In this document: piece after piece, positions 1 to 64,000 of the stretch
Layout of the letters: every line of letters starts with the position of its first letter
Numbering within the stretch: the stretch's first letter is position 1
Origin: Halarcobacter bivalviorum
GTDB lineage: Bacteria > Campylobacterota > Campylobacteria > Campylobacterales > Arcobacteraceae
NCBI RefSeq assembly: GCF_003346815.1
Contig: NZ_CP031217.1
Location: 124,001-188,000, forward strand
DNA: 64,000 nt
Direction of reading: 5' to 3'
The notes under the pieces: model-generated
Told to the model about the DNA's origin: nothing
Databases searched by the model: none
What the model saw: only the letters and a program-made list of their open reading frames with translations
Position numbers and translations under genes: made by a program

Positions 1-2
1 GA

Positions 3-680
3 TTTAATAGATATATGGATAGAGATATTGATGCTTTAAATCCAAGAACTGAAAATAGACCAAATGTTGATGGAAGAGTGAGTGCCTCTCAAATGCTAAT
101 TTTTAATATTGCAAATGCTTTAGGTTTTATCCTTGTATCATATTTTGTAAATGACTTAGCATTTTATTTATCTGTTCCAATTTTAATAATTATTGGTTCA
201 TACTCTTATTTTAAAAGATTTTCTTATTTAGCACATGTAATTTTAGGAATCTCACTTGCTCTTGCTCCAATAGCAGGGGTTGTTGCAGTTAGTGAAACTA
301 TTACTCTATGGTCAGTGTTATTAAGTTTAGGTGTTATGTTTTGGGTAGCTGGATTTGACCTTTTATATTCATTACAAGATATGGAAGTAGATAAAAAACT
401 TGGATTACATTCAATTCCAAGTAAATTTGGTGCAAAAAACACAATGCTTATATCAAGAGTTTTTCATGCATTAACTGTTATTTTTTGGCTTCTATTTGCA
501 ATAACTTCAAATAGTGGAATGTTTATTTATATAGCTGTGTTAGTTAGTGCAATAATGCTAAGTTATGAACACTATTTAGTAAATAAAGATTTTACAAAAA
601 TTGATAAAGCCTTTTTTACAGTAAATGGTTACCTTGGAATTGTTTTTTTCTTTTTAGTTTTAGTAGATTCATTAGTATAG
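3..680 (+). CDS. mqnP: UbiA-family prenyltransferase, 5' end cut by window
   Basis: This membrane prenyltransferase of the UbiA family attaches a polyprenyl chain to an aromatic quinone precursor. The reading frame is open to the left edge, and the first visible residues (FNRYMDRDIDA) are the Asp-rich prenyl-diphosphate/Mg2+ motif NxxxDxxxD, so the N-terminus with the first helix lies outside the window. The internal ATG at 15 is not a credible start. Several hydrophobic helices follow, and a second Asp motif (DLLYSLQDMEVD) sits mid-protein. In Campylobacterota the usual member is MqnP of the futalosine menaquinone route; that assignment rests on the organism, not on a diagnostic residue. A UbiA enzyme for another substrate is the alternative. 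Confidence 0.8.
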   Translation, partial: FNRYMDRDIDALNPRTENRPNVDGRVSASQMLIFNIANALGFILVSYFVNDLAFYLSVPILIIIGSYSYFKRFSYLAHVILGISLALAPIAGVVAVSETITLWSVLLSLGVMFWVAGFDLLYSLQDMEVDKKLGLHSIPSKFGAKNTMLISRVFHALTVIFWLLFAITSNSGMFIYIAVLVSAIMLSYEHYLVNKDFTKIDKAFFTVNGYLGIVFFFLVLVDSLV

Positions 681-706
681 TTTAGTTTTAAGGGTTTAAA
701 AATAAT

Positions 707-1519
707 ATGGAAAATAAATTAAAAGAACTAACTTATTTAACACTAAAAACTCTAAAAAGAGAGAGTATTATTCTTCCTGATAAGTATAGTAAAACTTTTC
801 ATAATCATGCTAAAGAACTTCAAGTTGATTTAGAAGATAAAGAGTTAATATTTAATGATTTAAAACAAGATTGTGATTCTATTGATACTGTTGTAAAAAA
901 GACGAGTGAAAACTTAAACTCTTTACACACATCAACAAAAATGGCTCAAAAAGCAATTGTAGATAAAGATGAAAAAACTCTTAATACTATTAATGAAGAT
1001 TTAAAAAGAATGCAAAAACAAATAGACTCTTTACAAAAAGAGCTATTTTCAGATGTATTAACAAGTGCTTATAATAGAAGATGGTTTATAGATAACTATT
1101 TAGATGAAGATAAGTTTGTTCATGATGGATTTATGGCATTTATAGATTTAAATAAATTTAAAATAATAAATGATACTTATGGACATATTGTAGGAGATCA
1201 GGTTTTAAAATATCTAGTTACTTTTTTAAAAAATGAGTTAAATTATTCTGGTGTAGATATTGTAAGATATGCAGGAGATGAGTTTATTGTTTTATTTAAT
1301 AAAGATAAATGTAGTGTTTTAAATGTAGATAAAAAAGTTTTAGAAGCACAAACAAAACTTTCTGAACAAAGATTAAAATCTTCAAAAATCAAATCATTAA
1401 GATTCTCTTTTTCTTATGGAATAGTACCATTTAAAAAAGGTGATGAATTTGAAATACTTTTAGATAAAGTAGATGAATTAATGTATGAAAATAAAAAACA
1501 AAGTAGAAAAAGTAGCTAA
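707..1519 (+). CDS. GGDEF-domain diguanylate cyclase (AGDEF variant)
   Basis: Predicted cytoplasmic diguanylate cyclase making c-di-GMP from two GTP. The N-terminal ~115 residues are charged and helical, probably a coiled coil for dimerisation. The GGDEF domain begins at DVLTSAYNRRWF and carries the signature as AGDEF (residues about 189-193). The first Gly is replaced by Ala, a change also found in active cyclases. The RxxD product-inhibition site that normally lies just before the signature reads SGVD, so feedback inhibition at that site is probably absent. No transmembrane segment or known sensor domain is visible. It follows the prenyltransferase by 26 bp and may be cotranscribed. Activity is likely but not certain. 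Confidence 0.85.
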   Translation: MENKLKELTYLTLKTLKRESIILPDKYSKTFHNHAKELQVDLEDKELIFNDLKQDCDSIDTVVKKTSENLNSLHTSTKMAQKAIVDKDEKTLNTINEDLKRMQKQIDSLQKELFSDVLTSAYNRRWFIDNYLDEDKFVHDGFMAFIDLNKFKIINDTYGHIVGDQVLKYLVTFLKNELNYSGVDIVRYAGDEFIVLFNKDKCSVLNVDKKVLEAQTKLSEQRLKSSKIKSLRFSFSYGIVPFKKGDEFEILLDKVDELMYENKKQSRKSS

Positions 1520-1520
1520 A

Positions 1521-3311
1521 CTACTTTTTCACATATAGAGTTTGTGTAGGATATGCAAATTCACAGTTGTTTTTATCAACTAAGTCACTAATTTTCATAA
1601 TCACATCCTCTTTTACTCTTAGCCACTCTTCCCAATCAGGACTTCTACTAAAACAATAAACTAAGATATTTACTGAACTATTATCAAACTCATCAATATA
1701 TACAAGAAGTGTTCTTTTTACCCCTTGTAAGTCTTCTCTTTTTGCAGCTTCAAATCTTCTTGTTCTTCCCAGTACAGAGTTGTTTTCTGTAGCTATATCT
1801 GGATGATTTAAAAGCATTTGTTTAATATCTTCTTTTAAGTTTTTAACATCTTGCATTGAACTTTCATAAGTTACACCTATTTTCATTTTAATTCTTCTAC
1901 CAATTCTTCGTTTTGAGTAGTTTTTTATATGAGTAGTAGCAAGTTCAGAGTTAGGAATAGTAATCATTGCATTATCAAAAGTTCTAACTCTAGTAGTTCT
2001 CATTCTAATATCAACAACTGTTCCTTCTACATTGTTTGCAACAATCCAATCTCCTTGAGAAAAAGAGTTATCAGTCATAATATTTAAAGAACCAAAGAAG
2101 TTAGCAAGAGTATCTTTTGAAGCAAGAGCAATAGCAATACCTCCAACCCCAAGTGAAGCGGCAATAGCTTTTATATCAATACCTAATTGAGTAAAAAGAA
2201 ATAGAATCACTAATAAAATCAATACAACTTTTGTAATTCTAAGAATAAAAGCAATCATCTCTCTTCTAACATTTGGATATCTTTCTACTAAATTCTCAGC
2301 ATAGTTTGAAATCCAGTTGTTTAAAAGTGAATAGGAAGCCCAAGTAAGGATTCCTATATAAATAGTATTTATCCAAGGAATAATAATACTTATAGCATCT
2401 ACATCTTTGATTAACGCATAAATAGAAATATGAATTGATAGTGTATACAGAGCAAAGATTAGAGGCTTTTCTATAGAGTCTTTTATAAAAAGTTCCATCT
2501 CATCTTCTTCTTTATCACTTTTTTTCATAAAAATTTTATTTATAAAAGTAGTAAACAAAAAGATAAGCTTTGTATTAATAATTCTAAAAAATACCATTAC
2601 AATAATTACAAAAAGTATCTCACCAATAGAGAATTTAAAATAGTATGAAGTAAATTGTGAAATGGTTGATACCATAGGTTGAGAATCAATCAATGAGATA
2701 ATATATTCTATATTAAAATTGTCAATAAAAAAGTAGCTTTGTCTATATTGGTCCATATTATCATAAAGATATTTTAAAATAAAATGTTGTTTATTTTTTT
2801 GTTCTTTTAAAGTATTATAACTATCTAGTAACTCTTGAGATACGATATTTTCTGTATCTTTTTTTGCTTTTTGATAAATCTCTTTATATTTGACAAGGGA
2901 ATTCTTTTTTATTAAATCAATATTTTCTTTTATGATTTTTCTAAAATATTCTTTATCTTTGTACGAATTCTTAGCTTGAATAATCTCTTTTAATGTTTTT
3001 TCATACTCTCTTTTTTCTTGAAGGATTTGAAGATTTATCTCATCTCTTTTAACTGCTACAAAATTTCCTTCTCTTTGATTTATAGCAATTTTATTTAATA
3101 AATAGTTTACTTGTTTATCATATTCTCTTTCATTTATAGTTTGCTTTAGATATTTTTCCTTATTGATATTTTCTACTACTTTTAGAGCAACAACCATCTG
3201 CTCATCAAGATGTTCTTCTACACTTTTTTTTAATTCTTTATCTTGCGAAAATAAAAAAATAGGAAGAATAATCAAAATTAGAAGTTTAAAAATAGTAATT
3301 TGAAATTTCAT
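1521..3311 (-). CDS. MscS-family mechanosensitive ion channel
   Basis: Large MscS-type channel (596 aa) of the inner membrane, expected to open under membrane tension and release solutes during osmotic downshock. A signal sequence (residues 1-22) is followed by about 200 residues of charged, coiled-coil-like periplasmic sequence. Four hydrophobic helices lie between about 220 and 380. The pore-lining TM3 and the start of the MscS beta domain follow (IAASLGVGGIAIALASKD, then GDWIVANNVEGTVVDI), with a mixed alpha/beta C-terminus. E. coli MscS is 286 aa, so this is one of the extended MscK/YbdG-like forms. Its stop lies 2 bp from the convergent cyclase gene. Specific ion preference cannot be read. 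Confidence 0.88.
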   Translation of the reverse strand: MKFQITIFKLLILIILPIFLFSQDKELKKSVEEHLDEQMVVALKVVENINKEKYLKQTINEREYDKQVNYLLNKIAINQREGNFVAVKRDEINLQILQEKREYEKTLKEIIQAKNSYKDKEYFRKIIKENIDLIKKNSLVKYKEIYQKAKKDTENIVSQELLDSYNTLKEQKNKQHFILKYLYDNMDQYRQSYFFIDNFNIEYIISLIDSQPMVSTISQFTSYYFKFSIGEILFVIIVMVFFRIINTKLIFLFTTFINKIFMKKSDKEEDEMELFIKDSIEKPLIFALYTLSIHISIYALIKDVDAISIIIPWINTIYIGILTWASYSLLNNWISNYAENLVERYPNVRREMIAFILRITKVVLILLVILFLFTQLGIDIKAIAASLGVGGIAIALASKDTLANFFGSLNIMTDNSFSQGDWIVANNVEGTVVDIRMRTTRVRTFDNAMITIPNSELATTHIKNYSKRRIGRRIKMKIGVTYESSMQDVKNLKEDIKQMLLNHPDIATENNSVLGRTRRFEAAKREDLQGVKRTLLVYIDEFDNSSVNILVYCFSRSPDWEEWLRVKEDVIMKISDLVDKNNCEFAYPTQTLYVKK

Positions 3312-3426
3312 GAATACCCTTTAAATAGCTATATAATAGGGATTATAGTAAAAATAAACTTACCTTTTATATAAGATAAGATATTCTTAATGACAAAATT
3401 TGTAAAATACGGTTCTTAAAACAAGC

Positions 3427-3503
3427 GCGTCTGTGGCTTAACTGGATAGAGCGCCGGGTTTCGGCCCCGGTGGTTGTGGGTTCGAATCCTACCAGGCGTG
3501 CCA
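3427..3503 (+). tRNA. tRNA-Arg, anticodon TCG (reads CGA)
   Basis: A full cloverleaf folds by hand. The acceptor stem GCGTCTG pairs with CAGGCGT (two G-T wobbles). The D arm is GCTT/GAGC. The anticodon stem CCGGG/CCCGG carries loop TTTCGGC, giving anticodon TCG. The T arm GTGGG/CCTAC has loop TTCGAAT. The discriminator is G and the CCA end is encoded. Length is 77 nt. It stands alone between the divergent mscS-like gene and a chemoreceptor; no second tRNA adjoins it. Confidence 0.96.
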
Positions 3504-3652
3504 TTTCTTTAATAAAATCAATGTTTTCTAAATAATAGTATTAAAAAAATCTATAAAAATAATTAATTTAAAGACCATTTTAAAGCTTCTCTATAAATAA
3601 GTAATAAAATAACATTTACTAATTAACTCTAAACTTTAATTCTACATTTAAG

Positions 3653-3672
3653 AATGTCTCACAAATGTCTCA
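3653..3672 (+). promoter_or_regulatory. 9-bp direct repeat upstream of chemoreceptor promoter
   Basis: AATGTCTCA occurs twice, at 3653-3661 and 3664-3672, with an 11-bp period. That is one helical turn, typical of sites bound by OmpR/PhoB-type dimers. The repeats end 18 bp before the predicted -10 at 3691. A regulatory role is inferred from spacing and position only. Confidence 0.45.
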
Positions 3673-3686
3673 ATAATAGGTAAAAT

Positions 3687-3696
3687 ATGCTATAAT
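3687..3696 (+). promoter_or_regulatory. Extended -10 promoter of chemoreceptor gene
   Basis: TATGC followed by TATAAT (3691-3696) forms an extended -10 about 30 bp before the chemoreceptor ATG. This suits the Campylobacterota housekeeping sigma factor, which often lacks a clear -35. Confidence 0.6.
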
Positions 3697-3725
3697 TTTA
3701 GACTAAATTTTTTTCAAGGTACTAG

Positions 3726-5126
3726 ATGTATAAGAATCTTCCTACAAAAGTAAAACTTTTAATTAATATGCTTATAGCACAGTTTGGATTTGCTTTAATT
3801 ACTACAACAGCAATACTTACTTCAAATGATTTAGTTGCAATTATTGTTGTGAATTTAATTTTTGCAATTATTGTTGGATATATGAATTTTGCAGCAATGA
3901 AAAGAATCGTAGGTGGGATTGACAGATTTAAAAGATATATGGATGATATTATGGATTTTGTTTTTATGAGAACAAACAGAATTCAAAAAGCTCAATATAT
4001 GAAGAATGATGAAATAGGATTAATTCTTACAGAAATGAATTCTTATGTAGATAAAATAGATTTACTTAGAAAAGAAGATATGAAAGTTCTTGGAGAAGTT
4101 GTTCTTACAATGGACAAGGTTTCAAGAGGAACTTATAAATGTAGGATTCATAGTGATTCTAAAAACTTTATGATAAAAGCTTTAAAAGAAACAATAAATA
4201 AAATGCTTGATACTACAGAAGAAAATATGAAAAATGTGAGGTCTGTAGTTGAAAAATATGCAGATGATGATTACACAGAGAAAATAGAGATTTCATCTAA
4301 GTTAAGTGATGAAATGCTTAGAGTTATGAACTCTATTAATATTTTAGGGGAAAACCTATCTACTAATGCTAAGAAAAATCTTCAAAATGGACAAAAACTA
4401 GAAAAAAACTCAATTAATATGAATAATTCAGTTAGGAATGTAGCTCATAAAGCAAATGAGCAAGCAGCTTCATTAGAAGAGACAGCTGCTGCTTTAGAAG
4501 AGATAACTTCAATTACAAGAAATAATGCAAATAATGCAGTGGAAATGGCAAACTTAGGAGCAACTGTACAAAAATCTGTTGAAAGTGGTCAAATCTTAGC
4601 TTCAAAAACTGCTCAATCAATGGAAGAGATAAATGAAGAGGTAGCTGCAATAAATGAAGCAATTACAGTAATTGATCAAATTGCTTTTCAAACAAATATC
4701 CTTTCATTAAATGCAGCAGTAGAGGCAGCGACAGCTGGAGAAGCTGGAAAAGGTTTCGCAGTAGTAGCTCAAGAGGTTAGAAATCTTGCAAATAGAAGTG
4801 CAGAAGCTGCAAAAGAGATAAAAGATTTAGTTGAGAAGGCCAGAGATAAAACAAATAGTGGTAAAAACATCTCTGATAATATGATAAAAGGCTATGATGA
4901 ATTAAATATGCATATTTCACAAACTTTAAATATTATTTCAGATGTTTCAAGTGCTTCAAAAGAACAAATGACAGGAATTGAACAGATAAATGATACAGTA
5001 TCTATGTTAGACCGTGTAACTCAAGAAAATGCAAATGAAGCAAATAATGTGGCTCAAATAGCAAATGATACTTTAGCTATGGCAAATGATTTAGTAAATG
5101 AGGCAAAAGAAAAACAATTTAATTAA
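3726..5126 (+). CDS. Methyl-accepting chemotaxis protein, two-TM, no periplasmic sensor
   Basis: Chemoreceptor that signals to the CheA/CheW complex (466 aa). Two hydrophobic helices at about residues 12-29 and 33-56 are joined by only a few residues, so there is no periplasmic ligand domain. Sensing must come from the membrane, the cytoplasmic linker or a partner protein. A long helical region leads to the signalling hairpin, whose conserved tip lies at about 314-355 ([15 protein letters not shown], then [13 protein letters not shown]). AAGG lies 7-10 bp before the ATG. The protein ends in QFN rather than a CheR-binding pentapeptide. Its hairpin is almost identical in protein sequence to that of the receptor at 7520-8758. 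Confidence 0.93.
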
Positions 5127-5222
5127 GAAAAAATTGCTTTTAAGTCTTTAGTGGGTAGTATTCGACCTTTATAAGAAATTATGATTTTTATTATATAAAA
5201 ATATTTAAAAAGTAGGTAACAA

Positions 5223-7523
5223 GTGACTGATAAAAATGAGAAGAGAATTTTAAGTATTATTAGATATTCATCTACAATATTTATATTTGTAATCAGTCTT
5301 GTTATTGCCTATTTTATTAATATTGAGCACAAAAAAAATATAAAAGAAGAAAAAGACCAAATAGAAAAAGAGTTTGTGCTTGAAGAGAGAAAAAGAGTAG
5401 AATTTATTACAAAAAAAGCTTATGAATTATTAGAAAAGAAAGATGAATCTAAAAAAGAGCTTTTGAAAGCAAAAATAAGAAATCATGTTTTAAATGCCTA
5501 TAAAATAACGATGTCTATCTATGAGAATAATAAAAATACAAAATCAAAAGAAGAGATAACAAAACTCATAAAAGATGCTTTACGAGATATTCGATTTTTA
5601 AATGGAAGAGGCTACTTCTTTATCTATAAGATGGATGGAACAAATGTTCTTAATGCAGCTTTTCCAAAACTTGAAGGGAAAAGTCTTTGGCATTATCAAG
5701 ACTCAAAAGGAGTATCTTTACTTCAAGAGATGAACAAACAGCTACAAATACAAGATGAAGTATTTTATGATTGGTATTGGAATAAGCCAAACGGTAAAAA
5801 AGATGAATATTTAAAAGTGGGATTCTTTAAAAAGTTTGGTCCATATGATTGGTTTATTGGAACTGGTGAATATATGGAAGATTTCACAGAAGAGTTAAAA
5901 GAAGAGACTCTTGATATAATCAAAACTTTAAAATATAAAAATGATGGTTACCTTTTTGTTTTTGAAAAAAATGGTTTATTATTAAATACTTTACAAAAAG
6001 ATATGATAGGAATAAATATTCATGAAGTAAATCTTTTTGATAAACTTTCTAAATCTTTTTCATCTTTTATGAATTCAGATGATAAAGGAAGATTTATTCA
6101 ATATGAAATACATAAAAATTTAGAGGATAAGAATCCTAAAAATAAAATTTCTTTTATGTTGAAATTTGATAATTGGGATTGGGTAATTGGTTCAGGATTC
6201 AATATAGAAGAGGCAAGTTCTATTGTAGAAAATAGACAAAAATCTTTAGAAGAGAAATATAATAGATATTTAAAAAATTTAATAATCTTAAGTACGATAT
6301 TTTTAGTTTTTTTATTAGTTATATCTTATTTGATGTCAAAGTACTTAGAAAAAATATTTACAGATTATAAATGTACTTTAAAAAATAAAAATAAAAACTT
6401 GCTTCAAGCTCAAAAAGTTGCTAAATTAGGAGACTGGAAGTTAGATGTAGAGAACTCTGAACTTTATTGGTCTGAAGAGATTTACAGAATTTTTGGTGTT
6501 GATAAAGATAAAAAAATTGATTTAGATTATGTAGTTGAATTGATTAATGATGAGTATAAATCTTATTTTAAAGATTCTATTAAAAATACAATTTTAAACA
6601 AAACTAAACATAATGCTATTTATAAAATAAAAAGAGAAAATGATAAAAAAATTAGATGGATTGATTGTACTGGTGAATTTGATGAAGAGAGTAATATTGT
6701 AGTTGGAACAATTCAGGATATTACTGATAGAAAAAAATTAGAAATTGAAAAAGAACAACAAGAAAAAATACTTTATCAACAATCAAAAATGGCAGCAATG
6801 GGTGAGATGCTAAGTAATATTGCCCACCAATGGAGGCAACCTTTATCTACAATCTCAACTGCTTCTACGGGAATTAAATTACAAAAAGATATGGATATTT
6901 TAAAGGATGAAGATTTAATTCATGCTATGGATAATATAAATAAATCAGCACAATATTTATCTCAAACAATTGAAGATTTTAGAAACTTTTTTAATCCTAA
7001 AAACAATAGTTTTAAAGAGATAAATTTAATAGATTTAATTGATAGGTCTTTATCTTTGATTGATTCTCAATTTAAAGCAAAAGATATTGAGATAATAAAA
7101 AATATTGAAGATATAGATCTTTTCATTTTAGAAAATGAGTTTATTCAAGTATTAATAAATATTTTAAATAACTCAAGAGATGCACTTTTATTAAAAGGTA
7201 AAAATGAAAAAAGACTAATCTTTATTGAGTCAAAAAGAATAAAAGAGAAACTTGAATTAAAGATATATGACAATGCAAATGGTATTGATTTAGAGATTAT
7301 AAATAGAGTATTTGAACCATATTTTACAACTAAGCATAAAAGCCAAGGTACAGGTATAGGTTTATATATGTCTCAAGAGATAATTACAAAACTATTTAAA
7401 GGTTATATCTCTGTTTATAATAAAACATACGTTTATAAAGAGAATGTTTATAAAGGGGCGTGTTTTAAATTAGAGTTAAATATTAATTCAAAAAGTAAAA
7501 AAATTGAGGAAAGGGGAATATGA
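5223..7523 (+). CDS. Cache-PAS sensor histidine kinase
   Basis: Membrane histidine kinase (766 aa). A GTG start is chosen because the N-terminus then aligns with the paralogue at 9177-11156. TM1 lies at about 10-30. Two Cache-like units follow in the periplasm ([15 protein letters not shown] near 125; [12 protein letters not shown] near 240). TM2 lies at about 349-371 and a PAS domain at about 395-508. The H-box AHQWRQPL has phospho-acceptor His535, and the ATPase domain shows N-box [11 protein letters not shown]-box FEPYFTTK and G2 box GTGIGLYMS. Cache domains usually bind small organic acids or amino acids; the ligand here is unknown. No response regulator gene adjoins it. The next chemoreceptor start overlaps its stop by 4 bp. 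Confidence 0.9.
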
Positions 7524-8758
7524 TGTTTGGAAGTATTTCAAATAAAGATTTAGAAAATATTGATAAGTATTTTATGCAATTTATTGATTTTATCTCTTAT
7601 GATAAAAGTGAATTTGATTATATTGAATCAACAGGAAATAGCAAAGTTGATGCAATGTTTAAAAGATGGAATGAAAAAATTATTGAGGTTGATAAAAGAA
7701 CTAAAGATGATATGAGAGTAATTGGAGAGATTGTTCTTACTACAGATAAAGTAGAACAAGGTATGTACAAATGTAGAATTAATTCAAATAGTTCAAATCC
7801 TACAATTGTTACTTTAAAAAATACTCTTAATAAGATGCTAAATAGTTTAGATGATGCAACTACTAGAATTTTAAGAGTTATGTCAAGTTATACAAATAAT
7901 GACTATACAGATAGTATTAAGGTTTACGAAAATTATACTGCTGAGATGAGAGAGCTTATGGAAAGTATAAATAAGCTAGGAGAGGCATTAGGGAGTAACG
8001 CAAGATTAAACTTAAATAATGGACAAACCTTAGAGAATAATTCAGCAACAATGACAGCCTCAATGAATAACCTAGCAGCAAAAGCGAATGAACAAGCAGC
8101 CTCATTAGAAGAGACAGCAGCAGCAGTAGAAGAGATTACTTCAATAACAAGAAATAATGCAGAGAATGCTACAAAAATGGCTGAGCTAGGAAAAACAGTA
8201 AGAACATCAGTAACAACAGGAGAAGAGTTAGCAAGCAAAACAGCAAGCTCAATGGATGAGATAAATGAAAAAGTAACTTCAATTAATGAAGCAATTACTG
8301 TTATTGATCAAATAGCCTTCCAAACAAATATTCTTTCACTTAATGCAGCAGTAGAAGCAGCAACAGCAGGAGAAGCAGGGAAAGGATTTGCAGTAGTAGC
8401 ACAAGAAGTTAGAAATCTAGCAAATAGAAGTGCAGAAGCAGCAAGAGAAATAAAAGACTTAGTAGAAGATGCAAACCAAAAAGCAAATGATGGTAAAAAG
8501 ATATCAGATGAGATGATAAACGGATATAAAGAATTAAATACACATATATCAGAAACAATCCATATCATAGAAGATGTGTCAAAAGCAAGTAAAGAACAGA
8601 TGACAGGAATAGAACAAATAAATGATGCAGTAACAATGCTAGACCGAGTAACACAAGAGAACGCAAGTGAAGCGAATCAAGTAAAAGCAATAGCAGATGA
8701 AGTAGCAACAATGGCAAATGAACTAGTAAGTGACGCAAAAAGTAAAAAGTTTAACTAA
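7520..8758 (+). CDS. Soluble methyl-accepting chemotaxis protein
   Basis: Chemoreceptor of 412 aa without any hydrophobic helix, so it should be cytoplasmic. Its ATG overlaps the kinase stop (ATGA). A second in-frame ATG follows at once, and the purine-rich AGGGGAA upstream serves either. The N-terminal ~190 residues are helical with no recognised ligand domain. The hairpin tip ([16 protein letters not shown] onward) is near residues 257-300. It is followed 12 bp later by a PAS protein, an arrangement recalling the two-part CetA/CetB energy-taxis receptor of Campylobacter, although CetA is membrane-bound. From about 7975 onward Ala, Thr and Gly codons become almost all A-ending, unlike the first third of the gene. 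Confidence 0.92.
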
Positions 8759-8770
8759 AGGAAGAGATAG

Positions 8771-9175
8771 ATGGCAGCAGGACAAGAGACAGTATTAGAT
8801 GAATACGCATTCCTAGTTAGTGAGACAGATGCAAAAGGGATGATAAGATTTGCAAATGATGATTTTTGTAAAATAGCAGAATACTCACTAGAAGAGTTAG
8901 TAGGGAATCCGCATAGTATGGTAAGACACAAAGATATGCCAAAGAAAGCATTTAAAAGCTTGTGGGAGACAGTACAAAAAGGTGATACCTGGACAGGATA
9001 TGTGAAGAATGCAACAAAAACAGGAGGGTATTATTGGGTATTTGCAACAGTATATCCATTTGAGAGTTGTGATGGAACAAAAGGATATTTATCTTGTAGA
9101 AGAAAACCATCAAGAGAAGAGATTTTAGCCGCTGAAAAACTTTATGCTCAGTGGAATTTAGAAGAAGGAAAGTAA
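8771..9175 (+). CDS. Aer/CetB-type PAS-domain protein
   Basis: Small protein (134 aa) made of a single PAS domain: start near DEYAFLVSETDAKGMIRFAND, core FCKIAEYSLEELVGNPHSMVRH, end near YWVFATVYPF. The pattern NPHSMVRHKDMP, then the Trp-rich KGDTWTGYVKN, is that of the FAD-binding PAS of Aer and CetB redox/energy-taxis sensors; flavin binding is inferred. It lies 12 bp after a soluble chemoreceptor and probably signals through it. Most of the gene shares the A-ending codon style of the second half of the preceding gene. The last ~20 codons return to the local style. Confidence 0.85.
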   Translation: MAAGQETVLDEYAFLVSETDAKGMIRFANDDFCKIAEYSLEELVGNPHSMVRHKDMPKKAFKSLWETVQKGDTWTGYVKNATKTGGYYWVFATVYPFESCDGTKGYLSCRRKPSREEILAAEKLYAQWNLEEGK

Positions 9176-9176
9176 G

Positions 9177-11156
9177 TTAACTTTCCTCTTCTATTTTAAT
9201 TGGTAAGATAATAGTAAATTTAGCTCCTAAGTACTCTTTTTCTTTATATTTAATTATTTCATTTTCTACATTGATATAACCATTTAAATGTTTGTTTATA
9301 ATCTCATAAGTCATATATAAACCTATACCTGTGCCTTGACTTTTATGTTTAGTTGTAAAATAAGCATCAAAAATCTTATCTATATACTCTTTTGAAATAC
9401 CACCAGCATTATCTTGTATAGTTATTGTAATATATCCTTCTTTGCCTTGAGTACATTCTATAATATTGCAGTTAGGCATTTTACACTCTTTTTGATACTT
9501 TATTTTAAATTCAATAAGTTTATTTTCCATCTTTTTATTTTCAAAAGCATCAATTGCATTATTTAAAATATTCATAAGAGATTGTAAAAGTTCATTTTCA
9601 AAAGTAATGAAACTTGTTTCTTCTACACTACTTTCTAACTCAATATCTTTTGCTGTAAGTCTTGATGAAATAAGTTGAATAGCTTTTTCATAAATTATAA
9701 GAGTATTTAAGTTTTTTGCTACTTTATTGGGATTAAAAAATTCTCTGAAATCTTCAATTGTTTGAGAAAGATGTTTTGTTGTAGTAACAATAAGTTCCAT
9801 TCCTTTATCAAACTCTTTGTCTTCTAGAATATTAAGCTCTTTTTGGATTCTTGTTCCTGAAGCAATAGTTGAAATTGTAGATAAAGGTTGTCTCCATTGG
9901 TGCGCAATATTTCCTAACATCTCTCCCATTGAAGCCATTTTTGATTGTTGATATAAAACCATATCTTTTTTTCTATTTTCTTCAATCTCTTCTGCAATTT
10001 TTTCATGATATTTTTTAAAAAAGTTTTCAAGAATTTTAGAAATATAAAAAGCTAAAGTTATTAAAATAAGAGTTAAAATAAAACTAATTACTAAGGTCTT
10101 TTTTAATGCTTCATTATTAATCTCTCTTAACTCATCTTTTTTGAGCTCTAAATATTTTAATAAATCTAAATTATAAAATCCTGAACCAATAGCCCATCCC
10201 CAGTCATCAACACCTTTGATATAAGTTGTTTTATAAGCTGGTTCCCCAGTCTCTGGCATAATAGAACCAATATAATTAATAAAGCCTGAGCCTTTTTTTG
10301 CTTGTTTTATAATTTCTTGTGTAATCATAAAACCATTTGAATCAACTAAATCAATTCTATTTTTACCAATATAATCTTTTTTTACATGGGCAAGTTGTTT
10401 CCCCTCATAATCAAAGATAAAAATATAGCCATTTTCTCCGTATCTTACATTTTGAATATGCTCTGCAATTATATGATTTTGGATATTTTTTGTATATTCA
10501 TCTTTGTATTCACCTGTACCAATAACAAGATTAAGAGGTTTGTATAGTTTCATATATGTTAATTTTTCATACTCTTTTCCTGTATTTTCATTGGGTTTTG
10601 TTGCTTTTAAATATCCTAAAAAATCACTATTATTTTTAAAATGTTCAATAGCATCTTTATAAATATAGTGACCATGCATATCTTTTTTATTTGAAATATT
10701 TGTATTTTCAAATTGAGGATAAATAGGATGAAGAACACTTATTCCATTAGGTTTTGCTATATAAAAATAGCCTCTTTGCTCATTGAATCTAATTGCCCTT
10801 AGACTCTCTTTTATTATATTAAGAAGTTCCTCTTCTTTTAGATGAGAATATTTTTTATGTAGATTTTCAATAATACTAAAAGCTTCATTTACTCTTCTTT
10901 TTAATTTCTCCTCAAGGCTTTTTTCAAGATTATTTCTCTCTCTTAAAATATCTTTATATGCCTTTTCAACTTGAAATCTTGTAAGTATTTTATTTGATTC
11001 AATATAGTTTCTTTTATAGATTTCTAAATCTTTTTTAAAATTTTGTTCATTTTGAAAATAGATTAGAATATTTATTAAAATAGCAATAATAAATATAATA
11101 ATTATAGGTGAAAACCTAATAAAAGTTAAAAGCTGTTTTTCGCTTTTTATAAACAA
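9177..11156 (-). CDS. Cache sensor histidine kinase, paralogue of the kinase at 5223
   Basis: Membrane histidine kinase (659 aa) starting at a TTG 2 bp after the upstream lipoprotein stop, with GGAG nine bases ahead. TM1 lies at about 12-30. The periplasmic part has two Cache-like units (EQRGYFYIAKPNG near 120; GENGYIFIFDYEG near 240) and ends in WAIGSGFY. TM2 lies at about 350-372. There is no PAS domain. The H-box AHQWRQPLS carries His419. The ATPase domain includes NILNNAID, DNAGGI, FDAYFTTK and [10 protein letters not shown] Cys-containing insertion (residues about 550-570, CKMPNCNIIEC) sits inside the ATPase domain and is absent from the paralogue. It faces the PAS gene tail to tail, with stops 2 bp apart. 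No cognate regulator is adjacent. Confidence 0.9.
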   Translation of the reverse strand: MFIKSEKQLLTFIRFSPIIIIFIIAILINILIYFQNEQNFKKDLEIYKRNYIESNKILTRFQVEKAYKDILRERNNLEKSLEEKLKRRVNEAFSIIENLHKKYSHLKEEELLNIIKESLRAIRFNEQRGYFYIAKPNGISVLHPIYPQFENTNISNKKDMHGHYIYKDAIEHFKNNSDFLGYLKATKPNENTGKEYEKLTYMKLYKPLNLVIGTGEYKDEYTKNIQNHIIAEHIQNVRYGENGYIFIFDYEGKQLAHVKKDYIGKNRIDLVDSNGFMITQEIIKQAKKGSGFINYIGSIMPETGEPAYKTTYIKGVDDWGWAIGSGFYNLDLLKYLELKKDELREINNEALKKTLVISFILTLILITLAFYISKILENFFKKYHEKIAEEIEENRKKDMVLYQQSKMASMGEMLGNIAHQWRQPLSTISTIASGTRIQKELNILEDKEFDKGMELIVTTTKHLSQTIEDFREFFNPNKVAKNLNTLIIYEKAIQLISSRLTAKDIELESSVEETSFITFENELLQSLMNILNNAIDAFENKKMENKLIEFKIKYQKECKMPNCNIIECTQGKEGYITITIQDNAGGISKEYIDKIFDAYFTTKHKSQGTGIGLYMTYEIINKHLNGYINVENEIIKYKEKEYLGAKFTIILPIKIEEES

Positions 11157-11157
11157 A

Positions 11158-11736
11158 TTACTTCTCCAAGTACTCTATTAATAGAGCTTTTGCTCTATTT
11201 GATAAAACATTTTTATATAAAGTTTCATCAACTTTGTATATATTTTTACTCTCATTTTGAATTTGTGTAGCAACAAAATCTGAATCAATTGAAATTTTTA
11301 CAAATAAGGTATTGTCTTCACTTAACCAAGAATTTTTTATTTTACTCTTTGATATAGCTTTTAATGAAATTTGCTCTGCAATATTATGAATATCTTTATC
11401 AAAACCACTTGGTTTATCAAGTTTTTTTTCATACTCTTTATAGTAAGTTACTATTTGTTTATAAATTTTTTTACTAAGATTATTACTTGCATTAAGTAAA
11501 GTTCTTTTTTTATCAAAATCAGATACTTCCTTTTGTTTTAAGAAAGAGTATCCTAGCACACTAATATAGTTTTTTTCATTTGGATTTTTAATCCATACAG
11601 GAGCATTATCAGAAATTACAACTTGCTTTTTTTGAGTCTCCTCTGTATCATCACTAAAAGGATTAAGTGATGAAACAGAAAAACAACCACTAAATAAAAT
11701 TATTAAGCAAATTGAAGAGAAAAGAGTTTTAATCAT
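11158..11736 (-). CDS. Lipoprotein resembling the LPP20 family
   Basis: Exported lipoprotein (192 aa). The signal peptide ends in a lipobox LFSG-C, giving lipidated Cys18. The mature part starts with an acidic linker, then APVWIKNP and GYSFLK, followed by alternating helices and a strand (NTLFVKISIDSDFVATQI). This layout resembles LPP20-type small outer-membrane-associated lipoproteins of Helicobacter, but the match is by pattern only. It overlaps the purT stop by one base and is followed by the kinase 2 bp later, so the three may share a transcript. The role is unknown. Confidence 0.7.
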   Translation of the reverse strand: MIKTLFSSICLIILFSGCFSVSSLNPFSDDTEETQKKQVVISDNAPVWIKNPNEKNYISVLGYSFLKQKEVSDFDKKRTLLNASNNLSKKIYKQIVTYYKEYEKKLDKPSGFDKDIHNIAEQISLKAISKSKIKNSWLSEDNTLFVKISIDSDFVATQIQNESKNIYKVDETLYKNVLSNRAKALLIEYLEK

Positions 11737-12905
11737 TATCTATCACTATAGTTTTCAATTAATTCTTTTGCTTTTTGAAGTGCTTTGTCACTGCTTTCTT
11801 TATCAAAAGTTAAAGCAACAGCCATTCTTCTTCCTTTATGACTTTGAGGTTTTCCAAATACTCTTGCAAATGAAGTAGCTGTAAAAGCTTCATCTTTTAT
11901 TTCAACAATTGGATTAAATGTATCATCTTTTGCTTTATATGCAGCACTTGCTCCTGCACCATAATCAATAAAGTCTAATGGTAAACCAAGAACTGCTCTT
12001 ACATGAAGGGCAAATTCACTTTGAGATTGAGTAATCATAGTAACCATTCCTGTATCGTGTGGTCTTGGACTTACTTCAGAGAAGTATACTTCATCTGCTT
12101 TTATAAATAATTCAACACCAAAAATACCTCTTCCACCTAAACCATCTGTGATTTTTTGTGCAACTTCTTGAGATTTTCTTTTTGCTTCTTCACTCATGTT
12201 CATTGGTTGCCATGAGAAAATATAATCTCCATCTTGTTGAATATGTCCAATTGGTTCACAAAATACAGTTTGCTTTTCATTTCTTGCTGTAAGCATAGTA
12301 ATCTCATAATCAAAAGTGATAAACTCTTCAACAATTAACTCACTAGCATCACCTCTTGCTTCTTTTGCAAGTTCCCAAGAGTTTTGTAAATCAGCTTCAC
12401 TTCTTGCAATACTTTGTCCATGTCCAGATGAACTCATTACAGGCTTGATTACGCAAGGGAAACCTATTTTAGAAGCTGCTTTTTCTAAAGCTTCAAAAGT
12501 AGTTACAAACTCGTACTTTGAAGTTGGAAGACCAAGTTCAACAGCTGCAAATTCTCTAATATTTTTTCTATTCATTGTTTTATTTACTGCGTCAGCATTT
12601 GGAATTACATGGTAACCTTCTTCTTCTGCTGTAAAAAGTGCTTCAATATTAATAGCTTCAACTTCAGGTAAAATATAAGTTGGTTTTTCTCTTCTAATTA
12701 CATCTAAAATCTCATTCTTGTTTTTCATATTGATAGTATAAGCTTTGTTTGCAACTAATTGTGCAGGAGCATTATTATAAGAATCAACTGCAATAGTCTC
12801 TATTCCTAATCTTTGTGCTTCAATAATAACTTCTTTTCCTAACTCTCCACTTCCAAGAAGCATAATCTTTATAGAGTCTGATTTAAGAGGTGCTGTAAAA
12901 TTCAT
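11736..12905 (-). CDS. purT: Formate-dependent GAR transformylase PurT
   Basis: Phosphoribosylglycinamide formyltransferase 2, which uses ATP and formate to formylate GAR in purine synthesis without folate. Length 389 aa is normal for PurT. Seen: the N-terminal Rossmann-like segment ([13 protein letters not shown]), the ATP-grasp core ([17 protein letters not shown]) and the metal-binding part ([25 protein letters not shown] is the usual C-terminal block, in sequence order). Other purine genes of the window (purM, purA) lie elsewhere. The lipoprotein gene starts on its stop codon. Confidence 0.95.
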
Positions 12906-12919
12906 TTTTTTATTTTTCC

Positions 12920-13660
12920 TTATTTAGTTATTTGTTTTTCATAGAATTTTTTATCAAGTTGGGTTAACTTATATTTTTTGATAATAGATTTAAGAATTAT
13001 CACATAATCATATCCAATAGCAGAGTATTTCGTCATATCTTCACTTAAGATAAGACCATTAATAAACTTTCCATTCTTTCTCATTTTTTCTCTGTTATCT
13101 CTAAAGCTTTTATAAGCTCCTGTTCTATTTAGATTTCTCATATAAACAGCAATAGAAGATTCTAAGTTAGGAAAAATTCTTACCATATGTTTTTTCCCTT
13201 CTTCTCTTCTTAGGGGTACCATTCCTATTTTTTTATCATAAGTCCAGTGTCCAAAAATATTGTTTGCTTCTCTTATAAATCTACTTTTCCCCCAAGCACT
13301 CTCTGTTGCTGCTTGAGCAATGGCAAGTGATGGTGGAATAATATCTACTCTATTTAAAAAAGTTTTATAGTCATAGATATTTTTTACTTTATATTTTTTT
13401 TGTAGTTTTTCTAACTCTTTATACTCTTTTGAGTCTTTGTTTAAATCTTTTTTTCCATCAAGTGAAAGAATAAAATCTCTCTCTTTTAAAATTTTTAGAT
13501 TTTCAATTTCAACTTTTTTACCAAGAAAATTGAAGAAATAATCCTTTGCTTTTTTTCCTTGAAGTTTATAATATTCTTGTGAGAAACCTTTATTTGAACT
13601 ATTTGCTAAAGCAAAAGAACAAATAGTTAGTACAAGAAAAAGTATTTTTAATAGTTTCAT
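12920..13660 (-). CDS. Bax-like N-acetylglucosaminidase-domain protein
   Basis: Exported protein (246 aa) with a signal peptide (residues 1-19) and a C-terminal glucosaminidase-type domain like E. coli Bax and GH73 peptidoglycan hydrolases. The core [21 protein letters not shown] carries the expected catalytic Glu120, followed by [10 protein letters not shown] and [16 protein letters not shown]. It probably trims peptidoglycan glycan strands in the periplasm. The first half is Lys-rich and not recognised. It lies 3 bp after dapF, so a cell-wall grouping with DAP synthesis is plausible. Confidence 0.85.
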
Positions 13661-13663
13661 TTT

Positions 13664-14404
13664 TTATCCTATTGTTGTTGTAAAAACTTTTTTAACTGCA
13701 CCTTTAAAATAGATTTTCCCATCTATTTTAGAGATAGTTAGCTCTTCTTGACTTTTTGGGTAAACAAGAGCTTTTTTATCTACAAGGTTTAAATCAAGAG
13801 CTCTTAAAAAACAAGCAACCATACCTGTTCCACAAGCTTTTGTCTCTCCTTCTACACCTCTTTCATAAGTTCTTACATAAAGTTTTTTATCTTCAACTTT
13901 TACAAGATTTACATTTGCATTATGTTCATATCTCATTTTTGCACATAAATCATGGTCATATGCTTTTAAATCATCTACAATAGTTACTAAATGAGGAACA
14001 CCAGTATCTATTAAATACCAAGTAAATCCTTCTTGTTCAAAACTATCTTTAATAATTTTAGGTTCAGTCATTTGAGTTTGTACTACATCATCTTCTACAA
14101 TTGATTCTATAAGTCCAGCTTGTGTTAAAAATTTCATTGAAGAGTTCGCTAAGCCATTATTATAAGCATAATGAGCAACTGCTCTTGTTGCATTTCCACA
14201 CATAGCTGCAACACTTCCATCACTATTATAAAATAACCATTTAAAATCTGCATCTTTACTTGGAATAAGTGCTACTAAACCATCTGCACCAATTCCTTCT
14301 GTTCTATTACATAGTTCAATTGCTTTGTTTGAAAAATCTTCTTCCACAAAAGTGTGAAAAATCACAAAGTCATTTCCACTTGCAGAGTATTTTGTATATG
14401 TCAT
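13664..14404 (-). CDS. dapF: Diaminopimelate epimerase
   Basis: Converts LL- to meso-diaminopimelate for peptidoglycan and lysine. The two catalytic cysteines are present: Cys69 in MCGNATRA and Cys191 in ACGTGMVAC. The N-terminal SASGNDF motif is also present. At 246 aa it is slightly shorter than the E. coli enzyme (274 aa), as in other Campylobacterota. The ATG overlaps the end of coaE by 4 bp, so the two are probably translated together. Confidence 0.96.
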   Translation of the reverse strand: MTYTKYSASGNDFVIFHTFVEEDFSNKAIELCNRTEGIGADGLVALIPSKDADFKWLFYNSDGSVAAMCGNATRAVAHYAYNNGLANSSMKFLTQAGLIESIVEDDVVQTQMTEPKIIKDSFEQEGFTWYLIDTGVPHLVTIVDDLKAYDHDLCAKMRYEHNANVNLVKVEDKKLYVRTYERGVEGETKACGTGMVACFLRALDLNLVDKKALVYPKSQEELTISKIDGKIYFKGAVKKVFTTTIG

Positions 14405-14991
14405 ATTATTTCCTCAATAATTCTTTCAACTTCATTTTGTAAATTTTTTAAATCTTTAGAGTTATCAATTACCATATCGGCTAACTCTTTTTTCTTTTCT
14501 ATATCCCATTGATTTGAGATTTTTATTAATGCTTCTTCTTCACTAATATTGTCTCTTTTCATTAATCTTTGTACTTGTAAATCTTTTGGAGTATAAATTA
14601 CAAGTGACCGAGGAATAGGATAGTGCATTTTTTCAAAAAATAGTGGAATATCTATGAAATAAGGTTTATCTTGGCTTTCAAAAAGTCTTGACCTTTTTAC
14701 AATTTCATCTTTGATTAGTGGATGAAGTAAAGCCTCTAGGTTCTCTTTGTTCTCTTCATTTGTAAAGATGATTTTTCCTAGCTCTTTTCTAAGAACTTTT
14801 CCATTTTGAACATATTGGCTACCAAACATTTCAGCAATTTTATTTGAATTTTCATCCAGTAGTTTATGTGCAATTTCATCTGCATCAATTATTAAAAAAC
14901 CATGAAGTTTGAAAAGGTTACAAACTGTACTTTTACCTGTAGATATTCCGCCTGTAAGGGCGATTGCATTTTTAAATAAATCATTACTCAT
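14401..14991 (-). CDS. coaE: Dephospho-CoA kinase
   Basis: Final step of coenzyme A synthesis: phosphorylation of the ribose 3'-OH of dephospho-CoA by ATP. The P-loop is GGISTGKST (residues 14-22), followed by IDADEIAHKLL, which holds the substrate-binding Asp, and LLHPLIKDE in the lid region. Length 196 aa is normal. It overlaps dapF by 4 bp. Confidence 0.94.
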   Translation of the reverse strand: MSNDLFKNAIALTGGISTGKSTVCNLFKLHGFLIIDADEIAHKLLDENSNKIAEMFGSQYVQNGKVLRKELGKIIFTNEENKENLEALLHPLIKDEIVKRSRLFESQDKPYFIDIPLFFEKMHYPIPRSLVIYTPKDLQVQRLMKRDNISEEEALIKISNQWDIEKKKELADMVIDNSKDLKNLQNEVERIIEEII

Positions 14992-15042
14992 AGTAAATAT
15001 TTTACTATAAAAATGATTTATTTATAATTATTTAATGATAGA

Positions 15043-15588
15043 TTATCTTTTAGCGATACCAGTTAAAGCTCTATATTGAGATGCTGGGAATACGAAAGAA
15101 GCGTGGTGAATTTCTGTTGAGTAGTAATCTAAATCAACTAATAAATCAGATCTTTGTAAGATTATATCTGCTGTTGGGTGATATTTTTTAGAAGCTAAAA
15201 CTGCAGTTTCATGTCCAAATTTGAATGGCATAGCAATCCAAAATTTTTCACCAACAAGTGATAAGTCAGCTTTTAATTTCTCTTCATCAGCACTAAAACT
15301 TGCAGTAGAAAAAGTAATAAGCCCATCATCTTTTAATACTTTTTGAATATTTGCAAGAAGTAGCTCATCAAGATTTACATCAGTAAAAATGATTAAGTCA
15401 ATATTTTTTTCATCTTTTGAAGTTAAAATTGAAGTGTCACCATATTCTACATTTTTAATATTATGCTTTTCAACTTCTTTTTTTAATTCATCATTTACAG
15501 TCCCAATAACTAAAATGTTTTCTGGTTCTTTATGCGTACAAATAGGAGTATGCACCATCATTTCATTAAAGGCTTGATTATTTTTCAT
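15043..15588 (-). CDS. Reduced spermidine-synthase-like protein
   Basis: Protein of 181 aa resembling the C-terminal Rossmann domain of spermidine synthase. The start MMVHTPICTHKEPENILVIG matches the YHEMxxHxPL..VLIIG stretch of SpeE, and the end YYSTEIHHASFVFP matches the conserved YYxxxxHxAxFxLP. The N-terminal beta-barrel (about 60 residues in E. coli) is missing. The aminopropyl-donor loop GGGDG reads GTVND. Aminopropyltransferase activity is therefore doubtful; a related but changed role is possible. No frameshift upstream explains the short N-terminus. It is divergent from purM. Confidence 0.72.
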   Translation of the reverse strand: MKNNQAFNEMMVHTPICTHKEPENILVIGTVNDELKKEVEKHNIKNVEYGDTSILTSKDEKNIDLIIFTDVNLDELLLANIQKVLKDDGLITFSTASFSADEEKLKADLSLVGEKFWIAMPFKFGHETAVLASKKYHPTADIILQRSDLLVDLDYYSTEIHHASFVFPASQYRALTGIAKR

Positions 15589-15617
15589 TTTTATAAGTCC
15601 TTATATTTTATAAAATT

Positions 15618-15628
15618 TTAGGTATAAT
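15618..15628 (+). promoter_or_regulatory. purM promoter -10
   Basis: TATAAT at 15623-15628, preceded by TTAGG, sits about 99 bp before the purM ATG. It is the best -10 in the divergent spacer. Confidence 0.5.
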
Positions 15629-15726
15629 AGCAAAATACTATTAAACTAAATAAATATATCTTGAGACTGCAAAAAATTAAGTTTATATTTAAGAGTAATA
15701 TTCAAAACAAAAAAAGAAGGAAAATA

Positions 15727-16722
15727 ATGTCAACAGTAAGTTATAAAGATGCTGGTGTAGATATTGATGCTGGAAATCAGTTTGTTGAAAATATCAAGCC
15801 ACATGTTAAATCTACTTTAATCCCAGGAGTACTTGGAGGAATTGGTTCTTTTGCAGGTGCATTTGAATTACCAACAGGTTATAAAAACCCAGTTTTATTA
15901 TCAGGAACTGATGGGGTAGGTACAAAACTTAAACTAGCAATTGACTCAAAAAAATTTGATACAGTAGGAATTGACTTAGTAGCAATGTGTACAAATGATT
16001 TACTTTGTAATTTTGGAGAGCCATTATTTTTCCTAGATTATTATGCAACTGCAAAACTAGAAGTTGCAGAAGCAACAGATGTTGTAAAAGGTATTGCAGA
16101 AGGTTGTATTAGATCTGAGTGTGCCTTAGTAGGTGGTGAAACTGCTGAAATGCCAGGAATGTACAAAGAGGGTGACTTTGACTTAGCAGGTTTCTGTGTT
16201 GGTATTGCAGAAAAAGAGGAGTTAAATAGAGTTGAGAAAATAGAAGAGGGTGATGTATTAATTGCTCTTCCATCTTCAGGTGTTCACTCAAATGGATTCT
16301 CATTAGTTAGAAAACTTCTTTTAGAAAAACTTGGAATGTCTTTAGAGGATGATTTCCAAGGTAAAAAATTATCTGATGTTTTATTAGAGCCAACAAGAAT
16401 TTATGTAAAAGAGTTTAAAGCAAATAAAGACAAAATCAATGCATTAGCACATATCACTGGTGGTGGTATTACTGAGAACTTACCAAGAGTTTTACCTTCT
16501 CATCTAAAAGCAGTTGTTGATAGAAGTAAAATCAAAGTATTACCTATTTTCGAATTTATGTCTAATCATGTAGAATTAGAAGAGATGTACAGAACATTCA
16601 ATATGGGTGTTGGTATGGTTCTTGTTGTGAACCCTGCAAATGTTGACGCAATATTAGCAAATACAGATGGTTATGTGATTGGTGAAATTAAAGCTGGAAC
16701 AGCAGAAGTAGAGTATATTTAA
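15727..16722 (+). CDS. purM: Phosphoribosylformylglycinamidine cyclo-ligase
   Basis: AIR synthetase: closes the imidazole ring of FGAM with ATP in purine synthesis. The protein is 331 aa from the ATG at 15727, which has a good AGAAGGA ribosome site 7 bp upstream. The frame stays open to a TTG at 15661, but the extra 22 residues are Lys-rich and unlike PurM. Motifs: VSYKDAGVDIDAG at the start, SGTDGVGTK (59-67) for ATP binding, GGETAEMPG, and HITGGGITENLPR near the C-terminal domain. It is a single gene ended by a bidirectional terminator. Confidence 0.97.
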   Translation: MSTVSYKDAGVDIDAGNQFVENIKPHVKSTLIPGVLGGIGSFAGAFELPTGYKNPVLLSGTDGVGTKLKLAIDSKKFDTVGIDLVAMCTNDLLCNFGEPLFFLDYYATAKLEVAEATDVVKGIAEGCIRSECALVGGETAEMPGMYKEGDFDLAGFCVGIAEKEELNRVEKIEEGDVLIALPSSGVHSNGFSLVRKLLLEKLGMSLEDDFQGKKLSDVLLEPTRIYVKEFKANKDKINALAHITGGGITENLPRVLPSHLKAVVDRSKIKVLPIFEFMSNHVELEEMYRTFNMGVGMVLVVNPANVDAILANTDGYVIGEIKAGTAEVEYI

Positions 16723-16741
16723 TAAGCTCTTTTTTCTTATC

Positions 16742-16773
16742 AAAAAGGCGAGTTTAAAAGCTTGCCTTTTTTT
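16742..16773. terminator. Bidirectional terminator between purM and pirin
   Basis: AAAAAGGCGAG (16742-16752) pairs with CTTGCCTTTTT (16761-16771), with one G-T wobble, around an 8-base loop. There is a T run on the plus strand and the complementary A run on the other side. It serves purM and, in the other direction, the end of the pirin gene, whose stop lies at its edge. Confidence 0.8.
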
Positions 16774-17476
16774 ATGCTTGTGGCATTTCAATAAATAAAA
16801 AATGAGAGTTACTACTTGCTAGAATAGTTAACTTTTCTTCTTTTGTGATTTCCAGGGCATCACCTTCATTTAAGTCTATATTATTAATTGATGAAGTTCC
16901 TTCAATTTGTACAAAATATATTTGTCTATTTTTATCTATTTTAAAATCTAAACTATTTCCTTTTTCTAATTCACTTACATAAAGATTCACATCTTGATGT
17001 ATTTTTATAGGAGCATTTCCATCTTTTGATGAGACAATATTTAAAAGTCTATTCTCTCTTTGCTCTTTTTCAAATTTTTGGGAACCATACAGCCTAGGAA
17101 GACCTATAGTAGGGGGAATAATCCAAATCTGTAAAAGTCTTAAATCCTTAGCTTCATGTAGATTATATTCACTATGATAAATTCCATTTCCTGCACTTAA
17201 GTATTGAACTTCTCCTCTTTTTAAGGTCTCTTCATTTCCCATTGAATCTTTATGGGTAATCTCTCCTTCAACTATGTATGAGATAATTTCCATATTATGA
17301 TGTGGATGAGTATCAAAGCCACTTTTGGGATGAACTACATCATCATTTAAAACTCTTAAGACACCAAAATTCATGTTATTAGGATTTTTATACTCTGCAA
17401 AGGAGAAGTGAAATCTTGACTCAAGCCACCCAAGATTTGAAGAACCCATCTTCTCTTTAGATATTTTTTTTAACAT
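16772..17476 (-). CDS. Pirin-family protein (YhhW-like quercetinase fold)
   Basis: Bicupin of the pirin family (234 aa, usual size). The N-terminal cupin has the metal ligands His57 and His59 in THPHHN, His101 and Glu103 in GIYHSEYN, with the family pattern HPHHN...VEGEITHKDSMGN. Related proteins oxidise quercetin or act as iron-dependent redox sensors; the substrate cannot be read. It overlaps the dioxygenase gene by 7 bp and ends the marR-yceI-dioxygenase-pirin series. Confidence 0.9.
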   Translation of the reverse strand: MLKKISKEKMGSSNLGWLESRFHFSFAEYKNPNNMNFGVLRVLNDDVVHPKSGFDTHPHHNMEIISYIVEGEITHKDSMGNEETLKRGEVQYLSAGNGIYHSEYNLHEAKDLRLLQIWIIPPTIGLPRLYGSQKFEKEQRENRLLNIVSSKDGNAPIKIHQDVNLYVSELEKGNSLDFKIDKNRQIYFVQIEGTSSINNIDLNEGDALEITKEEKLTILASSNSHFLFIEMPQA

Positions 17477-18249
17477 AATAAACCCTCCTTATCAAAATAA
17501 AAAGATTCCATGGAGATATTTGAATAGAAAAATTCACTATTAAAAGATACTCCTTTTTTATCTTTAGCACTTCCAAATATAATAAATAAAGGCAAAAAAT
17601 GTTCATCTGAGGGATGATTTTGTTTAAAAGAAGGAGTTTTACTCAAAGCTAGTAACTGATTTTCCTTTCCTTTATTTACTATATTGATTAGCTCATTATT
17701 AAAATTTTTCGCATATTTTTTTATCATAGTACTATTTTGCATATCAAAGAGGTTATGAGTAGTGCCTCCACTTCCTACGATTAAAGCCTCTTCTTTTAAA
17801 CCTTGAAGAGTCTCTCCAAGGTTTATTAGTTGTTTATAACTATAAGAAGTAGGAATTGATAATTGAATAACTGGGACATTTAGTTTTTCATATATCATTG
17901 ATAAGGCAGTCCAGACTCCATGGTCATAAGTAGACTTATCCTTATCAATTGAGACTTCAATTCCTCTTTTTTTTAAATAAGTTATCAAATTAAGAGTTTT
18001 TTCTTTATCACTTTTTATTTCATATTTAAACTCATAAAGTTCTTTTTCAAAACCATAAAAATCATAAAGAAGACTATTCTTTTCATAATTAATCACTTTT
18101 AGAGTTTTTGTTAGGTAGTGAGCAGAAAATATTATGATATATTGAGGTTTTTTTACTCTTTTTGAAAAATTCTCAAAGTTTGTTTTACTAAGAGAGTTTT
18201 TTAGAATAATATTTGGTGCACCATGTGAAATAAATAGTGAAGAGTTCAT
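17470..18249 (-). CDS. DODA/LigB-type extradiol ring-cleavage dioxygenase
   Basis: Class III extradiol dioxygenase of the YgiD/DODA type (259 aa). Likely metal ligands are His9 (ISHGAP), His44 (FSAHYLTK) and His217 (SDEHFLP), with conserved His110 (YDHGVW) and His165 (GGTTHNL). Such enzymes open catechol rings; E. coli YgiD acts on DOPA, but the native substrate is usually unknown. It lies 7 bp after yceI and overlaps pirin, so it belongs to that operon. Confidence 0.88.
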   Translation of the reverse strand: MNSSLFISHGAPNIILKNSLSKTNFENFSKRVKKPQYIIIFSAHYLTKTLKVINYEKNSLLYDFYGFEKELYEFKYEIKSDKEKTLNLITYLKKRGIEVSIDKDKSTYDHGVWTALSMIYEKLNVPVIQLSIPTSYSYKQLINLGETLQGLKEEALIVGSGGTTHNLFDMQNSTMIKKYAKNFNNELINIVNKGKENQLLALSKTPSFKQNHPSDEHFLPLFIIFGSAKDKKGVSFNSEFFYSNISMESFYFDKEGLLC

Positions 18250-18256
18250 CTTTTTA

Positions 18257-18826
18257 CTACTTTGCTAAAATACCTTCTAATTCAACAATTAGTTTTACTT
18301 TTTCACCAACTGCAACACCACCAGCTTCTAATACTGAGTTATATTTAATTCCATAATCAAATCTATTAACACTTCCTTCAAGAACTAAACCAGCTCTTGT
18401 ATTTCCCCAAGGATCTTTAATTGTTCCATTTGTTTCAACATTTAAAACAACATCTTTAGTAACCCCTCTCATTGTTAATTTTCCATAAGCTTTATCATCT
18501 TCAACTTTTTCAAGATTAAATGTGATTAAAGGAAATTCTTCTGCTGCAAAGAAATCAGATTCTCTTAAGTGGTTATCTCTTTTTTCATTTGCTGTATTAA
18601 CTGATTTTACTTCTACTGTTCCAGTTAATGATTTTAGTTGATTAGTTTTTTCATCATATTCAAAGCTACCTTTAAAATCATCAAATTTTCCAGTTACATT
18701 TGAAATCATCATATGTTTTACTTTGAATCCAATATTTGAGTGGCTCTTATCCACATTATAAGTACCTGCATATAATGCACCTGCTGCTAAAATAGAAGCT
18801 AAACTTAGTTTTGCAATTTTTGTCAT
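18257..18826 (-). CDS. YceI-family periplasmic lipocalin-like protein
   Basis: Secreted YceI-type protein (189 aa) with a signal peptide (about 1-21) ending near ALYA. The mature part begins TYNVDKSHSNIGFKVKHM, the family signature, and continues with VEVKSVNTANEKRDNHLR and the C-terminal RFDYGIKYN. YceI proteins form a beta-barrel that binds isoprenoid quinones or similar lipids, and many are induced by stress. A palindrome shared with the marR promoter lies directly upstream. Confidence 0.92.
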   Translation of the reverse strand: MTKIAKLSLASILAAGALYAGTYNVDKSHSNIGFKVKHMMISNVTGKFDDFKGSFEYDEKTNQLKSLTGTVEVKSVNTANEKRDNHLRESDFFAAEEFPLITFNLEKVEDDKAYGKLTMRGVTKDVVLNVETNGTIKDPWGNTRAGLVLEGSVNRFDYGIKYNSVLEAGGVAVGEKVKLIVELEGILAK

Positions 18827-18847
18827 TTTATTTCCTTTTATTAAAAT

Positions 18848-18865
18848 TATTACTAATTAGTAATA
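18848..18865. promoter_or_regulatory. Palindromic operator upstream of yceI
   Basis: A perfect 18-bp palindrome, TATTACTAATTAGTAATA, lies 22 bp before the yceI start and just beyond the marR stop. It shares the 12-bp core TACTAATTAGTA with the palindrome before marR. A MarR-type dimer site is inferred. Confidence 0.75.
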
Positions 18866-18880
18866 TGAATGTAAAATTTT

Positions 18881-19333
18881 TTAATTTGCTTGATATAACT
18901 TATCAAGTAAATTATATAGAGTATCAATTTCCTCTTCATCTAAAGCATCAAAGTAACTATTTAACTTTTGTGCATGAGTAGGGAATACTTTTTCAATAAT
19001 ATCTCTTCCTTTTTTAGTAAGAGTTAGTATTGAAGCTCTTTTATCTTCAGGGTCTGCAATTGAAGTAATCCAAGCATCTCTTTTTAGATTTTTTATTACA
19101 ACAGTTGTATTTCCTGGTGTACTCATTGTGAGTTTAGTTATTGAACCTATATTTAGGTCACCTCTATGGTAAAGTACTTCTAATACTTTAAATTGATTGA
19201 AAGTTAGATTGTTTTCACTTAGATAAGATACAGTTTTATTATGAATCTTTAATCTAAGTCTTTCAATTCTTAGATAGGTTTTCATACTTTTGTCTGCTCT
19301 TTGACCATAGCTTTTAAGTGATTCTTTAATCAT
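18881..19333 (-). CDS. MarR-family transcriptional regulator
   Basis: Winged-helix repressor-type regulator of 150 aa. The core LTFNQFKVLEVLYHRGDLNIGSITKLTMSTPGNTTVVIKNLKRD is the helix-turn-helix, and the wing DPEDKRASILTLTKKGRD is the MarR hallmark (DxRxxxLxLTxxG). Its promoter and the yceI promoter contain related palindromes, so it probably represses itself and the downstream set. No Cys is present in the translated sequence, which argues against simple thiol sensing; a small-molecule ligand is more likely. Confidence 0.92.
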   Translation of the reverse strand: MIKESLKSYGQRADKSMKTYLRIERLRLKIHNKTVSYLSENNLTFNQFKVLEVLYHRGDLNIGSITKLTMSTPGNTTVVIKNLKRDAWITSIADPEDKRASILTLTKKGRDIIEKVFPTHAQKLNSYFDALDEEEIDTLYNLLDKLYQAN

Positions 19334-19355
19334 TCTAACTCCTTGGATAAAATTA

Positions 19356-19373
19356 TACTACTAATTAGTAGTA
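19356..19373. promoter_or_regulatory. Palindromic operator over the marR promoter
   Basis: Perfect 18-bp palindrome TACTACTAATTAGTAGTA. On the minus strand its edge runs directly into TATAAT (19353-19358), so a bound dimer would cover the marR -10. The core matches the site before yceI. Confidence 0.78.
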
Positions 19374-19392
19374 AATGTCAAGTGATAAAAAT

Positions 19393-20016
19393 TTATCCCC
19401 TTTTTGTAGTACTCATAAATAGTGCAGCTAAAATTAAAAATGTACCAGTAATTCTATTTTGAATCTTCATTGCTTTTACATCTTTGATTAAGAATTTTAG
19501 CTTAGAAGCCATTGAAGAGTAACCTGTCATAACAAAAATATCAATAATACATAAGGTTGTAATAATGATAAGAAATTGAATCCATAAAGAGTAGTTTGGG
19601 TCTAAAAACTGTGGAATAAATGCCACTAAAAAAACTGTTGCTTTCGGATTAGTAAGGTTTATCAATGTAGCAGATATAAAAGCTTTTTTTGCACTATAGT
19701 TTTTTAAGTGTTCTGTCTCTTCAATAGTTTCAACTTTTTCAAATATTTTTGTAAAACCTAAATATAGTAAATAACCTACACCTATCCATTTTATTATATT
19801 AAAAAGCATTACAGAGTTTGCAATTAATGCACCTAAACCAATAACAACAATAAAAGTTTGAATAAATAGTCCTGCTTGTAAACCAAAAATTGCGGCATAA
19901 GACTTTTTTAAACCATACTTAATTCCATAATTCATAGATACAACAGCACCTGCTCCAGGAGAGATAGAAATAGCCAAAGAGGCTAGAAATAGTGTAATCC
20001 AAACATCTAAGTTCAT
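19393..20016 (-). CDS. LysE/RhtB-family exporter
   Basis: Inner-membrane exporter of 207 aa with about six hydrophobic helices. The family N-terminus is clear: LASLAISISPGAGAVVSMNYGIKYG, followed by a second GLQAGLF segment. LysE/RhtB proteins export amino acids or derivatives such as homoserine lactone and threonine; the substrate is not readable. The gene lies 59 bp before marR on the same strand, with the marR palindrome in the gap, so it is probably transcribed separately. Confidence 0.9.
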   Translation of the reverse strand: MNLDVWITLFLASLAISISPGAGAVVSMNYGIKYGLKKSYAAIFGLQAGLFIQTFIVVIGLGALIANSVMLFNIIKWIGVGYLLYLGFTKIFEKVETIEETEHLKNYSAKKAFISATLINLTNPKATVFLVAFIPQFLDPNYSLWIQFLIIITTLCIIDIFVMTGYSSMASKLKFLIKDVKAMKIQNRITGTFLILAALFMSTTKRG

Positions 20017-20069
20017 AAAAAATCTTTTGTGAGTAAAATAAGAGAAGATTATATTAAATTTTAGTTGAA

Positions 20070-20102
20070 AAATAAAAGGTAGAAAGAGTCTACCTTTTAT
20101 TT
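20070..20102 (-). terminator. Terminator after the H1-like gene
   Basis: A perfect 14-bp stem (20070-20083 with 20089-20102) and a 5-base loop lie 10 bp after the stop of the lysine-rich gene. On the minus strand the stem ends in a U-rich stretch. Confidence 0.75.
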
Positions 20103-20112
20103 ATATAAAAAA

Positions 20113-20298
20113 TTATGCAGCTTTTTTAGCTACTTTCTTTGCTACTTTTTTAGCTTTTTTAGGTTTAGTAAGTTTTAATTTTAATACTTTCTTAGTCACT
20201 TTTTTAGCTACTTTTTCAACATCTTTTTTCTTAGCTACTTTTTTTGCAGCTTTTGTAGCGATTTTTGCAACTTTCTTTTCTTTTAATTCTTTTGCCAT
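20113..20298 (-). CDS. Histone H1-like lysine/alanine-rich peptide
   Basis: A 61-aa, extremely basic protein. More than 40% of residues are Lys and most of the rest are Ala, Val or Thr, in repeats of the kind KKVAKKVAKK. It resembles the C-terminal tails of histone H1 and bacterial H1-like proteins (Hc1, AlgP), which bind and compact DNA; RNA or polyphosphate binding is also possible. It has a good AAGGAA ribosome site, a strong downstream terminator and no acidic partner gene, and it looks like a free-standing expressed gene. The repeats are low complexity, so homology cannot be claimed. Confidence 0.75.
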   Translation of the reverse strand: MAKELKEKKVAKIATKAAKKVAKKKDVEKVAKKVTKKVLKLKLTKPKKAKKVAKKVAKKAA

Positions 20299-20460
20299 TT
20301 TATATTCCTTTTAAATGTAAAATTATCTATTACTTATTGAAAATAGTAATAAAATATGGGTATTGTACATTTTTAAATTGATAATGTCAAGGATTATAAC
20401 TTAATAATAGCTTAAAAAATGTTTTTTGTATATTTAACCAATTAATTATAAACACTTAGA

Positions 20461-20466
20461 TATAAT
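20461..20466 (+). promoter_or_regulatory. -10 of aminotransferase-hisZ-purA-carA series
   Basis: TATAAT lies 35 bp before the aminotransferase ATG, with AAGGA 7 bp before the ATG. The next four genes follow at gaps of 8 bp or less, so this may drive the whole series. Confidence 0.5.
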
Positions 20467-20500
20467 ATCGAGTTTTACTAAAAGCTTATAAGGAAATTAT

Positions 20501-21610
20501 ATGTTACTAACACCAGGACCAACGCCTGTACCGGAATTTGTAAGAAAAGCTATGGCAGATGTAACAATACATCATAGAACGCCTGAATTTGAAAAAATAT
20601 TTGAAGAAACAAGAGAACTATTATTTGAATTATTTGGAATGGATGAAGTAGTTATGCTTGCATCAAGTGGCTCAGGTGCGATGGAAGCTTGTGTTACTAA
20701 CTTAACAAAGAAAAAAGCATTAACTATCAATTCAGGAAAATTTGGTGAAAGATTTGGGAAAATTTGTAAAGCTTTTAATATCGAATATACTGAAATTAAA
20801 AATGAGTGGAATACTCCTGTAAGTGTTGATGCAGTAGTTGAAGCTATAAAAAATGACAGTGATATCGATTCTGTTTATATCCAAATTTGTGAAAGTGCTG
20901 GAGGATTAAGACATCCAGTAGAAGAACTTGCAGCTGAAATAAAAAAGATTAATAAAGATATTACAATTGTTGCAGATGGAATTACTGCAATTGGTGTAGA
21001 AAAAATTGATATCACAAACATAGATGCAGTTATCACAGGAAGTCAAAAAGCACTTATGCTTCCTCCTGGACTTGCAATTATTGGTTTATCAAATGCAGCA
21101 GTTTCTAAAATTGAAGAGAACGCAAGAGGTTTCTATTTCAATTTAGCTACAGAAATCAAAAAACAAAGAACAAATACTACTGCATGGACAGCAGCTACAA
21201 CTTTAATTATAGGCTTAAAAGAGATTTTAGCTTATGTTAAAGCAAATGGTGGATTTGAAACGTTATATGCAAATACAGCATTAAGAGCAGAAGCTACAAG
21301 AGAAGCTTTAAAAGCTATTGGATGTGAGATTTATCCTCAAACTCCAGCAAATGCAATGACTACAATCTATACTGAAAATGCACCACAAATTAGAAAAATT
21401 TTAAAAACAAAATATAATGTAAATATTGCAGGTGGGCAAGACCATATCAAAACTTCAATCTACAGAATTAATCATATGGGATTAGTAGAAGATTATGAAG
21501 CTACATGGGCTGTAAATGCAATTGAATTAGCAATGGATGAGTTAAATATCAGAAGTTTTGATGGAACAGCATCAAAAGTATTTTCTCAAACAATGTTTAA
21601 AGGGAAATAA
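20501..21610 (+). CDS. Class V aminotransferase (serine/alanine-glyoxylate type)
   Basis: PLP-dependent aminotransferase of 369 aa. The start LLTPGPTPVPEFVRKAM is the signature of the serine-pyruvate/alanine-glyoxylate/phosphonate group. The Schiff-base Lys lies in TGSQKALMLPPGLA, and the substrate-binding end has AGGQDHIKTSIYRINHMG. The exact amino donor is not decided by these motifs; serine-glyoxylate, serine-pyruvate or a phosphoserine-like activity are options. It is the first gene before hisZ and purA. Confidence 0.88.
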   Translation: MLLTPGPTPVPEFVRKAMADVTIHHRTPEFEKIFEETRELLFELFGMDEVVMLASSGSGAMEACVTNLTKKKALTINSGKFGERFGKICKAFNIEYTEIKNEWNTPVSVDAVVEAIKNDSDIDSVYIQICESAGGLRHPVEELAAEIKKINKDITIVADGITAIGVEKIDITNIDAVITGSQKALMLPPGLAIIGLSNAAVSKIEENARGFYFNLATEIKKQRTNTTAWTAATTLIIGLKEILAYVKANGGFETLYANTALRAEATREALKAIGCEIYPQTPANAMTTIYTENAPQIRKILKTKYNVNIAGGQDHIKTSIYRINHMGLVEDYEATWAVNAIELAMDELNIRSFDGTASKVFSQTMFKGK

Positions 21611-21615
21611 TTATC

Positions 21616-23719
<2,104 letters not shown>

Positions 23720-23723
23720 CCCT

Positions 23724-24275
23724 ATGAGAATGAAGTTACATCATACGCCATATATCTCAAGGAGAATTTCAAGAGATTTAGTTAATTGCGATTTTGTAGA
23801 GATTAGAAAAACAAAAGAAGAGATTAGTGCTCAAATTGAGAAAATTTTAGATGCAGATATTGAAAAAGAGCATGAGTTAGATGAAAAAGTTCATGAGTTA
23901 TTAGATGCACAAGAAGAAGAGATTGAGTTCTTAAATGCAGATAGAAGACAACTTTTTTGGTTAACTAAAAAAAGACTTGCTAATGATTTTGGTGTAATAT
24001 TAAACAATGAAGATAGATTTTCAGATATTGCACACAAAGTATTAGATTATTTATGGGAAGAAGATTATATTCATTATACTTGTTCAGACAATCAAGTTAA
24101 AAATGTAATTTTCTCTTCAATTGATGAGTTTTTAAAAGGGTTTGAAAAAGCTGATGATGCAGTAATTGAAAAAATCAAACACTATAAGAGAAAACTTATT
24201 CCAGGTACAGAAGAGTATGATATTGTTTATCATAGGTTATATGAGGAAGAACTAATTAAAAGAGGGTTAATGTAA
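23724..24275 (+). CDS. DUF507-family protein
   Basis: Conserved protein of unknown function (183 aa), acidic and helical. The start MKLHHTPYISRRISRDLV and the end YDIVYHRLYEEELIKRG match the DUF507 pattern of two repeated halves. No catalytic motif or membrane segment is visible. It is sandwiched between purA (4 bp) and carA (1-bp overlap), so it is made together with nucleotide biosynthesis enzymes; that may be incidental. Confidence 0.85.
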   Translation: MRMKLHHTPYISRRISRDLVNCDFVEIRKTKEEISAQIEKILDADIEKEHELDEKVHELLDAQEEEIEFLNADRRQLFWLTKKRLANDFGVILNNEDRFSDIAHKVLDYLWEEDYIHYTCSDNQVKNVIFSSIDEFLKGFEKADDAVIEKIKHYKRKLIPGTEEYDIVYHRLYEEELIKRGLM

Positions 24276-25396
24276 TGCAAAAAGTTTGGATTTACTTAGA
24301 AAATGGAACATATTTAGAAGCAACTTCATTTGGTGCAACTGGTACAACAGTTGGAGAAATTGTATTTAATACTTCATTAACTGGTTATCAAGAAATTATT
24401 TCAGATCCAAGTTATGCAGGTCAATTTGTAACGTTTACTATGCCAGAAATTGGAAATGTAGGTGTAAATTCAGATGATATGGAGAGTAAAACAGCATACT
24501 GTAAAGGTATTCTGGTTAGAAATTATCATCATGAATATTCAAACTATAGAGCCGAAGGTGATTTAGATTCATTTTTAAAAGAACATGGAGTATTAGGTAT
24601 TTGTGATATTGATACAAGATATTTAACTAAAATGTTAAGAGATGAAGGAGCAATGATGATGATTGCTTCAACTGAAATTAGTGATAAAGATGAATTAGCT
24701 AAAAAACTATCTGAAAGTCCAAGAATTGAAGATATTAACTATATTAAAGAAGTTACTACAAAAGAGGCTTATGTACATAAAAATGGAGCATGGAATCATG
24801 CTAAAAAAGAGTACAACAAAGCTGTAATGAGTGATAAAAAAGTTGTAGTTATTGACTTTGGAGTAAAAAGAAATATTTTAAATGAATTAGTAGAATCTGG
24901 ACTTGAAGTAGAAGTTGTACCAGCAGATTTTAAAGCAGATGATTTAATTGCTAGATTTGAAGCTAAAGAAATTGGTGGAATCTTCTTATCAAATGGTCCA
25001 GGAGATCCACTTACATTGACTGAAGAGAAAAAACAAGTAGAAAAATTAATCAATGCAAATATCCCAATCTTTGCTATTTGTTTAGGACACCAAATGTTAT
25101 CAATTGCTCATGGATATGATACATATAAACTAAAATTTGGACAACATGGTGGTAACCATCCAGTTGCAAATCCAGAAAGAGTAGTAGAAATTACTGCACA
25201 AAACCATAACTATAACGTTCCTGATAATATAGTAGAAATTGCTGAGATTACTCACCAAAATTTATTTGATGGAACAATTGAGGGTGTAAAATATAAAAAT
25301 AAAGAGATTTTCTCTGTACAACATCACCCAGAGGCAAGTCCAGGTCCTCATGAGTCGAAATATATCTTCGACGAATTCGCTAAGATTGTAAAATAA
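24275..25396 (+). CDS. carA: Carbamoyl-phosphate synthase small subunit
   Basis: Glutaminase subunit that supplies ammonia to CarB for carbamoyl phosphate (arginine and pyrimidines). Length 373 aa is normal. The class I amidotransferase triad is present: Cys269 in FAICLGHQ, and His351 with Glu353 in QHHPEAS. The N-terminal half begins with LENGTYLEATSFG and NTSLTGYQEIISDPSY. carB is not in the window. The ATG overlaps the DUF507 stop. Confidence 0.97.
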   Translation: MQKVWIYLENGTYLEATSFGATGTTVGEIVFNTSLTGYQEIISDPSYAGQFVTFTMPEIGNVGVNSDDMESKTAYCKGILVRNYHHEYSNYRAEGDLDSFLKEHGVLGICDIDTRYLTKMLRDEGAMMMIASTEISDKDELAKKLSESPRIEDINYIKEVTTKEAYVHKNGAWNHAKKEYNKAVMSDKKVVVIDFGVKRNILNELVESGLEVEVVPADFKADDLIARFEAKEIGGIFLSNGPGDPLTLTEEKKQVEKLINANIPIFAICLGHQMLSIAHGYDTYKLKFGQHGGNHPVANPERVVEITAQNHNYNVPDNIVEIAEITHQNLFDGTIEGVKYKNKEIFSVQHHPEASPGPHESKYIFDEFAKIVK

Positions 25397-25407
25397 ACTA
25401 GCTATTT

Positions 25408-25436
25408 ATTCATCTTCAATTTAGAAGATGAATTTT
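25408..25436 (+). terminator. Terminator after carA
   Basis: ATTCATCTTC (25408-25417) pairs with GAAGATGAAT (25424-25433) around a 6-base loop, followed by a short T run. It lies 12 bp after the carA stop. Confidence 0.6.
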
Positions 25437-25578
25437 AGCATCTTTTTCTCTTTACACTATAAATCCTTCCCAAACATTAATTTAATAAGACAATCATTTT
25501 AATATATTATTCTATAAGTTGTAAACTATTTTTTCACAAATATATAGTAAGATTTAATAAATTGCAATAGGAGTAAAA

Positions 25579-25968
25579 ATGAAAGTAGTAAAAACAATAG
25601 CTATCTCTTCGATATTATTTTTCTCTACAACATTACTTGCAGATAAATATAATAATTATGAAGACAAGTATAAGCATGATAAAAAAGAGAAGTATGAAAA
25701 AAAGTATGAAGAAAAAAAGCATACTAAATATAAACAACTTCCACCAGGACTAGAAAAAAAAGTTCATAAAGATGGTAAGTTACCTCCTGGATGGGAGAAA
25801 AAATACCAAAGAGGTGAAGTTCTTGATAAAGAAGACTTAAGAAAAGCTAGAGAAATAAGAGATTATAAAAAGTATCCAGAGATTAAGGGAACAAAGGTTT
25901 ATGAAATTCAAGATAAAATTTTTAGAGTTACAAATGCAACTAGAGAAATTTTAGAGGTATTTAAATAG
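25579..25968 (+). CDS. Secreted RcnB/CigR-like protein
   Basis: A 129-aa exported protein. The signal peptide runs to about residue 22 (STTLLA-DKYNN). A Lys/Tyr/Glu-rich stretch follows, then LPPGLEKKVHKDGKLPPGWEKK, a repeated LPPG(L/W)xKK unit as seen in RcnB and CigR periplasmic or membrane proteins. The C-terminus (YEIQDKIFRVTNATREILEVF) forms a strand-rich end as in those families. RcnB relates to nickel/cobalt balance and CigR to virulence control, but neither role can be assumed. A GGAG ribosome site precedes the ATG. It is a single gene. Confidence 0.65.
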   Translation: MKVVKTIAISSILFFSTTLLADKYNNYEDKYKHDKKEKYEKKYEEKKHTKYKQLPPGLEKKVHKDGKLPPGWEKKYQRGEVLDKEDLRKAREIRDYKKYPEIKGTKVYEIQDKIFRVTNATREILEVFK

Positions 25969-25984
25969 TAGTTTTTACTACTAT

Positions 25985-26455
25985 TTAAAATACAAACTTT
26001 TCTAATAAATAATAAGTTCCTGAAGTAGCAATACCAGCCGCAAGTCCAGCTACGATGTCATCACCCATAACACCCCAACCACCTTTTACATTTTTATCAA
26101 TTCTTCCAATAATAGAAGGCTTCCAAATGTCAAAAATTCTAAAGAAAACAAAAGCAATTGGAGCTAAATAATACATGTTTTCAGTTGTGATACCACAAAT
26201 AGATAGTGCAATCCACATTCCAGCTAATTCATCAATAACTATCTCTTTACTATCATGCTCTCCAACTTCTTCCTCATATTTATTAATTTCTTTTACTGCA
26301 ATAGCAGAAATTAAAAAGGCAAGTAGAAACATTGTAGATTCATGGATATATTGAAGTAATATTACTCCTAAGATTAAAGCAACGATACTTCCCATAGTAC
26401 CAGGAGCTTTTGGACTTAATCCACTATAAAAAACTGTTAAAAATAGCTTTCTCAT
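25985..26455 (-). CDS. pgpA: Phosphatidylglycerophosphatase A
   Basis: Membrane phosphatase of 156 aa that removes phosphate from phosphatidylglycerol phosphate. Signature stretches are FYSGLSPKAPGTMGSIVAL near the N-terminus, the acidic IVIDELAGMWIAL and GGWGVMGDDIVAGLAAG. Three to four hydrophobic helices are visible. It overlaps cemR by one base and is probably the last gene of the ispDF-cemR-pgpA unit. Confidence 0.92.
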   Translation of the reverse strand: MRKLFLTVFYSGLSPKAPGTMGSIVALILGVILLQYIHESTMFLLAFLISAIAVKEINKYEEEVGEHDSKEIVIDELAGMWIALSICGITTENMYYLAPIAFVFFRIFDIWKPSIIGRIDKNVKGGWGVMGDDIVAGLAAGIATSGTYYLLEKFVF

Positions 26456-27339
26456 TATTTCTTTTTCTCAATTCCAAGTTTTTTTCTTTTTTCCCAAAGT
26501 GATTTTCTAGAAATACCAAGTTTTTTAGAAAGCTCTGTATCAGGATATTTTGTTTGATAAGATAATACCATCATTTTAACATAGTCATTGATAGTCATAA
26601 TATTATTTGACATAAGTAGAGTATCAGTTTTTTCAAACTCTATTTTAGTAAATGGGAAATCATCCTCTTTTTCTAAAGAGACAATAATACATTTTTTATC
26701 TTCAACAAGTTTATTTAAATTCTCTTTTGCGCTCTTTTTTAAACTATGATAATCAGTTAAATAAAGAATACCATTAAATTTTTCATTTACTCTTTTTTGC
26801 CAGTTTTCTGAACTAAGAGAGATAAATTTCATTTGTAAATCAAGCTTTCTAACTAATTCAAAAGCTAATTTATCAGCACTAATTTGAGAATTTGTTTCAA
26901 TAAGTGTTGGAAATGAAGTTGGTAGTACATGGTCACTAGTATCCACTTCAGTAAATTGGAAATCAAGATATTCTCTTAATGTTTGTAACTCTTTTCTAAT
27001 TGATTTACACTCTCTATAATGATAAATTTTCCTAACTAATTCATCCATAATAAAAGGCTTCATTATATAATCTTTAGCACCTTCTTTTATTGGATCTGTT
27101 ACTGTTTCATCAGAGATATAAGATACAAGAAGTAGAATAATAGAGTCACTATATCTTCTAATTATTGTTTTACAAAGTGCAGCAGGTAATGATGTAGAAA
27201 GTAATATAATATCGTAATCTTTTGTAAGATTATCAATATTAGGTGATTCTACAAAATCACAATTATGTCCATCATCTAATAATCTTGAAACAACTTTTTG
27301 AGCGAGATAAATCTCACTTTCAATTATAAGTATATTCAT
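26455..27339 (-). CDS. cemR: Atypical response regulator, HP1021/CemR type
   Basis: Orphan regulator of 294 aa with a receiver-like N-terminus and a C-terminal Fis-type helix-turn-helix (KKLGISRKSLWEKRKKLGI, about 273-291). The usual phospho-acceptor Asp is replaced by Ser48 (ILLSTSLP). The switch Lys94 (KPF) is kept, so control is phosphorylation-independent. Gene order next to ispDF is the same as Helicobacter HP1020-HP1021 and Campylobacter Cj1607-Cj1608, which supports orthology. HP1021 is known to bind TGTTWCW boxes, respond to redox state and act at oriC and in energy metabolism. The overlap with ispDF is 4 bp. The middle region (110-260) is a separate domain without a clear family. Confidence 0.85.
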   Translation of the reverse strand: MNILIIESEIYLAQKVVSRLLDDGHNCDFVESPNIDNLTKDYDIILLSTSLPAALCKTIIRRYSDSIILLLVSYISDETVTDPIKEGAKDYIMKPFIMDELVRKIYHYRECKSIRKELQTLREYLDFQFTEVDTSDHVLPTSFPTLIETNSQISADKLAFELVRKLDLQMKFISLSSENWQKRVNEKFNGILYLTDYHSLKKSAKENLNKLVEDKKCIIVSLEKEDDFPFTKIEFEKTDTLLMSNNIMTINDYVKMMVLSYQTKYPDTELSKKLGISRKSLWEKRKKLGIEKKK

Positions 27340-28460
27340 TTTTTCGTCCAGTCATAGTATTTTAGCGTTGCAATAGATTGTACAGCAACTCCCTCTTTTC
27401 GTCCTATAAATCCAAGTTTTTCAGCAGTTGTTGCTTTGATATTAACAAACTGTTTTTCAATTTTTAAAAGAGAAGCAATAGTTTTTTTAATATCATTTTT
27501 ATATGGATTAATTTTGGGTTGTTGAGCAATGATTGTTAAATCAATATTTACAATTTTATAGCCAACATTATAAATAAACTTTACAATCTCTTGTAAAAGT
27601 ATTTTTGAATCTATATTTTTAAATTCAGCATCTGTATCAGGGAAAAATTCTCCTATATCTCCTGCTCCACAAGCTCCAAGAAGTGCATCAATAATAGAGT
27701 GAATTAAAACATCTCCATCACTATGTGCTTTGAAACCATAGGGAACATCAATATTAATTCCACCAAGATACATTTTTTTATCATCTTCAAAAGGATGTAT
27801 ATCATATCCAATCCCTGTAAAGAAGTTATTACTAGGAGCTTTTAAACATGATAGTTCTTTTATATCATCTTCAAAAGTTAGTTTTTTACTCTTTATTGAA
27901 CCATCAACATACAATACTGAACCACCAATATTTTTAATTGCTGAACTATCATCTGTAAACTCTGTATTTGTATTTAATGCATTTTTTAAAACAGAAGTTT
28001 TTGATATTTGTGGAGTTTGAATAAGTTTTACTTTATCTCTATTTATTGTATCTTCATTGTAAATAACAGTATCACTTACATTTAATACAGGAACAATACA
28101 GTCAGCTTTTTCTTTTGATTTAATAAGAGAAGTAATAACTTCATCAGGGATACATGCTCTTGCTACATCAGTAACCATCACATATTCAGAGGTAACATAC
28201 TCTAAAGAGTTTTTCATTGATTGTTGTCTAGTATCTCCACCAGCAACAAAGGTGTAATCATCACTAAAATTTTCCATATATCTGAGTTCATTTTGAGATG
28301 AAGTTAGAATAACTTTATCAAATTTATAGAGTTTAGCGAGTCTTTTAGTAACAAAAAACCAGAGTGGATCATTATCTATTCTAAGCCACTGTTTTTTTGC
28401 TTGAAGCCCAAATCTAGTAGAGTTCCCAGCACATAATACAATCAGCGTTACGTTCGACAC
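27336..28460 (-). CDS. ispDF: Bifunctional IspD/IspF isoprenoid enzyme
   Basis: Fusion enzyme (374 aa) of the MEP pathway. The N-terminal ~205 residues are the MEP cytidylyltransferase (VLCAGNSTRFG, then VMVTDVARACIP). The C-terminal ~155 residues are MECDP synthase (GIGYDIHPF with Asp and His metal ligands, KAHSDGDVLIHSIIDALLGA, IKATTAEKLGFIGRKEG). Such fusions are normal in Campylobacterota. The start is GTG with a strong AAGGGGCC upstream. It is the first gene of a unit with cemR and pgpA. Confidence 0.96.
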   Translation of the reverse strand: MSNVTLIVLCAGNSTRFGLQAKKQWLRIDNDPLWFFVTKRLAKLYKFDKVILTSSQNELRYMENFSDDYTFVAGGDTRQQSMKNSLEYVTSEYVMVTDVARACIPDEVITSLIKSKEKADCIVPVLNVSDTVIYNEDTINRDKVKLIQTPQISKTSVLKNALNTNTEFTDDSSAIKNIGGSVLYVDGSIKSKKLTFEDDIKELSCLKAPSNNFFTGIGYDIHPFEDDKKMYLGGINIDVPYGFKAHSDGDVLIHSIIDALLGACGAGDIGEFFPDTDAEFKNIDSKILLQEIVKFIYNVGYKIVNIDLTIIAQQPKINPYKNDIKKTIASLLKIEKQFVNIKATTAEKLGFIGRKEGVAVQSIATLKYYDWTKK

Positions 28461-28480
28461 AAGGCCCCTTTGAGTAAAAA

Positions 28481-28507
28481 AGTTACAAATTATACTTTAA
28501 TGTAACT
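28481..28507 (-). promoter_or_regulatory. ispDF-cemR promoter with flanking inverted repeat
   Basis: AGTTACA (28481-28487) and TGTAACT (28501-28507) form a perfect inverted repeat around 13 bp. On the minus strand this spacer holds TATAAT (28489-28494). Each arm differs by one base from the HP1021 box TGTTWCW, so autoregulation by the cemR product is possible. The downstream T run would also let it work as a weak terminator for the HDOD gene. Confidence 0.5.
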
Positions 28508-28516
28508 TATGAATTC

Positions 28517-29338
28517 TTAAAGATCTTCTTCTAATTTATATTTAATAGATTCAATTGCTTTATGTAATATTTCTGAGTCAAAACCATACTCTTCTGCTTT
28601 GTTTAAAGCTCTTTGGATATTTGCCTCTGATAAAGGATTTTTAATGTCAGATAAAATTTTTACAATTTCTAATATTTGTACTTTTTTAAGATAATCTGCA
28701 GGACAGTTTTCTAAATCTTCTACAAAACCAATTGAAAAAATAAGATTATGACTTAAATTCCAGTGTTTAAAGATATTTGCAGTAATTCTTGCACATGAGT
28801 AGCCAATAAATTCTCTTTCTACTAATGATACATTTTTAGTAATTGCTAGTTGTTCTTGAAACTCTTCTATTTTATTATTATCATTAATTATTTCAGAAAT
28901 AATAAACTTACCAGTCTCTTGTAAAAAGGCAGGTAATAGTAAATCCTCTTTTAAGTCTTTATCAATTTTAGCAACCCAAGTATTTATAAGATTTGAGGCA
29001 AGATTACAAGTAAACATAAAGTCATCAGTAGTTGAACCATATGCTCTTAAATCTGTTTGAATTAGATTTTGAATTACTGAACCCAATGCAATAGAGATAG
29101 TAAAATTAACACCTAATAATGAAATCGCACGACTTGGAGTTTCTACTTCACTTACAAACCCAAACATTGCAGAATTAGCTACTCTTAAAACAGTAGTGAT
29201 TATTAGAGGATCTTTCTCTATAATCTTTAATAAATCAAGAGGTTCTTTAGTAGGCATTTTTCTAAATTCTTCAAGCTCAATAACAGAACGAGGTAAAGGT
29301 GGCAAAGAATCAATTTTTTCTACTATCAACTGTTTCAT
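28517..29338 (-). CDS. HDOD-domain signalling protein
   Basis: A 273-aa protein made essentially of one HDOD domain, a catalytically inert relative of HD phosphohydrolases. Seen: IDSLPPLPRSVIELEEF at the start, then IIEKDPLIITTVLRVANSAMFGF and SLLGVNFTISIALGSVI, the family core. HDOD proteins act as adaptors in c-di-GMP, motility or stress signalling. It overlaps the upstream unknown gene by 4 bp, which suggests the two products work together. Confidence 0.9.
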   Translation of the reverse strand: MKQLIVEKIDSLPPLPRSVIELEEFRKMPTKEPLDLLKIIEKDPLIITTVLRVANSAMFGFVSEVETPSRAISLLGVNFTISIALGSVIQNLIQTDLRAYGSTTDDFMFTCNLASNLINTWVAKIDKDLKEDLLLPAFLQETGKFIISEIINDNNKIEEFQEQLAITKNVSLVEREFIGYSCARITANIFKHWNLSHNLIFSIGFVEDLENCPADYLKKVQILEIVKILSDIKNPLSEANIQRALNKAEEYGFDSEILHKAIESIKYKLEEDL

Positions 29339-30273
29339 TTTCTATCCTGGAAATCAAATTTTCTTATAATATCAATTAATTGTTTATACTCATCTGTATC
29401 AAGAGCTAATAAATTAAGTTTATCTTTGAATAAATTTTGCTTTGTTATTTTATTTATATAAGAAGAACTTTTTCTAAAATTACTTAACAGTACTTTTTCT
29501 AAGCATTCTATGTCATAAAAATTATTACATTCATTTAAAGAAAAATTATTTTTGTAAAAATTAATAATATTTTTAAATTTTTCATTTTTAAAAATTTTAT
29601 TATCTTCAAGGGAATAAATTTTATAAATAAGAGTTAAAATCAAAAATGAAGCATTATTTTTTAAAATAGCTAATTCTATTTCTTTATTTGTAAACTCTTT
29701 ATTTCCAAAATTAGAAGCTACACTTAAATCAAATCCATGAAACATTCTTTCTAAGTTTAAAAGATATTTTTCAAGAGTATAGTCTAAAGGATATTTAGAA
29801 ATATCATGATAATCAAGATGTGAAAAATAATATAGCTGTTCGCCAATTAAATTATTTAAGATATTTATATGTTTAATATCAAGGGGTAACAAAAGTTTTA
29901 ACATATTTTTTGATTCTTTTAATGTTTGAAAGAAAGTAGAGATTTGTTTTCTTTTTTCTTTATCACAAATAAAAGTATTACAAAGTTCTGTAAAAACTTT
30001 TATAATTAAAAGATAAAGCTTAAACTCAATTTCAAAAAGCTCTTTGTTTTGATTAAAACTATTTTTTAAAAGCTCTTCGTAATATCTAAAAAGTTTATCA
30101 ACTTCATTTATATCATAGTTTTCATTTACTGAAAGAGAAAAAGAGTTTTCAAAAGATAGGTCTTGAATTAAAAAAAGTAGTTGTTTTTCTTTATTTTGTT
30201 CATAAGAAAGAATTTCTTTTAGCTTTTGTACGGATTGTTCATAAATAGCTGCTAGTGTTTCGACCTTTTTCAT
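29335..30273 (-). CDS. Unknown helical protein coupled to HDOD gene
   Basis: Not recognised. A 312-aa, Lys/Asn/Leu-rich protein predicted to be almost all helix. It has no signal peptide, no membrane segment, and no cluster of conserved His, Asp or Cys that would suggest an active site. It starts from an ATG with AAGG upstream and a TATAAT on the minus strand at 30300-30305. The 4-bp overlap with the HDOD gene suggests translational coupling, so a partner or regulator of the HDOD protein is the best guess. Confidence 0.7.
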   Translation of the reverse strand: MKKVETLAAIYEQSVQKLKEILSYEQNKEKQLLFLIQDLSFENSFSLSVNENYDINEVDKLFRYYEELLKNSFNQNKELFEIEFKLYLLIIKVFTELCNTFICDKEKRKQISTFFQTLKESKNMLKLLLPLDIKHINILNNLIGEQLYYFSHLDYHDISKYPLDYTLEKYLLNLERMFHGFDLSVASNFGNKEFTNKEIELAILKNNASFLILTLIYKIYSLEDNKIFKNEKFKNIINFYKNNFSLNECNNFYDIECLEKVLLSNFRKSSSYINKITKQNLFKDKLNLLALDTDEYKQLIDIIRKFDFQDRK

Positions 30274-30377
30274 ATGAACCTTAAATAGTAGAATAGATTA
30301 TTATAATCTAATGTTTCTTATATAATTAATAAATTGAAACTAGTTGTTTTAATTAAGTTTATATAATCTAAATTTGA

Positions 30378-30383
30378 TATAAT
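30378..30383 (+). promoter_or_regulatory. thiC promoter -10
   Basis: TTGATATAAT ends 29 bp before the thiC ATG, leaving no room after the start of transcription for a TPP riboswitch. Confidence 0.5.
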
Positions 30384-30403
30384 CATCCCAAATTATTACA
30401 TAG

Positions 30404-31768
<1,365 letters not shown>

Positions 31769-31795
31769 AATATTAATAAAATATAAGTTATAAAA

Positions 31796-31827
31796 AGGTC
31801 AAGTATTTTTTACTTGACCTTTTTTTA
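31796..31827 (+). terminator. Rho-independent terminator of thiC
   Basis: AGGTCAAGTA and TACTTGACCT form a perfect 10-bp stem with a TTTTT loop, followed by a T run. It lies 28 bp after the thiC stop. Confidence 0.92.
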
Positions 31828-31867
31828 TTAATGAATTCAATTAAGACTAAAATTATCCTATTTAAAA

Positions 31868-31873
31868 TATAAT
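31868..31873 (+). promoter_or_regulatory. mrp promoter -10
   Basis: TATAAT lies 43 bp before the mrp ATG in the AT-rich spacer after the thiC terminator. Confidence 0.45.
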
Positions 31874-31916
31874 ACGATAAAATTTTCAATAGAAACTATT
31901 TATAAGGACAAAAGAT

Positions 31917-33107
31917 ATGGCAAGTATAGCTGATATAAAAGAAGAGTTATCAAAAGTTATATATCCAGGATTCCAAAAATCTATTATTGATTTTGGGTTC
32001 GTAAAAGATATCCAAATTGATGCTGATGACGCCTGTACAATACTTTTAGATATTACTTCAAGTGCACAAGAAGTATCTTCTAAATTAGAACAAGATATTT
32101 CAGAAGTATTAAACACAATTGGTGTTACAAATGTAAATTTAAAAATTAGTAAACCAGAAGCTCCAAAACAACAAAGTAATAGTGTAAGTGGAAGTAATAT
32201 TGCTCCACAAATTAAAAACTTTGTAATGGTAAGTTCAGGAAAAGGTGGAGTTGGTAAATCAACTACAACTGTAAACTTAGCAATTGCTGCAGCAATGCAA
32301 GGTAAAAAAGTAGGTATCTTAGATGCTGATATTTATGGACCAAATATTCCTCGTATGATGGGAATAAATGGATTAGAAGTTGAGGTAGTTGGTAATAAAG
32401 CTAAACCTTTTAATGCTTATGGTGTTGCTGTAATGTCAATGGGTTCTTTAATGGAAGAGGGACAATCTCTTATTTGGAGAGGTGCTATGATTATGAAAGC
32501 AATTCAACAACTATTAAGAGATATTCTTTGGGAAGATTTAGATATTTTATTTATTGATATGCCTCCAGGAACTGGTGATGCTCAATTAACTTTAGCTCAA
32601 AGTGTTCCTGTAACATGTGGTATTAATGTTACTACTCCTCAACATGTAGCACTTGATGATTCAAGAAGATCTTTAGATATGTTCCAAAAACTTCATATTC
32701 CTATTGGTGGAATTGTTGAAAATATGAGTGGATTTATTTGTCCAGAGTGTAACACTGAATCAGATATTTTTGGAAGAGGAACTTGTGAAGAGCTTGCAGA
32801 GCAATATAATACACAAGTATTAGGATTACTTCCAATTGAACCAGCAATTAGAGAAGGTGGAGATGGTGGTAAACCAGTAGTTTATTTCAAACCAGAATCT
32901 GAATCTGCAAAAAGATATATGCAAGCAACAGAGAAGTTACTACAATTTGTAGATGCTAACTCAGATAAAGCTGAAAATGCTTCTATTCAACCAACTACAA
33001 ATGGTGTATCAGCTTGTTCTACAAGTGGTGCAGCAGCTTCTCAATCTCAATCTCAAGCACAACAACAATCATCAGGTGGATGTGGAACTGGTTGTGGTTG
33101 TCACTAA
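31917..33107 (+). CDS. apbC: Mrp/ApbC-type iron-sulfur carrier ATPase
   Basis: P-loop ATPase that carries and delivers Fe-S clusters (396 aa). The N-terminal ~90 residues are a MIP18-like (DUF59) domain. The deviant Walker A motif SSGKGGVGKST is at about 106-116. The cluster-binding CxxC is FICPECN (about 274-277). After the ATPase domain comes a Ser/Gln/Ala-rich linker and a Cys-rich tail ending in CGTGCGCH, which may bind a further metal or cluster and is unusual in length. It is a single gene flanked by terminators. Confidence 0.93.
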   Translation: MASIADIKEELSKVIYPGFQKSIIDFGFVKDIQIDADDACTILLDITSSAQEVSSKLEQDISEVLNTIGVTNVNLKISKPEAPKQQSNSVSGSNIAPQIKNFVMVSSGKGGVGKSTTTVNLAIAAAMQGKKVGILDADIYGPNIPRMMGINGLEVEVVGNKAKPFNAYGVAVMSMGSLMEEGQSLIWRGAMIMKAIQQLLRDILWEDLDILFIDMPPGTGDAQLTLAQSVPVTCGINVTTPQHVALDDSRRSLDMFQKLHIPIGGIVENMSGFICPECNTESDIFGRGTCEELAEQYNTQVLGLLPIEPAIREGGDGGKPVVYFKPESESAKRYMQATEKLLQFVDANSDKAENASIQPTTNGVSACSTSGAAASQSQSQAQQQSSGGCGTGCGCH

Positions 33108-33135
33108 ATAAAAAGAGCTTTTGCTCTTTTTATTC
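33107..33135 (+). terminator. Terminator of mrp
   Basis: AAAAGAGC (33111-33118) pairs with GCTCTTTT (33123-33130) around TTTT, extended by A-T pairs on both sides and followed by T-rich sequence directly after the mrp stop. Confidence 0.88.
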
Positions 33136-33202
33136 TTTCTTGTCGTTTTTATACAATTAATAGATTTTAAATTTTTATAAACTTCTAAAAAAAGGAGTTT
33201 AT

Positions 33203-33745
33203 ATGAAAAAAATACTTGTACTACTAGCCCATGATGATTTAGAAAATTCACTTGTAAATAGAAGAATCAAAGAAGAACTAAGATGTGAAGAAAATGTTCT
33301 TTATAAAGATTTAAATGAACTATATCCTGATTTTAATATTGATGTTAAAAAAGAGCAAGAGGATTTAAAAAATATCTCAAAAATTGTATTTCAATTTCCA
33401 ATGTATTGGTATAGTGCACCAGCATTACTTAAAAGATGGGTAGATACGGTTTTAGAGTATGGTTTCTCTTTTATAATCAATGAGAAAGGAGAGTTTGAAG
33501 CTTTAGCTTTAAAAGATAAAGAGTTTCAAACTCTTATTTCAATGGGAGCAAAAGAGGAGTCATTTTATGGAGAAGATAGATTAAGTGTAAAAGAGTGTTT
33601 AAATTCATATTTTTATACAATGAAAATGTTAGGAACAAAAGAGAAGGAATCTGTTTTTATATATGGCTCTGAGTATGGTGATATTACAGAAGAAAAACTT
33701 CAAAAGCATCTTCAAGAAGTAAAAGAAAAGGTATTAAAAAAATAG
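33203..33745 (+). CDS. KefF/MdaB-type NAD(P)H quinone oxidoreductase
   Basis: Flavodoxin-fold oxidoreductase of 180 aa. The hallmark FQFPMYWYSAPALLKRWVDTVLEYGFSF binds FMN/FAD and forms the quinone site, and the start KKILVLLAHDDLENS is the first beta-alpha unit. Members reduce quinones by two electrons; some regulate Kef potassium channels, but no kef gene is near. A good AAAGGAG precedes the ATG. The AraC gene starts on its stop codon. Confidence 0.88.
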   Translation: MKKILVLLAHDDLENSLVNRRIKEELRCEENVLYKDLNELYPDFNIDVKKEQEDLKNISKIVFQFPMYWYSAPALLKRWVDTVLEYGFSFIINEKGEFEALALKDKEFQTLISMGAKEESFYGEDRLSVKECLNSYFYTMKMLGTKEKESVFIYGSEYGDITEEKLQKHLQEVKEKVLKK

Positions 33746-34593
33746 TGGCATATTTTAATAAAGAGTTAGCTGAGATAGGTTTTAAACTTTATGAACCCTG
33801 TAAAGAGTTAAAACCTTACATTTTTAATTATTGGAAAATAGAAGCAAATCTTAGTGAGAAAAAAAGCTTAAAAATTTTAACTGATGGAAGTCTTGGATTT
33901 GTAATTAATTTTGCAAATCCCTTCTCTTTGGAAGTAAATCAAAAGCAAATATTATGTAGTTCACCTGTAACTTTAACTGGGCAAACTAAATATCCAACTA
34001 TTATTAATTTTAACAAGAAAATTGAAGCCTTTGGCATTAGATTTAATCCTGGTGGAGCATATAGATTTTTTGATGAAGAACTCTTTTATTTTCAAAATAA
34101 AAATATAGATTATAAAGACTCTTTTTGGAATTTTATAGAATTTTTTGAGAAGTTAAAAACTTGTAGTGAAGAACAAAAAGTCATATTATGTGATGAGTTT
34201 TTATTAAAAAGATTATCTTTATCAAAAAAGGAGAACTCAAAATATACCTTTAAAATTATTGAGTTAATTAATAAAAGAAAAGGTGATATTTCAGTTGAGG
34301 AACTAAGTTCTTATTTTAATATTTCAGCAAGACAAATAGAAAGAGTATTTAAAAAAGAGTTAGGGCTTACTGTAAAACTTTTTATTCGTATAATAAGGCT
34401 TAGAAATACAAGGGATAAAATAAGCTCTTTAAAGGTTGATACTTTAACAAATACTGCCTATGATAATGGTTTTTTTGATCAAGCGCATTTTATAAAAGAG
34501 TTTAAATCTTTTATGAGTGAAACACCTAAAAACTATTACTCAAATAAACTTCAAATGGCAAAAGAGCTTAATTATAAAAAGTATAAGGTTTAA
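33745..34593 (+). CDS. AraC-family transcriptional regulator
   Basis: Regulator of 282 aa starting at a GTG that overlaps the oxidoreductase stop (TAGTG). The N-terminal ~160 residues look like a DUF6597-type sensor (LYEPCKELKPYIFNYWKIE; EAFGIRFNPGGAYRFF). The C-terminal AraC DNA-binding part has two helix-turn-helix units (ISVEELSSYFNISARQIERVFKKE and NTAYDNGFFDQAHFIKEFKSFMSETPKNYY). It probably controls the coupled oxidoreductase, but no operator could be identified. Confidence 0.88.
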   Translation: MAYFNKELAEIGFKLYEPCKELKPYIFNYWKIEANLSEKKSLKILTDGSLGFVINFANPFSLEVNQKQILCSSPVTLTGQTKYPTIINFNKKIEAFGIRFNPGGAYRFFDEELFYFQNKNIDYKDSFWNFIEFFEKLKTCSEEQKVILCDEFLLKRLSLSKKENSKYTFKIIELINKRKGDISVEELSSYFNISARQIERVFKKELGLTVKLFIRIIRLRNTRDKISSLKVDTLTNTAYDNGFFDQAHFIKEFKSFMSETPKNYYSNKLQMAKELNYKKYKV

Positions 34594-34678
34594 ATTCTTT
34601 ATACTATTGTTACTTTTTATAATTCAATTTAAAGAAAAAAATCAAATTGTCTAAGAAAATTTTAGTTTAATTAAAAAT

Positions 34679-34684
34679 TATAAT
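34679..34684 (+). promoter_or_regulatory. -10 of the 35-residue peptide gene
   Basis: TATAAT lies 32 bp before the small ORF start, with AAAAGGAG between the two. Confidence 0.5.
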
Positions 34685-34716
34685 AAACTATAAATAAAGA
34701 CAAAAGGAGCTAAGAA

Positions 34717-34824
34717 ATGTTTTTAACTGAGATTTTTATATTTGTTGTAGTTGGATTATTAGCTTTTATGGGTGCTAGTTTTGTGGTTAAACACTTTATT
34801 AGAAAGAAAGAGAAAAAAGCCTAA
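34717..34824 (+). CDS. Small single-span membrane peptide (35 aa)
   Basis: Short ORF of 35 residues. An N-terminal MFLTE is followed by one strongly hydrophobic helix (residues 6-24, IFIFVVVGLLAFMGASFVV) and the basic tail KHFIRKKEKKA. The charge pattern predicts the N-terminus out and the C-terminus in the cytoplasm. An ideal ribosome site (AAAAGGAG) is 7-8 bp upstream, and a -10 box stands in front of that. It ends 2 bp before the convergent hisIE stop. No known family is recognised; small membrane peptides often modulate transporters or respiratory complexes. Confidence 0.65.
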   Translation: MFLTEIFIFVVVGLLAFMGASFVVKHFIRKKEKKA

Positions 34825-34826
34825 GG

Positions 34827-35507
34827 CTATTTTTCTCTAGAGTTTTTTTCTTCAATTCCAGATAAACCAAACCTTCTTGAAAGTTCTTGCTTTACTCTAT
34901 CTGGATTAATTCCTTTGCTTGAAAGAGCAACTAAACTATGATATAGTAAATCAGCTGCTTCATAGATAATCTCTTCTTCATCATTATCTTTAACAGCAAA
35001 TGTAAATTCCCCTGCTTCTTCTACAATCTTTTTAAGCATAGAGTTCTCTTTACCTTGTAAAAGTTTTGCAGTATATGATGTTGAAGGGTCATCATTTTTT
35101 CTAGATTCAATCACATGGTATAAAGTATCAATTACTCCATAAGCACTTGTAGTATTAACTTCTACGTCTAGTTTTATTTCATTGCTTTCTAAGTCTGTAA
35201 AAAAACATGATTTTCTTCCTGTATGGCAAGCAACTCCATTTTGATTTACTTTTAATAAAATAGTATCATTATCACAATCTACCATTGTAGAAGCTACTTC
35301 TTGAGTATGTCCAGAGCTTTCACCCTTTTTCCATATTCTTTGTTTACTTCTACTAAAATAGTGAGCTTGTTTTGTTTCTAAAGTTAATTTTAATGCTTCT
35401 TCATCCATATATGCTAGCATTAAAACCTCATTAGTTGTAGCATCTTGTGTAATAACAGGAATTAAACCTTCCATTTTTTTCCAGTCTATTTTATCTACCA
35501 TACTCAT
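34827..35507 (-). CDS. hisIE: Bifunctional HisI-HisE histidine biosynthesis enzyme
   Basis: Fusion (226 aa) for two steps of histidine synthesis. The N-terminal HisI part is phosphoribosyl-AMP cyclohydrolase (RIWKKGESSGHTQ, then DCDNDTILLKVNQNG and ACHTGRKSCFF, with zinc and magnesium ligands). The C-terminal HisE part (from about 135) is phosphoribosyl-ATP pyrophosphohydrolase (EEAGEFTFAVKDNDEEEIIYEAADLLYH, with paired acidic residues). A GGGA ribosome site precedes the first ATG; a second ATG two codons later is possible. Confidence 0.95.
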   Translation of the reverse strand: MSMVDKIDWKKMEGLIPVITQDATTNEVLMLAYMDEEALKLTLETKQAHYFSRSKQRIWKKGESSGHTQEVASTMVDCDNDTILLKVNQNGVACHTGRKSCFFTDLESNEIKLDVEVNTTSAYGVIDTLYHVIESRKNDDPSTSYTAKLLQGKENSMLKKIVEEAGEFTFAVKDNDEEEIIYEAADLLYHSLVALSSKGINPDRVKQELSRRFGLSGIEEKNSREK

Positions 35508-35533
35508 GTTTTTCCCTTTTTTATAACTTAATA

Positions 35534-35878
35534 TTAAAATTTTTTACCAAGCTCAACTTCTATTTTGTCAATAGATTTTGTTTCATTATTTATATCAAAA
35601 TTACTTTTTATATTGATGTCTTCTTCTTTTGAAGGATCAATAGGTCCATCTGTAGGTTTCAGATTATTTTTATAAGTAATGATGCCCTTCTTAGTTTTAG
35701 GAGCATTATCTATTTTATTTTTAACTTCATCATATACATTTGAATTGTTTTGGTAGTAGTTATTCTCTTTTGGAAGTTCAGTATTAAGTTCTTTTTTTAT
35801 TTCTACATTTGAGTAGTCTACTTTGTTTTCAGCTTTTAAAGCTAGAAAAAGTAAACTAATTAATAATATATATTTCAT
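35534..35878 (-). CDS. Hypothetical secreted protein
   Basis: Not recognised. A 114-aa protein with a short signal peptide (residues 1-16, ILLISLLFLALKA). The mature part is hydrophilic and rich in Asn, Lys, Asp and Glu, with low-complexity character and no Cys. It is probably periplasmic and partly disordered. It lies between the SPFH gene (separated by a hairpin) and hisIE on the same strand. Confidence 0.6.
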   Translation of the reverse strand: MKYILLISLLFLALKAENKVDYSNVEIKKELNTELPKENNYYQNNSNVYDEVKNKIDNAPKTKKGIITYKNNLKPTDGPIDPSKEEDINIKSNFDINNETKSIDKIEVELGKKF

Positions 35879-35885
35879 CTTTGTT

Positions 35886-35915
35886 CAAAATAAGAAGTAA
35901 AAATACTTCTTATTT
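35886..35915 (-). terminator. Hairpin/terminator after the SPFH gene
   Basis: A perfect 12-bp stem (35888-35899 with 35904-35915) with an AAAA loop lies 5 bp after the SPFH stop. On the minus strand it is followed by TTTTG. Confidence 0.72.
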
Positions 35916-35919
35916 CCTT

Positions 35920-37002
35920 TTATTTGTTAATTGCGGTATCTCTTGACTTATCTTTAGTGTCAACCCAGATATTTGGAGTTGAACCACCTGGAGTTAAGAA
36001 AATTTTCGCATCTTTGTTTTCTCTAAGAGCGTCATTAAATTTACCTTGAACTTGAATTTGTTGCATTTCAAGTAATCTTGGTGTTAAAGAGTTAGCAATC
36101 TCTTTATTTGCAGCAGCTTGTGCTTTTGCTTCAATAGTTACAGCATCTGCTCTACCTTGTGCTTCAATTCTGTTTCTATCAGCCTCACCCTTTGCAAGTG
36201 CAGCTTTTTTCTCAGCTTCTTGTTTAGCTCTTAAAACCTCGTATCTTACTCTTTCAGATTCTTGGTTAGCAATTTGAACTCTCTCAATTTGCTCTTTAAT
36301 TTTTGCTGGAAGTACAATCTCTCTTAATTGAACAGACTCAACTGTTACAGGAGTACCTTCTAAAGACTCAATTTGAGTTCTAATTCCATTTTCAATTAGA
36401 GTTGCAATCTCATTTCTTTTTGTTGGTAACTCTTCTGCATTAAATCCACCAACAACATTTCTTACGATATTTCTTACAACAGGGTTAACAATTTTGTCTT
36501 CCCAAGCTCTACCCCAAGTAGCAATAGTTACAGGAGCACCTGTTGCAGTAAGTCTATATTGAACAGTTAATTCAATAGAAACTGGTAAACCTCTTGCATC
36601 AAGAATATTAATAGCCGGGTTTAATTTGATACTTTGATCAAATCCTGCACTACCACTTGTTTCTACTGATGCATAGTTAATAAGTCTTACTTTTGTATCA
36701 ACTACAATAACCTTTTGGAATACTGGAATATATAAGTGGAAACCAGGATTTAAAGGTTTGTCTTCATATTTACCTGTAGTAACTTTGATACCTACTTGAC
36801 CAGATTCAATGATTACAAATGGCTTGAAAATAAATAAAGCAGCTACTATGATAATAATTACATAAATGAATCCTGCTTTTTTACCGAAATTTTTGAAAAA
36901 CTCAGGTGGCTCAAAAGGAGGTTGGTAGTTACCACCACCATTTGAGTTGTTACCTTTGTTTTGTTGTTGTCTATTTTTAAAATAGTCATTATCTATTGGC
37001 AT
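35920..37002 (-). CDS. Prohibitin-type SPFH membrane protein
   Basis: Membrane scaffold protein of 360 aa. A Gly/Asn-rich cytoplasmic N-terminus is followed by one TM helix (about 43-61) and the SPFH/Band-7 domain (IIESGQVGIKVTTGKYEDKPLNPGFHLYIPVFQKV). A charged Ala/Glu/Lys coiled coil follows (about 250-300). It is prohibitin-like and resembles the HflK/C partners that control FtsH, but no second subunit is adjacent, so HflK is not assigned. It probably forms large rings in the inner membrane. Confidence 0.88.
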   Translation of the reverse strand: MPIDNDYFKNRQQQNKGNNSNGGGNYQPPFEPPEFFKNFGKKAGFIYVIIIIVAALFIFKPFVIIESGQVGIKVTTGKYEDKPLNPGFHLYIPVFQKVIVVDTKVRLINYASVETSGSAGFDQSIKLNPAINILDARGLPVSIELTVQYRLTATGAPVTIATWGRAWEDKIVNPVVRNIVRNVVGGFNAEELPTKRNEIATLIENGIRTQIESLEGTPVTVESVQLREIVLPAKIKEQIERVQIANQESERVRYEVLRAKQEAEKKAALAKGEADRNRIEAQGRADAVTIEAKAQAAANKEIANSLTPRLLEMQQIQVQGKFNDALRENKDAKIFLTPGGSTPNIWVDTKDKSRDTAINK

Positions 37003-37020
37003 AAATTACCCTTTTTATTT

Positions 37021-37941
37021 TTAGTTGATATAAGTTAAATACTTTTCATACTTTTCATTTTTACCTTGAACAGCGTCAAAGTATGCTTTTTGTAAAGCTT
37101 CAGTAATTGGACCTCTTTCACCAGCTCCAATAACTCTACAATCTACTTCTCTAATTGGAGTTACTTCTACAGCAGTTCCTGTAAAGAAAGCTTCATCTGC
37201 AATATATACTTCTTCTCTAGTGATTCTTCTTCTAACAACTGTATAACCTAAATCTTCAGCTAGGTCAATAACTGTTGCTTGAGTAATTGATTCTAAAGTA
37301 TTATCATTTGGAGGAGTAATAATTACACCATCTCTAACAATAAAGAAACAAGCACCAGATGCTTCTGCAATATATCCTTGGTCATCTCTTAATAAAGCTT
37401 CATCATATCCAGCTTCAACTGCCTCAAATTTAGCCATTTGAGAGTTAAGGTAGTTTGCAACAGCTTTTGCTTTTCCCATACCAGATGTATTAGGGTTTCT
37501 AGTCATAGATGCAATTTTAACTCTTACACCTTTTTTCATTCCCTCTTCACCTAAATATGCTCCCCATTCCCAAGCAGAAACAGAAACATTTACAGGAGCA
37601 TCTTTATGATATAATCCCATAACTCCGTAACCTAAATAAACTAATGGTCTAATATATGCACCTTCAAATAGTTCGTTTTTTTGTAATAATTCAACTTGAG
37701 CATCATTTAACTCATCTTCAGTAAAAGGAACTTGAATAAGTGTCATTTTAGCAGAGTTAATTAATCTCTTAGTGTGCTCTTTTAATTTGAAGATGGCACA
37801 TCTTCCATCATGCGTTTTATAAGCTTTAGTACCCTCAATAGCACCATTCCCATAATGCAGAGTGTGACTTAAAACATGAACTTTTGCATCATTCCAATCA
37901 ACAAATTTCCCATCCATCCAGATGTATTTTGCTTCTGTCAT
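37021..37941 (-). CDS. ilvE: Branched-chain amino acid aminotransferase
   Basis: PLP enzyme (306 aa) that makes or degrades Leu, Ile and Val. Fold-type IV motifs are seen: WMDGKFVDWNDAKVHVLSH at the start, HYGNGAIEGTKAY, and the PLP Lys region GMGKAKAVANYLN. DEALLRDDQGYIAEASGACFFIV, then FFTGTAVEVTPIREVD, complete the active site. It lies 18 bp before the SPFH gene on the same strand. Confidence 0.95.
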   Translation of the reverse strand: MTEAKYIWMDGKFVDWNDAKVHVLSHTLHYGNGAIEGTKAYKTHDGRCAIFKLKEHTKRLINSAKMTLIQVPFTEDELNDAQVELLQKNELFEGAYIRPLVYLGYGVMGLYHKDAPVNVSVSAWEWGAYLGEEGMKKGVRVKIASMTRNPNTSGMGKAKAVANYLNSQMAKFEAVEAGYDEALLRDDQGYIAEASGACFFIVRDGVIITPPNDNTLESITQATVIDLAEDLGYTVVRRRITREEVYIADEAFFTGTAVEVTPIREVDCRVIGAGERGPITEALQKAYFDAVQGKNEKYEKYLTYIN

Positions 37942-38157
37942 ATATCCATCCCTATAAATAAAGTAATTGTATTTTCAATTTACTTTTTGATTTTTGTCTG
38001 ATAGTTTATCCAAGCTTGCTTTAAAATAAAGTGAATGATTGTTTTTATTCTTTACAACTAATTATTATATTAAATCAATGTGAATTTTATATGGAGTTTT
38101 TTAAGATTGCTTTCTTTTTTCTTTGCTATTATTTAAAAAAAAATTAAAGGTAATATT

Positions 38158-38757
38158 ATGTCTCAACAAGAGTTCTGGAATCAAAAATTCTCAAGAGATG
38201 GCTTTTTATATGGATTAAAGCCAAATAGTTTTATTTCTTCAAAGATTAAATCTTTCCCTGCTAACTCAAAAGTGTTATGTTTAGGAGAAGGAGAGGGTAG
38301 AAATGCAATCTTTTTAGCTCAAAGAGGTTTTGAAGTTAGTGCAATAGATGCTTCTGATATAGGACTTTCAAAATTACAACAAAGAGCAAAAGAAGAGGGC
38401 TTAAATATAAAAACTATTTGTATAGATTTAAATGAGTGGGAAGTTGAAGAAAAATATGATGTAATTGTAGCTTCTTATTTACATATGTATGAAAAAGATA
38501 GAGATAGATTATTTGATAATATTGATGAGTCTTTAAAAGAAAATGGAATTTTTGTAGGAGAGTTCTTTTCTCAAAACCAATTAAAATATGATAGTGGTGG
38601 ACCAAAAGATAAAGAGCTTTTATACAAAGTTGAAGATTTTAAAACTCATTATACTTTTAGTGAGGCACAAGTAAAAGAACAAATCACTATTTTAGACGAA
38701 GGGAAAGGTCATCAAGGAGAGGCTAGTGTGATTAGAGTAGTGCTTCAAAAAAGCTAA
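38158..38757 (+). CDS. TehB-like SAM-dependent methyltransferase
   Basis: Class I methyltransferase of 199 aa. The SAM-binding loop is VLCLGEGEGRNAIFLAQRG, with motif II acid EVSAIDAS. The start QEFWNQKFSRDGFLYGLKPNSFI matches the TehB/thiopurine-methyltransferase-like group, some of which methylate tellurite or selenium compounds. The substrate is not readable. It lies 101 bp before metH. Confidence 0.87.
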   Translation: MSQQEFWNQKFSRDGFLYGLKPNSFISSKIKSFPANSKVLCLGEGEGRNAIFLAQRGFEVSAIDASDIGLSKLQQRAKEEGLNIKTICIDLNEWEVEEKYDVIVASYLHMYEKDRDRLFDNIDESLKENGIFVGEFFSQNQLKYDSGGPKDKELLYKVEDFKTHYTFSEAQVKEQITILDEGKGHQGEASVIRVVLQKS

Positions 38758-38858
38758 AAGAAGAAAAGAAGTTTATAACTTTCATTTGAATTTTAAAGCA
38801 CTTTTCAATATACTATCTACTATTTATAAAAGAAAAAAAACAAAGATAATAAGAAAAA

Positions 38859-41800
38859 ATGATAGATATAAAAAAGATAATAGAAGAAAAAGTAATAATT
38901 ATAGATGGAGCAATGGGAACACAGCTTCAGATTGCAGATATCAAAGATGAGAATTGGTTATATGAGGGTTTAAATTTAGAAGGGTGTAATGAACTTTTAA
39001 ACTTAACAGCACCACATATTTTAGAAGGGATTCATGATGCTTACGCAAAATCTGGAGCAGATTTTATCACTACAAATACTTTTGGTTCTATGCCATGGGT
39101 ATTAGATGAATATGATATTCCTGAAACTTCATATGAGTTATCAAGGCTTGGGGCTGAGCTTGTAAAAAAATCTTGTGAAAAATATTCAACACCAGAAAAA
39201 CCAAGATTTGTATTAGGTTCAATTGGTCCTGGAACAAAACTACCTTCTCTTGGACATATTACTTATGATGATATGTTTGAAGGCTATAAAATTATGGCAC
39301 AAGGTTTAGTTGATGGTGGAACAGATGTATTTTTACTTGAAACTTGTCAAGACCCTTTACAAATAAAAGCAGCTCTTCATGCTCTTACTGAAGTTTCTCC
39401 AAAAACACCTATTATGGTCTCTGTAACTATTGAGTTAAGTGGTACTATGCTTATTGGAACAGATGCAATGACAATTGCAGCTATTATGGAGCCTTTTAAT
39501 ATTTTATCTTTAGGATTTAACTGTGGTACGGGACCAAAACAAGTACATAAACATGTTAAGACTTTAAGTGAAGTATGTAAATTTCCAATCTCAGTTCACT
39601 CAAATGCAGGACTTCCTCAAAATAGAGGTGGGCAAACTTATTATCCAATGCAACCAAAAGAGTTTACTGAACTAACAAGTGAGTTTTTACAATTTAATGG
39701 AGTATCTTTCTTAGGTGGTTGTTGTGGAACAACACCTGAACATATTGAAGCTTTAAGTAAAGCAGTTGAAGGGATAAAACCTAGAAAGCCTAGTGGTTTC
39801 TTAAAGGCTTCATTAGCTTCATTATTTAATGTTGTTCCTTTAAAACAAGACCCAGCTCCACTTTTAATAGGAGAAAGGTCAAATGCAACGGGTTCTAAAG
39901 CATTTAGAGAGTTACTTAAAGCAAATGATTATGAAGGTACTTTATCAGTAGGTCAACAACAGGTACGTGCAGGAGCTCATGTTATTGATGTATCAGTTGG
40001 ATTTGCTGGAAGGGATGAAACAGGAGATATGGATAAAGTAGTATCTTTATATTCTCAAAAAGTTTCACTTCCTTTAATGCCAGACTCAACTCAACTTCCA
40101 GCTCTTGAAGCTGCTTTAAAACAAATTGGTGGAAGATGTATTATCAACTCAGTAAACCTTGAAGATGGGGAAGAAAAGTTTGATGCTGTTTGTAAGTTAG
40201 CTAAAAAGTTTGGTGCTGCACTTGTTTGTCTTGTAATTGATGAAATTGGTATGGCAAAAACTTTAGAGCGAAAACTTGAAGTAGCTGAGAGAATCTATGA
40301 TTTATGTGTTAATAGACATGGATTTAAACCTGATGATTTAGTATTTGATATGCTTACATTTACTATTGGTTCAGGAGATGATGAGTATAGAACAGCTGGT
40401 ATTGAGACACTTGAAGCAATTAAAGAGTTTCAAATAAGGCATCCAGAAGTGGGTACTACTTTAGGGCTTTCTAATATCTCATTTGGTCTTGACCAAAAAG
40501 CTAGAATTTATCTAAACTCAATCTATCTTGACCATTGTGTAAAAGCTGGATTAACATCTGCAATTGTAAATGTTAAACATATCTTGCCTTTAAATAAAAT
40601 TTCTGAGGAAGATAGAAAAGCTTGTGATGATTTAATTTTCAACGTCTGCGAAAATGGTGACCCCTTATTTAAATTTATTGAACACTTTGCAAATGTAGGT
40701 GATATGGAAGAGCAAAGTGATGAAGAGTATCAAAAACTAGCACCTATTGATAAGGTTAAGAAACTTCTACTAGATGGAGATAAAGAGAGAATGCTTCCTC
40801 TTGTAGATGAATTAAGACATACAGTAAGTCCAGAACTTATAGTAAATGAATGGCTAATTGATGGAATGAAAGTAATTGGAGAATTATTTGGTTCAGGTCA
40901 AATGCAGTTACCATTTGTACTTCAAAGTGCAGAGACTATGAAAGCAACAGTTGATGCCTTAAATCCATATTTACCAAAAGAAGAGAAAGCTAGTGAGACT
41001 GTATTAGTTCTTGGAACTGTTAAAGGTGATGTACATGATGTTGGTAAAAATTTAGTTGATATTATTCTTTCAAATAATGGCTTTAAAGTAATCAATATTG
41101 GTATTAAAGCTGATTTAAATGATTTTATTATAGCCGTACGTGAGCATAAAGCACAAGCTATTGGTATGAGTGGTTTACTTGTAAAATCAACAGCAGTAAT
41201 GAAAGATAACCTTGAAGAGTTACAAAAACAAGGTATTGATATTCCTGTACTTTTAGGTGGAGCTGCTCTTACAAAAAGTTTTGTAAATGATTATTGTAGA
41301 CCAATTTATGATGGTCCAATTTTTTATTGTAGAGATGCTTTTGATGGTGTTGTTTCTATGCAAAGAATAGAAGAGGGTGATTTAGAAAATACAAGTTTAG
41401 CTGCAGACTTAATTGATGAAGAAGAGATTGCTAGAAAAGAAGATGTTGATATTACTATTAAAGAAGAGGATGTAGTTCTTCCTGAAGCAGGAACATTTAC
41501 TTTCCCTCCTTTATGGGGTAGAGTAGCTCTTGATAACAAAGCTATTGATAAAGAACTTGTATTCAAATGGATTAATCATAGAGTTTTATTTAGACAAAGA
41601 TGGGGTTATAAAAGAGCAAAACAATCAAAAGAGAAGTTTTTAGACCATGAAAAAAATGTGGTTGAACCTATTTATGAGAGATTAAAAGAGCAATTTATTG
41701 AAGAGAAGCTTTTTGACCCAATTGCTATTTATGCTTATTATCCTTGTATTGCAAAAGAGAATAAATTATATATCTTTAGTGAAGATTATGCTTTTCACTC

Positions 41801-42326
41801 AGAAGAAGAAGCAAGAAAGGTACCATCTTTAGAAAAAGCTATAAAAGTGATGGAGTTCCCAAGACAGAGAAAAAAACCTCATAGATGTATTGCTGATTAT
41901 TTTGCAAATGATAGGTTAGATGTGGTTGCCTTTACTTTTGCAAGTGCAGGATTAAAACTTACTCCATATGAAGCACAACTTTACAAAGATAGTAAGTTTA
42001 CAGAGTATTATCAAGTGCATGGTTTAGGTGTTGAGTTAGCAGAAGCTTTAGCAGAAGTTTTACATAAACAAGTAAGACTTGACCTTGATATTGTTCCAAA
42101 TGAAGGACATACTCTTCATGATGTACAGATGAAACAGTATATTGGATGTAGATATTCTCCTGGTTATGCTGCTTGTCCTGATTTAGAACAAAGTAGAGAT
42201 ATGTTTGATTTATTAAAACCAGAAGAGTTTGGAATAGAGTTAAGTGAGACTTTCCAAATCCATCCTGAACAGTCAACTTGTGCTATTGTTGTGCCTCATC
42301 ATAAGGCTAAATATTATAATGTCTAA
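38859..42326 (+). CDS. metH: Cobalamin-dependent methionine synthase
   Basis: Transfers methyl from methyl-tetrahydrofolate to homocysteine through cobalamin (1155 aa; E. coli 1227). Domain order: homocysteine domain with zinc site ending in GGCCGTTP (Cys288, Cys289); pterin domain (about 330-610; IGERSNATGSKAFRELL); cap and B12 domain with the lower-ligand His in DVHDVGKN (about 726); C-terminal SAM-activation domain (GCRYSPGYAACPD near 1105). All four modules are present. A hairpin overlaps its stop codon. It is grouped with other methyl-cycle genes (mnmD, luxS). Confidence 0.98.
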   Translation: MIDIKKIIEEKVIIIDGAMGTQLQIADIKDENWLYEGLNLEGCNELLNLTAPHILEGIHDAYAKSGADFITTNTFGSMPWVLDEYDIPETSYELSRLGAELVKKSCEKYSTPEKPRFVLGSIGPGTKLPSLGHITYDDMFEGYKIMAQGLVDGGTDVFLLETCQDPLQIKAALHALTEVSPKTPIMVSVTIELSGTMLIGTDAMTIAAIMEPFNILSLGFNCGTGPKQVHKHVKTLSEVCKFPISVHSNAGLPQNRGGQTYYPMQPKEFTELTSEFLQFNGVSFLGGCCGTTPEHIEALSKAVEGIKPRKPSGFLKASLASLFNVVPLKQDPAPLLIGERSNATGSKAFRELLKANDYEGTLSVGQQQVRAGAHVIDVSVGFAGRDETGDMDKVVSLYSQKVSLPLMPDSTQLPALEAALKQIGGRCIINSVNLEDGEEKFDAVCKLAKKFGAALVCLVIDEIGMAKTLERKLEVAERIYDLCVNRHGFKPDDLVFDMLTFTIGSGDDEYRTAGIETLEAIKEFQIRHPEVGTTLGLSNISFGLDQKARIYLNSIYLDHCVKAGLTSAIVNVKHILPLNKISEEDRKACDDLIFNVCENGDPLFKFIEHFANVGDMEEQSDEEYQKLAPIDKVKKLLLDGDKERMLPLVDELRHTVSPELIVNEWLIDGMKVIGELFGSGQMQLPFVLQSAETMKATVDALNPYLPKEEKASETVLVLGTVKGDVHDVGKNLVDIILSNNGFKVINIGIKADLNDFIIAVREHKAQAIGMSGLLVKSTAVMKDNLEELQKQGIDIPVLLGGAALTKSFVNDYCRPIYDGPIFYCRDAFDGVVSMQRIEEGDLENTSLAADLIDEEEIARKEDVDITIKEEDVVLPEAGTFTFPPLWGRVALDNKAIDKELVFKWINHRVLFRQRWGYKRAKQSKEKFLDHEKNVVEPIYERLKEQFIEEKLFDPIAIYAYYPCIAKENKLYIFSEDYAFHSEEEARKVPSLEKAIKVMEFPRQRKKPHRCIADYFANDRLDVVAFTFASAGLKLTPYEAQLYKDSKFTEYYQVHGLGVELAEALAEVLHKQVRLDLDIVPNEGHTLHDVQMKQYIGCRYSPGYAACPDLEQSRDMFDLLKPEEFGIELSETFQIHPEQSTCAIVVPHHKAKYYNV

Positions 42327-42346
42327 GAATTATAAACAATTCTTAG
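42323..42346 (+). terminator. Hairpin at the metH stop
   Basis: CTAAGAATT (42323-42331) pairs with AATTCTTAG (42338-42346), and the metH TAA lies in the first arm. No T run follows, so termination is uncertain. An mRNA-stabilising 3' hairpin is an alternative. Confidence 0.4.
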
Positions 42347-42381
42347 ATAAAATAGTTTCAATAATTACATAGGGAAAAAAG

Positions 42382-42882
42382 ATGCCTAATAGAGAAAAAA
42401 CAATTATAGATAAAGTATTAGATTACCTTTATATTTTATCAAAGCAACCAATTTTATTAAGAGATTTACTTGATGCAAATAGACAATATAATGAAGGAAT
42501 GCATGTTGACCCAGCAAGACTTGGTTTTAGACTAAAACTAGGACGAGCATATTTTTTATATATTTTAATTGTCTTAGCAATTATAGTTCCTATTTCAGTG
42601 ATAATGCACAAACCTTTAGCAAATATAGACCCACATATTTCTATTTTAGGAGCAATGGTTATTACTGCTGTAATTTTTATTGGTTTTAATTTTTTTCGTG
42701 CAAGATTAAGAGATGAAATTACAAAAAGACAAATTAAAAAATCTTGGAAGTTAAGATTCCCATATTTCTCTTATGAAGAGTACAATAAAAAAATTGAAGA
42801 GATTTATGAACAAGCAATTAAAGAAGAGATTTCTAAAAAAGATTTAGAAAGATATATCTTAGACAATCTTGTAGAAGATTAA
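42382..42882 (+). CDS. Hypothetical two-TM membrane protein
   Basis: Not recognised. A 166-aa protein with a charged N-terminal ~55 residues, two hydrophobic helices (about 56-74 and 88-107) and a long basic-then-acidic cytoplasmic tail with coiled-coil character (KKIEEIYEQAIKEEISKKDLERYIL). Both ends are probably cytoplasmic. GGGAAAAAAG precedes the ATG. It overlaps the convergent mnmD end by 4 bp. Confidence 0.7.
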   Translation: MPNREKTIIDKVLDYLYILSKQPILLRDLLDANRQYNEGMHVDPARLGFRLKLGRAYFLYILIVLAIIVPISVIMHKPLANIDPHISILGAMVITAVIFIGFNFFRARLRDEITKRQIKKSWKLRFPYFSYEEYNKKIEEIYEQAIKEEISKKDLERYILDNLVED

Positions 42883-43604
42883 TCATAAAGGGCTTTTAGC
42901 TCTTTATTCCTTGTTTGTTTTAACTTCATATCAATATATTTTGCATCAATATCTTTTTTATTTTTAACTGCCATAGTCTGTTTTCTTTTTCCAGTAGGAT
43001 TGTTTTCATATATTTCAAAGCCAGCTTCATAAAGGGAAAGTCTAACATTACTTGCAATTGAGTATGTGGTTACTACGGCTTCTTCATTTGTTGCAGAAAA
43101 AATATCAGTAAAATATTCAACTGTCCAAAGTTCACTATTTACCTCAGAACTAAAAGCATCTTGATAGACAATATCTATATCATTAAGTTTTTTAATATAC
43201 TCCCTTGCATCTCCAATATAAAGTTCTATTTCTATTTTTTCATCTTTATATTTTTTTGTCTCAATAAGCTTTTTGATTATATAAGATATTTTTTCAAACT
43301 CTTGTGGAAACTCAAAATCTTTTAGTGAGTCTATAAGTTCCAAATCAAGCTCAGGAGAGAAGATTTGTAGTTCTTTATTAAGTTTGTTTTCTAAAATATA
43401 ATTTATTGTAGAAAAAGTGTTATAACCTAAACCAAAACAGATATCAAGTATTTTTAACTTCTTTTTATTTTTATGAAATTCAAGTGCAGGAATAACATGC
43501 TTCATTAGGGATTCATTTATTGCCCCTGTTTTTAAATCATGAAAGTGTTGATTATATTTAGTTGAAAAAAGTGTATTTGAATTATCTTTTGTTTTTATTA
43601 TCAT
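42879..43604 (-). CDS. mnmD: MnmD-type tRNA U34 methyltransferase
   Basis: SAM-dependent methyltransferase (241 aa) that completes mnm5 modification of the wobble uridine in tRNA. The SAM loop is LKILDICFGLGYNTFS, and the family hallmark YQDAFSSEVNSELWTVEYF is present. It lacks the FAD oxidase half of E. coli MnmC and so corresponds to the stand-alone MnmD form. The start lies directly after the luxS terminator hairpin. Confidence 0.87.
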   Translation of the reverse strand: MIIKTKDNSNTLFSTKYNQHFHDLKTGAINESLMKHVIPALEFHKNKKKLKILDICFGLGYNTFSTINYILENKLNKELQIFSPELDLELIDSLKDFEFPQEFEKISYIIKKLIETKKYKDEKIEIELYIGDAREYIKKLNDIDIVYQDAFSSEVNSELWTVEYFTDIFSATNEEAVVTTYSIASNVRLSLYEAGFEIYENNPTGKRKQTMAVKNKKDIDAKYIDMKLKQTRNKELKALYD

Positions 43605-43639
43605 ATTTTAAACTAAGCCCAGAAAGTTATTGGGCTTAG
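43605..43639 (-). terminator. Terminator of luxS
   Basis: CTAAGCCCA (43613-43621) pairs with TGGGCTTAG (43631-43639) around a 9-base loop. On the minus strand it follows the luxS stop by 4 bp and ends in TTTAAAAT. It fills the whole gap to mnmD. Confidence 0.75.
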
Positions 43640-43643
43640 ACTC

Positions 43644-44159
43644 TTAGTTTCCTAATTTATTTAATGTCTCTTCTGAAAGGAAAAGTTTTTCATTTGACAT
43701 TACACCAATATTTTGGTCTAAAATATCTTGTGCAATCTCTTTTGCTTCTTCAAGTGAGTGCATTTTATATGTACCACATTGATATACATTTAATTCTGGA
43801 ATATCATTTTGTGATTTTACTTTTAATACATCTTCCATTGACTTTTTCCAAGCACTTGCAACTTCTTCTTCAGAAGGAGCCCCTAATAAACTCATATAAA
43901 ACCCAGTTCTACATCCCATAGGAGAAACATCAATTATCTCTACTTTATCAGAGTTTAAATGCTCTCTAATAAAACCAGCAAAAAGGTGCTCTAAGGTATG
44001 AATACCTTTCTCTCCTAACATTTTTTCATTTGGAACACAGAATCTTAAATCAAATACTGTGATAACATCACCAGATGGTGATTTCATAGTTTTTGCAACT
44101 CTTACAGCAGGTGCTGGCATAATTGTATGGTCTACTCTAAAACTATCTAATAGTGGCAT
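43644..44159 (-). CDS. luxS: S-ribosylhomocysteine lyase LuxS
   Basis: Splits S-ribosylhomocysteine into homocysteine and DPD, the AI-2 precursor. The metal site is His54 and His58 (HTLEH) with Cys128 (YQCGTY), Glu57 is the base and Cys83 (MGCRTGF) is catalytic. All are present. Length 171 aa is normal. With metH about 1.3 kb away it can feed homocysteine back to methionine. The nucleosidase gene needed before it is not in the window. Confidence 0.98.
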
Positions 44160-44463
44160 ATTGTTACCTTTTTTTTAATATTTTTGGATTTTATCTAAAA
44201 AAGCTTGAATGGGTAATTAGTATAAAAATTTAGTATTAGAATCATATCAAGTAGCTTTTAAAGGACGATACTAAATTAAGAGTACTTATTTAGGGTTTTT
44301 GCTACTTGATATGACAAAAGAATTTTAAGAGGGCTGCTAACTCTTAAAACATAAGATAACTATATCCTAATCAATGAGTTTTCTTTTTAAAAAACTGTTT
44401 AAAAAGTATCTAGTTTGTATTTTTTGGAATAAAATTAGCAATGGCTAAGAGGTGAAGAGTAAA
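44160..44463. other. 304-bp gene-free spacer with inverted repeat
   Basis: No convincing ORF or tRNA is present. A perfect 14-bp inverted repeat (TCATATCAAGTAGC at 44242-44255, complement at 44301-44314) encloses 45 bp that contain an inner hairpin: CTAAAT/ATTTAG plus AAG/CTT, at 44271-44293. A further TTAAGAG/CTCTTAA pair lies at about 44275-44281 and 44341-44347. There is no T run on either strand. It could be a structured leader, a small RNA or an old mobile-element scar. Confidence 0.5.
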
Positions 44464-44483
44464 TTACTCTTCAATTACCTCTT
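44447..44483 (-). other. Hairpin across the por stop codon
   Basis: AAGAGGT-GAAGAGTA (44447-44461) pairs with TACTCTTC (44465-44472) and, after an AATT bulge, ACCTCTT (44477-44483). The por stop lies in its loop. There is no U tract immediately after. It may stabilise the 3' end. Confidence 0.45.
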
Positions 44484-47400
44484 TTGCTTCTTGTGTAACA
44501 CTAATCTCTACTTCATCACTATAATCCATAGAAGCCCATCTTTGTAACTGTCTATATCTATATTGAGCATCTTTTTTATTTTTATCAAGTAGTTCATCAG
44601 CATGTTTAGGATTCAGTTTTTTTAAAGATCTATATCTATTCTCTTTTAATAAAAACTCTTCATATCTATCCCAAGCTGGTTTTTTACCGAAAATTTTAAT
44701 AGGGTTTTGTCCTTCCTCTATCTTTCTTGGGTCAAAAGTATATATAGGCCAATATCCACAGTCTGTAGCAAGTTGTCCTTGCTCTACTGATTTCATAAGT
44801 CCACCTTGGATACCATGGGCAATACATGGAGAGTAACAGATGATTAAAGATGGTCCATCATAAGCTTCTGCTTCTTTCATAGCTTGTACTGCTTGTTTTT
44901 GATTTGCTCTTGAGTTTATCTGTGCCACATAGATATTTCCATAGGTCATAGAGATATATCCTAAATCTTTTTTAGCATTTGGTTTACCATCATTTGTAAA
45001 GTCAGCAATAGAACCAGCTCTTGCAGCTTTTGAAGATTGACCTCCTGTATTTGAATAAACTTCTGTATCTACAACAAGAATATTTACATTTTCCCCAGTT
45101 GATAAAACGTGGTCAACTCCGCCATATCCGATATCATAAGCCCAACCATCTCCACCAATCATCCATTGTGATTTTCTTACAAGGTATTTTCTTAAAGATA
45201 GTAACTCTTTCACTCCATTTTGGTCTTGATTATTTTCAAGCTGAGGTACAAGTTTATCTCTTATCTCTTGAGTTTTAACTCCATTACTTCTATGTTCTAA
45301 CCACTCTTTATAAAGTACTTTAAGAGGATTTGATACTTCATCCATAGTCTTTAGTATAATTCTTGCAATTCTATTTCTAATAGTCTCATTTGCAGCATGC
45401 ATTCCATAACCAAACTCTGCTGTATCCTCAAATAAAGAGTTTGCCCATGCTGGTCCTTCTCCCTTTGCATTTTTTGTATATGGAGTTGAAGGTGCTGAAG
45501 CAGAATAAATAGATGAACATCCAGTTGCATTTGCAATCATCATTCTATCTCCAAATAATTGAGTTGCTAAGGTAATATATGGAGTTTCTCCACAACCTGG
45601 ACAAGCTGAGTGGTACTCAAAAAGTGGTTGTGCAAATTGTGAATTTTTTACATTGTTTTTTTCTACTAAATAGTCTTTATATGTAACTTCATTAAATAGA
45701 TAATCAGCATTTTCTTGTTCATTGTTATCTTCTTCTATTCCATATGGAACCATTTTTAGTGATTTCTCTTTTGTAGGACAGATATCAACACAGATATTAC
45801 ATCCAGTACAGTCTAAAATGGATACTTGGATTTTATATCTTAAATCTTTTCCTTTAAACTCTTTTCCTTTTGCTTCAAGTGAGTGTTCTTTTACACCAGT
45901 TGGAGCATTTTCAAACTCTTCTTCATCCATTAAAAATGGTCTAATAACAGCATGTGGACACTCAAAAGCACATTGGTTACATTGAATACAGGTATCTTCA
46001 TTCCATTGAGGAACCATTGTTGCAATACCTCTTTTTTCAAATTGAGTTGAACCATTTTCAAAAGTACCACACTCCATACCAAGCTCAACAATTGTAGAAA
46101 CAGGAATTTCATCACCTTTTGCAGCATTAACTACTTTTGCAAAATTTTCTACATATGTTGAACCTTTATATTTTGAGTTAACTACTAACTCTTCTGCTTC
46201 AAGTTTTGACCACTCTTTTTTTACTTCTACTTCTTCAACCCCATGTTCCCCTTGGTCAATTGCAAGATAGTTCATTTTAACTATCTCTTCCCCTTTGTTT
46301 CCATAAGCTTTTTTAGCATACTCTTTCATATACTCTTTTGCTTCTTCATAAGGGATGATATTTGCTAACTTGAAAAAAGCAGCTTGCATAATAGTGTTTG
46401 TTCTATTTCCTAAACCAATATCATGTGCTAATCTTGTAGCATTTATGATATAAAATTTAATATTCTTATCTGAAAGTATTTTTTTTACTCTATTTGGTAA
46501 TTTATTTTCTATCTCATCTTTTGAGTGAATAGAGTTTAATAAGAAAGTACCATTCTCTTTTAGTTTATCTACAACTTCATATTGCTCTAAATAAACCTCT
46601 TTTGAACAGGCTACAAAACTTGGATTTGATACAAGATATGTTGAGCGAATAGGATTTTTACTAAATCTTAAGTGTGACCTTGTGTATCCACCACTTTTTT
46701 TAGAATCATAAGCAAAATATGCTTGTGCATAAAGCTCTGTTTTATCTCCTATAATTTTTACAGAGTTTTTATTTGCTCCTACTGTTCCATCTGCTCCAAG
46801 TCCATAAAAAAGACACTCATTTATATCTTCTACTACAGAAATATTCTCTTTTACATCAATTGAAGTATTTGTTACATCATCAATAATCCCAACAGTAAAA
46901 TTATCTTTTGAATTATCACTTGCAAGATTATCAAAAAGTGCAATAATTTGATTTGGTGGTACATCTTTTGAAGAAAGTCCATATCTTCCACCAATGATTT
47001 TAGGTTGATTCTTTTGTCCATAGAATAAGGCTTTTACATCAAGATATAGTGGCTCACCTAAACTTCCCGGTTCTTTTGTTCTATCTATTACACAAACTCT
47101 TTCTACGCTTAATGGTAAAACATTCATAAAATATTTTGCAGAAAAGGGTCTGTATAGATGAACTGTAAGAAGTCCTACTTTTCTATTCTCTTTTTGTATT
47201 AGATAATCAATTGTCTCTTTTATTGTCTCTGTTACAGAACCCATTGCTACAATAATATCTGTTGCATTTTCATCTCCATAATATGTAAATGGAGCATAAT
47301 CTCTTCCAGTGATTTTAGAAATCTCTTTCATATACTCATTTACAACATCAGGAAGGGCATCATAATATCTATTTGAAGCTTCTCTACCTTGAAAGTAAAT

Positions 47401-48069
47401 ATCATCATTTTGAGCTGTTCCTCTTGTAATTGGAGACTCTGGATTAAGTGAAGTGTCTCTAAACTTCTGTACAGCTTCATAATCAAGCAATCTATCAAAC
47501 TCTTCATAAGGCATTACTTCAATTTTATTTATTTCATGTGAAGTTCTAAATCCATCAAAAAAATGTAAAAAAGGAACTCTTCCTTTTATTGCACTAAGAT
47601 GAGCAACTCCTCCTAAATCCATAACTTGTTGTACTGAACCAGTTGCAAGCATAGCAAAACCAGTAGCTCTTGCACTCATTACATCTTGATGGTCACCAAA
47701 GATAGATAAAGCATGTGTTGCTAGGGCTCTTGCACTTACATGTATAACACCAGGTAATAATTGTCCTGCAACTTTATACATATTTGGTATTTTTAAAAGT
47801 AAACCTTGTGAAGCAGTATATGTAGTAGTTAAAGCTCCAGCTTGAAGTGAACCATGAAAAGTTCCAGCAGCACCAGCTTCACTTTGCATTTCGATAACTT
47901 TAACAGTAGAACCAAAAAGGTTCTTTTTGCCTTGAGTAGCCCATTTTTCAGTATTGTCACCCATTTGAGAAGAGGGTGTAATAGGGTATACTCCTGCTAC
48001 TTCTGTAAAAGCATATGAAACATATGCAGCCGCTTCATTCCCATCCATTGTAGCAAATTGTTTAATCAT
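44464..48069 (-). CDS. por: Pyruvate:ferredoxin/flavodoxin oxidoreductase, single chain
   Basis: Homodimer-type PFOR (NifJ/YdbK class, 1201 aa) that converts pyruvate and CoA to acetyl-CoA, CO2 and reduced ferredoxin or flavodoxin. Domains in order: N-terminal substrate/TPP part (MDGNEAAAYVSYAFTEVAGVYPITPSS), transketolase-C-like and CoA regions, the linker EKR domain, two 4Fe-4S clusters (CIQCNQCAFECPH and CTGCNICVDICPTK, about 700-770), and the TPP domain with a third cluster (SACPGCGETPY; GGDGWAYDIGYGG). All cluster cysteines appear present. It is a central entry to acetyl-CoA in microaerophiles. It is a single gene. Confidence 0.97.
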   Translation of the reverse strand: MIKQFATMDGNEAAAYVSYAFTEVAGVYPITPSSQMGDNTEKWATQGKKNLFGSTVKVIEMQSEAGAAGTFHGSLQAGALTTTYTASQGLLLKIPNMYKVAGQLLPGVIHVSARALATHALSIFGDHQDVMSARATGFAMLATGSVQQVMDLGGVAHLSAIKGRVPFLHFFDGFRTSHEINKIEVMPYEEFDRLLDYEAVQKFRDTSLNPESPITRGTAQNDDIYFQGREASNRYYDALPDVVNEYMKEISKITGRDYAPFTYYGDENATDIIVAMGSVTETIKETIDYLIQKENRKVGLLTVHLYRPFSAKYFMNVLPLSVERVCVIDRTKEPGSLGEPLYLDVKALFYGQKNQPKIIGGRYGLSSKDVPPNQIIALFDNLASDNSKDNFTVGIIDDVTNTSIDVKENISVVEDINECLFYGLGADGTVGANKNSVKIIGDKTELYAQAYFAYDSKKSGGYTRSHLRFSKNPIRSTYLVSNPSFVACSKEVYLEQYEVVDKLKENGTFLLNSIHSKDEIENKLPNRVKKILSDKNIKFYIINATRLAHDIGLGNRTNTIMQAAFFKLANIIPYEEAKEYMKEYAKKAYGNKGEEIVKMNYLAIDQGEHGVEEVEVKKEWSKLEAEELVVNSKYKGSTYVENFAKVVNAAKGDEIPVSTIVELGMECGTFENGSTQFEKRGIATMVPQWNEDTCIQCNQCAFECPHAVIRPFLMDEEEFENAPTGVKEHSLEAKGKEFKGKDLRYKIQVSILDCTGCNICVDICPTKEKSLKMVPYGIEEDNNEQENADYLFNEVTYKDYLVEKNNVKNSQFAQPLFEYHSACPGCGETPYITLATQLFGDRMMIANATGCSSIYSASAPSTPYTKNAKGEGPAWANSLFEDTAEFGYGMHAANETIRNRIARIILKTMDEVSNPLKVLYKEWLEHRSNGVKTQEIRDKLVPQLENNQDQNGVKELLSLRKYLVRKSQWMIGGDGWAYDIGYGGVDHVLSTGENVNILVVDTEVYSNTGGQSSKAARAGSIADFTNDGKPNAKKDLGYISMTYGNIYVAQINSRANQKQAVQAMKEAEAYDGPSLIICYSPCIAHGIQGGLMKSVEQGQLATDCGYWPIYTFDPRKIEEGQNPIKIFGKKPAWDRYEEFLLKENRYRSLKKLNPKHADELLDKNKKDAQYRYRQLQRWASMDYSDEVEISVTQEAKEVIEE

Positions 48070-48181
48070 TATCTATCCTTATAATTCAGGTTATTTATTT
48101 AGATAATAATTAAAAAAGGCTTAAAAAGATATGAATAGTAAATAGAATAAGTAAAGTTAAAAGAAAAGCATTAATAAAGGA

Positions 48182-48826
48182 TTACATATCCTTTATTAAT
48201 TTAACTGCTTCAAGAGGATTTCCTACAACAAAAGGAGTATGTTCTTTAAGTGATTCTTCTTTACCATAACCACATAAAACACCTACACAATTGATACCAG
48301 CACTTTGTGCTGCAATTAAGTCTAATTCCGTATCTCCTACCATCCAAATATCACAAGTTTGTTTGATTTGCATTAAATCAAGTGTTCTATGAATAGGCTC
48401 AGGATGTGGTTTAGGATGTTCAACATGCTCTCTTCCTGTAATATGTTCAAAGTATTTCATAATATCCATATGCTCTAATAGTTCTTGACTATAAAGTCCT
48501 GTTTTTGTTGTAACAACAGAAAGTCTTGCAAAAGTATTTGCTAATTCTATTGCTTCTTTTGCAAATTCAAGTAGTTCTGTTTGTTGTCTTGAAATTTGTC
48601 TATATCTTTGTTTATATGAATCAACAAAATCCCAAACAACTTCTTTATCTACTCCTAATTCTTGATACATAATATCAAGAGGGTGTCCTATTAGGGCTTT
48701 AATATCTTCATCAGTTCCTTGAAAATTATAATTAAGTTCTTTAAATGAGTGATGAAATGTTGAAACAATAGCTTCTGTTGAGTCAATTAAAGTACCATCT
48801 AAATCAAAAAGTATAATTTTTTCCAC
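48182..48826 (-). CDS. HAD-family phosphatase (phosphoglycolate-phosphatase-like)
   Basis: HAD hydrolase of 214 aa with catalytic Asp8 and Asp10 in FDLDGTLIDST, motif II SVVTTKTG, Lys in motif III (HPKPHPEP) and motif IV WMVGDTELDLIAAQSAG. The C1 cap is of the phosphoglycolate phosphatase (Gph/PpaX) type. The natural substrate may be phosphoglycolate or pyrophosphate. The start is GTG with AGGTGG upstream. Confidence 0.88.
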   Translation of the reverse strand: MEKIILFDLDGTLIDSTEAIVSTFHHSFKELNYNFQGTDEDIKALIGHPLDIMYQELGVDKEVVWDFVDSYKQRYRQISRQQTELLEFAKEAIELANTFARLSVVTTKTGLYSQELLEHMDIMKYFEHITGREHVEHPKPHPEPIHRTLDLMQIKQTCDIWMVGDTELDLIAAQSAGINCVGVLCGYGKEESLKEHTPFVVGNPLEAVKLIKDM

Positions 48827-48906
48827 TAAGTTTCCACCTAAATTAAATTTGATAGAAATATAGTATAAAATTCATTACAAGCATATTTAATATATAAATT
48901 AGTTTT

Positions 48907-50406
48907 TTATGGCTTTATCCAATCTTTTTGATTATGCATAACTCCTATAAAAGAAGGTTCTACATTTTTTATTTTAGAATTTACAACAGTAATTGAGTTT
49001 GGAATATATAAAAATAAGTAAGGAAGATCTTCACTAATAAGTTTAAAAAGCTTTTTATAAATATTACTTAACTCTTCTTGGTCTATAGTAAGTGCACCTT
49101 TTTCTATAAGTTCATCAACTTCACTATTTCTATATCCTACAAGATTAAATCTTCCTAATTTATCAGAGTCACTATGCCATAAAGGATAGGCATCTGGCAT
49201 AAGAGCTAAACTCCAACCAAGAAGTACAGTTTCAAATTTTCTTGGATGAACAATTGTGTTTAAAAAAGCTTGCCACTCCATTACTTTGATTTTAGCATTT
49301 ACACCAATTTTTGCAAGTTGGTATTGAATAATAAGAGCCGCGTTAAGTCTTATCTCATTTCCTGTATTTGTAACTATTTCAAAGCTAAAAGGATTTTTTT
49401 CATCATATCCTGCTTCTTTTAAAAGTTGCTTTGCTTTTTTAAGGTCTTGTTTTGTCTGTTTAATCTTCTCATTAAAAGCAAAACTTCCTGGTAAAAAAGG
49501 ACCATTACAAACCTTTCCATGCCCAAAGAAAAGAATATCAACCATCTCTTGCCTATTTATAGCTAAAGATAAGGCTTCTCTAACTCTTTTATCTTGAAAC
49601 TTTTTATTTCTAAGATTAAAACCTAAATAGTCATAAGAAAAACTTTGTGATTCAACAATTTTGAAATCCTCTTTAAACTTTGGACTGATTTGCCTATCAA
49701 TTTGTAGAGGACTTAAAGCTCCTACATCTAATTTATTCTCTTTTAACATTAAAAAAACAGTATCAGGATTTGGAAGAAATTTAAAAGAGATTTCATCTAT
49801 CTTTGGTTTTCCCTCATGATAGTTCTCATTTGCCTTTAGAATAATATCTGAGGAGTTTTTAAATGATTCTAGTTTATAAGGTCCATTTCCAACAGGTTGT
49901 TTATTAAAAGAACTTGTCATTAAATTCTCTTCTTTTTCTAATAAATGTTTTGGAAGAACTCCTATCATCCAAATATGTAAAGCTTTAAAATAAGGTTTTT
50001 TATAAATTACTTCAAGGGTAAAATCATCTAAGGCTTTTACTCTTTTAACCTCTTTAAAATTTGAGACAATAGAGTTAAAAACTTTAGGGTCTATAATCTT
50101 TTCATAGGTAAAAACCACATCATGTGCAGTAACTTTTTTATTATCATGCCAAAGAACATCTTTTCGTAAATTTATTATTAGTTTGGTATTTGTTTCAAAT
50201 TTATAAGAAGTAGCTATATCAGGAATAATATTCCCATCTTTATCATATTTAAATAGTCCATTAAATAACCATCCCGAAACTTGAGAACTTGCAGTGTCAT
50301 TTGATAAAATAGGATTTAATCTACTAGGACTTGAAGTCATTGAAAGATTTAAAGTACTTGCATTTGCTGTTATTATTAGGATGAATATTAATACTATTTT
50401 TTTCAT
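48907..50406 (-). CDS. Peptide/nickel-type ABC substrate-binding protein
   Basis: Periplasmic binding protein of family 5 (499 aa). The signal peptide ends near ITANA (residues 1-16), followed by LNLSMTSSPSRLNPIL. The family pattern is clear: VSGWLFNGLFKYDKDGNIIPDIATSYKFE, WHDNKKVTAHDVVFTYEKI, and RVREALSLAINRQEMVD. No permease or ATPase is adjacent, so it either serves a transporter elsewhere or works alone. The ligand (oligopeptide, nickel chelate, heme or other) cannot be read. Confidence 0.9.
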   Translation of the reverse strand: MKKIVLIFILIITANASTLNLSMTSSPSRLNPILSNDTASSQVSGWLFNGLFKYDKDGNIIPDIATSYKFETNTKLIINLRKDVLWHDNKKVTAHDVVFTYEKIIDPKVFNSIVSNFKEVKRVKALDDFTLEVIYKKPYFKALHIWMIGVLPKHLLEKEENLMTSSFNKQPVGNGPYKLESFKNSSDIILKANENYHEGKPKIDEISFKFLPNPDTVFLMLKENKLDVGALSPLQIDRQISPKFKEDFKIVESQSFSYDYLGFNLRNKKFQDKRVREALSLAINRQEMVDILFFGHGKVCNGPFLPGSFAFNEKIKQTKQDLKKAKQLLKEAGYDEKNPFSFEIVTNTGNEIRLNAALIIQYQLAKIGVNAKIKVMEWQAFLNTIVHPRKFETVLLGWSLALMPDAYPLWHSDSDKLGRFNLVGYRNSEVDELIEKGALTIDQEELSNIYKKLFKLISEDLPYLFLYIPNSITVVNSKIKNVEPSFIGVMHNQKDWIKP

Positions 50407-50451
50407 GGAAAGATTATATCTTTTTTAATCTTTTGATTGAAAAAAGTGCAT

Positions 50452-50481
50452 AAAAAAAGGAGAGACTTTTGTCTCTCCTTT
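50452..50481 (-). terminator. Terminator of rplM-rpsI
   Basis: AAAGGAGAGAC (50456-50466) pairs with GTCTCTCCTTT (50471-50481) around TTTT. On the minus strand it continues into a run of seven T. It lies about 45 bp after rpsI. Confidence 0.92.
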
Positions 50482-50525
50482 GTAAAAAGCTTTGCACAAA
50501 TGCAAAAGATAATTTGAAGTACAGA

Positions 50526-50915
50526 TTATCTTTTTGAGAATTGTGTAGATTTTCTTGCTTTTTTCTTTCCGTATTTTTTTCTTTCAACAGCTCTTGCATC
50601 TCTTGTTAATAAACCATAAGGTTTTAAGATTGCTCTGAATTGCTCATCGAAAGCTACTAGTGCTCTAGAAATACCATGTCTTACAGCATCAGCTTGTGCA
50701 GAATATCCACCACCAACAGTTTTAACAACTACGTTTACAGAAGTTTCTTGTTTAGATACTTCTAATGGTTGCATAACTCTTTTTTTAATTGCTTCGTGTC
50801 CACCTAACCATGCGTCTAAAGATTGACCATTGATTGTAAGCTCACCTGTACCGTTTTCTAACCATACTTTTGCTACAGCTGATTTTCTTCTTCCAGTTGC
50901 GTATACTTTTGCCAT
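50526..50915 (-). CDS. rpsI: Ribosomal protein S9
   Basis: Small-subunit protein uS9 (129 aa). The start [15 protein letters not shown] and the basic C-terminus [24 protein letters not shown] are typical; the terminal Lys-Arg reaches the P-site tRNA. It follows rplM by 5 bp, the usual bacterial order. Confidence 0.98.
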
Positions 50916-50920
50916 TAGTC

Positions 50921-51340
50921 TTATCCTTTAATTTGCGCAGTGTGAGGGTGTTCAGAACCTGCGTATACTTTTAATTTTTTAAGCATTGCTTTTCCAAGTT
51001 TAGTTTTTGGAAGCATACCTCTTGCTGCTAATTTATATAGTTTTTCTGGGTTTTTTTCTAACATATCAGACATTTTGTGAGTCTTTGTACTTCCAAAATA
51101 ACCAGAGTGTGTAAAATAGTTTTTATCTTCTAATTTAGCTCCAGTAAATCTTGCTTTTGAAGCATTGATGATAATTACGTTATCTCCACAGTCAACGTTT
51201 GGAGTATAGCTAGGTTTATGTTTACCTCTTAATAGTGTTGCAACTTCTGTAATAATTCTACCAAAAATCTTATCAGTTGCATCAACTACTATCCAATCTC
51301 TCTCGATTTCGTTAGCTTTTGCCATTTGAGTAAATTTCAT
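50921..51340 (-). CDS. rplM: Ribosomal protein L13
   Basis: Large-subunit protein uL13 (139 aa). Typical stretches are [40 protein letters not shown] and the end HPHTAQ. It is the first gene of the rplM-rpsI operon. GGAG stands a few bases before the ATG. Confidence 0.98.
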
Positions 51341-51416
51341 TTATTTTCTCCGATTTTGTTAATGAGGTGGAATAATAGTGTACAACTACTTAAAATTAAC
51401 TTAAATTAAGTCTATT

Positions 51417-52796
51417 TTAATATTTTATTATAAATTCAGAACCTTTTGAAAGTTCACTATTTATTTCTAGTGAGAAATTATGTAAAGAGATGATAGATGA
51501 TACTATAAATAATCCTAAACCTAAAGAGTTATTCCAACCATTTTGTGAGACACGAAAAAATTTCTGTTTAATACTTTTTAAATCAGCTTCACCAATACCT
51601 ATACCTTTATCTATTACAGAAATATGTTTGTCATCATATTTTATAATAACTTCATCTTCTGAATATTTTAGAGCATTTTCAACAAGATTTTCTAGTACCA
51701 TTGCAAATAGAGTCTCATCTACATTAAACTCATAATCTTGTTCACTATTAATGATAATTTCTCGTTGAGGATATTTATCTTTTAAATCAGAAACAACTTG
51801 AGTACAGATTTTTTTTATAGAGCATTTTGTTGTAAGAATTTGTTGTTTTCCTTCTTCTAATTTTAGTGTAAGTCTTAACTTATCAATTATATGAGACATC
51901 TTTATACCATTTGAATGTATCTTCTTTAAAAACTTTTCTTTCATAGCTTCTGGTAAATCTTTATCTGTAAGAATTGTTTCACTATATCCTGTAATTACAG
52001 CAATAGGATTTTTAAATTCATGGGAAATGGCTGAGATAATCTCATCTTTTTGTTTATTTGCAAGTTTTAGTTTTGCTGTCTGTTTTGATTTTTGCCGCTC
52101 TTTTTTTGCAAGTTTTGAAGCAACCTTATTTAGCAATCTAGTAATTTTATAAAACTCTTCAGAAAAATCAGAGTAGATTGTAGAAGTAGGTTTTTTATTA
52201 CTTAATTCAATTAGATAACCTAAAATTGCATTTGTCTCATTTCTAATTTTTATACTAATAAAATATGTTGCAATAAAAGTAGCAATTATAAATAAAGAGA
52301 TAAAAGAGATAATTTGAAATGCAAGTTTTGTGAAGTTTTCAATAATTTTAGCAGTATAATCTGCTAATCTTAAATAGTAAATTTCATCATCAATTACAAT
52401 TTTTTTAGCAACATAAAGTAATTCTTGGTTTAGAGTTCTTGAAAATCTAACTTTTTTTCCATAACCTTCATATTTTGCGTGAATAATCTCATATCGAGTA
52501 GAGTGATTTTCCATTGTTAAAATATCTCTATCACTATCGGCGATAACATTCCCTTCTTCATTAATAATTGTAATTCTAAGACCTGTTTTCCCTTTAAAGG
52601 TTTTAATTGTATAGTCTAGGGTTTTAAATGAAGTTAGATTTATAGATAAAGAGTCTATATTTTGAGATAAGTTTTTTTCAATTTGGTCAAGATATATATT
52701 CTTTGACCAAAAGTATGTTGTAGTACTAATAATTATTAATATAAATAAAAAGATTAAAGAAAATGTTCTAAAGAATACTTGGTGAAGTTTTAGCAA
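51417..52796 (-). CDS. phoR: PhoR-like sensor histidine kinase
   Basis: Membrane kinase of 459 aa that starts at a TTG inside the end of the regulator gene, with GGAGAAGG upstream (7-bp overlap). TM1 lies at about 9-28 and TM2 at about 155-177, with a periplasmic domain of about 125 residues between them. A short linker follows, then HisKA with His259 (ISHEFKNPIAVITGYSE). The ATPase domain has NLVENALKYS, DKGIGIG and NSLGLGLFIVSSI. Position at the end of the pst-phoU-psiE-regulator operon supports a phosphate role. Unlike E. coli PhoR it has a large periplasmic loop and no PAS, so the name is based on context. Confidence 0.85.
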   Translation of the reverse strand: MLKLHQVFFRTFSLIFLFILIIISTTTYFWSKNIYLDQIEKNLSQNIDSLSINLTSFKTLDYTIKTFKGKTGLRITIINEEGNVIADSDRDILTMENHSTRYEIIHAKYEGYGKKVRFSRTLNQELLYVAKKIVIDDEIYYLRLADYTAKIIENFTKLAFQIISFISLFIIATFIATYFISIKIRNETNAILGYLIELSNKKPTSTIYSDFSEEFYKITRLLNKVASKLAKKERQKSKQTAKLKLANKQKDEIISAISHEFKNPIAVITGYSETILTDKDLPEAMKEKFLKKIHSNGIKMSHIIDKLRLTLKLEEGKQQILTTKCSIKKICTQVVSDLKDKYPQREIIINSEQDYEFNVDETLFAMVLENLVENALKYSEDEVIIKYDDKHISVIDKGIGIGEADLKSIKQKFFRVSQNGWNNSLGLGLFIVSSIISLHNFSLEINSELSKGSEFIIKY

Positions 52797-53464
52797 AATA
52801 AGTAACCTTCTCCTCTTACAGATTTTATATACTCTTTACTATTATCAGGATCAATCTTAGCTTTTAATCTTTTGATAGCAACATTTACAGTTTTTAGTTT
52901 CTTATCATAAGAGTCTTCCCATACTGTCTCAAGTAAGTGTTCTCTTGTCATAAGAATATCTCTGTTTTTAATAAATTCTAATAGTAAATCATGTTCTAAA
53001 TGTGTTAATTCTATCTCTTCTGACTCAATATAAAACTTTTTATTTGAAGCTTTATATGTAATATCTTTAACTTTTAAGACATCTACATCTTTTGAACTTC
53101 TTTTTATTACAGCATTTACTCTAGCAAGTAGCTCTTGGATTTTAAAAGGTTTAGTAATATAATCATCTGCGTGAGATTTAAAGCCTTCTAAAATATCTTC
53201 ATCTTTATCTTTTGCAGTAAGATAGATTACTGGATAGTTATAACCTTTTTGTTTTATTTTTGAAATAAACTCTGTACCATCAATCCCTGGCAAGTTTCTA
53301 TCCATTAAAATAAGGTCAATTTTTTCTTCTTCTAATACTTTTTCTAAGCTTTTATTTACACTTAAAAAACCTATTGTTTCATAACCTTCTTTTTGTAAAG
53401 TATATTCTAAAAGTTCTAAGATATCTTCTTCATCTTCTACTATTAATATTAATTTATCATTCAT
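52790..53464 (-). CDS. phoB: PhoB-like OmpR-family response regulator
   Basis: Response regulator of 224 aa. The receiver has acidic pair Glu10-Asp11, phospho-acceptor Asp55 (ILMDRNLPG), Thr83 and Lys105 (KPF). The OmpR/PhoB winged helix follows (LTHLEHDLLLEFIKNRDILMTREHLLETVW, then VNVAIKRLKAKID and SVRGEGYLF). It overlaps psiE by 8 bp and the kinase by 7 bp. The 11-bp-period direct repeats before pstC and pstS suit a regulator of this class. Confidence 0.9.
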   Translation of the reverse strand: MNDKLILIVEDEEDILELLEYTLQKEGYETIGFLSVNKSLEKVLEEEKIDLILMDRNLPGIDGTEFISKIKQKGYNYPVIYLTAKDKDEDILEGFKSHADDYITKPFKIQELLARVNAVIKRSSKDVDVLKVKDITYKASNKKFYIESEEIELTHLEHDLLLEFIKNRDILMTREHLLETVWEDSYDKKLKTVNVAIKRLKAKIDPDNSKEYIKSVRGEGYLFC

Positions 53465-53849
53465 GTTCTTCTTTGTTTCCTTGATGTAACTTTACAATTC
53501 CTGGAGAGTATTTTATAGCTAGTATTCTAAAAATAAAGAATACAAAAATTACAAATAATAAAAACAAAATTGTAAAGTAATCTTTATTTGTATTTGAAGT
53601 ATAGATTATAACATCTCGAATTAAAAATATAATAAATATGTCAATAACAAATCTTAGGCGTAACTTCTCTTTTTTAATAAAATCAGATATCATCTTAGCT
53701 ACTTCCATTAAAACAATGAATTCAAGCATTAAGATAATTGTTTTGTAGAATTCTAGTTTAGCAACTAAAACTATTGTAAAAATAATTATAGCTGCTAATA
53801 CTTCATAATTTGAACTAAAGTATTTTTTTATTCGTTCAATAGCTCTCAT
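53457..53849 (-). CDS. psiE: PsiE-family membrane protein
   Basis: Small membrane protein (130 aa) resembling phosphate-starvation-inducible PsiE. It has four hydrophobic helices, at about 16-33, 36-54, 66-83 and 90-108. The charged pattern KMISDFIKKEKLRLRFVIDIFIIFLIRDVII is the PsiE core. The function of PsiE is not known. Placement between phoU and phoB, with overlap, supports a role in the phosphate response. Confidence 0.8.
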   Translation of the reverse strand: MRAIERIKKYFSSNYEVLAAIIIFTIVLVAKLEFYKTIILMLEFIVLMEVAKMISDFIKKEKLRLRFVIDIFIIFLIRDVIIYTSNTNKDYFTILFLLFVIFVFFIFRILAIKYSPGIVKLHQGNKEEHE

Positions 53850-53850
53850 A

Positions 53851-54519
53851 CTATACGTTTTCTAAATCCCCGCCAACTTCTGCAAAAACTAAAAGGTTTG
53901 CAATCGAAGCTGCTCTTCCAGAGATTTTCTCTAATTTTCTTAAAGAACTTAATACCTCAAAATAGTCTTTAGAAAGTTCAATTTTTTTAGTAATAAGTTT
54001 TAAGATATTTTTTTCAACCATTGCATATAGGTCATCAGTTTTGCTATCTTCAACTAATACTTTATTAAATTTTTGTTCAATAATTTTTTCATCATCTTCT
54101 AATACCATCTCAATAGCTGTTTGAAGAGCTAAATTTGATGATTTTAATAGAGGAATAGCATACTCTAAAATTGCTTCTGAGTTTAAATCTTCAGAGAAAG
54201 ATTTTCTAAAGTTTTTAGCAAATGTTTTAGAATAAGCCGCTGCTCTTATTAATTCATTTGTGATTTTTAAAAATGAAACCATCTCTCTTAAATCTTTAGC
54301 TTCTGGTGAATAAAGAGCTAAAGTCTTAACAATTAGTTTATCAATATCATTTGATTTAGTTGATAACTGTTTTAAAGATAGATTTACATCTTTTAACATT
54401 GATAAATCATTCTCTTTTAATGCAGATAAAGAGATTTTATTTGCATGAGAAATCTCTTCTCCAATACTTGAAATTTCACTTTTAATTTTATTAATATTCT
54501 CAATATATGGCTTTAACAT
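53851..54519 (-). CDS. phoU: PhoU-like phosphate regulator
   Basis: All-helical protein of 222 aa made of two PhoU three-helix repeats, each with an acidic metal site (LYSPEAKDLREMVSFLKITNELIRAAAYSK; the second around LRKLEKISGRAASIANLLVF). PhoU links the Pst transporter to the sensor kinase and shuts the response off in high phosphate. The ATG overlaps the pstB stop by one base. Confidence 0.9.
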   Translation of the reverse strand: MLKPYIENINKIKSEISSIGEEISHANKISLSALKENDLSMLKDVNLSLKQLSTKSNDIDKLIVKTLALYSPEAKDLREMVSFLKITNELIRAAAYSKTFAKNFRKSFSEDLNSEAILEYAIPLLKSSNLALQTAIEMVLEDDEKIIEQKFNKVLVEDSKTDDLYAMVEKNILKLITKKIELSKDYFEVLSSLRKLEKISGRAASIANLLVFAEVGGDLENV

Positions 54520-55289
54520 TATCCAAACCTTCCTGTAATATAGTCTTCAGTTTTTTTATTTGATGGGTTTACAAAGATAGTCTCTGTTTCATCATATTCA
54601 ATTAACTTTCCTAAGTGGAAAAATGCTGTATAGTCAGCTACTCTTGCTGCTTGCTGCATATTATGAGTTACTGTGATAATTGTATATTTTTTCTTTAACT
54701 CTAACATTAAAGCTTCAATTTTTTCTGTTGAAATAGGGTCAAGTGCTGAGGTTGGTTCATCCATTAAGATAATTTCAGGTTTAACAGCAATTGTTCTAGC
54801 AATACATAATCTTTGTTGTTGTCCACCAGAAAGTGAAGTTCCTGGTTCGTGAAGTTTATCTTTAACCTCTTCCCAAAGACCAGCATCTCTTAGTGATTTT
54901 TCAACTAATTCATCACACTCTTTTCCTTTTCTAACTTGGTGGTGTTTTAAAGGAGCATAGGCAACATTATCATAAATTGATTTTGGAAAAGGATTTGGTT
55001 GTTGAAAAACCATTCCTACTCTTTTTCTTACACTTACTTCATCAACATCTTTATCATAAACATTTTTATTGTCAATTACAACTGCACCATCAATTTTTAC
55101 AGTTGAGATTAAATCATTCATTCTATTTAAACATCTTAAGAAGGTAGATTTTCCACATCCAGAAGGTCCAATAAGTGCAGTAATTTTATTTTCATATAAA
55201 GGTACAGTGATATTATGAAGTGCGTGGTTATCTCCGTACCATAAATTTAATTCACTTACATCAATTTTAATATTATTTTCGTTTGACAT
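54519..55289 (-). CDS. pstB: Phosphate ABC transporter ATPase
   Basis: ATPase of the high-affinity phosphate transporter (256 aa). Walker A is GPSGCGKST (41-49), the signature [14 protein letters not shown] and Walker [14 protein letters not shown]. The PstB-specific [11 protein letters not shown] follows Walker A, and [19 protein letters not shown] contains the Q-loop. It lies 16 bp after pstA. Confidence 0.98.
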
Positions 55290-55305
55290 CTTTTTTTATT
55301 CCTTA

Positions 55306-56490
55306 TTACCATTTAACTTCGTATTTTTTTCTTAAATAAATTGCTAAAGCATTTAGTGAGATTAAGATTGTTAATAACACCATAATACCAGCTGCTGTTT
55401 TTTCTATATACATTCTTTCTGGCATCCCAGCCCATGTAAATAATTGTGCAGGCATAACTGTTGCTGCTTCCATGATTGAACTAGGAGAATCTGGAATAAA
55501 TGCAATCATACCAATAATGATTAAAGGAGCAGTCTCTCCCATAGCTTGTGCTAAACCAATAATAGAACCAGTAAGAATTCCAGGGAAAGCTAATGGTAAA
55601 ACATGGTCTCTTGTAACTTCAATCTTTGTAAGACCTAAACCATATCCTGCTTGTCTAATTGAATCTGGAACAGCTCTTAATGCAGCTCTTGAACTTACAA
55701 TAATAATTGGTAAAGTCATAAGTGCAAGGGTAAGTCCTCCAACAAGTGGTGATGACCTTGGAAGACCAAACAAATTAATGAAAATTGCAAGACCTAAAAG
55801 ACCAAATAAAATTGATGGAATAGCTGCAAGATTATTAATATTTACTTCAATAGTTTGAGTAAACTTATTATCTTCTGCAAACTCTTCTAAATATACGGCT
55901 GTCATAACCCCAATTGGGAAAGCAAATACCATAGTAATTATTAGTGTTAAAATAGAACCAATAATTGCTGACTTTAAACCTGCAAACTCAGGTGTTTTTG
56001 AGTCCCCATTTTTAAAGAAAATTTCATTGAACTTAAGTTCTGCATGTCCATCAGCTTTCATATCATCAATTAAAGCTCTATCTTTTCTTTTTAGTTTATA
56101 GTAGTGACCTTTTAAATATTGGTCAACTTGGTCATCAGCAAGAACCCAAATTGTAGTTTTTGTTCCTAAAAGTTCTGGATTATTTTCAATCTCCATAGGA
56201 ATAGTTCTAAGCCATGCTCTTGAAACTATATTTTGATATTTTTTATCAATTGCTTTTCTATAGTTTTGTTTAGCTTCTTGACTATAAGTTACATCAATTT
56301 TTAAATAAGCTTGTTGAAAAGCTGGAGTTCCTTTTGTCACAATATCAAAAAGGAAAAAAATTAAAAAAGCGATTGAGAAAACTAAAGAAGTTAGTGTAAA
56401 TCTTTTAAATCTTCTTGAGCTTCTATGCCTTTTAGTCAATGTTGGGTCATAAAATGGATTATCTTTTTGTTTATCTTTTCTTTTAATCAT
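55306..56490 (-). CDS. pstA: Phosphate ABC permease PstA
   Basis: Inner-membrane permease of 394 aa. Beyond the usual six-helix core there is a long N-terminal part: TM1 at about 29-49, then about 125 soluble residues before the next helix, as in extended PstA proteins (E. coli 296 aa). The EAA loop is VPDSIRQAGYGLGLTKIEVTRDHVLPLAFPGI. The ATG overlaps pstC by 4 bp. Confidence 0.95.
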   Translation of the reverse strand: MIKRKDKQKDNPFYDPTLTKRHRSSRRFKRFTLTSLVFSIAFLIFFLFDIVTKGTPAFQQAYLKIDVTYSQEAKQNYRKAIDKKYQNIVSRAWLRTIPMEIENNPELLGTKTTIWVLADDQVDQYLKGHYYKLKRKDRALIDDMKADGHAELKFNEIFFKNGDSKTPEFAGLKSAIIGSILTLIITMVFAFPIGVMTAVYLEEFAEDNKFTQTIEVNINNLAAIPSILFGLLGLAIFINLFGLPRSSPLVGGLTLALMTLPIIIVSSRAALRAVPDSIRQAGYGLGLTKIEVTRDHVLPLAFPGILTGSIIGLAQAMGETAPLIIIGMIAFIPDSPSSIMEAATVMPAQLFTWAGMPERMYIEKTAAGIMVLLTILISLNALAIYLRKKYEVKW

Positions 56491-57416
56491 AATGTATTCA
56501 CTTTATATTTTTCTTTGAACTTTCTAATTAGTGACAGTGAAATAATATTTAATATTAAAGTCACAATAAATAGTGCTAATCCTAAGGCAAAAGCAACTAA
56601 TGTTTCAGGTGAGTTAAAAGCTTGGTCTCCAACAAGAGCATCAACAATTCTAACAGTAACAGTAGTCATATCTTCTAAAGGATTAATAGATAAGTTTGGT
56701 CTTAAACCTGCTGCCATAACAACAATCATAGTCTCTCCAATTGCTTTTGAAAAACCAAGTAGTGTTGCTGAGATAATTCCTGGTAATGCAGAAGGAAGAA
56801 CAATATTCCTAATAGTTTCCCCTTGAGTCATCCCTAACCCTAAAGATGCTTTTCTTTGAGAATCAGGAACTGCTTTAATAACATCATCAGATAAAGATGA
56901 AATTACAGGGATAATCATAATTCCCATAACAACACCTGAAGCAAGGGCTGAGTTAAAAGTAGCTTCTAATCCAAACCATGCAGCAGCTTTAACAATAAAA
57001 GGTGCAACTGTAATTGCAGCAAAGAAACCATAAACAACAGTAGGAATACCTGCAAGAACCTCTAAAATAGGTTTTAAATAAGACCTAGTCTTGTGAGAAG
57101 CATATTCACTCATATAAATAGCACTACCTAATCCTACAGGAATTGCAACACACATCGCAATAAATGTAATCATTAAAGTACCTGCAAAAATAGGAACAGC
57201 TCCAAATTTACTTCCTGGTATCCCCGGAGACCACTCAGTTCCAGTTAAAAAATACCACATACTTCTTACTTCAAAGAAGGCGATTGCTTCAAACAGAATT
57301 GAAAAAAGTATTCCAAATGTTGTAAGAATAGAGATTGTAGATGCTGTAATTAACGCAAACTTAATCATACTTTCTTTAATTGCTGTTGATTTGTTTTTTG
57401 ATTCAAATGAATGCAA
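56487..57416 (-). CDS. pstC: Phosphate ABC permease PstC
   Basis: Inner-membrane permease of 309 aa with six helices and the EAA loop VPDSQRKASLGLGMTQGETIRNIVLPSALPGI. The start is a TTG with AAGG 5-8 bp upstream; the next in-frame ATG is too far inside (MIKFAL at residue 17) but not impossible. It is first in the seven-gene unit pstC-pstA-pstB-phoU-psiE-phoB-phoR. A Pho-box-like repeat and a TAGAAT -10 lie just upstream. Confidence 0.95.
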   Translation of the reverse strand: MHSFESKNKSTAIKESMIKFALITASTISILTTFGILFSILFEAIAFFEVRSMWYFLTGTEWSPGIPGSKFGAVPIFAGTLMITFIAMCVAIPVGLGSAIYMSEYASHKTRSYLKPILEVLAGIPTVVYGFFAAITVAPFIVKAAAWFGLEATFNSALASGVVMGIMIIPVISSLSDDVIKAVPDSQRKASLGLGMTQGETIRNIVLPSALPGIISATLLGFSKAIGETMIVVMAAGLRPNLSINPLEDMTTVTVRIVDALVGDQAFNSPETLVAFALGLALFIVTLILNIISLSLIRKFKEKYKVNTL

Positions 57417-57445
57417 TTGACAACCTTATATTAAATTTTCGTAAT

Positions 57446-57477
57446 TCTACAATGGCTTAGTTACATGATGGTTACAA
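57446..57477 (-). promoter_or_regulatory. Pho-box-like operator and -10 of the pst operon
   Basis: On the plus strand GTTACAT (57460-57466) and GTTACAA (57471-57477) are 7-bp direct repeats separated by GATG, an 11-bp period like the E. coli Pho box. In operon direction they read TTGTAAC and ATGTAAC, and TAGAAT follows after 10 bp at about 57444-57449, the expected place for a -10 activated by PhoB. A matching site lies before pstS. Confidence 0.75.
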
Positions 57478-57509
57478 AATTGTGAAATAAGTAATGTTTT
57501 TATTAAGAG

Positions 57510-57540
57510 AAAAGAGGGAAACTTAAATATCCCTCTTTTA
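57510..57540 (-). terminator. Terminator after SHOCT gene
   Basis: AAAAGAGGGA (57510-57519) pairs with TCCCTCTTTT (57530-57539) around a 10-base loop, 3 bp after the SHOCT gene stop. On the minus strand it ends in a U-rich tract. Confidence 0.8.
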
Positions 57541-57542
57541 GT

Positions 57543-57848
57543 TTATTTTTGAGATAGAATTAATTTTTTTTGAGCTTTAAATTCTTGCTCTGTAATATAG
57601 CCTTGTTTTTTCATTTCAACTAGTTCTTTTAACTGCTGCATTTTATTATTTTTAGATGCTTTTGTATTTGCTTGAACCTTTTGTTCTGGCTCACCATCAA
57701 GTGAATTATTTACTCCGTCAACTGCTTTATCAAATAACTTATTTGAAAAGCTATCTGCAAATTGATCCATTTTATTACCAAAATCAAAAGCAAAAACAGG
57801 TGCTGATGCTAACAATGTAATTAGAAACAACTTCTTAAGTTTGAACAT
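57543..57848 (-). CDS. Secreted SHOCT-domain protein
   Basis: A 101-aa protein with a signal peptide (residues 1-20, ending ASAPVFA). A middle part rich in Asp, Asn and Lys follows, then a C-terminal SHOCT motif (MQQLKELVEMKKQGYITEQEFKAQKKLIL, about 70-99), a short helical oligomerisation module. The role is unknown. It lies between the pst operon and the c-di-GMP gene with its own terminator. Confidence 0.78.
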   Translation of the reverse strand: MFKLKKLFLITLLASAPVFAFDFGNKMDQFADSFSNKLFDKAVDGVNNSLDGEPEQKVQANTKASKNNKMQQLKELVEMKKQGYITEQEFKAQKKLILSQK

Positions 57849-57967
57849 TTTCTTCTCCTAAAAATATTTTTTGTTATTTTATATAAATAATCATTAAAAT
57901 AATATTTAACGATATATATTATAAAATATATTTAAATTTATTATTTTAATGTGTATAAATTGTAGAT

Positions 57968-59683
57968 TTAAAAGATTGAAGTTCCTAAAGGTATAGAACT
58001 TTTTTTAGAAGCACTTTTTATATTTCCAAGGCATAGATTAAATTGTTGTAAAGAGCTATTTTCAGAGATTTCAATTATAGCAGCACTTACTGATAAGAGT
58101 TTAAAGTTTCTACTTACACCAAATCTATCTTTAGAAGTCATATAAGCATTAGCAATATCTTTTTCATTATATAAACTTGAAGCACTTGATTGAAACTCTT
58201 CTTGAATATTTTTTATTAGATAATAGACATCTTCATATTGACTATTTGTAAAACCTACAAAAAAGTCATCACCTCCAACATGGGCAATAAAATTTTCACT
58301 TGAAATATTTTTTTGTAGGATTTCTGAGAACATTAAAATTGCACGATCACCTTGTCTGAATCCATAAGTATCATTGAAAGGTTTAAAATCATTAAAATCA
58401 AAATATACAATTTGAGCATGTTTATTATTTTTAAAACTATTCGAAATAAAGCTCTCTATTTGATTGTTCCCCGGTAGTTTTGTTAAAGGATTTTGATTCT
58501 GAGCTATCTCTATATTTCTTTTATATGAAAGAGATAATAGGTTATTTAAGTTAATGAAACCATAATATTGAGAATCTTTGGTTACAAAAATACCTTTTGC
58601 ATCATTTTGCATATTAAATATTTCTAAAGCTTTATCTATTCCCCAACTAATATCAATTTCAAGTACAGGTTTTATATAACTTTTTAACTTAGCTTTAAAA
58701 GAGTCATTTTTAGCCAATGATAAACCATATTGTGAATAAGAAATCTCTTTAATATCAACTTCATAAATTGCACCTAGAATCTTTTTTTCATCATCAATAA
58801 TTGGTACAAAAGTATTTAAAGTATGCTCTTTAAAATATACAAATAGTTCATGTAAACTTGCATTTACATTTAAAGGGTCAATCTTATCGATAAAGGATTT
58901 ATCAATAAAATTTCCTCTTGATACCCTTCTATCTTTTTCAAAAATATTCTCTTTAGTATAGAATTTTTTTATCTCTTTTATATCTAAAGTGGGTCTAGAA
59001 ACTAAATACCCTTGAATGTAGTCTGCTTTAATCTCTTTACAAACATAATATTCTTCTTTTGTTTCAATGCCCTCTGCAATAACTTTTATTCCCATAGTAT
59101 GAGCCATCTCTACAATAGAAGCACAAAACAATCTTTTTTTTGCATCTTTGTGAATATTTTCAATAAAGAATTTATCAATTTTAATAAAATTTGTATCTGA
59201 GATGTATAATAAGTGAAGACCTGAAATTCCTGTTCCAAAATCATCTATTGCAATATTATAGTTTTTTGATTTATAGGTACTAATAATATGTTTGATTTCT
59301 TGGTCTTTATCAAAAGAACTATGTTCTGTAATCTCAAAACATATTGAATCTTTACTAAGTTCATATTTCTCTAGTAGTTCGGCAGTTTCCCCAAATTTAA
59401 AATCAGGCATTGTAAAAAATCTATTATCAATATTATAAAAAAGTTTTAGATTATTAATATTAATTTTTCTATATTTTTTAATAGCTTTTTTTCTTAAGAG
59501 CATATCAACTTTGTATAAAATTTTTTTTTCAGCTAAAGTATCAAAGAAATGAAAGATTGATTCAAACTCTAATTCTTCAACATTTCTAATTAAGGCTTCT
59601 ACAGCAAAAATTTTACCTGTATATGTATTTACAATAGGTTGAAAAGCAAAGTCAAGTTTGTCAACATCAATTTTAGTTGACAT
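57968..59683 (-). CDS. EAL-CBS-GGDEF c-di-GMP protein
   Basis: A 571-aa cytoplasmic protein. The EAL phosphodiesterase domain (about 8-245) has EALIR (29-33), the NIAIDDFGTG loop and VIAEGIET, so c-di-GMP hydrolysis is likely. A CBS-pair-like region (about 260-395) may bind a nucleotide such as AMP or ATP. The GGDEF domain (about 400-560) begins NPLTKLPGNNQIE and has the signature as GGDDF (about 471-475). The Glu-to-Asp change and the HV preceding it suggest weak or no cyclase activity. No membrane segment is visible. It lies between pstS and the pst operon, without a visible Pho box of its own. Confidence 0.88.
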   Translation of the reverse strand: MSTKIDVDKLDFAFQPIVNTYTGKIFAVEALIRNVEELEFESIFHFFDTLAEKKILYKVDMLLRKKAIKKYRKININNLKLFYNIDNRFFTMPDFKFGETAELLEKYELSKDSICFEITEHSSFDKDQEIKHIISTYKSKNYNIAIDDFGTGISGLHLLYISDTNFIKIDKFFIENIHKDAKKRLFCASIVEMAHTMGIKVIAEGIETKEEYYVCKEIKADYIQGYLVSRPTLDIKEIKKFYTKENIFEKDRRVSRGNFIDKSFIDKIDPLNVNASLHELFVYFKEHTLNTFVPIIDDEKKILGAIYEVDIKEISYSQYGLSLAKNDSFKAKLKSYIKPVLEIDISWGIDKALEIFNMQNDAKGIFVTKDSQYYGFINLNNLLSLSYKRNIEIAQNQNPLTKLPGNNQIESFISNSFKNNKHAQIVYFDFNDFKPFNDTYGFRQGDRAILMFSEILQKNISSENFIAHVGGDDFFVGFTNSQYEDVYYLIKNIQEEFQSSASSLYNEKDIANAYMTSKDRFGVSRNFKLLSVSAAIIEISENSSLQQFNLCLGNIKSASKKSSIPLGTSIF

Positions 59684-59764
59684 GGAGCACCTCTTTAAAA
59701 TAGTATTAAATATGGGCTCTTAGTATTTGTTCGCGTGAAATAATAAAAGTCCATATATAAAACT

Positions 59765-59793
59765 ATTAAAAGAAGACAAAGTCTTCTTTTAAT
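59765..59793 (-). terminator. Terminator of pstS
   Basis: A perfect 13-bp stem (59765-59777 with 59781-59793) and an AAA loop lie 25 bp after the pstS stop. On the minus strand a short T-rich tract follows. Confidence 0.8.
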
Positions 59794-59817
59794 TTATATA
59801 TTATTAGTAGGGAAGGA

Positions 59818-60873
59818 TTAGTGTTTTAAGTCTTCAATTTTAAGTTTTTTAGAACTCATAACAGCATTTCTAATTTCTGATCTTGTTGCATCAGGTAAAG
59901 AAATTAGACCAATTTCTGCTAAAATACCATCAGGTCCAATCATATTTTCTGACATAAACATCTCTACATATTTATTCATAGAAGGAACTTCTTTTTTATG
60001 AGAGTTTTTAATGTAGAAGAATAATGATCTAGAAACAGGATATTCTCCAGATGAAATAGTTTCAGGAGTTGGAGATACATTATTAATTGTTGCACCAGAA
60101 AGTTTATCATCATTTTCAATTAAGAAAGAGAATCCAAATATACCAAATGCTTCTTTGTTCTTATTTAACTTTTGAACGATAATATTATCATTCTCTCCAG
60201 ATGGAACATAAACACCATCAGTTCTAACAACAGAGTATTTTTTATATTTTTTGTTAGCTTTATTATCTTTTTTGAATAAATCAGTATATACAGGCATTTT
60301 TTTGAATACTTTTTGCATTACTAGCTCTTCAAATGCATCTCTTGTTCCAGATGACTTTGGTGGTCCATAAATAATGATTTCTCTATTTGGTAAAGAAGCA
60401 TCAATATCTGACCATTTTTTATATGGGTTAGCAATTAAAGATTTTCCATCTTTAGAAGGAACTTCAGCAGCAACTGCTAATGCTAATTGTTCACTTGTAA
60501 TATTAAATGCAGGATTAGATTTTGATTGTGCAAATGCAATTCCATCATATCCAATTACTGATTCAGTAATATCAGTAACTCCATTTTTTTCACACATAGT
60601 GAACTCTTTTGCTTTCATTCTTCTTGATGCATTTGTAATATCTGGTGTATTTAAATCATTTCCAGCACAAAATAGTTTCATTCCACCACCTGAACCAGTT
60701 GATTCAACTACTGGAGTTGGGAATTTAGTTGTAGCACCTAATTCTTCAGCAACTGCAGATGAGAAAGGGTATACTGTAGATGAACCTACAATTTTAATCT
60801 GATCTCTAGCACTTAAAGATACAGTAAGTGCAGCACTTGCTAATAAAGCAACTGTTGTTTTTTTGAATGTCAT
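59818..60873 (-). CDS. pstS: Phosphate-binding protein PstS
   Basis: Periplasmic phosphate receptor of the Pst transporter (351 aa from the start chosen). The ATG at 60873 is preferred over one 12 bp upstream because GGAG sits at the right distance only for the former, and the signal peptide (MTFKKTTVALLASAALTVSLSA) then starts cleanly. The phosphate-loop pattern IKIVGSSTVYPFSSAVAEEL, then ESTGSGGGMKLFCAG and PPKSSGTRDAFEELV are typical. It is transcribed apart from pstCAB, with its own Pho-box-like repeats. Confidence 0.94.
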   Translation of the reverse strand: MTFKKTTVALLASAALTVSLSARDQIKIVGSSTVYPFSSAVAEELGATTKFPTPVVESTGSGGGMKLFCAGNDLNTPDITNASRRMKAKEFTMCEKNGVTDITESVIGYDGIAFAQSKSNPAFNITSEQLALAVAAEVPSKDGKSLIANPYKKWSDIDASLPNREIIIYGPPKSSGTRDAFEELVMQKVFKKMPVYTDLFKKDNKANKKYKKYSVVRTDGVYVPSGENDNIIVQKLNKNKEAFGIFGFSFLIENDDKLSGATINNVSPTPETISSGEYPVSRSLFFYIKNSHKKEVPSMNKYVEMFMSENMIGPDGILAEIGLISLPDATRSEIRNAVMSSKKLKIEDLKH

Positions 60874-60909
60874 TTTTGTCTCCATATTTTAATTATGATA
60901 TGGAAGTAT

Positions 60910-60938
60910 ATTAGTTGTTGATTACAACTTGGTTACGA
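60910..60938 (-). promoter_or_regulatory. Pho-box-like repeats upstream of pstS
   Basis: On the plus strand three 7-bp units lie at an 11-bp period: ATTAGTT (60910), ATTACAA (60921) and GTTACGA (60932), each followed by a 4-bp spacer ending in TG. In gene direction the two better ones read TCGTAAC and TTGTAAT. They end 37 bp before the pstS ATG. Confidence 0.72.
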
Positions 60939-60984
60939 AATGAAATTTTATATATGGGGATTTATTATGTAAGAACAAATGAGC

Positions 60985-62052
60985 TTATAGCCCATTTGCT
61001 TCAATAAGTCTTGCTTGATGATCAGCAATAAGAGGATCAATTACTTCATCAAAAAGACCGTCGTTCATAATCGCATCTAATCTATATAGAGTTAGATTGA
61101 TTCTATGATCTGAGATTCTTCCTTGTGGATAATTATATGTTCTAATTCTTCCACTTCTATCTCCAGTACCAACTTGCTCTTTTCTATTGGCACCTTCTTC
61201 TTGCATTTTTTCTTGCATTTGTAAATCATAAAGTCTAGCTTTAAGAACTTTCATTGCTCTATCTTTGTTCTTATGTTGAGACTTTTGATCTTGGTTTGTT
61301 ACTACGATACCTGATGGAATGTGAGTAATTCTAACTGCTGAGTCAGTTGTATTTACTGATTGTCCACCATTTCCACTAGCTCTCATAACATCAATTTTTA
61401 AATCGTTAGGGTTGATTTCAATTTCAACATCATCAACTTCTGGCATTACTGCAACAGTAATTGCTGATGTATGAACTCTTCCTTGAGATTCAGTTGCAGG
61501 AACTCTTTGTACTCTATGGGTACCACCTTCAAACTTTAATTTTGAAAATACATGGTCACCTTTAAATAAAGCTACAATCTCTTTATAACCCCCAGCTTCA
61601 CTCTCACTTTGGTTCATGATCTCAACTTTCCAACCATTACCCTCAGCATATCTTAGGTAAGCTCTGAAAAGGTCACCAACGAAAATCGCCGCTTCATCTC
61701 CACCAGTACCAGCTCTAAGCTCTAGATAGATATTTTTTTCATCATTAGGATCTTTAGGAATCATTAAAAATTTAATATCATCCTCAAGCATAGGTTTTTT
61801 AGCCTCTAACTCTTTAAGTTCCTCTTTTGCTAATTCTCCAAGTTCTGGATCATCAAGCATCATTTTATTTTCTTCAATATCTTCTATCGTTTTGATATAC
61901 TCTTTTGCTTTACTTACAATAGGTTCAATACTAGATTGTTCTTTTGAAAGATCAGTCATCCTTTTGATGTCAGAAGTGATATCAGGAGAGATCAATAAAT
62001 TATTGATTTCCTCATATCTGTCTATAAATGGTCTTAGTTTATCTTGTAGCAT
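60985..62052 (-). CDS. prfA: Peptide chain release factor 1
   Basis: Releases peptides at UAA and UAG codons (355 aa, normal). The catalytic GGQ lies in [18 protein letters not shown], the stop-recognition segment near [17 protein letters not shown] contains the PxT-type motif (PAT), and [11 protein letters not shown] marks domain 2. It follows rpsT by 51 bp on the same strand. Confidence 0.97.
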
Positions 62053-62103
62053 ATTTGTTTGTATTTATGTAATGTTATATAGACTCTAAATAAAATATTT
62101 GAA

Positions 62104-62364
62104 TTATATAGCGTTAACTTGTACTTGTAATCTTGATACTTTTCTAGCAGCAGTACCTTTTTTTAGGATACCTTTAGAAACACAATGGTGAATGTATTTA
62201 TTTGCCGCTTTCATAGCTTCAACTGCTTTATCTTTATCCGCAGCTTCAATTGCAGCTACTACATTTTTAGTAACATTTTTGATTCTTGTTTTATAGAATC
62301 TGTTTCTTTCAGTTCTAATTTTTGTTTGTCTTGCTCTTTTCTCAGCAGATTTATGATTTGCCAT
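62104..62364 (-). CDS. rpsT: Ribosomal protein S20
   Basis: Small-subunit protein bS20 (86 aa). The start [21 protein letters not shown] and the helical, Lys-rich body are typical. It is divergent from glmM and in front of prfA. Confidence 0.96.
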
Positions 62365-62413
62365 TATTATTTAACCTCTTTATAAAAATTTTAAGGATAG
62401 AATAGTACCTAAA

Positions 62414-62427
62414 TAACTTTAAAGTTA
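62414..62427. promoter_or_regulatory. Palindrome in glmM leader
   Basis: A perfect 14-bp palindrome, TAACTTTAAAGTTA, lies between a possible -10 (TAGAAT at about 62397-62402) and the glmM ribosome site. A role is unproven; such AT palindromes can occur by chance in this base composition. Confidence 0.3.
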
Positions 62428-62448
62428 GTTTAAATTTAGGAAGATTTA

Positions 62449-63783
62449 ATGAAACTATTTGGAACAGACGGAGTTAGAGGATTAGCTGGTGAGTTTCTTG
62501 ATGCAATCACTGTATTAAAGCTTGCAAAGGCTGCTGGAATCTATTTTAGAAAGCACTCTACAACAAAAAGAATCTTAGTTGGTAAGGATACTAGAAGAAG
62601 TGGATATATGATTGAAAATGCACTTGTAAGTGGTCTTACATCTGTAGGTTATGATGTAATTCAAATTGGACCTATGCCAACACCTGCAATTGCATATTTA
62701 ACAGAGAGTATGAGATGTGATGCTGGTATTATGATCTCTGCTTCACATAATCCATTTGAAGATAATGGAATTAAATTCTTTGATAATCATGGAAATAAAC
62801 TTGGAACAAAGTGTGAAGAGAATATTGAAAAAATATTTTTTAATGATGACCTTTTAAAAGAAGGGACAGTAACTGGGAAAAAAATAGGTTCTTCAAAGAG
62901 AATTGATGATGTTATAGGACGATATATCGTTTCTATTAAAAGTTCTTTTCCTAATGATTTATCACTACGTGGTATGAGAATTGTATTAGATTGTGCGAAT
63001 GGTGCTGCTTATAAAGTTGCTCCTACAATTTTAGATGAATTAGGTGCAGATGTAATTACATTAAATGATAAACCAAATGGATATAACATAAATGATGGTT
63101 GTGGAGCTTTACATCCTGCAACAGTAGGAAAAGTTGTGAAAGAGTATAGAGCTGATATTGGTATTGCTCTGGATGGAGATGCAGATAGACTAGTTGTTAT
63201 AGATGAGGAAGGGGAAGTAGTAGATGGGGATAAACTTCTTGGAGCTCTTTGCCTTTTCCTAAAAGAAGAGAAAACTTTAAAAGGTGATGCTTGTGTAGCA
63301 ACAGTTATGTCAAACAAAGCTTTAGAAGACTTTTTAAATTCTCATGATTTAAAACTATTACGATCTAATGTTGGAGATAAAAATGTTTTAGAGCAAATGA
63401 AAGAGAATAAAGTTAATTTTGGTGGAGAACAAAGTGGACATATAATTTTCTCTGACGTAGCTAAAACAGGAGATGGCTTAGCATCAGCACTTCAAGTATT
63501 AGCTTTAATTTTAAGAAAAAAACAAAAAGCAAGTATTGCTTTAAATCCATTTGAATTATATCCTCAACTTTTAGTAAATTTAAAAGTAAATGAGAAAAAA
63601 CCTTTAGAAGAGATTGCTGGACTAGAAGAGATTTTAGAACCAATTAGAAAAAAAGGTATTAGAGATTTAATTAGATACTCAGGAACAGAAAATAAAATAA
63701 GACTTCTTTTAGAAGGTAAAGATAAAAAAGAAGTTGAAGATTCAATGAAAGTATTAAAAGAGTTTATAGAAAAAGTTTTATGA
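62449..63783 (+). CDS. glmM: Phosphoglucosamine mutase
   Basis: Converts glucosamine-6-phosphate to glucosamine-1-phosphate for cell-wall precursors (444 aa, normal). The phospho-Ser is Ser99 in MISASHNP, the Mg site is LDGDADR, the sugar loop GEQSGH, and the phosphate loop [19 protein letters not shown] precedes the ATG. lspA starts on its stop codon. Confidence 0.98.
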
Positions 63784-64000
63784 GAAAAGAGTATAAATTA
63801 TCATTAATCATTTTTATATCTATTTTTATTTTTGACCAGTTTGTAAAATATGCTTTTGTGAACTTTTCTTGGGAAGTAGATGGTCCTTATATGTCTTTAA
63901 AATTAGCATATAACTATGGGGTTGCTTTCTCAATGTTTGCTTTTTTACAAGAGTATTTAAAGTATATTCAACTAGTAATAGCTCTTGTAGCAACAATTTA
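63780..64000 (+). CDS. lspA: Lipoprotein signal peptidase, cut by window end
   Basis: Inner-membrane aspartyl protease that cleaves prolipoproteins. Only the first ~73 codons are present. The first helix ([20 protein letters not shown]) includes the LspA start motif DQ.(V)K, and the segment [11 protein letters not shown] is the conserved NxGxAFS box. The catalytic Asp pair lies beyond the window. The ATG overlaps the glmM stop by 4 bp, the usual glmM-lspA order in Campylobacterota. Confidence 0.93.

Follow-up and report, generated by a model that had tools for sequence, protein, structure and literature searches.

Probable Pho boxes before pstC and pstS

In Halarcobacter bivalviorum, pstC and pstS are very probably preceded by lineage-specific Pho boxes with a TGTAAY core, at which a PhoB-like regulator would act, as it would at a wider set of activated genes. 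The two boxes lie in the window, the whole stretch of 64,000 nucleotides that was analysed, and the pst locus contains the following features.

60905..60938, minus strand: predicted Pho box of pstS (half-sites 60938-60932 and 60927-60921, 10-bp gap, -10 at 60910-60905)
59818..60885, minus strand: pstS (PF12849; TIGR02136 under its cut-off)
59765..59793, no strand: hairpin resembling a bidirectional terminator, between pstS and the EAL gene
57968..59683, minus strand: EAL-CBS-GGDEF (cyclic-di-GMP) gene, between pstS and pstC
57543..57848, minus strand: small SHOCT-like gene between the EAL gene and pstC (weak PF09851, under its cut-off)
57444..57477, minus strand: predicted Pho box of the row pstC-pstA-pstB-phoU-psiE-phoB-phoR (half-sites 57477-57471 and 57466-57460, 10-bp gap, -10 at 57449-57444)
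56487..57416, minus strand: pstC, TTG start (PF00528; match in 85 of 104 family genomes)
55306..56490, minus strand: pstA (PF11812 and PF00528)
54519..55289, minus strand: pstB (PF00005; gene order and spacing)
53851..54519, minus strand: phoU (PF01895)
53457..53849, minus strand: PsiE-family membrane protein (PF06146)
52790..53464, minus strand: PhoB-like response regulator, predicted reader of the boxes (domains, NCBIfam, co-occurrence, contact residues)
51417..52796, minus strand: PhoR-like sensor kinase (HisKA and HATPase_c; best NCBIfam model PhoR, under its cut-off)

On the minus strand the pstC box reads TTGTAAC-CATC-ATGTAAC (57477-57460), with TAGAAT 10 bp on (57449-57444), and the pstS box reads TCGTAAC-CAAG-TTGTAAT (60938-60921), with TATACT (60910-60905) exactly 10 bp past its second half-site. 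Both promoters have two 7-bp half-sites in direct repeat, with an 11-bp period, a 4-bp spacer and a -10 hexamer exactly 10 bp beyond. The first-pass annotation had described this arrangement at pstC, where coordinates and minus-strand sequence indeed agree with it; it did not contain the TATACT hexamer of pstS and had counted three repeats there. Two of the three stand. The third (60910-60916, GTTGTTG-like on the plus strand) was rejected, as it falls in the gap preceding the -10 and GTAA occupies this register in none of 11 genus pstS boxes (12 composite matches, one of two identical ones omitted).

In E. coli the Pho box stands in for the -35 element, at a rule-bound distance from the -10. 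The same holds here: all 28 pstC boxes of relatives keep the -10 at exactly 10 bp, as do the 12 boxes that precede pstS or pstC among the ten best named loci. The 11-bp period likewise stands out among the first 150 TGTAAC...TGTAAY pairs listed (from 9 of 16 genomes, the last partly covered): it has 47 pairs, against 28, 27 and 26 at multiples of three and 3, 4, 7 and 8 at the remaining spacings, none of them a multiple of three. Translation of pstS probably starts at ATG 60873, judging from the ribosome-binding site. Scanning the locus for the sigma-70 consensus gave 61 promoter-like sites vs 60.0 in shuffles, no excess.

Conservation of the boxes and comparison with chance

The first-pass annotation had made its reading depend on the repeats being kept before the pst genes of relatives, and kept they are: of 30 loci covered among the 85 family genomes with PstC, own locus included, 29 have the pstC box. 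The EAL-CBS-GGDEF gene lies immediately upstream of pstC in 26 of these 30 loci. A box before pstS or pstC was also found in 8 of the ten best named loci, L008 and L009 being the two without one.

A weight matrix trained solely on the pstC sites of 28 relatives ranked the two pst sites first and second in the window, at 32.0 (pstC) and 18.4 (pstS) bits, with the third-ranked match at 10.3 bits; in 40 Markov-1 random windows, the best score averaged 7.7 and reached 18.6 at most. The pstC site alone is far above chance. The pstS score is just under the largest random score, so this site is secured by its position and conservation. The third-ranked match (22548-22581) was dropped because it lies inside ORF 22469-23719, on the opposite strand.

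Chance, in the form of random matches in a genome rich in AT, has next to no probability left as an explanation of the repeats, even though a loose scan with three mismatches rose barely above expectation in the window (21 matches vs 14.6, a count reached by 6 of 100 shuffles and not convincing) and was uninformative in the own genome (735 vs 568 for the reversed pattern). The strict composite pattern gave 6 matches in the own genome vs 0 control matches, a slightly wider one 8 vs 0, and the 16 genomes of the genus held 116 matches vs 6 for the reversed pattern. Because of the strict and genus counts and the constant placing ahead of pstC in 29 of 30 loci, chance is already refuted.

The box word and its likely reader

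The box resembles the E. coli Pho box (CTGTCAT N4 CTGTCAT) in its 7-bp direct repeats, 4-bp spacer, TGT core and location before pst genes, and differs in its half-site, which is TGTAAY, not TGTCAY. Compared with the TGTAAY count given above, a TGTCAY composite found only 7 matches vs 3 controls in the same 16 genomes and none in the own genome. The first-pass annotation had thus been right that the half-site departs from that of E. coli; its further proposal, a half-site peculiar to this lineage, survives as PhoB-type direct repeats with a word of their own, but the word is common to several families of the order. In those families the enriched boxes stand before pst genes, phoB itself, PhoD, PhoX, olsF and glpR, and several have no recognised neighbour (30 loci covered of 63 listed matches). 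Four families lack enrichment, among them f9 (2 matches vs 3 controls) and f12 (2 vs 8).

Tandem repeats are also found in the PhoP boxes of Streptomyces (GTTCACC N4 GTTCACC) and B. subtilis, in both cases with another half-site word. Campylobacter jejuni belongs to the same order as the source organism, and the published Campylobacter PhosR operator is probably again another word than the box described here. Its PhosR/PhosS is comparable as a two-component system for phosphate limitation, controlling pst and phoX according to passages of PMC9449129, PMC6250842 and PMC3197622.

The boxes are most likely read by the PhoB-like protein encoded at 52790, which has a receiver and a winged-helix domain and a PhoR-like kinase as its neighbour behind the pst genes. 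The residues R201, T194, V197 and R219, given as base contacts of E. coli PhoB in part of PMC3973317, are all retained. The recognition helix differs by D196N, H198A, R200K and R203K (comparison of 23 PhoB-type sequences, four of them second copies from genomes already counted), and the step from TGTCA to TGTAA alongside D196N/H198A/R203K is a candidate co-change of regulator and operator. A PhoB match at E<=1e-40 was present in all 17 box-bearing genomes tested, those of other families having been picked for many matches, and absent from 6 of 8 box-free genomes.

We consider it improbable that a different OmpR-family regulator uses the repeats as its operator. Similar tandem repeats are general in that family, as an excerpt of PMC4832192 indicates, HP1043/CosR-type regulators are also present in the order, and the 52790 protein, for which PhoB was the best of 97 NCBIfam models, scores under the equivalog cut-off (TIGR02154, 172.3 vs 296.2 bits). 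However, the HP1043 consensus is a different word, the target set is rich in phosphorus genes, and box and PhoB co-occur across the sampled families. In addition, phoB follows the boxed pstC in this locus, and in G347 and G413, two genomes of other families, it carries a box of its own.

A predicted genome-wide phosphate regulon

The first-pass annotation had spoken of a local phosphate regulon, which proved too narrow, since the composite site also occurs at phosphorus genes other than pst across the genome, among them olsF, a lipid gene pair, phnF and pit. Going by annotation, 84 of the 116 sites in the genus are found at genes that serve to take up or scavenge phosphorus or to make phosphorus-sparing lipids. 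Another 15 lie at genes without an evident phosphorus role (LRV 3, peroxiredoxin/ferredoxin 3, others 9), 14 at a chemoreceptor gene and 2 at an ambiguous ABC transporter gene (L227/L307, with phosphonate and polyamine transporter models both under cut-off); one is unclassified (G068:C1:2984390). Coordinates served to assign the 25 pst sites. For the other classes the first residues of the adjacent ORF were used; one or a few members of each main class were searched against profiles, and most members are assigned by similarity only (L188 as PhoD and L223 as PhoX, for example).

The box precedes olsF in 16 of 16 genus genomes, and the own-genome OlsF ornithine-lipid synthase passes the NF052615 cut-off (836.6 vs 620 bits). 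A plcP/agt-like pair is boxed in 10 genus genomes, divergently and back to back, with each -10 at 10 bp in 10 of 10 (first half-site relaxed on the phosphoesterase side). Single ATGTCAT half-sites occur on the phosphoesterase side of this pair, own genome included. Like the PlcP-Agt lipid remodelling genes of marine heterotrophs, for which parts of PMC4796936 report predicted Pho boxes, the pair places a metallophosphoesterase gene beside a glycosyltransferase gene. It is unlike them in its divergent layout with back-to-back boxes, and its PlcP/Agt identity is putative, the products having Metallophos and glycosyltransferase group 1/4 domains and scoring under every NCBIfam cut-off. The word Epsilonproteobacteria is absent from the main text of that paper.

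In the C-P lyase operon, phnF is boxed in all nine PhnJ-positive genus genomes; the one PhnF protein scanned (L157) scores under the TIGR02325 cut-off (142.3 vs 156.8 bits) and heads a gene row with PhnD, PhnI and PhnJ. Boxes also occur in the genus at PhoX/PhoD and glpR, and the NIT-domain chemoreceptor is boxed in 14 of 16 genomes.

In the model that we propose, low phosphate would lead the PhoR-like kinase (51417-52796) to phosphorylate the PhoB-like regulator (52790-53464), two molecules of which would bind the half-sites head to tail, in place of a -35 and 10 bp before the -10. The bound regulator would recruit sigma-70 RNA polymerase and raise pstS and the putative pstCAB-phoU-psiE-phoBR operon, with a positive loop because phoB sits within the activated row. 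Through the same composite site it may activate olsF and the phosphoesterase/glycosyltransferase pair, as well as phosphatases, the chemoreceptor and, where present, the C-P lyase genes. For an Arcobacter-type genus this would amount to a Pho regulon defined at sequence level, and the box is also enriched in several more families of the order. The model predicts phosphorus-free membrane lipids, a phosphate-linked chemoreceptor and a cyclic-di-GMP enzyme in the phosphate locus. An open-access literature search found no paper on a Pho box with Arcobacter, and no such regulon appeared in the titles or abstract starts of the 65 records listed, out of 1498 matches, in wider searches.

An inverted box at pit

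The pit gene is boxed in all 16 genus genomes, with the box inverted just downstream of the -10: it begins 14 bp after the sense -10, just before the ribosome-binding site, in 16 of 16 (genes picked by protein alone; 17 places were found, and a distant second copy in G065, L302, was omitted). This position predicts repression. The regulator would bind over about +8 to +25 and probably represses pit, so that the conserved inverted box would turn off the low-affinity phosphate transporter. In E. coli, by contrast, pitB was judged no PhoB target in part of PMC10294691.

On the opposite strand an outward -10 (TAKGAT) lies exactly 10 bp from the inverted box and overlaps the pit -10 by 2 bp (TANNATNNTA). 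More likely than not, in our view, is a simple roadblock or occlusion of RNA polymerase, with the outward -10 as a by-product of the conserved pit -10. The constant place of the box after the sense -10 accords with a roadblock, as does the dependence of PhoB action on site position, activating or repressing, stated in the same portion of PMC10294691. Yet all 16 genomes retain the TA that opens the outward -10, while the base preceding it varies (CCTA or CATA), and the gap of 10 bp is exact; a roadblock requires neither. Moreover, all 16 pit sites come from one genus, and in G256, of family f17, the box faces the pit gene in activating orientation, 31 bp upstream (L233). Further pit loci were picked by a composite that includes the outward -10 (L328-L333) or by the pit pattern (L310, L325-L327), and therefore lend it no independent support.

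A more speculative and rather unlikely possibility is that phospho-PhoB acts at pit as a direction switch, recruiting polymerase in the opposite direction at the overlapping -10s instead of blocking it. If so, one polymerase-binding spot would serve pit when phosphate is high and a divergent RNA when it is low.

Probable Pho boxes at the pst locus

The first-pass annotation had proposed Pho-box-like repeats before pstC and pstS. The repeats before both genes and the hexamer of the pstC site are indeed present, and the proposal holds except on one point: the third repeat assigned to pstS falls in the gap, and GTAA occurs there in none of the 11 genus pstS boxes examined. The pstS hexamer, TATACT, which had not been described, is also present. 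Each box comprises two half-sites at an 11-bp period, then 10 bp and a -10 element; the lineage-wide core of the half-site is TGTAAY. Read from the sequence, the two sites are:

57477-57444, minus strand: pstC Pho box, TTGTAAC-CATC-ATGTAAC + 10 bp + TAGAAT
60938-60905, minus strand: pstS Pho box, TCGTAAC-CAAG-TTGTAAT + 10 bp + TATACT

The pstC box is followed, closely packed on one strand, by pstC, pstA, pstB, phoU, a PsiE-family gene and the genes of the PhoB-like regulator and PhoR-like kinase. An EAL-CBS-GGDEF gene (window 57968-59683) is the immediate 5' neighbour of pstC at 26 of the 30 family loci. Outside the family, a relative (L308:2174-3916) carries a Pho box of its own at a distance of 33 bp. 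Together these suggest a possible conserved link from phosphate to cyclic-di-GMP. Since a bidirectional terminator-like hairpin (window 59765-59793) divides pstS from this gene, read-through may be limited. A second hairpin, AAAAGAGGGA...TCCCTCTTTT (window 57510-57539), was found by eye between the end of a SHOCT-like gene and the pstC box, and is absent from the output of the scan that listed the first.

Conservation of the box and tests against chance

For the family of the compared genomes, presumably Arcobacteraceae, loci around pstC were taken for 30 of 85 PstC matches. In 29 of them, own genome included, the box precedes the PstC match by ~61-72 bp; the sole locus without it, L135, has pstS directly upstream of pstC. 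All 28 relatives used for training have TANNNT at offset 10, and no other offset between 4 and 19 shows it in more than three of them. Judged by PstC, the nearest named records are bins that bear the labels Campylobacterales, Arcobacter and Aliarcobacter. A box precedes pstS, pstC or both in eight of the ten best named loci (L001-L007, L010) and is missing from L008 (mussel-symbiont bin) and L009 (gammaproteobacterial bin); all 12 boxes found in these ten loci have TANNNT at 10 bp.

A weight matrix trained on the pstC sites of the 28 relatives, own genome excluded, ranked the pstC site first in the window (32.0) and the pstS site second (18.4), with 10.3 for the third. In 40 Markov-1 random windows the best score averaged 7.7 and reached 18.6, slightly above the pstS score, so the pstS site leans on position and conservation. 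Pattern matches numbered 6 vs 0 reversed-pattern controls in the own genome and 116 vs 6 in the 16 genomes of the genus; swapping in the E. coli-type core TGTCAY gave 7 vs 3. Among the first 150 half-site pairs listed with spacings of N2 to N9 (from 9 of 16 genomes, the ninth covered in part), the 11-bp period (N5) gave 47 pairs, spacings N2, N4, N7 and N8 gave 3, 4, 7 and 8, and the codon-phased spacings N3, N6 and N9 gave 28, 27 and 26. Little excess was seen in a loose 3-mismatch scan.

Counts for 396 genomes of the order follow by family; f9, f12, f13 and f14 lack the enrichment of the other families tabulated.

Table. Pattern matches by family of the order (the remaining eleven families have 1-11 genomes each)
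Family; matches vs controls; genomes
f1; 270 vs 10; 57
f15; 163 vs 8; 55
f5; 86 vs 6; 55
f19; 59 vs 3; 38
f6; 35 vs 0; 13
f8; 10 vs 0; 5
f17; 20 vs 4; 16
f9; 2 vs 3; 55
f12; 2 vs 8; 56
f13; 0 vs 0; 8
f14; 3 vs 1; 12

In 30 loci from 13 genomes of other families, boxes precede pst genes, phoB itself, PhoD, PhoX, olsF, glpR, an EAL gene and a pit gene; several have no recognised neighbour and one is intragenic. A PhoB match at E<=1e-40 was found in 17 of 17 box-bearing genomes tested and in two of eight box-free ones, both weak.

A probable PhoB-type regulator with its own operator word

In the E. coli PhoB-DNA structure, G is contacted by R201, T by T194 and V197, and bases between half-sites by R219 (PMC3973317). 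All four residues are retained in the window protein (52790-53464), matching the shared TGT. Among 23 other PhoB-type sequences, R201 and V197 are found in all, T194 in 19 and R219 in 20. Across the window protein and these 23, D196 is always N, H198 is A (T in two sequences), R203 is K (N in two) and R200 is K, N or S. We infer that these changes in recognition residues cause the shift from TGTCA to TGTAA.

The best account, and a very probable one, is a regulon of the PhoB type whose operator is particular to this lineage. The kind is already known: a review describes Pho boxes as direct-repeat units of 11 nt whose word differs among species (PMC4415409), and pst and phoX are described as under PhosR control in C. 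jejuni (PMC9449129, PMC6250842, PMC3197622). For a Campylobacterales bin, PMC4674564 records pstSCAB, phoU and phoB; neither of its two mentions of them names a box. No Arcobacter Pho-box regulon was found in the titles and abstract openings of the open-access papers listed; within the reach of that search, what is new is the word of the operator and how far it spreads, as well as the genes targeted and the arrangement at pit.

Predicted targets in the genus

Surroundings were fetched for the 116 genus sites, except 25 pst sites placed by coordinates and one site left out. Phosphorus-linked classes (pst to PhoX-/PhoD-like in the table) total 84 of 116.

Table. Boxed genes in the genus
pst; 25 sites
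olsF; 16 sites, 16/16 genomes, -10 ending 19-24 bp ahead of the start codon
Divergent metallophosphoesterase/glycosyltransferase pair; 10 sites
pit; 11 sites
phnF; 9 sites
phnN-like; 4 sites
glpR; 4 sites
PhoX- and PhoD-like; 5 sites
NIT-domain chemoreceptor; boxed in 14/16 genomes
Phn/Pot-type ABC transporter; 2 sites
LRV; 3 sites
Peroxiredoxin/ferredoxin; 3 sites
Other genes; 9 sites
Left out; 1 site

The own-genome OlsF scores 836.6 against a cut-off of 620; ornithine lipids occur in Sulfurimonas (PMC9789136). The divergent lipid pair carries two boxes back to back. Its phosphoesterase side reads NNGTNAY-N4-NTGTAAY-N10-TANNNT in 10 of 10 loci (own genome, ATGTCAT-TAAC-TTGTAAC-N10-TAAACT), the first half-site being TGTCAT or TGTTAT, not TGTAAY. 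PlcP and Agt lipid remodelling with predicted Pho boxes is described for marine heterotrophs (PMC4796936). On the other side, the glycosyltransferase start codon lies 5-6 bp past the predicted -10 (L153, L158, L160, L169, L185, L192, L201, L208, L221, L306), so the mRNA would be nearly leaderless.

PhnJ occurs in nine of 16 genus genomes, all nine with a box at phnF; in G054 the boxed phnF heads a row resembling phnC-D-E-G-to-N, with PhnD, PhnI and PhnJ profile-checked. The own genome lacks PhnJ and retains a boxed phnN-like gene, under the TIGR02322 cut-off (130.2 vs 156 bits). Its chemoreceptor (L303:205-3174; G000:C1 from 1156904) has 989 aa, with NIT and MCPsignal above cut-off and CZB below. 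The boxed NIT-domain chemoreceptor is a candidate phosphate-linked chemotaxis receptor, paralleling the C. jejuni phosphate-taxis chemoreceptor, whose gene is upstream of phoX and cotranscribed with it (PMC6250842). In three close species (L194, L198, L207) a box stands at a peroxiredoxin/ferredoxin-like pair, its genes named by eye; the pair is not known to have a phosphorus role.

An inverted box in the pit leader

The 16 genus pit genes, chosen by Pit protein alone, all have a leader of TANNATNNTA-N10-inverted box, then an RBS and TTG start. The exact layout pattern occurs in 18 of 104 family genomes (four genera; 0 controls), a count of genomes with the pattern rather than of pit genes examined. 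Ten loci outside the genus (four among the 18), chosen by matching layout, carry it upstream of pit. Transcription of pit would start so that the box lies at +8 to +25.

It is fairly probable that the inverted box represses pit as a plain roadblock. However, in G256 of f17 (L233; G256:C55:871-904) a box 31 bp upstream of pit faces it in the activating direction, which speaks against an inverted box at pit as a general rule; this site slightly lowered our confidence in a roadblock and left that in other readings unchanged. The outward -10 that goes with the inverted box shares bases with that of pit, which makes a direction switch conceivable as well, in which phospho-PhoB would turn polymerase round at the overlapping -10 elements, a reading we regard as rather doubtful.

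Exactly 22 bp upstream of the pit -10, TTAAGYTTNNTTAAA is found in 15 of 16 genus genomes (L286-L301), the miss being a contig end. The contig end of L293 (G065:C256) resembles an Illumina Nextera adapter. TTAAGYTTNNTTAAA is close to the HP1043 consensus ttTAAG-5bp-tTTAAg, as given in PMC8345958, and resembles an HP1043/CosR-type activator site.
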